A stretch of 29,931 nt of DNA, from the IMG/VR virus record IMGVR_UViG_3300017788_001661, positions 1 to 29,931 of that record, one strand, 5' to 3'. The translations under genes were made by a program, and so were the position numbers. Source of the stretch: a virus. Each line of letters opens with the position of its first letter. Position 1 is the first letter of the stretch. Positions 1-29,931 of the stretch are shown here, piece after piece. The notes below the pieces were generated by a model. That model was not told the origin of the DNA. It ran no database searches and saw only the letters and a program-made list of their open reading frames with translations.

Positions 1-2301
1 CATGACTTCCTAGATATTGGCACTGGCGGATACAATGCCACAAACTATCCCAGCAAAATCTATGGCAGGGGCGGTATACCAATACAAAGTCAAGAAACTG
101 TGGAACGTACACAAGGGCGTGTGTTCTGGATATCAACAGATCAAAACGGTTTTTTCCGTGTAGGTCGATTCTTCACAGTTGACCAAGGCACTGGGCGAGT
201 CAGCTTCTCTGCCAGTATTGCATTGACAAACTTAGACGGACTTGGATTTAAGACCGGCAGAGAAGTACGTGAGTTCAGTGACGACACTGAATTCATCGAC
301 GGCGCAGATGATGCCGTACCAACAGAAAATGCTGTACAGACTTATATAGACAGACGTCTAGGAATGAGTCGAGATAACACACCACTAGCCAGTTTGGGTC
401 TTGCAGCTATCGGTCCAGGATACATGGATCGTGCTGGTATATTGCCAGCCACAGCTGATTTAGACATCGGTGGTAATAGACTAAAAAATATTGCAGCGCC
501 ATTATCTAGCAGTGATGCTACAAATAAACTTTACGTTGATAATCTAGTAGCTGATTTTGACAGTCTAGCAGCCATGAGAGATGTAGCTACTTTTGATCCC
601 GATCCTGCAGACATATTGGCGTTTACTGGCGCTAGTGGCGCTGCGGTCAGTGCTACTATTGTAGGCGATATCGCGGCAACATTTACTAGTGCTAACACTA
701 CTACTTTGTCAATAAGCATTACCGGGATTACACAACTCGATGTTAATTCAGGTATCGTAGTTGCTAGTGCAGTAGGATTCCCTCAACAGGGTTATATCAG
801 AATAGATGAAGAAATTTTCTACTACAACAGTGTGACCACAGGCGGTGGCATAGAAAGATTTGATGGCATAGTTCGTGTAAGTCTACTAACTGGCACAAGA
901 TTTGACGGTCAGATCGGTGGTGACAGTACACCAACACACGTGCCTGCTACACATACTTCTGGTGCTTCAGTTATAGGACTCAGTGGTGCTAGATTAGATT
1001 ATCAAATAGTGCCACAGGCTATTATTAATGCAGACGTTAATAATAATGCTGCCATAGCACAGAGTAAATTGGCAATGAATTTAGCCGTGACCAGTGCCAC
1101 TGCTCCAGCAGGTACTGCGGCAGCAAAACAAGCAGCCAGCGGATTGTCAAGTTTTGACAGTGCTAATTTTGAAATCACCGATGGTTGGGTAGGTATTAAA
1201 AACGGTGGTGTCAGCAGAGAGGAAATGGCCAATATAGACGACAAGGCCATATTAGGAAACTTTACTGGTGGTGCAACTTATCCAAGACAAGTCACAAGTC
1301 AAAGTATTGTTGAAGAAGGTTTAAGAACAGCCTTTGCCACTACAGGCGCTGTGACTATTAGTACTGTAACTGGTACTGCACCAAACAACACTAACACTTA
1401 TACTGTCGTACCAATAACCACAACCGGTGGAAACGACAGCCTAGTTAGAACCGACGGTAGCGGTAATATCGATGTTAAACAGTTAAGAGTAGACGGTTAT
1501 AGAATCATTGATACCAGTGGTGTTACTGTGGAATTTTATAATCCTAGAGCAACCGGAGTCCCATACGCTTTTATGACTTCTTTTGGAAATGATGTTACCG
1601 GAACTACAACTATAAGAAATAATTTAAATATCGATAATTCAACTGATATATCTAATAATTTGACTGTCACTGGCACGTCGAGATTGACCGGTGAAGTGAC
1701 AGCTACATCAATTACTACAGGTAGTGCTGCTGGTGCAGGATCGTTAACTGGCTCTTGGACTTTACAAGGGGCTAGCAAACTATCTTTACAAGCCAGTGGT
1801 CAAATAGATGCCACAGCTGGCATCGTTTATGTAGATGATATAAGAGCAGGCGCTGCAGAAAGTGCCAGCGGTATAATTCGTGGACAATGGACGTTAGGAG
1901 CCAGCAGCACATTACAGGCCACATATGCTGACTTAGCGGAATGGTATACCAGTGACGATGAATACGAACCAGGCACTGTGGTAGTATTTGGCGGTGATGC
2001 CGAAGTGACTACAACCAAGTTCACTGGTGACAGCAGAGTTGCTGGTGTAGTAAGCACAAACCCAGCTTACATAATGAACGTGGGTTGCGAAGGTACAAGA
2101 GTCTGCGTGGCTCTACAAGGTCGTGTGCCAGTAAAAGTAGTTGGTGTGATCAAGAAAGGTGATTTGATCACAACCAGTGCTACCGCAGGATACGCTTGTA
2201 AAGCTATGAATCCGCAAGTAGGTACTATTATTGGTAAAGCAATAGCAGATAAATTAGACCCAGGTAAGGGTATCGTTGAAGTGGCAGTGGGGAGACTATA
2301 A
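1..2301 (+). CDS. Tail-fibre-like virion protein, 5' end outside the window
   Basis: The frame is open from base 1 to the TAA at 2299-2301, giving 766 visible residues. The true start therefore lies upstream, and the GTG at 100 is an internal codon. The N-terminal part is rich in Gly, Thr and Ser with beta-repeat character. A central segment has the phrase ATNKLYVDNLV, common in phage tail fibres. The C-terminal ~130 residues (YADLAEWYTSDDEYEPGTVV, then GRVPVKVVG) resemble a compact domain that ends many T4-like marine phage fibre or adhesin proteins. Such proteins sit on the virion and usually contact the host surface. The next gene starts in the stop codon (TAATG), so the two are translationally linked. 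I infer a tail fibre or other distal structural protein; the exact T4 equivalent is unclear. Confidence 0.75.
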   Translation, partial: HDFLDIGTGGYNATNYPSKIYGRGGIPIQSQETVERTQGRVFWISTDQNGFFRVGRFFTVDQGTGRVSFSASIALTNLDGLGFKTGREVREFSDDTEFIDGADDAVPTENAVQTYIDRRLGMSRDNTPLASLGLAAIGPGYMDRAGILPATADLDIGGNRLKNIAAPLSSSDATNKLYVDNLVADFDSLAAMRDVATFDPDPADILAFTGASGAAVSATIVGDIAATFTSANTTTLSISITGITQLDVNSGIVVASAVGFPQQGYIRIDEEIFYYNSVTTGGGIERFDGIVRVSLLTGTRFDGQIGGDSTPTHVPATHTSGASVIGLSGARLDYQIVPQAIINADVNNNAAIAQSKLAMNLAVTSATAPAGTAAAKQAASGLSSFDSANFEITDGWVGIKNGGVSREEMANIDDKAILGNFTGGATYPRQVTSQSIVEEGLRTAFATTGAVTISTVTGTAPNNTNTYTVVPITTTGGNDSLVRTDGSGNIDVKQLRVDGYRIIDTSGVTVEFYNPRATGVPYAFMTSFGNDVTGTTTIRNNLNIDNSTDISNNLTVTGTSRLTGEVTATSITTGSAAGAGSLTGSWTLQGASKLSLQASGQIDATAGIVYVDDIRAGAAESASGIIRGQWTLGASSTLQATYADLAEWYTSDDEYEPGTVVVFGGDAEVTTTKFTGDSRVAGVVSTNPAYIMNVGCEGTRVCVALQGRVPVKVVGVIKKGDLITTSATAGYACKAMNPQVGTIIGKAIADKLDPGKGIVEVAVGRL

Positions 2302-2684
2302 TGGCAAGACAAATAATTAATCTCGGCACTGCCGATCGAGGCAACGGAGATCCTATACGCACAGCATTTAGTAAAATAAATAATAATTTTGCAGAACTAT
2401 ATGCAATATTATCAGGAGGTAGTGGCGCCAATATTATAGAAACTGATATTAAAGGCAGTGTATTTGCTGATGACAGCACAATGATTGTAGACGGGGTCAA
2501 CGGTGTACTACATGGTAGATTAGTTGGAGACGTAGAAGGATCTGTATTTGCTGATGATAGTACGTTGTTAGTTGATGGTATTAATGGTATAATCCCAGGT
2601 TACGTAAGTACAGCAACTTTAAAATCGATTGTATCGGCTAGCACAGATTTTGCAAATTTTCAAACAAGAATAGCTGCTCTATAA
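2301..2684 (+). CDS. Small virion protein with GSVFADDS repeats
   Basis: 127 residues, starting at the ATG that overlaps the previous stop. Residues 5-34 (INLGTADRGNGDPIRTAFSK and the following NNNFAELY) form a short module that recurs at the N-termini of the genes at 2714 and, more loosely, 7105. Residues 52-72 and 80-100 are two copies of a repeat (GSVFADDST, then VDGxNGxxxG) spaced 28 residues apart. The same module occurs once in the 3199 gene. These modules are typical of appendage proteins in T4-like marine phages. No enzymatic motif is visible. The position inside the fibre cluster supports a structural or fibre-assembly role, but the precise function is unknown. Confidence 0.7.
   Translation: MARQIINLGTADRGNGDPIRTAFSKINNNFAELYAILSGGSGANIIETDIKGSVFADDSTMIVDGVNGVLHGRLVGDVEGSVFADDSTLLVDGINGIIPGYVSTATLKSIVSASTDFANFQTRIAAL
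2454..2600 (+). repeat. Tandem coding repeat GSVFADDST-VDGxNG
   Basis: Two copies of a 21-residue unit (2454-2516 and 2538-2600) lie 84 bases apart within the 127-residue gene. A third, diverged copy is at 3916-3978 in the 3199 gene (GSVFADSSEVLVDSVVGVLR). Each copy is preceded by a short stretch ending in G-D-V-x-G or a similar turn. The protein sequence is conserved better than the DNA, so this is a selected structural module rather than a recent duplication. It is probably a beta-repeat of a fibre shaft. Confidence 0.75.
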
Positions 2685-2686
2685 TT

Positions 2687-2694
2687 GGTAAATA
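2687..2694 (+). promoter_or_regulatory. Weak T4-type late promoter box
   Basis: GGTAAATA lies 19 bases before the ATG at 2714, in the 29-base gap after the previous stop. It differs from the GATAAATA box found elsewhere in the window by one base. T4-like phages use a single -10-type box of this kind (TATAAATA in T4, NATAAATA in cyanophages) with phage gp55/gp33/gp45 factors. The deviation makes this a weaker assignment. Confidence 0.45.
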
Positions 2695-2713
2695 CTAGAA
2701 CAGAGAAAAAAAT

Positions 2714-3181
2714 ATGCCCATTCAAACAATTAACATAGGAAATTACTCAAATGACGGTACCGGAGACGATCTCCGTACGGCTTTTGAAAAAGTCAATGCT
2801 AATTTCAGCCTGTTAAACACGCAGGACACAACCGCAGCCAGTAATTTAGGTGCTGGACAAGGCGTGTTTGCACAAAAATCAGGATCTACGCTACAGTTCA
2901 AATCACTGGCAGCTGGTGCTAATATTACACTTACATCAAATGGCACCACAATTACTATTGCTGGATCAGGAAATTTACAAACTGAAACAACACCTACATT
3001 GGGTGGAAATTTAAACATGAATGGTTTCAACATTTTTGGTGGCGGCAACGTTACAGTCAATAACATAGAATCCTTGATCTATGGCATCGATATCAGGACA
3101 TTGATAGGAGCCAGCGGAGATTTAGATTTTGGAACGTTCACCGCTCCCGGAACAGCTAACATAGATTTTGGAACATTCTAA
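2714..3181 (+). CDS. Fibre-type virion protein
   Basis: 155 residues. Residues 5-31 (INIGNYSNDGTGDDLRTAFE, then KVNANF) are a second copy of the N-terminal module of the 2301 gene. Next comes a Gly/Thr/Asn-rich region with TTPTLGGNLNMNGFNI, a phrase common in short phage fibre repeats. The C-terminus is built on two DFGTF motifs (LDFGTF and IDFGTF). A late-promoter-like box precedes it. No catalytic motif is seen. It is probably a small structural fibre subunit; the partner is unknown. Confidence 0.7.
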   Translation: MPIQTINIGNYSNDGTGDDLRTAFEKVNANFSLLNTQDTTAASNLGAGQGVFAQKSGSTLQFKSLAAGANITLTSNGTTITIAGSGNLQTETTPTLGGNLNMNGFNIFGGGNVTVNNIESLIYGIDIRTLIGASGDLDFGTFTAPGTANIDFGTF

Positions 3182-3198
3182 GGAATTTAGGAGACATC

Positions 3199-4698
3199 AT
3201 GGCATTACAGATTAGACGAGGTACTGATGCACAAAGATTAGCACTGAGCGGTGTTAATTTACCTGTGGTAGGTGAGCCTCTTTTTACAACAGATACAAAA
3301 AAACTATTCATAGGTGATGGCTCTACAGCAGGCGGCGTGGCGTTAGGCTACTATGGTAGTATCGTAGTATCAGGACAAGGCACACTGTCGGCAGCTAACA
3401 ATACTGATGTATTGACTGTGGTAGCTGGATCTAATATTGACATCACAACAGATCCTGCCACCGACACAATGACTATCAGCGCAGCGGCCACCTTTACTGA
3501 ACTTAAAAATGAAAGCATAAGAATATTTCAAAATAATATCGTAGGCTTAAACAGCAACGAAGACATTGTGATAAATCCCAGCGGAACTGGCAAAGTCGAT
3601 GTTGTAGGCAATTTAAACGTCAGTGGCACTATTACTGGTAATGTCACAGGAAATTTAAATGGTGTTGCAAGTTCCGTTACTAGCCAAGCAAACTCTGCTA
3701 CCATCACAGCATCTAGTACAAATACAGCCAATCAAATTGTGTTAAGGGATGCCAGTGGTAATTTTTCTGCAGGAATCGTATCAGCAATTGGTATTCAGAC
3801 TGACGGTATTACCATAGGAGTAGGCGGTAACATAAACGGCCAAGGATCCACTATAGGCAACTTTTCTACTATCAGTGCCACAACATTTAATGGCGTACTT
3901 GATGGAGATGTAACTGGATCAGTGTTTGCCGACAGTTCAGAAGTATTAGTAGATTCGGTTGTCGGCGTATTACGAGGCACACACATCGGAACATTGATAA
4001 CAGACAAGATCAGTATTATTGATGACACTATTAGGACATTATCGTCAAACGAAGATCTAGTTATCGATCTTTCAGGGACTGGAGTTTTAATTGTTAGAAC
4101 TGATATTAGGGCGACAAGAATTGAACTTTATCAAGATGTTACAAAATCAGGAATAACAGTTGCGAACTCTACAGCAGATAATATCAATCTTATTATCAAT
4201 AATACATACGAATCATCATCAACATCGGCATCTTTTGTGACAGACCCCGATGGATTTTCTGGTCCACAAATTGGCTCTTCTGTCGTATTTTTACGTGCCA
4301 AAGGTAATAATGTCTTGGACCCACAATCAGTAACAACCAATGACGAAATTGCAACTTTAGATTTTAACGGGTTCTATCGACCAGATTCAAGTTTTTATTC
4401 GGCAGCGAAATTACGTGCAGTCGTAGACGGTGCACCTGGAAGTTCTATTGTTCCAGGACGTATTGAATTTTTGGCTTCAGATCCCAACGGTTCCAATGCT
4501 GTTAGACTAACTGTGAGTTCAGCAGCAGTGACCGCTGCAGTTCCATTTAAACTGCCTGTATTAGCGAATGATGCAGCACGTACTACATTGGTTCCGACGC
4601 CATCTCAAGGTATGATTATTTTCATGCAATCCGGAACTGCTCCTGCGGCCACAAACCAAGCACAGATATTTGATGGGACCAGCTGGATCAATTTATAA
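3199..4698 (+). CDS. Tail-fibre protein with Mtd-like N-terminal domain
   Basis: 499 residues, with a clear ribosome binding site (TTTAGGAG) 9 bases before the ATG. Residues 1-45 (LQIRRGTDAQRLAL, then GEPLFTTDTKKLFIGDGSTA) match the N-terminal motif of phage tropism-determinant and fibre proteins (Mtd_N-type). The middle holds beta-rich repeats, including two segments built on L-x-S-N-E-D-[IL]-V-I, and one GSVFADSS module. The C-terminus (IFMQSGTAPAATNQAQIFDG) resembles fibre tip ends. It probably forms part of a tail appendage. The family match is by eye; an exact homologue is not claimed. Confidence 0.75.
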   Translation: MALQIRRGTDAQRLALSGVNLPVVGEPLFTTDTKKLFIGDGSTAGGVALGYYGSIVVSGQGTLSAANNTDVLTVVAGSNIDITTDPATDTMTISAAATFTELKNESIRIFQNNIVGLNSNEDIVINPSGTGKVDVVGNLNVSGTITGNVTGNLNGVASSVTSQANSATITASSTNTANQIVLRDASGNFSAGIVSAIGIQTDGITIGVGGNINGQGSTIGNFSTISATTFNGVLDGDVTGSVFADSSEVLVDSVVGVLRGTHIGTLITDKISIIDDTIRTLSSNEDLVIDLSGTGVLIVRTDIRATRIELYQDVTKSGITVANSTADNINLIINNTYESSSTSASFVTDPDGFSGPQIGSSVVFLRAKGNNVLDPQSVTTNDEIATLDFNGFYRPDSSFYSAAKLRAVVDGAPGSSIVPGRIEFLASDPNGSNAVRLTVSSAAVTAAVPFKLPVLANDAARTTLVPTPSQGMIIFMQSGTAPAATNQAQIFDGTSWINL

Positions 4699-4705
4699 TA
4701 TCATC

Positions 4706-4728
4706 CCTTGATAAATACTCTATCAAGG
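4706..4728 (+). promoter_or_regulatory. Hairpin spanning late promoter and hiding the RBS
   Basis: CCTTGATA (4706-4713) and TATCAAGG (4721-4728) are perfectly complementary with a 7-base loop. The right arm contains most of the AAGGA ribosome binding site (4725-4729) of the gene at 4736. The left arm overlaps the late promoter box at 4710-4717. A transcript started from that promoter would begin around 4723-4726 and lack the left arm. Only read-through RNA could fold it and hide the site. T4 gene e is a known precedent for this arrangement. Confidence 0.6.
4710..4717 (+). promoter_or_regulatory. T4-type late promoter (GATAAATA)
   Basis: A full GATAAATA box sits 18 bases before the ATG at 4736, in the 37-base intergenic gap. 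It matches the NATAAATA late consensus of T4-like marine phages. No -35 element is needed by that system. It is expected to drive the 790-residue structural gene and the genes downstream to 7957. Confidence 0.75.
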
Positions 4729-4735
4729 ATTAGAT

Positions 4736-7108
4736 ATGCTAAACATCTGGACCCAAAAATCGGGGTATTCTTTCGGAACAATAGAAGAAAGCACGGCGCA
4801 ATCTATATCTTTGCCTGTGACTTATGAAAATACCTTTGATGATTCATCATCAGTGACTTTTAGAATAATCAGCGGACAATTGCCCCCAGGTCTTAGGTTG
4901 TCTGGTGATAGAATTATAGGTACTGCTTTCGAAGTTCCAAGAATCACAGAATTTGATTTCTGCATCAGAGCTAGTTATAACAGCGAAATATCAGATCGAA
5001 CATTTAAGATCACAGTAGATGGATTAGATGAACCTGAATTTTTGACCGAATCTGGATTATTGCCCGTTGGGTCAAATCTCGCATACTTTGTATTAGACTC
5101 AAGTTTTATAGATTTCCAGATAGACGTCATAGACTTTGACACTGCCAGTGGTCAAAGTCTAAACTATTTTATATCCAGCGGTGACGGTGAACTGCCACCA
5201 GGTCTTACATTGACTGAGGATGGAAGGATAACTGGATTCATAGACCCTATACCTGTCATACCCATAGATGCCAGCGATGGAAGCTATAGTGCCGATCTCT
5301 ATGATCAATTTGGCTACGACTATGGATCCAGACCAGATAACGGCTATGACAGCTACATCTACGACAGTGTATTTTTTGATTTTTTCCTTCCGGTAAAATC
5401 ACCTAGAAAACTAAACAGAAATTATGAATTCATCGTCAGCGTCAGCGACAGCGATGTAGTTGCAAAAAGACAATTTAAAATATACGTAGTCGGGGATGAT
5501 TTCCTACGTGCAGATAACACCCTAGTCAGTGCAGGTAATGGAGTTTTTACTGTAGATGGCACATACCTAAGATCACCTATATGGATAACACCACCTGATT
5601 TAGGCATATACAGAGCCAATAATTACGTTACTATATTTTTAGATACCTACGATGCTCAAGTTTTAGGACCTGTAATATACAGTTTGGACACTGTTAATCC
5701 AGATGGCAGCGCTAGTGTTTTGCCACCAGATCTACAATTTGATGTATCCAACGGTGAAGTGTTTGGCGTAGTGCCTTATCAACCGGCAGTGACCAAGACC
5801 TATCGATTTACTGTAACTGCCACTAGATTCGGTGAAGATTTAGAAACTGCATCATCTAAAAGAACATTCACTATCAAGACATTGGGTGAAGTAGACAGCG
5901 TCATGTCTTGGTTATCTCCCAAAAATCTCGGCAACATCGATGCCAACTTTATTAGCACCTTAAAAGTAGAAGCATCAAGCACTATTGTTGAATCAGGATT
6001 ACTTTACACAATTATTTCCGGAACATTGCCTCCAGGATTAACTTTGCAGCTCAACGGTGAGATCACAGGCAAAGTAAATCAGTTTGGTGATCTCAATGCT
6101 CCTGGTGTGACTACTTTCAGTGACGGTGTTTTTGTCAGCCAAACTTTTGATGGTGGAACTACCACAGTGGACCGTGCTTATAAATTTATCGTAAGAGCTA
6201 GAGATCAATTTGAATACAGTTTTATAGACAGAGAATTTTCCATAACTGTATCAACTCCTAATGATAGACTTTATAGTAATATCACTGCAAGAACATTTAT
6301 GCCACAGGCTAAAAGAAATCTCTTCTACGAATTTATCGACGATAATACAATTTTTACACCTGCCAATATATACAGACCCAATGATGCAAATTTCGGTATA
6401 CAGAGAGAATTAAAATCTACGATATTTTCAGGTATCGAAACTAAAACTGCTGCCGAGGTGGTTGCTGCTATCGGGTTAAATCATAAGAAAAAACGATTTA
6501 TCTTCGGGGAAGTTAAATCCGCAAAAGCAAAAATTCCAGGCACTAACACAGTAGTCTACGAAGTGATCTATGTAGAGCTCATAGATCCATTAGAAAAAGA
6601 TGGGCGTAGTCTGCCACAAACTATCAAACTCAGTAGCGATCCTAAAAAAATAACTGTTGATGCCAGCAATTCGACATGGGATGGCCGAGAAAGATTAGAT
6701 AGATTAAACAGAACAGAACCATTTCAACCAAGACCTAATGATATAATTACCGTAGATCAAAGTAACCTATTAATCAGTGATCCGAACTCTGTTAATAGAT
6801 ATCCTGCCAGTATTAGCATTTGGAGGCAAAGGATTGAAAGCATAGGACAAAGAGAACGCAACTACATGCCTCTTTGGATGCGAAGTATTCAAGACGATTC
6901 TAAACAAGAACTAGGATTTATATTGGCCGCACCTATTGCATACTGCAAACCAGGAACCAGTTCTGATCTACTTTTAAACATCAAATTCAGCGGATTTGAT
7001 TTTAAAAATCTAGATTACGTCGTAGATAGATATACCATAGATTCCGTCATAGGTTTTGGCAGCGATAAATATCTTGTATTTCAAAATGATAAGGTAACAA
7101 TAACATGA
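4736..7108 (+). CDS. Large virion protein with Ig-like (He_PIG-type) repeats
   Basis: 790 residues. Three segments carry the signature of putative Ig (cadherin-like) domains, with LPPGL followed about 8 residues later by G-x-I-x-G: near residue 49 (QLPPGLRLSGDRIIG), near 153 (ELPPGLTLTEDGRITG) and near 431 (TLPPGLTLQLNGEITG). Strand motifs such as YKFIVRARDQ and REFSITV surround them. The last ~250 residues lack this pattern and are richer in charged residues. Such domains are common in phage surface and tail proteins, where they bind glycans or other virion parts. A late promoter lies upstream, and the next gene overlaps by ATGA. I infer a tail or baseplate-associated structural protein. Confidence 0.75.
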   Translation: MLNIWTQKSGYSFGTIEESTAQSISLPVTYENTFDDSSSVTFRIISGQLPPGLRLSGDRIIGTAFEVPRITEFDFCIRASYNSEISDRTFKITVDGLDEPEFLTESGLLPVGSNLAYFVLDSSFIDFQIDVIDFDTASGQSLNYFISSGDGELPPGLTLTEDGRITGFIDPIPVIPIDASDGSYSADLYDQFGYDYGSRPDNGYDSYIYDSVFFDFFLPVKSPRKLNRNYEFIVSVSDSDVVAKRQFKIYVVGDDFLRADNTLVSAGNGVFTVDGTYLRSPIWITPPDLGIYRANNYVTIFLDTYDAQVLGPVIYSLDTVNPDGSASVLPPDLQFDVSNGEVFGVVPYQPAVTKTYRFTVTATRFGEDLETASSKRTFTIKTLGEVDSVMSWLSPKNLGNIDANFISTLKVEASSTIVESGLLYTIISGTLPPGLTLQLNGEITGKVNQFGDLNAPGVTTFSDGVFVSQTFDGGTTTVDRAYKFIVRARDQFEYSFIDREFSITVSTPNDRLYSNITARTFMPQAKRNLFYEFIDDNTIFTPANIYRPNDANFGIQRELKSTIFSGIETKTAAEVVAAIGLNHKKKRFIFGEVKSAKAKIPGTNTVVYEVIYVELIDPLEKDGRSLPQTIKLSSDPKKITVDASNSTWDGRERLDRLNRTEPFQPRPNDIITVDQSNLLISDPNSVNRYPASISIWRQRIESIGQRERNYMPLWMRSIQDDSKQELGFILAAPIAYCKPGTSSDLLLNIKFSGFDFKNLDYVVDRYTIDSVIGFGSDKYLVFQNDKVTIT
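7064..7071 (+). promoter_or_regulatory. Late promoter inside the end of the upstream gene
   Basis: GATAAATA lies in the last codons of the 790-residue gene, 33 bases before the ATG at 7105. It would give a separate late transcript for the 7105 and 7718 genes. The match is exact, but because it is in coding sequence (GAT AAA TAT) it could be coincidental. Confidence 0.5.
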
Positions 7109-7716
7109 GTTCAATAACTTTTACAAACATCAATGGGGCTTTTCCTGTTGCTGGTCAAGACAACAACAGCCAGGGATTCAGAGATAACTTCACTAATATT
7201 AGAACTGCATTGAGTGTGGCCAAGACTGAGATCACTAATCTCGAAAACAGCACTGCTAAATTAAATGATGACAACAATTTCAACGGAAATATCCTAGAAA
7301 ACGCTGAATATAGACAATTGAACGGCACTGTTAGAAACAACGGTGCTTTTTCTTCATTGGCAAACATCGATCTAAGTCTAGCAAGACTGCATGTGTTTAC
7401 CGTAGATGTGCCTGCGTCAGGTAGTGGTACACTCACTTTTTTAAACTGGGGTGACAATGCACCGTCAGGCAACGAAGTATTTTCTAAAGTTACAGTGCAT
7501 CTTAGAAATAACGCCACAGCTGGCACAAAAATTGTTAACTTTGCCAATTCAATAAGTGGTTCATTTCGAATCGTCAGCGGTGAGTTTACTGCATCAGGCA
7601 CTACCCCTAGACTGACATTTACAACTATCAACGAAGAAAAAGTCTTTGAGGCATGGACTCCCGACGGTGGACAAACTGTATATCTCAAATTATTGGGAAC
7701 ATTTGCAGGATTATAA
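7105..7716 (+). CDS. Virion protein with fibre-type N-terminal module
   Basis: 203 residues, starting at an ATGA overlap with the preceding gene. Residues 7-34 (NINGAFPVAGQDNNSQGFRD, then NFTNIRTAL) are a diverged form of the module seen at the start of the 2301 and 2714 proteins. A predicted helical stretch follows (about 35-60). The C-terminal half is beta-rich (LHVFTVDVPASGSGTLTFLN, KVTVHLRNN). No enzyme motif is present. The context is the end of the fibre cluster, so a small appendage or tail protein is the best reading. Confidence 0.65.
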   Translation: MSSITFTNINGAFPVAGQDNNSQGFRDNFTNIRTALSVAKTEITNLENSTAKLNDDNNFNGNILENAEYRQLNGTVRNNGAFSSLANIDLSLARLHVFTVDVPASGSGTLTFLNWGDNAPSGNEVFSKVTVHLRNNATAGTKIVNFANSISGSFRIVSGEFTASGTTPRLTFTTINEEKVFEAWTPDGGQTVYLKLLGTFAGL

Positions 7717-7717
7717 C

Positions 7718-7957
7718 ATGACAGTGATCAATCCTTTTGTCGATGATATGAGCAATCTTAAAGATGCTGAGATTGAAAATAAGATACAAGATCTCAGCAA
7801 AAAATATTGGATCAGTAGAAATCCAGATATTAGAATGCAGATTGCAAACTTATTGGAGATATACAAACAAGAGCTCAATGTGAGAAGGGCTAAAGCCTGG
7901 GATCAACAATATCAAAAGCGCAACAAAGATCTTGACAATCTCATCCAAGTCAATTAA
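7718..7957 (+). CDS. Small helical protein, probably structural
   Basis: 79 residues. The ATG at 7718 follows the previous stop by one base. An upstream in-frame ATG at 7646 would run 71 bases into the previous gene and is less likely. The sequence is almost wholly alpha-helical, with charged and Gln residues (KYWISRNPDIRMQIANLLE). No motif gives a function. Its stop codon (7955-7957) forms part of the -10 box of the early promoter for the next gene, so it ends the late structural block. Confidence 0.7.
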   Translation: MTVINPFVDDMSNLKDAEIENKIQDLSKKYWISRNPDIRMQIANLLEIYKQELNVRRAKAWDQQYQKRNKDLDNLIQVN

Positions 7958-7960
7958 AAT
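7932..7960 (+). promoter_or_regulatory. Sigma70-type early promoter, start codon at predicted +1
   Basis: TTGACA (7932-7937), a 17-base spacer and TAAAAT (7955-7960) give a near-consensus promoter. The ATG at 7967 begins 7 bases after the last base of the -10 box, where transcription should start, and no Shine-Dalgarno sequence precedes it. The mRNA would be leaderless. The -10 box overlaps the TAA stop of the preceding gene. Confidence 0.65.
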
Positions 7961-7966
7961 ACTTGG

Positions 7967-8476
7967 ATGTATTCTGACAAATTCAGCAACGTAATCTACG
8001 AAGAGCAAGATTTAGTTGATCTACTGTATAGAGATCAAACAGATTTTCTATCAAAAATCTACTGTGATAACGATACAAACATTGACAAGTTAGCTGAAAT
8101 TTCCAATCTAAAACTACAACATTTTGACAGCAAACTCTATGATAATTCTGTTGAAGATTTCGATGGCATCTGTCAACAACAATGGTTCATGCCCGAAGAA
8201 TATAAAAACTTAGACATCGTTCAATGGGTCATAGATCAATGTCAAAATGACAGTGAACTAACTAGGGCTGGGGAAGAATTACTAGAATTTCAGCAAAGAA
8301 AAATGATCCCATTGCTTCAGTGGCTTAAATACCTAGTAGACACCTGCCGAACTAACAACGTTGTTTGGGGTGTGGGCAGAGGCAGCAGTGTCAGCAGTTT
8401 TGTGCTATTTGTGATCGGAGTACATAAAATAGATCCGATCAAATATGATCTAGATTGGCACGATTTTTTAAGATAG
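7967..8476 (+). CDS. Short DnaE-like protein without the catalytic aspartates
   Basis: 169 residues. The last ~40 residues (VVWGVGRGSSVSSFVLFVIG, then DPIKYDLDWHDFLR) match the palm-entry motif of bacterial DNA polymerase III alpha (GPGRGSAAGSLVAY...DPL.Y.LLFERFLNPER). In DnaE the catalytic D-x-D motif (PDFDVDF in E. coli) follows within about ten residues. Here the protein stops at FLR, so polymerase activity is not expected. The N-terminal ~120 residues are acidic and not recognised. I cannot find the missing part downstream in any frame. It could bind a replication partner or be a decayed remnant; the strong promoter argues for function. Confidence 0.65.
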   Translation: MYSDKFSNVIYEEQDLVDLLYRDQTDFLSKIYCDNDTNIDKLAEISNLKLQHFDSKLYDNSVEDFDGICQQQWFMPEEYKNLDIVQWVIDQCQNDSELTRAGEELLEFQQRKMIPLLQWLKYLVDTCRTNNVVWGVGRGSSVSSFVLFVIGVHKIDPIKYDLDWHDFLR

Positions 8477-8490
8477 TTAAGGAGATTGTT

Positions 8491-8709
8491 ATGGCAATGA
8501 AAGAAGGTATAAAGAAAATACACCGTAGCGCATTAGGCAAAGAAGTAGATATGGAAAAATTGAGAAATCAAAACGAGCTAACACTGGCCGTGGGAAATGC
8601 TAGAGTAAATGCTCGAGGAGACGAGTTAGGACCTGGTGGTAAAATTATCAAAAAACGCGAAGACGTATTAAAAGAATATTACAAAGGTACTCCAAAGGAC
8701 GAAGAATGA
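8491..8709 (+). CDS. Small basic/acidic protein of unknown function
   Basis: 72 residues from the ATG at 8491, chosen because a strong ribosome binding site (TTAAGGAG) ends 6 bases upstream. A longer in-frame start at 8455 would overlap the previous gene and lacks such a site. The sequence is charged, with KEGIKKIHRSALGKEVDMEK near the N-terminus and GDELGPGGKIIKKRED later; no known motif is seen. It overlaps the start of the co-chaperonin gene (ATGA), so it is probably co-translated with it. Confidence 0.7.
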   Translation: MAMKEGIKKIHRSALGKEVDMEKLRNQNELTLAVGNARVNARGDELGPGGKIIKKREDVLKEYYKGTPKDEE

Positions 8710-9032
8710 ACGTAGTAAAAGGTAAACTTAGACCTATAAGAAACAATGTGTTTGTTTCTGATATGGATTTCGACATGCGTGTAAGTGCTGGTGGCATCGT
8801 TTTACCCAACGACGATGGTAAAACAGAAGGCATCAGACCAAGATGGGGTCGGGTATTTGCTGTTGGTCAAGAACAAACCGATGTTGCTGTTGGTGAATGG
8901 ATTTTGGTTGAACACGGTCGTTGGACCAGAGGCATAACCATTGAAGATGAAAACGGTAACGAAATCATTATTCGAAGAGTAGATACTGACTGCATTTTAG
9001 CCAAAGCTGATGAAAAACCTTTAGACGTTTAA
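8706..9032 (+). CDS. groES: GroES/gp31-like co-chaperonin
   Basis: 108 residues, close to the usual GroES length (about 95-110). It opens with LRPIRNNVFV, like the first strand of GroES (L.PL.DRV.V). A glycine-containing loop segment and GGIVLP follow at about residues 18-36, where GroES and T4 gp31 carry the mobile loop that docks on GroEL. A later strand (GRVFAVG, then VAVGEWILVEHGRW) fits the beta-barrel. In T4, gp31 replaces host GroES so that GroEL can fold the major capsid protein gp23; the same role is inferred. No GroEL gene is present. A strong terminator follows. Confidence 0.85.
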   Translation: MNVVKGKLRPIRNNVFVSDMDFDMRVSAGGIVLPNDDGKTEGIRPRWGRVFAVGQEQTDVAVGEWILVEHGRWTRGITIEDENGNEIIIRRVDTDCILAKADEKPLDV

Positions 9033-9050
9033 AAGAGTAAAAAAGAATGT

Positions 9051-9080
9051 ATAGGGCCTTGACGGGCCCTATCTTTTTCT
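9051..9080 (+). terminator. Rho-independent terminator after the co-chaperonin gene
   Basis: ATAGGGCC (9051-9058) pairs perfectly with GGCCCTAT (9065-9072) across a 6-base loop (TTGACG), followed by CTTTTTCT. This is a strong intrinsic terminator for transcripts from the early promoter near 7932. Its loop is also the -35 box of the next promoter. Confidence 0.9.
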
Positions 9081-9087
9081 GTACAAT
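9059..9087 (+). promoter_or_regulatory. Sigma70-type promoter with -35 in the terminator loop
   Basis: TTGACG (9059-9064), a 17-base spacer and TACAAT (9082-9087) form a good promoter. The predicted start is near 9094. It leaves a short leader with TTGGAGG (9100-9106) as ribosome binding site for the ATG at 9114. The -35 hexamer is exactly the terminator loop, and the spacer holds the right arm and the T-tract. Confidence 0.7.
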
Positions 9088-9113
9088 TAAACTAATATCT
9101 TGGAGGCTTTAAA

Positions 9114-9365
9114 ATGAATGAATTCGAAAAAAACATAGAAGCAATGAAAGAACTACGCTCAAGGATTGATAAAGTATTAGCTGGTTCACCAATACCAGAA
9201 ACAGATTATAAACACCCTGACCCAGTCAAACACAAATATATTAGTTTTGCTAAAAGTGCCGTTAGAGTTGCGGCAGGTGTAGCATTATGTTATAGCATGT
9301 TTTGGTATGCAGGCAGTCTATTAATACTAGCAGAAGTATTAGGTGTTGCAGAAGAAATGGTATGA
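9114..9365 (+). CDS. Small single-span membrane protein
   Basis: 83 residues with a strong ribosome binding site (GGAGG). Residues 1-45 are charged and probably cytoplasmic. A hydrophobic segment follows from about 50 to 78 (VRVAAGVALCYSMFWYAGSL), long enough for one membrane helix or a hairpin. As the first gene behind an early-type promoter, it may act on the host inner membrane early in infection, but nothing in the sequence identifies a target. Overlaps the next gene by ATGA. Confidence 0.7.
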   Translation: MNEFEKNIEAMKELRSRIDKVLAGSPIPETDYKHPDPVKHKYISFAKSAVRVAAGVALCYSMFWYAGSLLILAEVLGVAEEMV

Positions 9366-9808
9366 TTATTGGTTTTACTTGTTCAACATTTGATCTGTTT
9401 CACGCTGGGCATATTATTATGCTTAAAGAAGCAAAGGCACAATGCGATTACCTTATAGTTGGATTACAAACTGATCCAACTATTGATCGTCCTACAGAAA
9501 AAAATAAACCTATTCAAAGTATTTTTGAACGCTATGTTCAACTACAGGCCTGCAAGTATGTTGACGAGATTGTTGTGTATGCTACAGAAAAAGATCTAGT
9601 AGACATATTGCTTTCTTATCCTATTAATGTTAGAATACTAGGTGAGGAATACGAACATCGTCAATTTACTGGGAGACAAGAATGTATTAGTAAAGGTATT
9701 AAATTTTATTTTAATAAAAGAGAACATACTTTTTCTACTACTGAATTAAGACAACGTGTTATTGATGCTGAAGCAGAAAAATTTATGAAAAAGGCCAATA
9801 ATGAATGA
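9362..9808 (+). CDS. Cytidylyltransferase-family nucleotidyltransferase
   Basis: 148 residues from the ATG at 9362, which overlaps the previous stop. A longer frame back to 9302 is unlikely. FTCSTFDLFHAGHIIMLKEA carries the HxGH nucleotide-binding motif (His14, Gly16, His17). HTFSTTELRQRV near the end corresponds to the family's ISSTxLR motif. The size and motifs resemble glycerol-3-phosphate cytidylyltransferase (TagD) or the RfaE/HldE nucleotidyl domain. Such enzymes join CTP or ATP to a phosphorylated small molecule and release pyrophosphate. The substrate cannot be told from sequence. A second HxGH domain occurs in the 1,032-residue protein at 20329. Confidence 0.8.
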   Translation: MIIGFTCSTFDLFHAGHIIMLKEAKAQCDYLIVGLQTDPTIDRPTEKNKPIQSIFERYVQLQACKYVDEIVVYATEKDLVDILLSYPINVRILGEEYEHRQFTGRQECISKGIKFYFNKREHTFSTTELRQRVIDAEAEKFMKKANNE

Positions 9809-9953
9809 TCTAAAATTCACAACTGCTGAAGAGTATATGAAAGATAGCAGTCCACCAGAAGCCTGTTATATTATTGAGGATGATTGGGCCAACGACAAAG
9901 AGGAAGAAAATGAAGGAACTATGGGTAGAAAAATATCGTCCAAAGACGATTGA
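9801..9953 (+). CDS. Possible 50-residue acidic protein overlapping the clamp loader gene
   Basis: A 51-codon frame starts at the ATG at 9801, overlapping the end of the nucleotidyltransferase gene, with AAGG (9791-9794) six bases upstream. It ends at the TGA at 9951-9953, about 44 bases inside the clamp-loader gene. Without it there would be a 101-base gap in an otherwise gapless operon, which supports its reality. The middle is acidic ([17 protein letters not shown]). The last ~14 residues are forced by the overlapping frame. Function unknown. Confidence 0.5.
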   Translation: MNDLKFTTAEEYMKDSSPPEACYIIEDDWANDKEEENEGTMGRKISSKDD

Positions 9954-10824
9954 TGGTTATGTGTTCAGAGATGAGCACCAAAAAAAACAGGTAGAACGCT
10001 GGGTCAAAGAAGGTACTATTCCTCATTTGCTGTTTAGTGGCAATGCAGGTATTGGTAAAACTACGTTGGCTAGAATTTTGCTCAACGAGCTACAGGTCAA
10101 TGATTTAGACATTTTAGAAATCAATGCCAGTCGAACAAACAGCGTCGAAGATGTTCGAGATAGGATTGTAAATTTTGTACAGATGATTCCATTCGGCGCT
10201 TTTAAGGTGGTGCTATTAGATGAAGCTGATTACATGTCTCCAAACGCTCAAGCAGCGTTGCGTGGTGTTATGGAAGAATACCACACGACTGCGAGATTTA
10301 TTCTCACTTGTAACTACCCCAATCGTGTTATCCCTGCTTTACACTCACGATGTCAGGGATTTCACATTGAGCGAACGGATATTACTGAGTTTACCGCTCG
10401 TGTTGCTACTATTCTTGTTGATGAGAATATTGATTTCGATCTTGACACGTTGGACACGTTCGTAAAAGCCACATATCCTGATCTGCGCAAATGCATTAAC
10501 ATGATACAGATGAACAGTGTCGATGGTATATTATTGAGTCCAGAGAAGGCCGATACTGGTGATGCAGATTACCGTCTAGAGATGGTAGACCTTTTTAAGA
10601 AAGGCAAGATCAGTGAAGCTCGAAAACTTATCTGTAGCCAAGCACGTCCAGAAGAAATGGAAGATGTATATCGCTGGTTATATGATAACATCGTATTATT
10701 CGGTGAAGAAGAAAAACAGGAAAAAGCCATTCTTATTATCAAACAAGGTCTGGTTGATCATACGCTGGTCATTGATCCAGAAATCAATCTTTCTGCCACA
10801 CTAATTCGACTAGCCCATCTATGA
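9910..10824 (+). CDS. 44: Clamp loader ATPase, gp44-like
   Basis: 304 residues from the ATG at 9910, which has GAGG just upstream and gives the typical N-terminus [15 protein letters not shown]. Walker A is GNAGIGKT (residues 44-51), Walker B LLDEAD (102-107) and the arginine-finger SRC motif 146-148. This is a small RFC/gp44-type AAA+ ATPase that loads the sliding clamp onto primed DNA. In T4 it works with gp62 and gp45. gp45 is also needed for late transcription, in line with the late promoters here. Neither gp62 nor gp45 is in this window. The next gene overlaps by ATGA. Confidence 0.9.
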
Positions 10825-11147
10825 CCCACTTAGTAACTGAAAACTGCATTAAATGTAAACACACAGATTGCGTGGATGTCTGTCCCGTTGATTGCTTTTA
10901 TGAAGGCCCCAACTTTCTAGCAATTAATCCTGATGAATGTATTGACTGTGCTGTGTGTATTCCGGAATGTCCAGTGAACGCTATTGTTGCTGATGCTGAT
11001 CTTGAATCAGAACAGCGAATTTTTTGGACTGACTTAAATCAACGTCTTAGTGCGAAATGGCCTAACATTAGACAGAAAAAAGATCCTTTGCCAGATCACC
11101 AAGCATGGAATGGTAAGCCTGGAAAAATTGACCTATTAGAACAATGA
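10821..11147 (+). CDS. fdxA: 7Fe (3Fe-4S/4Fe-4S) ferredoxin, FdxA type
   Basis: 108 residues, the usual length of FdxA-type ferredoxins. All nine cysteines of Azotobacter ferredoxin I are present, one position later: Cys9, Cys17 and Cys50 fit the 3Fe-4S ligands; Cys21, Cys40, Cys43 and Cys46 the 4Fe-4S ligands; Cys12 and Cys25 are the conserved non-ligands. [20 protein letters not shown] and [12 protein letters not shown] are nearly canonical. The protein would carry low-potential electrons in the cytoplasm. It lies between clamp loader and DUF2452-like genes and overlaps both, so it is co-expressed with replication genes. No obvious redox partner is encoded nearby. It is probably a host-derived auxiliary gene. 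Confidence 0.9.
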
Positions 11148-11638
11148 CTGACGAAAAAAAGTCAAATGTTGCCAAAGGTAGAACCAGTTATGATTCTAAA
11201 TTAGGCACTGGCTTAGTAGCATTTTTTAATAAAAACGTCACACCATACCCCACTGACGTAGGAGCACCTAGTTTTGATTTAATACCCGTGTCTAAACAAA
11301 AAGACATAATGGTTAATCATGCTAGATTATATGCTCAGCAGGAATACAACAGGATAATGGAGTTAGTCGACGTACTACAAAAACAAGCAGCCAGTATCAA
11401 AAGACGGTTAGATGTTACAGATATGGTCCATGCTGCTGAATATCACTTTCAAATAGTAATGGGTCATTGTTATTGGTTGGTATGGGATCGGAGAAAAGAA
11501 AAAACTCTACTTGTGGGTCTTGGACCTAATGATTGGAGCACCGGTCCCCCAGATGATTATCAATATCAGATAAGAGTAAAATACATGGGTGACCACACAT
11601 GGCTAGAAGTTGACGAGGAAGGTAACCCAGTAGAATGA
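11144..11638 (+). CDS. DUF2452-like protein
   Basis: 164 residues, overlapping the ferredoxin gene by ATGA. The core from about residue 60 ([20 protein letters not shown]), through [20 protein letters not shown], to [15 protein letters not shown] looks like the DUF2452 family: a helical pair followed by a small beta sheet with a conserved H-A-E-Y/F motif. The biochemical function of that family is not established. The last stop codon overlaps the T-tract of the phoH terminator on the other strand. The family call is from memory of its motifs. Confidence 0.6.
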
Positions 11639-11666
11639 AAAATATAAGGGCCCGGAGGCCCTTATA
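11638..11666 (-). terminator. Intrinsic terminator of phoH (minus strand)
   Basis: TATAAGGGCC (11643-11652) and GGCCCTTATA (11657-11666) form a perfect 10-bp stem with a CGGA loop. Read on the minus strand, it is followed by TTTTT (11642-11638), so it works best for phoH. On the plus strand the following bases (CCTTGTAG) give a weak T-tract, but the stem may still slow or end the 11144 transcript. Confidence 0.85.
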
Positions 11667-11675
11667 CCTTGTAGT

Positions 11676-12389
11676 TTAATCGCCGTATATCTCTAACACC
11701 TCCTTGACGGCTTCGTGACGCTCGATATCCTGTGTGTCAAACTGCACGATATCAATGTGTTTTGTTTGTTTGTCTGCGAGTAGGTTACAGAAATTGATCA
11801 ACCCATTGTCGCTCCTTCTATCTGCCTGTGCTAAATCACCTGTGACTACCATCTTGGATCCTTCTCCCAAGCGTGTTAGTAGCATCTTCATTTGATTTAC
11901 TGTGGCATTCTGCATTTCGTCTGCTACAATATATGCGTTCTTAAATGTTCGTCCACGCATATACGCAAGTGGGCTTATTTCGATAACACCCTCCTTTAGC
12001 ATTTCTGCTATATCTGATTGCTTGTAATACTCTCCCATGACGTCAAAAATAGGACGTGTCCATGGTGCCATCTTTTCATTTAAGTCACCTGGAAGGAATC
12101 CTAGATCTTCGTCTACGGAAACGGCGGGTCTTGTAACAATGATTTTATCAATCAAGCCTTCCTGAAACATCTTGATCCCGTGCATAACTGCCAACATGGT
12201 CTTGCCTGTGCCCGCGGGCCCGATAGCGAAAACTATGCTGGTTTCTTCGTTCTGCAGCTTCTGGAGGTATGTTTTTTGATTTGGGCTACGTGCGGTCATG
12301 ACTACACGCTGCTTCTTCTGCGGAAGGTATGGCTGAAAATCTATTACTTTAACTTCGGATGTAAAGCGTTTTTTCACTCTTTTGCTCAT
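11676..12389 (-). CDS. phoH: PhoH-like ATPase
   Basis: 237 residues on the minus strand, the only clear minus-strand gene. Walker A is GPAGTGKT (residues 57-64) and the Walker B region is AYIVADEMQNA; VTGDLAQADRR follows. These are the hallmarks of the PhoH family, a P-loop ATPase/helicase-like fold often found in marine phages. In bacteria phoH belongs to the phosphate-starvation response; its role in phages is unsettled (RNA handling has been proposed). An RBS-like AGGAG lies 10 bases before the ATG within a structured leader. Its 3' end has an intrinsic terminator. Confidence 0.92.
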   Translation of the reverse strand: MSKRVKKRFTSEVKVIDFQPYLPQKKQRVVMTARSPNQKTYLQKLQNEETSIVFAIGPAGTGKTMLAVMHGIKMFQEGLIDKIIVTRPAVSVDEDLGFLPGDLNEKMAPWTRPIFDVMGEYYKQSDIAEMLKEGVIEISPLAYMRGRTFKNAYIVADEMQNATVNQMKMLLTRLGEGSKMVVTGDLAQADRRSDNGLINFCNLLADKQTKHIDIVQFDTQDIERHEAVKEVLEIYGD

Positions 12390-12400
12390 CTAAGTTTGTC

Positions 12401-12457
12401 TCCTACTCAATGAGTAGGACCTGTAGTGACCGCGCCCGATAACTACCGAGGTCCTAC
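12401..12457 (-). promoter_or_regulatory. Two-state RNA leader of phoH (possible riboregulator)
   Basis: In phoH mRNA sense the order is GTAGGACCT ... AGGTCCTAC ... GAGTAGGA-G, then ten bases, then ATG. Helix A pairs 12457-12449 with 12422-12414 (9 bp) and continues with 12446-12442 to 12427-12423 (5 bp), closing a 14-base GC-rich loop. Helix B pairs 12419-12412 with 12408-12401 (8 bp, AUU loop) and takes up most of the AGGAG ribosome binding site. Both need 12414-12419, so only one can form. Helix A would expose the site and helix B would hide it. No known riboswitch class is recognised. Confidence 0.6.
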
Positions 12458-12513
12458 AAAGATATTTAACAAGATTGGACAAAAGTAAACATGTAACACA
12501 TAGAAACGATCCA

Positions 12514-12521
12514 GATAAATA
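12514..12521 (+). promoter_or_regulatory. T4-type late promoter (GATAAATA)
   Basis: An exact GATAAATA box sits 26 bases before the ATG at 12548, in the 158-base divergent gap beside phoH. It should start late transcription of the block from 12548 through the lysis genes. TTTAGGA at 12534-12540 serves as ribosome binding site. Confidence 0.75.
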
Positions 12522-12547
12522 ATTTAGTAGAAATTTAGGATCCTTTT

Positions 12548-13078
12548 ATGCGCGATATTTTAGACGTAATCAAGAACGTTGAATCCATATACAACAGCAA
12601 TTCCAGTCTAGCTGTGCTCAAAGACTTTGAACGTGTTTTAGATGAGATGGATATCTACGTATATAAAAACTGGGCCGATGGTGAACTAGCTTCGGGCCCT
12701 AAGATTGATCGCCACTGGGTCATCTGTGAATTCATGTGGCCGCACAAACAGATGCCAGATCCTATCGCAGGTAAGAGATTATCTGGCATCGGTTGCAAGG
12801 TCAAGTATATCAAAAGCAACATTGTGGAACCTAGAAAAATTCGTAGCCCAGATGATTTTCGTCCCGGCACAAAAAAGGGTAAATTAGATACCAAACCTGT
12901 TTGGTTGGTGGAAATTGCCATGCCAAAAAAAGTAGTTTTTGATATTTTCAACAGTTACATGGATCGCATACGTGAAGAACGTAAAGGTGATCCAAGAGAA
13001 CAAGTGAAGCCTCCGACGGCAGCACCAGCAGCAGTGCCCGGTGCAGCACCAGCAGCACCGGCAGGAGCACCAGCATAA
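12548..13078 (+). CDS. Conserved-type phage protein with Ala/Pro-rich tail
   Basis: 176 residues, first gene after a late promoter. Residues 1-150 form a compact domain with no motif I can name; it contains GPKIDRHWVICEFMWPHKQM and, near its end, VWLVEIAMPKKVVFDIFNSY. The last ~25 residues are low-complexity Ala/Pro/Gly (TAAPAAVPGAAPAAPAGAPA), which suggests a flexible tail. It overlaps the next gene by TAATG. Late control suggests a virion or assembly role. Function unknown. Confidence 0.65.
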   Translation: MRDILDVIKNVESIYNSNSSLAVLKDFERVLDEMDIYVYKNWADGELASGPKIDRHWVICEFMWPHKQMPDPIAGKRLSGIGCKVKYIKSNIVEPRKIRSPDDFRPGTKKGKLDTKPVWLVEIAMPKKVVFDIFNSYMDRIREERKGDPREQVKPPTAAPAAVPGAAPAAPAGAPA

Positions 13079-13809
13079 TGAAATTAGATGAAACATTGTT
13101 GGCCGGTGATCTCAAAGGTCTAGTAAGTCATGTATTTGAAATCGACAGCTACAAAAGTAAAATAGGCAAAGATGGTGAGATGGTTGTGCTGAGTTTCAGC
13201 GTGGACGAACGAGCACCTGCAGATGACCTAGCACGTTTTTTAGAAATGGGCTACGATTATGTCATAGACGCAGACCCAACTAACGGTCCCACTGACAATG
13301 GCAAATACAAAGTATTTGTAGAACTAAAACGCAGCAGATACATCGCTAAAGAAATCTATGATATACTTGACGGCGTTCGTCGATTAACTAACATTGACAA
13401 TTTTAAATTTAGATACTATAAAAGTTTTAAAAGCATTCCAGCTACGATGGAAAACTTAGAAGAACTTGTGCCCAAAGATCAAAGCACTTATGAAGAAAGA
13501 ATCTCTAACAATAGACTCAACAACTTCACAAACTTTTTTAACAAAAGTTATTTAGAAAGCATCGATGTATTGAATGACGATATATCATTTAAAAAAGTTT
13601 TTTCAGAGTCTATAAAAATGCGTATAACAGATTTTGGTTCAAAAAAAGAGATCTATGAATCTGTTCCAGGAAAACTAGATATCGAACCCAAGGCCATGTC
13701 TGAGATCATGTATCTTACAAAAGTCTTGGGCAATTACAACATAACAAAGATAGACAATAAATTTATTTTTGAAAACGAGGGCTATGCTGCTGTGATGGAG
13801 AAACTATAA
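13078..13809 (+). CDS. Protein of unknown function before the lysis block
   Basis: 243 residues, linked to both neighbours by overlapping stop/start codons. The first ~115 residues alternate short strands and helices (MVVLSFSVDERAPADDLARF, KYKVFVELKRSRYIAKEIYD). The rest is basic and helical. No signal peptide, membrane segment or catalytic motif is visible. Its conservation partner seems to be the 12548 gene, with which it shares the late promoter. It may be a minor structural or assembly protein, but this is only inferred from position. Confidence 0.65.
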   Translation: MKLDETLLAGDLKGLVSHVFEIDSYKSKIGKDGEMVVLSFSVDERAPADDLARFLEMGYDYVIDADPTNGPTDNGKYKVFVELKRSRYIAKEIYDILDGVRRLTNIDNFKFRYYKSFKSIPATMENLEELVPKDQSTYEERISNNRLNNFTNFFNKSYLESIDVLNDDISFKKVFSESIKMRITDFGSKKEIYESVPGKLDIEPKAMSEIMYLTKVLGNYNITKIDNKFIFENEGYAAVMEKL

Positions 13810-14309
13810 TGTTTGGAATCGGTGGAGCCATTAAAGCCATAGTAGCACTGATAATAGTGTTGGTAGTGGCTGCAGGTGGTTATTTTTTGATCAATCTCAA
13901 AGCTGATCTAGCCATAGCTCAAGAAAATAGTCGCAAATTAGAAGAAGGTGTCAGGCTTCAACAAGAGACCATGGCTCAGATGAAGGCTGATCAGGAAAAG
14001 ATCAAAGAATTAAACAATGAACTTAACACTACTATTAAGTTACAAAACAAAGATATGGAAAACCTAAAAGATAGGTTTACTGTAAATGCCGCCGGAGAAA
14101 AAAGAGACTTTGGAAAAACTGCTGCGGCCAAACCTACTAGTTTAGAACGTGCTATTAACAGAGGAACTGTTAATGCACTACGTTGTCTAGAAATTGCTTC
14201 AGGAGCGCCTTTGACAGAGGCAGAGAAAAATGCAACCAAACCAAGTGAAATTAATCGGGAGTGCCCCTCAATTGCGAACCCTAATTACAAGCCTGCTGCT
14301 GGTAACTAG
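13809..14309 (+). CDS. Inner-membrane spanin (Rz-like)
   Basis: 166 residues. Residues ~7-28 (IKAIVALIIVLVVAAGGYFL) are a single N-terminal membrane anchor, followed by a long helical coiled-coil region (about 30-90, rich in Glu, Lys and Gln) and a C-terminal periplasmic part with two cysteines (LRCLE, RECPS). This is the layout of an i-spanin. Its last 80 bases overlap, in another frame, the start of a lipoprotein gene, as in Rz/Rz1 pairs. Together they would fuse inner and outer membranes at the end of lysis. The call rests on topology and gene overlap, not on sequence identity to lambda Rz. Confidence 0.65.
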   Translation: MFGIGGAIKAIVALIIVLVVAAGGYFLINLKADLAIAQENSRKLEEGVRLQQETMAQMKADQEKIKELNNELNTTIKLQNKDMENLKDRFTVNAAGEKRDFGKTAAAKPTSLERAINRGTVNALRCLEIASGAPLTEAEKNATKPSEINRECPSIANPNYKPAAGN

Positions 14310-14655
14310 CCTCACTGGATGTGCCAGTTTCGGCTTCTTCGGTAAAAGAGAAAAGCCCATTGAGATCACTACCAAGGCCGCAGAAAAAACTCCTTTGGCC
14401 ATCCCTGATCCAGACCCATTGCGATTAAAACCTATTGGGTGGGTTTTAGTCACTCCTGGCAATCAAGAAGAAGTTTTTAAAAAATTAGAAGAAAACGGCA
14501 CTGATCCAGTTATATTTGCACTGACCGCAGATGGGTATCAACAACTGGCCATTACCATTGCTGAACTTAGAAATCTCATTAACACGCAGCGCAACATCAT
14601 CATCAAGTACAAAGAGTACTATGAACCCAAAAAAGATGCCACAGAGAAAAAATAA
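14230..14655 (+). CDS. Outer-membrane lipoprotein, o-spanin (Rz1-like)
   Basis: 141 residues, starting inside the i-spanin gene in a different frame. A signal peptide (about residues 16-30, LRTLITSLLLVTSLTGC) ends in the lipobox L-T-G-C. The residue after the cysteine is Ala, not Asp, which favours outer-membrane sorting. A Pro-rich stretch (IPDPDPLRLKPIGW) follows, then a C-terminal helix (ELRNLINTQRNIIIKYKEYY) suited to coiled-coil pairing. It is longer than lambda Rz1. An ordinary phage lipoprotein is the main alternative. Confidence 0.65.
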   Translation: MQPNQVKLIGSAPQLRTLITSLLLVTSLTGCASFGFFGKREKPIEITTKAAEKTPLAIPDPDPLRLKPIGWVLVTPGNQEEVFKKLEENGTDPVIFALTADGYQQLAITIAELRNLINTQRNIIIKYKEYYEPKKDATEKK

Positions 14656-14873
14656 TGGAGCAAGAAGTCAAAGAACTCAGTTGGTTAGCGAAGATTTTTC
14701 GCAGACATGCTAAACTGACCTATTGGCTCAAAGATCAAGTCTATGTGGTAGAAGTATGCGATTTCAAAGAAGTCTCACCTAACTGTATCGTTTTTAAAGA
14801 TTACTACACAAAGAAAAGTGTTATGGTAAAGTACGTCAACACCATAACCTATGTGTTGGAAGAAGAAAAATGA
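14655..14873 (+). CDS. Small protein of unknown function in the lysis block
   Basis: 72 residues, overlapping the o-spanin stop (TAATG) and the holin start (ATGA). It has a basic N-terminal helix (WLAKIFRRHAKLTYWLKDQ) and then beta-type segments (VYVVEVCDFKEV, VMVKYVNTITYVLEEE). No membrane span or known motif. Its place between spanin and holin genes suggests late expression; an antiholin or regulator role would be speculation. Confidence 0.65.
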   Translation: MEQEVKELSWLAKIFRRHAKLTYWLKDQVYVVEVCDFKEVSPNCIVFKDYYTKKSVMVKYVNTITYVLEEEK

Positions 14874-15199
14874 CACATGAAGAAAAAGAAAACTGGATCA
14901 ATAATCGTTGGCGTCCAATGATGGGTTGGATGTATTTCGTAGTCTGTATCACAGATTTTATTCTTTTTCCCATAATGTGGGCATTGTTCAAAGCCAGCGT
15001 GGGTGAACCTGTCACAGCATGGGACCCATTAACCTTACAGGGTGCAGGTCTGTTTCACGTGGCCATGGGCGCAATACTGGGTGTCACAGCTTGGAGCAGA
15101 GGTCGTGAAAAAATCGCCGGTGTGGCCGGAACTGTGCAAGATGACGAGCCACCTACACCAAGGATACCGAGACCAAACGTAATTGCTCCAAAAATTTGA
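14870..15199 (+). CDS. Holin-like protein, 3-TM superfamily
   Basis: 109 residues. NRWRPMMGWMYFVVCITDFI opens with the W-R-P-x-x-G/A motif typical of the 3-TM phage/GTA holin family. Hydrophobic spans are near residues 18-45 and 58-76 (GLFHVAMGAILGVTAW), followed by S-R-G-R-E-K-I-A-G, which matches the family's conserved R-x-x-E-K end. The C-terminus is Pro-rich and charged. Holins form inner-membrane lesions that time lysis; here it would act with the spanins and the GH19 enzyme at 23761. Confidence 0.75.
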   Translation: MTHEEKENWINNRWRPMMGWMYFVVCITDFILFPIMWALFKASVGEPVTAWDPLTLQGAGLFHVAMGAILGVTAWSRGREKIAGVAGTVQDDEPPTPRIPRPNVIAPKI

Positions 15200-15210
15200 C
15201 TGTCATTTAT

Positions 15211-15239
15211 TTGACTAGATGATCAACATCTTTTATAAT
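15211..15239 (+). promoter_or_regulatory. Sigma70-type promoter ending at the dnaJ start codon
   Basis: TTGACT (15211-15216), a 17-base spacer and the consensus TATAAT (15234-15239) form a strong promoter. The tandem ATGs at 15244 and 15247 lie where transcription should begin (5-8 bases after the -10 box). No ribosome binding site is present, so the dnaJ mRNA would be leaderless or nearly so. Confidence 0.7.
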
Positions 15240-15243
15240 TATA

Positions 15244-16098
15244 ATGATGGACTACTATGAAATTCTCGGGGTCAATAAAACTTCCAGTCAGGACGAAATA
15301 AAAAAAGCCTACCGTAAATTGGCTATGAAACATCATCCTGACAAAGGTGGTGACGAACAGAGATTCAAAGAAATCTCTGTGGCCTATGACACGCTCAGTG
15401 ACCCACAGAAACGCAGTGAATACGATCAGATGATGACGGGCGGGTCTAGAGTTCAATTCAATAACATGAACGAATTCGGGGATTTGAATGACATGTTTGG
15501 TCATATATTTGGTGCGCATTTTGGTCCAGGATTTGCCAATTTTCAACAACAGCGTCAGAGACGCAATCGCGATCTAAACATTAGATGCGCGATATCTTTC
15601 AAAGACAGTTTCACAGGCAAAGAATTAGAAGCCACTTACACATTACCAAATGGTGGCACAGAGACTGTGGTGATAAATGTGCCACCAGGCATCGAAACAG
15701 GGCAGACCATACAGTACAGAGGTTTAGGTGATGACAGTGTTCAAGGAATGCCCAGGGGCAATCTTAACGTCACCGTTATCGTAGAGCCTGATCCTAGATT
15801 CGCACGAAGAGGTGATGACATCTGTACCACTGTTGATGTTGATGCCATCGAAGCTATGATAGGCTGTGTCAAAGACATAGAAACTATTGACGGAAAACGA
15901 TTACAGATAAAAATCCGGCCTGGAATAGAACACGGTGGTGAATACAGCGCCACAGGCATGGGGTTTCAAAATCCCAGAATGCGCAGGACTGGCAATTTTA
16001 TCATCATTGTTGCCATCAAAGTTCCAGCAGTGTTAGATGACGCAATGAGACAACGACTCATAGAAATTAAAAATGAAATTAATAACATATCCCAATGA
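15244..16098 (+). CDS. dnaJ: DnaJ-family co-chaperone without zinc fingers
   Basis: 284 residues. A J domain occupies residues 3-67 ([20 protein letters not shown]) with the HPD motif at 31-33, needed to stimulate DnaK ATP hydrolysis. A Gly/Phe-rich linker (about 75-105) leads to DnaJ C-terminal substrate domains ([16 protein letters not shown], then [25 protein letters not shown]). The CxxCxGxG zinc repeats of true DnaJ are absent, so it is CbpA/type B-like. Translation may start at 15244 or 15247. No DnaK is encoded here; it presumably works with the host one. The deformylase gene overlaps its last 26 bases. Confidence 0.9.
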
Positions 16099-16576
16099 TA
16101 TATTAAAACAAGTTATGCCTGATTTTGATTTTAGTGGCGATGTTGATCCCTTGAATCTAGAACAAGACATGATCGCACTGATGCAGAACAGCAAAGGTAT
16201 CGGGATCAGTGCCAATCAAGTTGGCATCGTAGGCCGTGTGTTTGTCATACAACCACAAAATTTAGATGACAAGCGACCGTTTGCATTGTTCAATCCAGTG
16301 TTATTGGACGCCAGCGAAGAATTAGATCAGGGTGATGAAGGGTGTTTGAGTTTTCCGGATCTTTATCTCCAGGTAAAACGTCCAAAGAAAATCAAAGCAC
16401 AATATGTTGACAAGCATCAAAATATCTGTATAATAGAACTTAGTGGTATTGATGCTCGTTGTTTTTTGCATGAATTAGATCACTTAAATGGTATTTGTTT
16501 TACAGACCAAGTCAGTCAACTCAAATTAGCATTAGCATTAAAAAAACAGAGGAAAAAGAATGGTAGAACCAAGTGA
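16073..16576 (+). CDS. def: Peptide deformylase
   Basis: 167 residues, the normal length. All three motifs are present: [10 protein letters not shown] (residues 42-51; the usual form is GxGxAAxQ, so Ser46 is a mild change), EGCLSFP (89-95) and HELDH (133-137). Cys91, His133 and His137 would bind the metal and Glu134 is the catalytic acid/base. The enzyme removes the formyl group from new proteins. Phage deformylases are known from marine myoviruses. It overlaps dnaJ upstream and clpA downstream, so all three are co-expressed at the ribosome-to-folding step. Confidence 0.93.
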
Positions 16577-18836
16577 AAGCCTAAAATTAGTTTTTGAAAA
16601 GGCTATTGATGTAGCAAGAAAATTAAAACATGAATATCTTACTATAGAGCATTTGCTATTTGCCATGCTCTGTGAAGAATCATTTTTTAATACTGTACAA
16701 GGTTACGGTGCTGATCCCGAATACATCAAGAAAAATCTTGAACATTATTTAAAAACCAAGTTGGGGGACATCGTAAGTGACAGTGCAGAAAAGCCTAAAA
16801 AAACGCAGGCTGTAGAACGTGTGCTGAATCGAGCCTTTACTCAGGCTTTGTTTAACGGCAGACAGACCATGGAACTCACTGACGTTTTTCTCAGCATTAT
16901 GAGTGAGAGGCGCAGTTGGAGTATTTACTACATCCAGCAATCAGGCATCGACAAAGACAAATTTTCCGATTACCTAAACAATGAAATTGGGCACGAAGAA
17001 GAAGAAATGCAAGACGGTCAAAGTGAACGTGCTCTAAAAGCATTCACCACAAATCTTAACGAGCAGGTAAAGAAAAACAAAATCGATCCTGTAATTGGTC
17101 GAATTACAGAACTAGAAAATGTAGCGTTGGCCATGGGAAGGCGTAACAAAAACAATGTCATGCTGGTGGGTGATCCAGGTGTTGGCAAGACCGCTATTGC
17201 AGAAGGTCTTGCTTTTAATATTGTCAAAGGTGCTGTTCCAGACTTTTTGAAAGATTACGTAGTCTACAATTTAGATGTCAGTGCTATGCTAGCTGGTAGC
17301 AAATACCGAGGGGACTTTGAAGAACGTTTCAAACTGGTTCTCAAAGGCCTGCAAAGCAAAGGCAAGACTATTTTGTTTATCGATGAAGCACACATGATTA
17401 GTGGTGCAGGAAGTGCAGGCAACAGTGCCAACGATCTCAGCAACATGATGAAACCAGCTCTAAGCAAAGGTAATATCAAAGTTGTTGCGTCAACTACTTG
17501 GGAAGAATATCGAAAGTATTTCGAAAAAGATCGTGCGTTGATGCGCAGATTCCAACGTATCACTGTCGATGAGCCTACGCCAGAAGTTGCTGTGCAAATT
17601 CTTCGAGGACTTAAAAAGTATTACGAAGATCATCACAGTGTTAAAATCACTGACGATGCTATTCAGGCTGCTGTCAAACTCAGCGTCAAATATCAAAGTG
17701 ATAAAAAACTTCCGGACAAGGCCATTGATCTCATCGACTGTGCATGTTCAAGATTTAACATCAAACTAGTTGACGGAAGAACCATTGGCGAAAACGAAAT
17801 TCAATTTGAACTAGCGCAGATGGTTCAGATCCCAGAAGAACAAATTGCTGAAACTGAAAGCAATAATCTTGCCAACTTAGAAGAACAACTACAACACGAA
17901 GTCTACGGTCAAGATACAGCATTAAACGAAATTGTAGATAAGATCCTAGTAGCTCGTGCAGGATTAAAAGCAGAGAACAAACCCATTGGCAGTTTTGTAT
18001 TCATGGGACCGACTGGTACAGGTAAAACTGAAACTGCAAAAAGTCTTGCCAAACACCTCGGTGTTAAACTTCTACGGTTTGATATGAGCGAATATCAAGA
18101 AAAACACAGTGTTAGTAAACTAATAGGATCACCACCAGGCTATGTTGGCTTTGAAGAAAATGCCGGTTTACTGATCACACAAATACAAGAAAATCCCTAT
18201 TGCGTGTTGCTATTTGATGAAGTAGAAAAAAGTCATCCAGATGTCAGCACAATATTGTTACAGTTAATGGACAACGGATTTGTCACAGGCAGCAATGGCA
18301 AGAAAGCAGACTGTAGAAATGTTGTTCTTATTCTAACCACAAACGCTGGCGCACAGGAATCAGAAAAACTAAAAATTGGGTTTGGCGCACAGGAAAAAGA
18401 TTACGAGGACAAAGAACTGAAAAAATTCTTTAGTCCGGAATTTCGAAATCGCTTAGACGCTGTGGTAACATTCAGGAAACTAGGCAAAGAGACTATGATC
18501 AAAATTGTTAACAAATTCATCGATGAATTGCGTGAGCAGGTCAAAGATAAAGGAGTTAAAATCAAGATCAACACAGAAGCTATTAATTTATTGATCGAAA
18601 AAGGGTTTGATGCGAAGATGGGCGCACGACCTTTACAAAGAACCATTGATCAGATGATCAAACGCCCATTGAGTAAGATGTTGCTTTTCGGCGAGCTCAA
18701 AGACGGTGGTCAATTAAATATCAGCGTTGAACATGATAACATAGTACTTACTAAAAAAATAAAAGCGCCAAAGGTCGCAATAGATAATGAAGCTCAATCA
18801 GAAGATTCCAATAAAGAGAACCAAGAAGCTGTTTGA
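16560..18836 (+). CDS. clpA: ClpA-type AAA+ unfoldase with ClpP-docking motif
   Basis: 758 residues. An N-terminal Clp domain (about 1-150) is followed by AAA+ module 1 with Walker A GDPGVGKT (204-211) and Walker B LFIDEAH, and AAA+ module 2 with Walker A GPTGTGKT (483-490), Walker B LLFDEVE and sensor motif GARPLQR. There is no long ClpB-type coiled-coil insert between modules. I606-G607-F608 lies just before the FFSPEFRNRLD motif, where ClpA/ClpC carry the IGL/IGF loop that docks on ClpP. This suggests a degradation partner rather than a disaggregase. No ClpP is encoded in the window, so host ClpP is the likely partner. Confidence 0.9.
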   Translation: MVEPSESLKLVFEKAIDVARKLKHEYLTIEHLLFAMLCEESFFNTVQGYGADPEYIKKNLEHYLKTKLGDIVSDSAEKPKKTQAVERVLNRAFTQALFNGRQTMELTDVFLSIMSERRSWSIYYIQQSGIDKDKFSDYLNNEIGHEEEEMQDGQSERALKAFTTNLNEQVKKNKIDPVIGRITELENVALAMGRRNKNNVMLVGDPGVGKTAIAEGLAFNIVKGAVPDFLKDYVVYNLDVSAMLAGSKYRGDFEERFKLVLKGLQSKGKTILFIDEAHMISGAGSAGNSANDLSNMMKPALSKGNIKVVASTTWEEYRKYFEKDRALMRRFQRITVDEPTPEVAVQILRGLKKYYEDHHSVKITDDAIQAAVKLSVKYQSDKKLPDKAIDLIDCACSRFNIKLVDGRTIGENEIQFELAQMVQIPEEQIAETESNNLANLEEQLQHEVYGQDTALNEIVDKILVARAGLKAENKPIGSFVFMGPTGTGKTETAKSLAKHLGVKLLRFDMSEYQEKHSVSKLIGSPPGYVGFEENAGLLITQIQENPYCVLLFDEVEKSHPDVSTILLQLMDNGFVTGSNGKKADCRNVVLILTTNAGAQESEKLKIGFGAQEKDYEDKELKKFFSPEFRNRLDAVVTFRKLGKETMIKIVNKFIDELREQVKDKGVKIKINTEAINLLIEKGFDAKMGARPLQRTIDQMIKRPLSKMLLFGELKDGGQLNISVEHDNIVLTKKIKAPKVAIDNEAQSEDSNKENQEAV

Positions 18837-19437
18837 CAACACCTACAAATACAAGGCAGTTATTGTCAATGTATTTGCTGGCTACTTTAGAGGCAATAAC
18901 ATACAATTTGTTCAAGAGAAATTAAAAGGTGTGAAAAAAACCGGTATGTTGCCGATATGGGCCAAAACCGCTACTGAAAAAGACATCAACTTTTCTTTAG
19001 AGCTTGGCAAAACACTGTCAAAGATGACGGACTATTCCATAAGAGTAGAAAACCCTGTAATCTCATTTTACACCAACAACGAACAAGATTTAAAAGCGGT
19101 CACTGATCTAGATCCTGACTCTGTGAAATATATATCTTTACCTGAACGCCAACAAAGCATGGAAAAAGACACTGTCTATGTTAAGAAGTTAGACTATGGA
19201 TTTAAGATCACCATGGGCAGGACTACACAGTCACACAGTAATTTTCTACAATGGTGTCAAGCGAATCCCGGGAAAATACGTATGCCCAAGCGTTGTTTTG
19301 CTGATTTCGCCGAAGATCACAGTTGGGGAGGTGGCTATTTCTACGTCAAAGATGACAAAACATTGACTATGGTAAAAATGTTCCTAGGAAACAGTGTTGC
19401 CAGGGTCGATCGTGTGGTAAAACTAGCCGAAAATTAA
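18787..19437 (+). CDS. Conserved-looking phage protein of unknown function
   Basis: 216 residues; its start overlaps the end of clpA by 50 bases in another frame. The first ~18 residues are basic (KLNQKIPIKRTKK) and may not be part of the domain. Core features include YKAVIVNVFAGYFRGNNIQF, SHSNFLQWCQANPGKIRMPK and DHSWGGGYFYVKDDKTLTMV. The alternation of strands and short helices suggests a small folded domain, but no active-site pattern is evident. It is the last gene before a late promoter. Confidence 0.65.
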   Translation: MKLNQKIPIKRTKKLFDNTYKYKAVIVNVFAGYFRGNNIQFVQEKLKGVKKTGMLPIWAKTATEKDINFSLELGKTLSKMTDYSIRVENPVISFYTNNEQDLKAVTDLDPDSVKYISLPERQQSMEKDTVYVKKLDYGFKITMGRTTQSHSNFLQWCQANPGKIRMPKRCFADFAEDHSWGGGYFYVKDDKTLTMVKMFLGNSVARVDRVVKLAEN

Positions 19438-19438
19438 A

Positions 19439-19482
19439 AGTCCCGCTGTTCTGGATATTGATAAATATCACAATAGGGGACT
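19439..19482 (+). promoter_or_regulatory. Long-range stem hiding the RBS of the 19486 gene
   Basis: AGTCCC (19439-19444) can pair with GGGACT (19477-19482), which contains most of the AGGGGA ribosome binding site. Between them GATATT (19454-19459) and AATATC (19464-19469) form a second small stem over the late promoter. Transcripts started at the late promoter would begin near 19473-19476 and lack the left arm. Confidence 0.45.
19460..19467 (+). promoter_or_regulatory. T4-type late promoter (GATAAATA)
   Basis: An exact GATAAATA box 18 bases before the ATG at 19486, in a 48-base gap. It marks the switch from the chaperone/protease block to the second virion-protein block. Confidence 0.75.
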
Positions 19483-19485
19483 GAC

Positions 19486-19947
19486 ATGACAAAACAGGGG
19501 TTATTAGATTACATCGATCTCGTAGAATCTGAAGGCAGCGACATCTACGAAGGTGACGGATTTTATTTTGTTCTAGACGAAGATACTGGCATAGAGACTG
19601 AGGTACTAAAAGCCTGGGACGATGCTGTCCTAGTAGAACTAGATCATACTGCACTGTCTTTACTACAAGATGTTGGTGCACAATTCGTAGATTCCGAAGA
19701 TTTAAACGAAGCCAAATATCAGGGAAGAACTGTGCCTCTGGGCAAACCTATGAAAGGCGACGTTGCTAAGAGCAAGGTCTATGTACGTAAACCCAATGGC
19801 AAGATAGTAAAAGTCAACTTCGGTGACAAAAAACTCAGTATCAAAAAACATATCCCTGGTCGAAGAAAAAGTTTTAGAGCAAGGCATAATTGTGCCAATC
19901 CAGGTCCCCGCTGGAAAGCTAGATACTGGTCCTGCAGAGCTTGGTAA
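19486..19947 (+). CDS. Small late protein with basic Cys-containing C-terminus
   Basis: 153 residues. The N-terminal ~85 residues are acidic (LVESEGSDIYEGDGFYFVLD). The last ~60 are strongly basic and end in RRKSFRARHNCANPGPRWKA then RYWSCRAW, a conserved-looking motif I associate with phage virion proteins, with two cysteines that could pair or bind metal. The opposite charge of the two halves suggests a protein with an interaction region and a nucleic-acid or capsid-binding tail. Late promoter upstream. Exact function unknown. Confidence 0.7.
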   Translation: MTKQGLLDYIDLVESEGSDIYEGDGFYFVLDEDTGIETEVLKAWDDAVLVELDHTALSLLQDVGAQFVDSEDLNEAKYQGRTVPLGKPMKGDVAKSKVYVRKPNGKIVKVNFGDKKLSIKKHIPGRRKSFRARHNCANPGPRWKARYWSCRAW

Positions 19948-19948
19948 T

Positions 19949-20329
19949 ATGAAAATCACAGAACTATTCAATAATCCCAAAGAGCCTATAGACGCACTAT
20001 TAGGCACAGAAAAAGATCACGAAGAAAAAGACAAAGAATCTAAATTTGATTTAGATGACGACTTGATCTTTTATATGCACAACAACGATGATTTCTACAG
20101 AAGAAATTTATTTCCTGTGTTAAAAGTCTGCAAAGACAAATTTGATCATGGCGGCGGATTCAGCCATAGAATGTTCAAACCCATTGTAGCTCGTGCTTAC
20201 GAATCATACAGAAAAGAATTTCCCCTAAGAGAACTCGAAGACAGTCTAGAAGAAGAACAGTGTGAAGCTATAGCAAGAAAAATCTATAACACTGAATTAG
20301 GCAACATGAAAGATGGAAAATACCAGTAA
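19949..20329 (+). CDS. Acidic late protein, function unknown
   Basis: 126 residues from the ATG at 19949, one base after the previous stop. A longer frame from 19823 would lie inside the conserved basic end of the previous protein and is less likely. The N-terminus MKITELFNN resembles the short hydrophobic starts of the 20329 and 24393 proteins. The body is acidic (EKDHEEKDKESKFDLDDDLI) and helical, with YESYRKEFPLRELEDSLEEE near the end. It overlaps the next gene by TAATG. Confidence 0.65.
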   Translation: MKITELFNNPKEPIDALLGTEKDHEEKDKESKFDLDDDLIFYMHNNDDFYRRNLFPVLKVCKDKFDHGGGFSHRMFKPIVARAYESYRKEFPLRELEDSLEEEQCEAIARKIYNTELGNMKDGKYQ

Positions 20330-23300
20330 TGTTTCTGCGAGAACTTTATAGCCCAAGGGCAAAATTTTTAATCTGTGAAGGTGGTAATTTAGTCATCGGT
20401 GATGTCGAAGCCAATAAAATCGACACCACACAACGAGCCAGTGTAGTACCTATATTGGATAATGCACTGTCAGCGATCAACAGTGCCTATGCTGCCCAAC
20501 ATGGTGGTAAAGGCATTTGGAATCCTAAATTATTGGCCAGCAAAAAATTCCTAGCTGGATCAAGTTTTCATTTTTTCGACCGCACAGGTATCTCTGACGA
20601 GATTTTTGCACAGAAGAAAAAAACTGTAGGCGACATCGACACCATGATCGATGCCAATAAACGAGACGAGATAGAAGCTTGGTTGTCAAGTCTAAGTCCA
20701 GGCACTGCCATAGGACCTGCACGTTGGGTGGGTTTTGATAACAAAGATCCCACACAGATACTGACGCTGTGGAGTTTTCCAGATATCGTCATACAAAATA
20801 ACGAAGGTAAACAGTTTCCTATCAACATACAGATTGATCTGGAGATGAAAGAATACGAAAACGACGAGCCAACTGAATGGAGTCGATTCAGCACCAGCAG
20901 TAGTTGGGAAGATCTAAACTTTGGTATCAAAGGCGTCTTTCACAAATATCTAATACAGAGCATGACTGGATTGACTGCTCAAGATTTCATGCTGAGAAAA
21001 CTAGCGGGCAGAGGCAAAGCAAGGGCGCCTCAAGATACGCCCACTAGAGACAATATGTACAGCTTCGCCATCAAATCCAAAGAAGGTGGCGGACTGCGTC
21101 CCAAGTATGATCCAGTCATCGATCCCAAAACTGGAGAACAAGAAGTAGTAGATGGTCTACCAGTATTTGAACCACGTGCCACCACTGGCTATGAAAAAAA
21201 TCTAGGAAAAATTTTCCAAACAATATTTGGCTCTAGAATGGAACCGGAGCAACTGGAAAAAGAAAAAGAAAAGTTTTGGAGTTTTGTCGGTATACTAGAT
21301 TTGATGAAAATTTATTTGACTCCAGAGGAACAGAATGAAGTCATTAACAGCTTCTTAGAAAAATTATTTGCTCCAGGTGCTCAGGGTCTATATGCCAGTG
21401 ACAAAGACAAAGATCGCGATGAAAAATCTGCTGCTGCCAATAAAATGTTTGAGCTTTTAGGTGTGAAACCACCAGCTGACTTGGAATCGATGAAGCAGCA
21501 ATATTATGCAGCTTATAAATTAAGAGAGAGCATCAACGAAGCTGAAGACCCTGCAGTGGTACAAAGCAAACGCAAAGGCATTGTTCATCTAGAGAAAATG
21601 AAAGACATTGATTTCTTAGATCTCTTAGACGAATTGCGTGATGACACTGGCGAGAAATTGACATTGAACAATATTCCCATGACTGTTAAGATCGACGGCT
21701 TCGGATCAAGATTCGGCAAAAGCGAAGATGGTCGAGGATTTTATGAAACCAGTAGGACAGGACCTAAATTTGGCCGTGGCACTTTCTTAAAATATCATCA
21801 AGAAAAAGGCACACAGGATCCAGAAATTTTACAAAGAGCTGAAATGTTTGATGGACTACAGGATAGGTTCATGACATTGATCGGTGTCATCGATGACAGA
21901 TTAGGCAAAGATTTTTTAAATGATGTCAAAGTGCATGTGGAAGTGCTATACTTGCCCTTTGCCACTGAACAGGAAGATGGCAGGTTAAAATTTGTAGGCA
22001 TAAGTTACGACAAATTACCTGAAGATGTAGAGCTTGCGCTGGTACCATTGTTTGCAGAGATAGGCAGCACTGGTGAAACACACCCTAAAAGCGCTCAGAT
22101 AATTCGAACACTGAAAAAACTCGGCGTCATCGGCGACACGATGTTTATAGACAACAGTTTGACCACCAACGGAGAGATCGATGTAACTGGCATGATACCA
22201 CCGTTAGAAAACTTAGAAACACTGCGCAACATGATCCTAAGTAACAAGCGAGATGCTAAAAAAGAAGCCGCAGAAGCACTGCAACCAGTGAAAGACGATT
22301 TGGCCAATTATATCATCGATCATCCTGGAATATTAGGCAAAGATATATTAGGTCGGGATTATGAAGGTATCATATTAAATACCAATCAAGGTCCCATAAA
22401 AATCACTAGCAAAGAACAAAAAGATATCATCAAAGCAAAAAATGATGCTATCAAGGCCGCACGACCACCAGCTGCTGATCCCAATAAACCTAAATCAGGT
22501 AAGACTGCGGTAGTGACCATTGGTAGTTTCGTTGGTCACGTTGGACATCAACAATTAGTTCAGTTTGTATTAGACAAGGCCCAGCAACTAGGTGCAGATC
22601 CCTATGTCTATATCAGCAGCATGACTGGCCCCGATGATCCTATCCCACCAGAAGTAAAATTAGAGACTTGGCAGAAATTATATCCTGAACAACGAAGTAT
22701 CTTCCAGCTTATACAACCAGGTGGTACTCCAGTTAAAAAGATCGAAAAAGAATTGGTCACAGTCAGTAATCCTCCGCCATACGACAAGATCATAGTTATG
22801 GTAGGTGAAGATCGCTACGAAGGTGTGCGCAAATGGCTGCAACATCTAAGCAAACGCATGAAAAATCCGCAGTATCCAGGATTCGAACATGTGGAGTTTG
22901 ACGTGGAAAATACTCCACGGAGCGCAGAAGCCGGTGGCACCGGCATCAGCTTTACACAACTACGCAACGTGCTCAAAGACACTGACAAAACTGCGGATGA
23001 ACAATTCAGTGTGTGGCGCAAGGCATTTGATCCTGCGCTGGATGATCGATGGATCAAATATCTAATGACTGTGGCGAGGAAAGGAATGAGTGTGCAACCT
23101 AAAAAAGACGTCAAAGAAAGTGTGATGAGTGAGATCGATCTACAGATCGGCGACAAGCTAGACAAGGCCATAAGATTGTATAACAAAGGCAGGATCGATG
23201 CCGAAGTTCTAGGAGACTTCACTGTTAAATTGGCCAGCAGTGTGTCAAAAGAACTGGGTCTGGATCAAGATGCTGTGCAACAAGTGATCAACGATTATGT

Positions 23301-23427
23301 TGACCATGCGTTAGACGGCATTGATGAAGAAGCTGCGGGTGTGGGCATCATAACAAAACAAAATACCACTGCAGATGTGGGTCCAGGTACTTTAGGTAAG
23401 ATGTTGAGAAATCTAAAATTAGCATGA
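20329..23427 (+). CDS. Multidomain protein with three nucleotidyltransferase-like regions
   Basis: 1,032 residues. Region 1 (about 60-200) has AGSSFHFFD (Gly77-Ser78-Ser79) and GDIDTMID (Asp102, Asp104), like the metal-binding site of pol-beta-type nucleotidyltransferases, though the spacing is wider than usual. Region 2 (about 410-720) has MTVKIDGFGSRFG (Lys454-x-Asp456-Gly457), the KxDGxxxR motif I of covalent ligases/capping enzymes, with later VHVEVLYLP and DYEGIIL...IKITSK possibly matching motifs III-V. Region 3 (about 725-905) has GSFVGHVGHQQLV (His737-x-Gly-His740) and GISFTQLRNVL, an HxGH nucleotidyltransferase. The N-terminus MFLRELYSP may be a packaging tag. The C-terminus (GVGIITKQNTTADVGPGTLG) is a short conserved-looking tail. 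Role unknown; RNA repair or nucleotide-cofactor chemistry is possible. Confidence 0.65.
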   Translation: MFLRELYSPRAKFLICEGGNLVIGDVEANKIDTTQRASVVPILDNALSAINSAYAAQHGGKGIWNPKLLASKKFLAGSSFHFFDRTGISDEIFAQKKKTVGDIDTMIDANKRDEIEAWLSSLSPGTAIGPARWVGFDNKDPTQILTLWSFPDIVIQNNEGKQFPINIQIDLEMKEYENDEPTEWSRFSTSSSWEDLNFGIKGVFHKYLIQSMTGLTAQDFMLRKLAGRGKARAPQDTPTRDNMYSFAIKSKEGGGLRPKYDPVIDPKTGEQEVVDGLPVFEPRATTGYEKNLGKIFQTIFGSRMEPEQLEKEKEKFWSFVGILDLMKIYLTPEEQNEVINSFLEKLFAPGAQGLYASDKDKDRDEKSAAANKMFELLGVKPPADLESMKQQYYAAYKLRESINEAEDPAVVQSKRKGIVHLEKMKDIDFLDLLDELRDDTGEKLTLNNIPMTVKIDGFGSRFGKSEDGRGFYETSRTGPKFGRGTFLKYHQEKGTQDPEILQRAEMFDGLQDRFMTLIGVIDDRLGKDFLNDVKVHVEVLYLPFATEQEDGRLKFVGISYDKLPEDVELALVPLFAEIGSTGETHPKSAQIIRTLKKLGVIGDTMFIDNSLTTNGEIDVTGMIPPLENLETLRNMILSNKRDAKKEAAEALQPVKDDLANYIIDHPGILGKDILGRDYEGIILNTNQGPIKITSKEQKDIIKAKNDAIKAARPPAADPNKPKSGKTAVVTIGSFVGHVGHQQLVQFVLDKAQQLGADPYVYISSMTGPDDPIPPEVKLETWQKLYPEQRSIFQLIQPGGTPVKKIEKELVTVSNPPPYDKIIVMVGEDRYEGVRKWLQHLSKRMKNPQYPGFEHVEFDVENTPRSAEAGGTGISFTQLRNVLKDTDKTADEQFSVWRKAFDPALDDRWIKYLMTVARKGMSVQPKKDVKESVMSEIDLQIGDKLDKAIRLYNKGRIDAEVLGDFTVKLASSVSKELGLDQDAVQQVINDYVDHALDGIDEEAAGVGIITKQNTTADVGPGTLGKMLRNLKLA

Positions 23428-23738
23428 AACAATATCGTGTAACTTCAGAAAATATCAATCAAGACAGCGCAGATGACTGCTATCTTGATGCCAATGATCC
23501 TGTAAATGAAATCAAAGTCTTACAGTATCTCGGTGGCATCAACGCACAAGGCAGGCTCTACGAATACCGCATGAAAAATCAAGAAAAGGCTCAAGGCAGT
23601 AACATCAGCGTAACAGGCAATGAGAAAGGCGAGTTGATGAAAAAGCACAACATCAAACCCGGTACACCTGAATGGTTCAAACTATGGTTCAGTTTGCCAT
23701 ATCTCACCGGAGAACGGCCTGTCGATAAAAATCGATAA
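23424..23738 (+). CDS. Small late protein of unknown function
   Basis: 104 residues, overlapping the preceding gene by ATGA. The C-terminal half contains NISVTGNEKGELMKKHNIKP and GTPEWFKLWFSLPYLTGERP, an unusually aromatic, well-defined segment that looks like a conserved recognition motif. The first half is acidic. No catalytic motif, signal or membrane segment is visible. Its TAA stop lies inside the late promoter of the endolysin gene. Confidence 0.65.
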   Translation: MKQYRVTSENINQDSADDCYLDANDPVNEIKVLQYLGGINAQGRLYEYRMKNQEKAQGSNISVTGNEKGELMKKHNIKPGTPEWFKLWFSLPYLTGERPVDKNR

Positions 23739-23741
23739 ATA
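23734..23741 (+). promoter_or_regulatory. T4-type late promoter overlapping a stop codon
   Basis: GATAAATA is exact; the TAA at 23736-23738 ends the previous gene. It lies 19 bases before the ATG at 23761, with CGGAG as ribosome binding site. Small flanking repeats (TCGAT/ATCGA) surround the box. Confidence 0.75.
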
Positions 23742-23760
23742 TCGCATAACGGAGAAAACA

Positions 23761-24393
23761 ATGAGTTTTGAATTTGATTTTACTAGAGAAAAACTTGCAG
23801 CCTGCATCTATAAAAACAAGAATCCTGATCCTTGGTATGATTCACTGGCTGAACATTTACCAACATTTGAGATCGTGACACCTGCTCGTGTAGCTGGTTT
23901 CATCAGTCAATGCCAGCACGAAAGTTTGGATTTTACACTGTTACAGGAAAATCTAAACTACAGCGCCAAAGGTCTACAAGGAACATTTAAAAAATATTTC
24001 GTGACTGAAGCAGATGCCAACGCATATCAACGCCAACCAGAAAAAATTGCCAACAGAGTCTATGCTAGTCGCATGGGCAACGGTGATGAGGCCAGCGGTG
24101 ATGGATTTAGATTCCGTGGACGTGGCTTAATCCAGCTTACTGGCCGCAATAATTACACCCAATTCAGCAGAGAATTCTTCGGCGATGATCACGTTGTAGA
24201 AGATCCTGATCTAGTACGCACACCACCATATGCTGTGCTCAGTGCCTGCTGGTTCTGGAACAAGAACAAACTAAATCAATGGTGTGATGCCGGCGATGTA
24301 GTCACTCTCAGCAAACGCATCAACGGTGGAACCATAGGTTTAGAAGATCGTATCAGCCATTGGAATCACTGTTTAGATATTTTAGAAGCATAA
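23761..24393 (+). CDS. GH19 endolysin (chitinase-fold lysozyme)
   Basis: 210 residues, a single catalytic domain. SQCQHESLDFTLLQENLNYS holds the two expected glutamates of family 19 (Glu54 as acid, Glu63 as base). FRGRGLIQLTGRNNYTQF is the most characteristic GH19 segment; AVLSACWFWNKNKLNQWCD and SKRINGGTIGLEDR complete the fold. In phages this family cleaves peptidoglycan. No signal peptide is visible, so it needs the holin to cross the inner membrane. Late promoter control fits a lysis role, but its place in a virion-protein block also allows a virion-carried enzyme. Next gene overlaps by TAATG. Confidence 0.92.
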   Translation: MSFEFDFTREKLAACIYKNKNPDPWYDSLAEHLPTFEIVTPARVAGFISQCQHESLDFTLLQENLNYSAKGLQGTFKKYFVTEADANAYQRQPEKIANRVYASRMGNGDEASGDGFRFRGRGLIQLTGRNNYTQFSREFFGDDHVVEDPDLVRTPPYAVLSACWFWNKNKLNQWCDAGDVVTLSKRINGGTIGLEDRISHWNHCLDILEA

Positions 24394-24626
24394 TGCGTCT
24401 AAGACAACTATTCGAAGAAGGTACTGCCAGCACTGTCGCTGGTAGTATCGCTTCAGTGCCAAATCCACAGGCGGCAATAGGCAACGCCAGTGCTAGAAAA
24501 GCCTACGGACGTGGCGCCAATCCTAAACCACCTAAAGCAAAACAGCGTGTAAATGCCAACGGAACAGCGAAAAATGCTCTAGATATGTCAACAAACATAT
24601 TTGGCGGAGAAACTATAAAACGATAA
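24393..24626 (+). CDS. Small basic protein with tag-like N-terminus
   Basis: 77 residues from the ATG at 24393 in the previous stop. It starts MRLRQLFEEGTAS, resembling the capsid-targeting sequences of T4 internal head proteins (MKTYQEF..EA). The remainder is basic and disordered-looking (SVPNPQAAIGNASARKAYGR, NPKPPKAKQR) and ends with a short conserved-looking segment (NALDMSTNIFGGETIKR). It is probably a virion or head-internal protein. Its stop codon lies inside the late promoter of the next gene. Confidence 0.6.
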   Translation: MRLRQLFEEGTASTVAGSIASVPNPQAAIGNASARKAYGRGANPKPPKAKQRVNANGTAKNALDMSTNIFGGETIKR

Positions 24627-24629
24627 ATA
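24622..24629 (+). promoter_or_regulatory. T4-type late promoter overlapping a stop codon
   Basis: GATAAATA is exact and contains the TAA (24624-24626) that ends the 77-residue gene, as at 23734. It is 23 bases before the ATG at 24653, with CGGAG upstream of the start as ribosome binding site. Confidence 0.75.
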
Positions 24630-24652
24630 TTACATTAGAACGGAGTTTTAAC

Positions 24653-25915
24653 ATGCGCATCGACATGGAACCAATACAAAGCCCAGAAAAAGACGACGAA
24701 GGTCGTATGGCCAAAGCTGACTTGTATAAGTTAGCTAATTACAGTCTTAAACTGTTCAAACAGTTAGATAATCATCAACAACTTGAGGGCTGGGTGCAGG
24801 CTAAGATCACTAAAGCCGCAGATTATGTTGCCAGTGTATATCACTACATGGAATATGAGATGAAATTCAGTGAATACGGCAAGGCCATCGAAGACAGCGA
24901 TGTGTATACAGAAAGCCAAAAGCGTGAACTAAAGAACAAACTCTTCGAAGCCAAAGAAAAAGTCAAAGAGTTGAAAAAAGCTCAAGCTGAAAAGATCAAG
25001 AAAAAAGAAGAAAAAGTCGATGAAGCCACTGGTTTCCGTGCTGGTGATAAGAAAAAAGGCAAAGTAGAAAAAAGCGAGAAGAAACAGTACTTTGTGAAAT
25101 TAGAAAAAGAAGGCAGAACTAAAGGCATGACAATGGTTGCTGACGAAGGTGAATCTGAATCAGAATTACGTGATCGTGCAAAGAGAGACAATCGTGGTTG
25201 GACTGTGACTAGTGTTCGTGTTAAAGACAGCGGCAGTGGTGAAGAAGTCAGCGAAGGCAAACGCATGAAGGATAAAAAATCCTCAGAAGGCAACAAATTC
25301 ACAGGTAATTTAATGAAAGCTCGTGCCGCAGGTAAAAAAGAAGCTGACCTAGACGGCGACGGAGACATGGAAAAAGTCAAAGAAGGTTCTGATTGGCCAG
25401 GCACCAAAGAATACAAGGCCAAGCATGGTACTGAAAAAGAGCGTCATCAGGCCAAATATGGCAAAGATGAAGAGCTGGAAAAAGAATACGAATCCAAAAA
25501 GAAAAAGGGTGGCTATGGCAACTTAGGTGCCAGCGGTGCTGACACCGAAGAAGAACCTGCCAAAGACAAACCAGGTCGTGGTCGTAAAAAATCAAATGAA
25601 ACAGCAGTATCTAATCCAGTAGCCAGCAAAACTAATATCCCTGCTACAGCAAAAACTTCTGTTCCTGGTATGCGAGCCACACAACAAGACATGAAGAAAG
25701 CGCATTCTAGTGCCGCGTTAGGAGAAGCAAAACCCAGCGCTGGAATGACTGCCAAAGAAAAATCAGCTGTGGTTAAAAAAGCTCAAGCTGGTAAAGACAT
25801 TGGTAAACCAGGTAAAGGTTTTGAAAAAGTTGAAAAAGCAGCCAAGGCTGGCGGTGCAAAAGACCCCAAAGCAGTAGCGGCTGCTGCCATGTGGAAACAA
25901 CAGGCTAAGAAATAA
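24653..25915 (+). CDS. Highly charged modular late protein
   Basis: 420 residues. Residues ~18-90 form a helical domain (AKADLYKLANYSLKLFKQLD, EGWVQAKITKAADYVASVYH). A Lys/Glu coiled-coil region follows (about 95-125), then a string of short linkers and motifs: a small beta unit (YFVKLEKEGRTKGMTMVADE), an acidic loop DLDGDGDMEKV starting at Asp232 that looks EF-hand-like, and a C-terminal basic helical module (AGKDIGKPGKGFEKV, AAAAMWKQQAKK). Linkers often end in Glu-Gly or Glu-Ala (VDEATG, VSEGKR, VKEGSD), possible prohead-protease sites. I infer a head-internal or scaffold-type protein; no enzymatic motif is seen. Confidence 0.65.
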   Translation: MRIDMEPIQSPEKDDEGRMAKADLYKLANYSLKLFKQLDNHQQLEGWVQAKITKAADYVASVYHYMEYEMKFSEYGKAIEDSDVYTESQKRELKNKLFEAKEKVKELKKAQAEKIKKKEEKVDEATGFRAGDKKKGKVEKSEKKQYFVKLEKEGRTKGMTMVADEGESESELRDRAKRDNRGWTVTSVRVKDSGSGEEVSEGKRMKDKKSSEGNKFTGNLMKARAAGKKEADLDGDGDMEKVKEGSDWPGTKEYKAKHGTEKERHQAKYGKDEELEKEYESKKKKGGYGNLGASGADTEEEPAKDKPGRGRKKSNETAVSNPVASKTNIPATAKTSVPGMRATQQDMKKAHSSAALGEAKPSAGMTAKEKSAVVKKAQAGKDIGKPGKGFEKVEKAAKAGGAKDPKAVAAAAMWKQQAKK

Positions 25916-25917
25916 TC

Positions 25918-28584
25918 ATGGATATTAAAAAGATACTCACATTAATTGAGTCTGCAGAACAACCCAAGCAGACACTCGCTGAAGGTCGAAACATGGCCAA
26001 AGATATGGTCATGCAACACTATACCAAACAGGCAATTAAAACGCCTGTTAAGCAGCCAGTGAGTAGACTCAATGAGTACTTCAAAGTCGTCGACAATGAA
26101 ATGTTAAATGTCGTCAAAGAAGCACATGATGCTAAACAAGTTGAAGTCAAAAAAATTGTTAATCGTGTATTAGAACGTTTAGACGAAGGCAAAAAAGATC
26201 CAGCACCCAAGCCACGTAACTTTGTGGCTAAGAATGCTATGAAAACTACCAGCGGTGCTGGAGCTCACAGAGACAAAAAGAAAGAGCAGAAACAAGGTTA
26301 CGAAAAACACAAAAATAAAGAATTAGCTGAAAATCAAGGTGTGACCGAAGGCAACTACAATCCTTTAGACTATGAACGTCAAGAACAAAAACGCATGGAT
26401 CAAGAACGTGCGCAATTTAAAAGAGATGAGCTCGAAGCTGAATTTGCCGGAGAAGAAGATTACTACAACAAGGTCATGTATGGTGCTTGGTACGTAAGAA
26501 TCAACGGTAAGATATGGCGCAAAGATGGCGAGCCTGTTACTTTTAAGGGCAAACAATCAGCTAGAAAAGCCGGACAGACTATCAAAAATCGAGCACCAGA
26601 GAAAAAAGTAGAAATAACAGACAGTGCCACAGACAGTACTATCAAAGAAGGAGATCGTGGCAGTGATTGGGGTGAGCCCGAAGAAATTTTGTCAGATGTT
26701 CTGAGAACTTTAGAAAGAGAAGTGGAGTGGCCATTGACTGACGTCATGGATCCAACAGAAGTCAAAGAACTGTTGTCTCCTATTGTATCTGCGGTCAATG
26801 ACAAACTACGCGACTTAGACAGCACTGATTCTGAAATTGATATCAGAGAAAATAATCAGTTAGTTGAAAAGGCTGTAAGCAAAGCACAACAGCGTTTCAT
26901 GGGCATGGTACATGCTGCCAAAAAAGGCGAGAAGGCCGCAAGTCCAGAAGTCGCCAAAGTTGCCAAGGGCATAAGCGCTAAAGCAGCTCGAGATTTCGCC
27001 AAGACAAAACACAAAGGTTTGCCTAATAAAAAAGTCAATATTAGAGAAGAAAAAGCCATAGACTATGGCGGTACTCACTCCGGTCGTGACAGTCGAGGTC
27101 GATGGGAAATAAGTCCAATTCAATCACCCAGGCAGTGGATCTCTTGTCCGGACGGTCATTATATAACTAAAAGTGGTGAAAGAGTACCATGCAGTACTTA
27201 TGGGCCAAATGGTCCAAGCGACCCGGGCTATTGGGAATCATATTTTGTCGATGCCAACGGTAAACGAGTTGAGGGCAGCATAAGCCCTTGGTTAAAATCA
27301 CTATCCCCAGAAGCCTATGAGGAGTGGGCCGACGCATACGAAGGTGCAGGCGGTGCAACTGTTGGTGGTAAAAAACAAGCTCAGGGGTCTAATCAGCCTC
27401 AAGGTCAGGCATCTAATCAAAAAACATCAACACCTACTACTAATAAGAGTGAAGAAAATAAAAAACTACAAATATACCTTAATAAAAAATACAATGCCGG
27501 TCTTGACGTAGATGGCATTGTAGGCCCAAAGACCAAAGCTGCTATAGCTAAGTTTATGAAGGAAAACGCTATTAATGAAAGTGTAGCAGGACCAAAAAAA
27601 TGCTGGCCTGGACATCGTAAAGTCGGCACTCAACCTGGTACAGGTAAAAACAAAGGCAAGCGTGTAAACGACTGTGAAAAGATCAAAGAGACTGCTTCAT
27701 TAGTTAGAGTCTATAGCAATGTATTGAAAAAATCAGTAGTTGGCCACGTTGTAGATTTAAAAGAAGGCATGGTATATGTAAATTATGCCAACACAAAAAT
27801 CGTCATGGGACACCCTTTGTCAAAGGTAGAACTGTTAGAAGCAGCGGCTGTGGCACCAGCAGCAGCAGGCATAGGTTCTAAACTGGCTAGATTTATTCCA
27901 GGCGTTGGCCTAGTAGCAGGCGGTTATGACGCATATCAACGTGCCAAACAAGGTGACTATACTGGTGCAGCACTGAGCGCAGGAGCAGGTCTTGCAGGCT
28001 TAGTTCCAGGTGTAGGCACGGCCGCAGCTACTGGATTGATCGGTGCGCAACTAGGCAGAGACAAAGCACGTACAGGTAGTTTCCTTCCCAGTTATGACGA
28101 GATAGGCGCTGCTGGAAAATCAGGACAAGCGGCCACGGCTGCTCCAGCAAGCTCAGGATATACCATACAGAAAGGCGACACACTGACAAAGATCGCCAAA
28201 GCCAACAACACCACAGTCGATGCCATAATGAAGGCTAACCCACAGATCACTGATCCAAATAAGATCGCTGCTGGTGCTAGTTTAAATCTTCCTGGTCAGA
28301 GTGCTGCTCCGGCTCCGCAAAAACCAGCAGCACAACCAGCAGCACCGACAACGAGACAGACTAATACAACAACTAATACCAATGTATCAGGTACAATAAA
28401 AATGGGCAAACCTGAAGGTCCTATTCAATATAACGGTAAAACCGTAAATCCAGGTGATCCTGAATACGATGCCGCCAGTCAAGCATTATTGAGAAGCCAA
28501 CAAAGACTACAACAGGCTAGACAACGACCGCAGCAACCTTCTACTGCTCCAGTCCAACAAGGCGCAACAAGCAAGGATTTTTAA
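25918..28584 (+). CDS. Large modular late protein: DUF3008-, PG-binding- and LysM-like domains
   Basis: 888 residues. It starts MDIKKILTLIESAEQ, very like the start of the next gene. About 318-370 is a DUF3008-like segment (SKAQQRFMGMVHAAKKGEKA, FAKTKHKGLPNKK). About 512-549 resembles a peptidoglycan-binding repeat (LQIYLNKKYNAGLDVDGIVG, then PKTKAAIAKF). Cys562 and Cys586 bracket a basic motif (CWPGHRKVG ... KRVNDC). About 635-715 is Gly/Ala-rich and hydrophobic (ARFIPGVGLVAGGYDAY, AGLAGLVPGVGTAAATGLIG). About 746-793 is LysM (YTIQKGDTLTKIAKANNTTV). The end is Gln/Pro-rich. Many linkers end in Glu-Gly/Ala. It may be packaged in the virion and act on the cell wall at entry; this is inference. 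Confidence 0.65.
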   Translation: MDIKKILTLIESAEQPKQTLAEGRNMAKDMVMQHYTKQAIKTPVKQPVSRLNEYFKVVDNEMLNVVKEAHDAKQVEVKKIVNRVLERLDEGKKDPAPKPRNFVAKNAMKTTSGAGAHRDKKKEQKQGYEKHKNKELAENQGVTEGNYNPLDYERQEQKRMDQERAQFKRDELEAEFAGEEDYYNKVMYGAWYVRINGKIWRKDGEPVTFKGKQSARKAGQTIKNRAPEKKVEITDSATDSTIKEGDRGSDWGEPEEILSDVLRTLEREVEWPLTDVMDPTEVKELLSPIVSAVNDKLRDLDSTDSEIDIRENNQLVEKAVSKAQQRFMGMVHAAKKGEKAASPEVAKVAKGISAKAARDFAKTKHKGLPNKKVNIREEKAIDYGGTHSGRDSRGRWEISPIQSPRQWISCPDGHYITKSGERVPCSTYGPNGPSDPGYWESYFVDANGKRVEGSISPWLKSLSPEAYEEWADAYEGAGGATVGGKKQAQGSNQPQGQASNQKTSTPTTNKSEENKKLQIYLNKKYNAGLDVDGIVGPKTKAAIAKFMKENAINESVAGPKKCWPGHRKVGTQPGTGKNKGKRVNDCEKIKETASLVRVYSNVLKKSVVGHVVDLKEGMVYVNYANTKIVMGHPLSKVELLEAAAVAPAAAGIGSKLARFIPGVGLVAGGYDAYQRAKQGDYTGAALSAGAGLAGLVPGVGTAAATGLIGAQLGRDKARTGSFLPSYDEIGAAGKSGQAATAAPASSGYTIQKGDTLTKIAKANNTTVDAIMKANPQITDPNKIAAGASLNLPGQSAAPAPQKPAAQPAAPTTRQTNTTTNTNVSGTIKMGKPEGPIQYNGKTVNPGDPEYDAASQALLRSQQRLQQARQRPQQPSTAPVQQGATSKDF

Positions 28585-28595
28585 AGGAAATTAAA

Positions 28596-29931
28596 ATGGA
28601 TATTAGATCATTGATTTCAAGATTAGACAGCATTGAAAGCATCAATAAAGTTCAAGAAGCTGCTGATCCCGCTGAATATGCTAGAGCACAACAGCAGATG
28701 GCTCGATTAGAAAAAGCTGCTCAATACACTGGAGACGACGAGATCATTCGTAGACGCATGGGGTTACCACCTAAACTTCCTCCAATTGAACAATGGGATG
28801 GTAAAATGCCAAAACCGACAGGCAAACCTGATTGGTTCGCACGTTTAGGTAGCTTAGGTGCCGCCACAGATGCACAGGCACAGGCAGTGGCTGCTAACAC
28901 TGCGGACGACGAAAGCACAGCCAGATCGCGAGCTTACATAGACAATCTAGTAGCACAGGCAACACTGTTGCTTGATAAATTAGAGAAACAGTTTTCTGCT
29001 GCCAAAGAAGGTTACACCAGCGGAATCGCTCGTGCATTAGCTGAAAGTATTGGTTACAGTTTAGAAAGTGTAGAAGAAGCAGCGGGTGACGATGCCGATG
29101 CCAAGCAATTGGCTGACATTATGATGCAACTAGCTGACATCGATGATCCTAAGGTAAAAGCATTGCAGGATCGTTATGCAAAATTATTAACTATGATTGA
29201 TAATTCTAAGAAAGCACAAGCTACTAATACTAAAAATGCACAGGCAGATGCTGACGCACTTACTAGAGAAGGCTTAAAAAAGAAAATTGAAAGATTAAAA
29301 GAATTACTATCTAAATTAAAAGATAAAAAATCAGGCGGCAATACTGGGTCATCAGCAACACCTGCTGCCGGAGGTAACGCTGCAGATCCTTTGAAGAAAG
29401 ACACAGCAACCGCAGGCGCATTACCTAATCCTACAGGCCCAGTTGCTAAAGAAAACATGAGCGAAAGTGAAATTATCGCTAGACTTCGTCAACAACTAGA
29501 AGCCATTGACAGCAAGAAAGATCAGGAAGTTGATGAGATTGGCGGCCTGATTGGAGGTGCTTTAAACGTTGGTAAAAACTTTATCAGCGGTCTTAAAGGT
29601 GGCGGCACTGTGCAACAGATGGGTAAAGCTGGACGGTTTGGTAAGGTCGCGCCTGGTGGAAAGGCTGCAAATACTGTAGGCAAGGCAATAGCAGCTAACC
29701 CAGGAAAAACAGCGCTGGGAACAGCAGCCGCTGGTGCAGGTCTAGGATATGCGTTATCTGACAAAGGTGGTGGTCAATCAGCTACTCCGACACCACCACC
29801 AGGACCATCATCAAGACCAACACCAACACCAACACCAGCTCCAACACCAGCTCCAGCTCCAGCACAAACACCAGGAGATGATGCAGTAATGAAGGAAATT
29901 GGTGAATTAATGAGTGACATTGGACAATATA
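28596..29931 (+). CDS. Modular late protein, 3' end outside the window
   Basis: An open frame runs from the ATG at 28596 (AAAGGA upstream) to the end of the window without a stop: 445 visible residues. The N-terminus MDIRSLISRLDSIES matches MDIKKILTLIESAEQ of the previous protein almost residue by residue. Helical, charged regions follow, with a long Lys-rich helix near 215-250. Around residues 310-390 a Gly/Ala-rich hydrophobic stretch (GGLIGGALNVGKNFISGLKG, ALGTAAAGAGLGYAL) recalls the one in the 888-residue protein. A Pro/Thr/Ala linker of about 30 residues follows. It is probably a paralogue-like partner of the previous gene with the same virion fate. Function unknown. Confidence 0.65.
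   Translation, partial: MDIRSLISRLDSIESINKVQEAADPAEYARAQQQMARLEKAAQYTGDDEIIRRRMGLPPKLPPIEQWDGKMPKPTGKPDWFARLGSLGAATDAQAQAVAANTADDESTARSRAYIDNLVAQATLLLDKLEKQFSAAKEGYTSGIARALAESIGYSLESVEEAAGDDADAKQLADIMMQLADIDDPKVKALQDRYAKLLTMIDNSKKAQATNTKNAQADADALTREGLKKKIERLKELLSKLKDKKSGGNTGSSATPAAGGNAADPLKKDTATAGALPNPTGPVAKENMSESEIIARLRQQLEAIDSKKDQEVDEIGGLIGGALNVGKNFISGLKGGGTVQQMGKAGRFGKVAPGGKAANTVGKAIAANPGKTALGTAAAGAGLGYALSDKGGGQSATPTPPPGPSSRPTPTPTPAPTPAPAPAQTPGDDAVMKEIGELMSDIGQY

Follow-up and report, generated by a model that had tools for sequence, protein, structure and literature searches.

A fused triple-nucleotidyltransferase gene of a T4-like phage may encode a head-packaged polyprotein processed by the prohead protease

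The window analysed here, 29,931 nucleotides of the viral record IMGVR_UViG_3300017788_001661, carries at 20329–23427 (plus strand) a triple-nucleotidyltransferase gene, a single uninterrupted open frame of 1,032 aa starting from ATG, as described in the initial annotation. Its product joins a pol-beta-type (D1), a ligase-type (D2) and a HIGH-type (D3) nucleotidyltransferase domain. What is new is that, judged from its sequence, the fusion looks like a polyprotein processed by the prohead protease. We favour, with reasonable confidence, a late-expressed, head-packaged and co-injected enzyme polyprotein of a T4-like phage, with RNA as the most likely target.

Results

Domain content

The motifs G77-S78-S79, D102-I-D104, K454-I-D-G-F-G-S-R461 and H737-V-G-H740 were all located where the initial annotation had placed them, and its three sites fall in three different domains. 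Key residues were scored in alignments of distinct homologues (71–77 per domain). Lys454, Asp102, Asp104 and His740, whose conservation had been proposed as a check, are invariant, and His737 is present in 68/71 sequences. The homologue scan used the patterns GDID and QxDxE, both from D1, with D2 and D3 left out of the scan; hence the conservation of D1 is partly circular. At the loci retrieved by this D1-based scan, the key residues are present in 60/60 D2 and 55/55 D3 sequences. As judged by the alignments, the motifs are not a product of chance, and the three nucleotidyltransferase domains are real with near certainty. Overlooked by the initial annotation were D170, the ligase motifs III, IV and V, and the C-terminal HIGH signature of D3.

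D1 comprises residues 18–397 (20380–21519, plus strand; phrog_19290) and includes the G-S motif, the DxD motif and a third carboxylate, D170, characteristic of the pol-beta superfamily; G77, S78, D102, D104 and D170 are each conserved in 77/77 homologues. The best 50 re-aligned PDB rows for the AlphaFold model of D1 (pLDDT 93.7) were all Pol beta, lambda or mu or TdT (family X), with Z 6.6–7.2 over 171–188 residues, all below Z 8. Plain Foldseek with the same model gave no significant match, and Pfam and PDB sequence profiles gave nothing (64 members, no Pfam match above noise). The model is moderately indicative of a Pol beta/TdT-like fold. Assignment of D1 to RlaP (PF10127) was rejected, there being no match in 64 members and none in 15 related genomes. 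A host origin of D1 was also rejected, with 2 matches among 84,980 genomes, both to metagenome-assembled contigs.

D2 comprises residues 414–706 (21568–22446, plus strand; phrog_12709) and carries motifs I (KxDG, K454), III (E538), IV (E679-G680) and V (K691) of the lysine-AMP ligase/capping superfamily. K454, D456, G457, E538, E679, G680 and K691 are conserved in 76/76 homologues each, and R461 in 75/76. The fold was judged within a D2-D3 model (pLDDT 91.8), in which Foldseek weakly matched D2 to the adenylyltransferase domain of a fungal tRNA ligase and to the African swine fever virus (ASFV) DNA ligase (prob 0.92 each, E 0.005–0.016); human DNA ligase I is also among the weak structural matches, and a BFVD RNA ligase matched with E 2e-5. 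The model of D2 weakly resembles a ligase fold. In it, motif V is followed by one helix only and then by the D3 linker, with no C-terminal OB-fold after motif V of the kind present in DNA ligases and capping enzymes. Pfam and PDB sequence profiles found nothing for D2, and a Pfam search with 45 members gave no RNA_ligase, RNA_lig_T4_1 or DUF6267 match. No significant relation of the D2 profile to T4 Rnl1, Rnl2 or DNA ligase was detected; the probability for T4 Rnl1 was 6%, yet motifs IV and V were in register. Membership of DUF6267 was rejected (profile probability 27%). Chance matches in the D1 and D2 sequence searches, e.g. colicin E1 and carboxypeptidase, were disregarded.

D3 comprises residues 725–923 (22501–23097, plus strand) and contains HVGH (737–740), GED (826–828) and GISFTQLR (872–879), the last being its C-terminal HIGH signature. 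The HxGH motif, the ISxTxxR-type motif and a Rossmann-like fold are those of HIGH-type enzymes. G739, H740 and D828 are each conserved in 71/71 homologues, and R879 in 70/71. The model matches PPAT/NMNAT with Z 13.3, strong support for this fold, and sequence comparison related D3 to RibF (E 3.5e-6) and phrog_3041 (E 8e-15). The fold class is common to PPAT, NMNAT and FAD synthetase. A strict NMNAT partnered with NadV finds no support in the co-occurrence, which is 4/15 related phages. Support for the folds, which the initial annotation had proposed to check, is strong for D3, moderate for D1 and weak for the ligase match of D2. The C-terminal tail (residues 924–1032; 23098–23424, plus strand) is the most variable part and ranges in homologues from 0 to about 1,250 aa.

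Distribution of the fusion

The same fusion, which the initial annotation had suggested looking for in metagenomes, was found in 51/70 distinct viral contigs; it is real and widespread. D1, D2 and D3 are separate genes in a further 8/70, the order always being kept, and they are neighbouring genes in Xanthomonas X1 and Stenotrophomonas Ps15. Since the domains also occur as separate adjacent genes, the system is modular and the fusion is one of its arrangements.

Targeting peptide and cleavage sites

Residues 1–17 (MFLRELYSPRAKFLICE; 20329–20379, plus strand) are predicted to be a capsid-targeting propeptide that is removed by cleavage behind E17 (ICE↓GGN, the arrow marking the cut). They resemble a T4 capsid-targeting peptide, ending in [LIV]xE↓GGN, and residues 1–16 are disordered in the AlphaFold model. 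The N-terminus thereby has the targeting-like peptide ending in (L/I)xE↓ that marks internal head proteins: T4 IPII/IPIII start with MKTYQEFIAE↓A, and the cleavage rule of T4 gp21 is (L/I)xE↓ (PMC9026906). The [LIV]xE↓GGN pattern was found in 56/60 homologue clusters, with L, I and V at P3 in 38, 14 and 4 cases, respectively (n = 56); three of the remaining four clusters start with M↓GGN and have no peptide. Among cultured phages, Campylobacter phage CP21 has a tagged D1 (MKLSELILILE↓GGN), and that of Vibrio phage pv27 is untagged (M↓GGN).

A further prohead-protease site, I402-N-E404↓A405 (21532–21543, plus strand), is predicted between D1 and D2. In the D1-D2 linker, [LI]xEA occurs in 25/43 fusions against a shuffle mean of 1.0 (max 5), and 7/43 have no [LI]xE there; a scan of the D2-D3 linker for [LI]xEA gave 0/39. 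Because a conserved cleavage-type site parts D1 from D2-D3, the three activities are probably not kept in one chain.

Stand-alone D2 or D3 genes often have a targeting-like peptide of their own, as in a D2 gene starting with MIISFKEFIAE↓S (locus L081) and a D3 gene starting with MLLSELFE↓A (L070). Several separate D3 genes (L081, L089, L104 and L109) have no tag, which rules out that all three separate genes are always tagged. The tag is also absent from X1, Ps15 and Vibrio D1. Therefore, the enzymes also occur unpackaged. Tag-like starts were found in 89/415 downstream neighbour genes, as compared with a shuffle mean of 27 (max 43). A gp21-family protease is present in 7/15 related records and was not found in 8/15, which are possibly incomplete; the window itself is a 30-kb fragment.

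HIGH-type relatives of D3 have been detected in virions: S-CREM2_154 (PMC10665884), S-SZBM1_140 (PMC9146016), S-SCSM1_91 (PMC9602691) and S-SM1 T4-GC190 (PMC3037559). The first three have the tag-like starts MKNFSSFLTE↓A, MKSFLQFLKE↓A and MRFRQFIIE↓A (given as a set); cleavage there would leave the new N-termini ADEKQQQAPK (S-CREM2_154), AAESGASVQAK (S-SCSM1_91) and AVAAAAK (S-SZBM1_140). A pol-beta Pfam family is matched by S-CREM2_156, likewise a virion protein, and the ligase-like DUF6267 neighbour in S-SZBM1 (_141) is absent from the virion list. A virion proteome was found neither for this phage nor for any other that carries the whole fusion.

Genomic context

The exact T4 late promoter TATAAATA is absent from the window; GATAAATA (19460–19467, plus strand) was taken instead as a late-promoter-like element on the basis of its position. 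It lies 25 nt 5' of the gene that starts at 19486, the second gene before the fusion frame, and heads a three-gene run ending in the fusion gene. ATAAATA occurs in 7 copies in the window, a number not above chance; 7/7 are on the plus strand, and 6/7 lie 15–40 nt upstream of a gene start (P about 1e-9, for a range picked after data inspection). This strand and spacing bias makes a late promoter ahead of the run plausible.

The first gene of the run (19486–19947, plus strand) is small and encodes a C-terminal SFRARHNC-type domain (phrog_7595), which is also present at the end of a Methylophilales-phage HIGH enzyme. The second (19949–20329, plus strand) has a capsid-targeting-like MKITELF start, chosen by inspection in place of GTG 19823 from the mechanical listing. 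A neighbour gene at 24393–24626 (plus strand), for which that listing began at TTG 24360, starts with MRLRQLFEEGTAS, also capsid-targeting-like and of the same class in relatives. No tRNA genes or Rfam RNAs were found in the window.

Discussion

The reading of the initial annotation is retained for the three domains, their fusion and the tag, and is amended in that the chain is probably cut and the fusion is one modular state. Residues 1–17 would direct the polyprotein to the prohead core, where a gp21-type prohead protease would make two cuts, one behind E17, exposing GGN as the mature N-terminus, and one behind E404, by which D1 is freed from D2-D3 within the head. On leaving the head along with the DNA, the enzymes would be active in the host immediately, ahead of phage gene expression. 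D1 may extend a 3' end by a nucleotide, D2 may seal by a lysine-AMP mechanism, and D3 may be a HIGH-type adenylyl- or cytidylyltransferase making a cofactor or an adenylated intermediate. The most likely target would be RNA, in particular tRNA that defence nucleases of the host have cleaved, but both this substrate and the role given to D3 are guesses by analogy. Pairing of a pol-beta nucleotidyltransferase with an RNA ligase is a predicted repair arrangement of RlaP (PMC7824862). Against RNA repair stand the window's lack of tRNA genes and the finding that no end-healing enzyme (kinase/phosphatase) was identified; RNA-end repair as the function is given slightly less than an even chance. More tentatively, one peptide may bring a three-enzyme repair kit into the head, to be cut there by the maturation protease and injected against host-inflicted RNA damage before phage expression, the long C-terminal tails of relatives being further proteins on the chain.

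Packaging, cleavage and injection of the fusion protein are inferred. Head packaging with protease processing is nevertheless quite probable given the tag and site pattern, the tag-rich neighbourhood, the late-promoter-like sites and the virion detection of D3 relatives. An ordinary late cytoplasmic enzyme, with an N-terminal peptide and LxE motifs that have nothing to do with packaging, would explain why three cultured-phage D1 homologues have no peptide, but is improbable in view of site statistics that are positive at two junctions and null at the third, the tags that D2 and D3 genes carry when separate, the tag-rich neighbourhood, and three tagged D3 relatives in virions (PMC10665884, PMC9146016, PMC9602691). 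That the motifs are look-alikes in unrelated folds has a negligible probability: D1 and D2 match no Pfam family, but complete catalytic sets are invariant at 23–30% identity and the folds of D1 and D3 match, support for D2 being weaker.

The packaged set might mend the incoming genome, with D1 as a Pol X-like gap filler, D2 as a DNA ligase and D3 as an unrelated passenger. The nearest structures of D1 and the weak matches of D2 to human DNA ligase I and ASFV ligase agree with such DNA repair, which we consider unlikely, as D3 has no part in gap repair and yet the same order is kept in most genomes, an ordinary DNA ligase is also present in 6/15 related phages, no OB-fold follows motif V, and a tRNA-ligase domain is also among the D2 matches. 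It is similarly doubtful that D3 makes NAD or another dinucleotide while the substrates modified by D1 and D2 are proteins or small molecules, the set countering NAD-depleting or nucleotide-signal defences. D3 is nearest to PPAT, NMNAT and FAD synthetase, NMNAT-like cyanophage virion proteins have been read as NAD makers (PMC9602691), and virion-packaged NAD/ADP-ribose enzymes are a known theme (PMC9503650); however, a NadV partner is present in only 4/15 related phages, and the retention of ligase-type and pol-beta-type enzymes together is left unexplained.

Phage RNA repair is usually thought to be made after infection, and a pre-packaged kit acting on RNA would precede the translation stop caused by host anticodon nucleases. 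If true, this would give a concrete role to the puzzling NMNAT/'cytidyltransferase' proteins that recur in virions of cyanophages. It also suggests that several enzymes can be freed from one chain by a protease of capsid maturation. The rule of a tag plus a site would allow prediction of injected proteins in uncultured T4-like phages and is checkable against existing virion mass-spectrometry data.

The T4 internal head proteins and Alt, which are targeted to the capsid by a peptide, processed by gp21 and injected, share with the fusion a short N-terminal peptide ending in [LI]xE↓ and late expression, and Alt is a packaged enzyme acting on arrival, as proposed here. They differ in that each carries one enzyme or one small protein and is cut at the ends, whereas the fusion has three enzymes in one chain and a predicted cut between enzymes. 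In ASFV, Pol X, which has the pol-beta fold, and a ligase are separate proteins acting on DNA; a pol-beta-fold enzyme and a ligase are common to both systems, and the HIGH domain is found only in the fusion. Polyvalent proteins are likewise large multidomain chains, sometimes proteolytically processed, and virion delivery would be a feature of the fusion too; the part of that account drawn on here does not describe this trio or a targeting peptide with gp21-type sites (PMC5512222). The pairs of RlaP and RNA ligase (PMC7824862) also team a pol-beta nucleotidyltransferase with a lysine-AMP ligase, whereas in the fusion D1 has no PF10127 match, D2 has no RNA_ligase match, a HIGH enzyme is added and head packaging is predicted. 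The cyanophage 'cytidyltransferase'/NMNAT-like proteins (T4-GC190; phrog_3041, phrog_395) differ from D3 in being stand-alone with a C-terminal extension of their own, and the ligase-like neighbour in S-SZBM1 is DUF6267 and not D2; they are nevertheless homologues of D3 that have a tag-like start and are found in virions.

Domain architecture and predicted folds

The gene at 20329–23427 on the + strand is genuine and encodes a protein of 1,032 aa. The initial annotation had placed three nucleotidyltransferase-type motifs in this single frame; this was confirmed, and the motifs fall in three separate domains. D1 (residues 18–397) carries the pol-beta set G77-S78, D102-x-D104 and D170, D2 (residues 414–706) the full lysine-AMP ligase set (motif I K454-x-D-G, III E538, IV E679-G680 and V K691), and D3 (residues 725–923) the motifs HVGH (737–740) and GISFTQLR (872–879) of a HIGH-type enzyme. 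Comparable limits were obtained independently from PHROGs (phrog_19290, phrog_12709 and phrog_3041). A second, shorter HIGH-type nucleotidyltransferase (GFTCSTFDLFHAGH), which is glycerol-3-phosphate cytidylyltransferase-like, is encoded at 9302–9808, separately from the fusion gene.

AlphaFold2 models made from homologue alignments of D1 (pLDDT 93.7) and of D2-D3 (pLDDT 91.8) were of high confidence. The best 50 re-aligned PDB rows for D1 were all Pol beta, lambda, mu or TdT (Z 6.6–7.2, 171–188 residues); as a plain Foldseek search of the model gave no significant match, support for a Pol beta-like fold is graded moderate. The D3 model matched PPAT/NMNAT (Z 13.3), and D3 matched RibF by sequence profile (E 3.5e-6). 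The structure search for D2, run within the two-domain D2-D3 model only, gave a viral RNA ligase (E 2e-5) and, at E about 0.005–0.016, a fungal tRNA-ligase adenylyltransferase domain, human DNA ligase I and ASFV ligase. In this model, motif V is followed by one helix and an OB domain is absent. The folds anticipated initially were therefore recovered for D3 and, moderately, for D1, while assignment of D2 as ligase-type draws more on its motifs than on its weaker fold matches.

Conservation and recurrence of the fusion

Profile scans of IMG/VR gave 190 D1 relatives (80 retained) and 27 D2 relatives. The catalytic residues of all three domains are invariant or near-invariant among aligned distinct homologues, as the initial reading required. 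Counts for D1 are partly circular, because its scan patterns included GDID and QxDxE, though key residues are also kept in D2 (60/60) and D3 (55/55), which lie outside those patterns. D1 is nearly virus-only, with 2 matches in 84,980 cellular genomes, both on metagenome-assembled contigs.

Among 70 contigs >10% apart in D1, the same fusion, sought in metagenomic phages as had been proposed, occupies one frame in 51 (916–2,135 aa, stop to stop). The domains are separate genes in 8 contigs, the remainder include partial fusions, and the order D1, D2, D3 is kept in every case. The three parts are neighbours, each in its own gene, in Xanthomonas phage X1 and Stenotrophomonas phage Ps15, where one additional gene, lacking a Pfam match, lies between D1 and D2 (7008–8012 in locus L006 and 6728–7672 in L008). 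In another related locus (L071, 8067–10029), D2 and DUF6267 are joined in one 654-aa frame, which places two KxDG proteins one after the other. Because the parts are fused in certain genomes and adjacent in the rest, D1, D2 and D3 probably act together.

A parallel operon, consisting of an SxK-type motif gene, DUF6267 (KWDG, ligase-like motifs) and a HIGH enzyme, is found in cyanophages, a pelagiphage and Methylophilales phages (loci L127–L130 and L010).

Predicted targeting peptide and cleavage sites

The T4 prohead protease gp21 cleaves after (L/I)xE, and T4 internal proteins bear targeting propeptides of 10–19 residues (PMC9026906). The fusion protein begins MFLRELYSPRAKFLICE↓GGN (arrow, predicted cut), resembling the propeptide of T4 IPII and IPIII (MKTYQEFIAE↓A); residues 1–16 are disordered in the AlphaFold model. 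The form xxE↓GGN is present in 56 of 60 clusters (P3 is L in 38, I in 14 and V in 4), and 3 of the other 4, these three from cultured phages, begin M↓GGN. Thus, the predicted mature end coincides with the natural start of untagged homologues.

The D1-D2 linker is variable in length and sequence apart from a similar site, [LI]xEA in 25/43 clusters (shuffle mean 1.0, maximum 5) and [LI]xE in 36/43 (mean 8.0, maximum 16); no such site was found in the D2-D3 linker (0/39). Stand-alone D2 or D3 genes often, not always, have their own tag, for example MIISFKEFIAE↓S (D2, L081) and MLLSELFE↓A (D3, L070). Tag-like starts (MRAKEFI, MRASEFITE) occur on 89/415 genes directly downstream of D1, compared with 27 in shuffles (maximum 43). 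A gp21-family protease is present in 7 of 15 related contigs.

In several loci (L017–L020, L082, L087 and others), C-terminal tails of up to about 1,250 aa follow D3 and carry repeated [LIV]xE[AGS] sites and blocks like AExRLFNALxRP or MRAKEFLAE; these may be additional packaged proteins that share the chain. LysM and peptidoglycan-binding domains occur in an 888-aa protein (25918–28584) that also has a tag-like start, MDIKKILTLIESAEQ.

Possible late expression and virion evidence for relatives

All seven ATAAATA elements in the window lie on the + strand, and six sit 15–40 nt ahead of a gene start, a range picked after the data were seen. GATAAATA elements precede the starts at 4736, 7105, 12548, 19486, 23761 and 24653 by 25–40 nt, and one leads a three-gene run ending with the fusion gene. 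Of 74 related loci, 41 have the element on the coding strand no more than 0.9 kb upstream of D1, and 3 have it there on the opposite strand. GATAAATA is a late-promoter candidate for these phages.

Virions of S-CREM2 (PMC10665884, Table 3), S-SZBM1 (PMC9146016, Table 1), S-SCSM1 (PMC9602691) and S-SM1 (T4-GC190; PMC3037559) have been reported to contain D3-family HIGH enzymes; carry-over from lysate is cautioned as possible in PMC9602691 and PMC10665884. The enzymes of the first three phages match phrog_3041, as does D3, and begin MKNFSSFLTE↓A, MRFRQFIIE↓A and MKSFLQFLKE↓A, respectively, in sequence records. S-CREM2_156 (L131, 4513–5226), a virion-list member annotated as hypothetical, lies two genes after the tagged HIGH enzyme and scores barely above the cut-off for the pol-beta-type Pfam family NTP_transf_2 (21.4 against 21 bits). 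The two form a possible virion-borne NTase pair, of which no mention was found in the passages of PMC10665884 consulted.

Function and comparison with known systems

RlaP repair is predicted to pair a pol-beta NTase, which replaces lost nucleotides, with an RNA ligase that then seals the ends (PMC7824862). D1-D2 likewise pairs a pol-beta NTase with a ligase-type enzyme; in family-model searches, both fell outside the RlaP-pairing families. Canonical RNA ligases are rare in related phages (1/15 per family), which fits, without showing, their replacement by D1-D2. A role in RNA-end repair is tentatively put forward, at slightly less than even odds. Repair of DNA gaps is unlikely, and the ordinary DNA ligases already present in 6/15 related phages speak mildly against a DNA ligase role; cofactor or signal metabolism is doubtful to the same degree. 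The initial interpretation, a protein that could be packaged and delivered with the DNA, is supported in part.

A literature search found no description of the polyprotein architecture. What is new is its predicted logic, in which one chain bears a targeting peptide with a maturation site and, between enzymes, a second site, and the fusion would otherwise be grouped with the head-packaged phage effectors, an already known kind.
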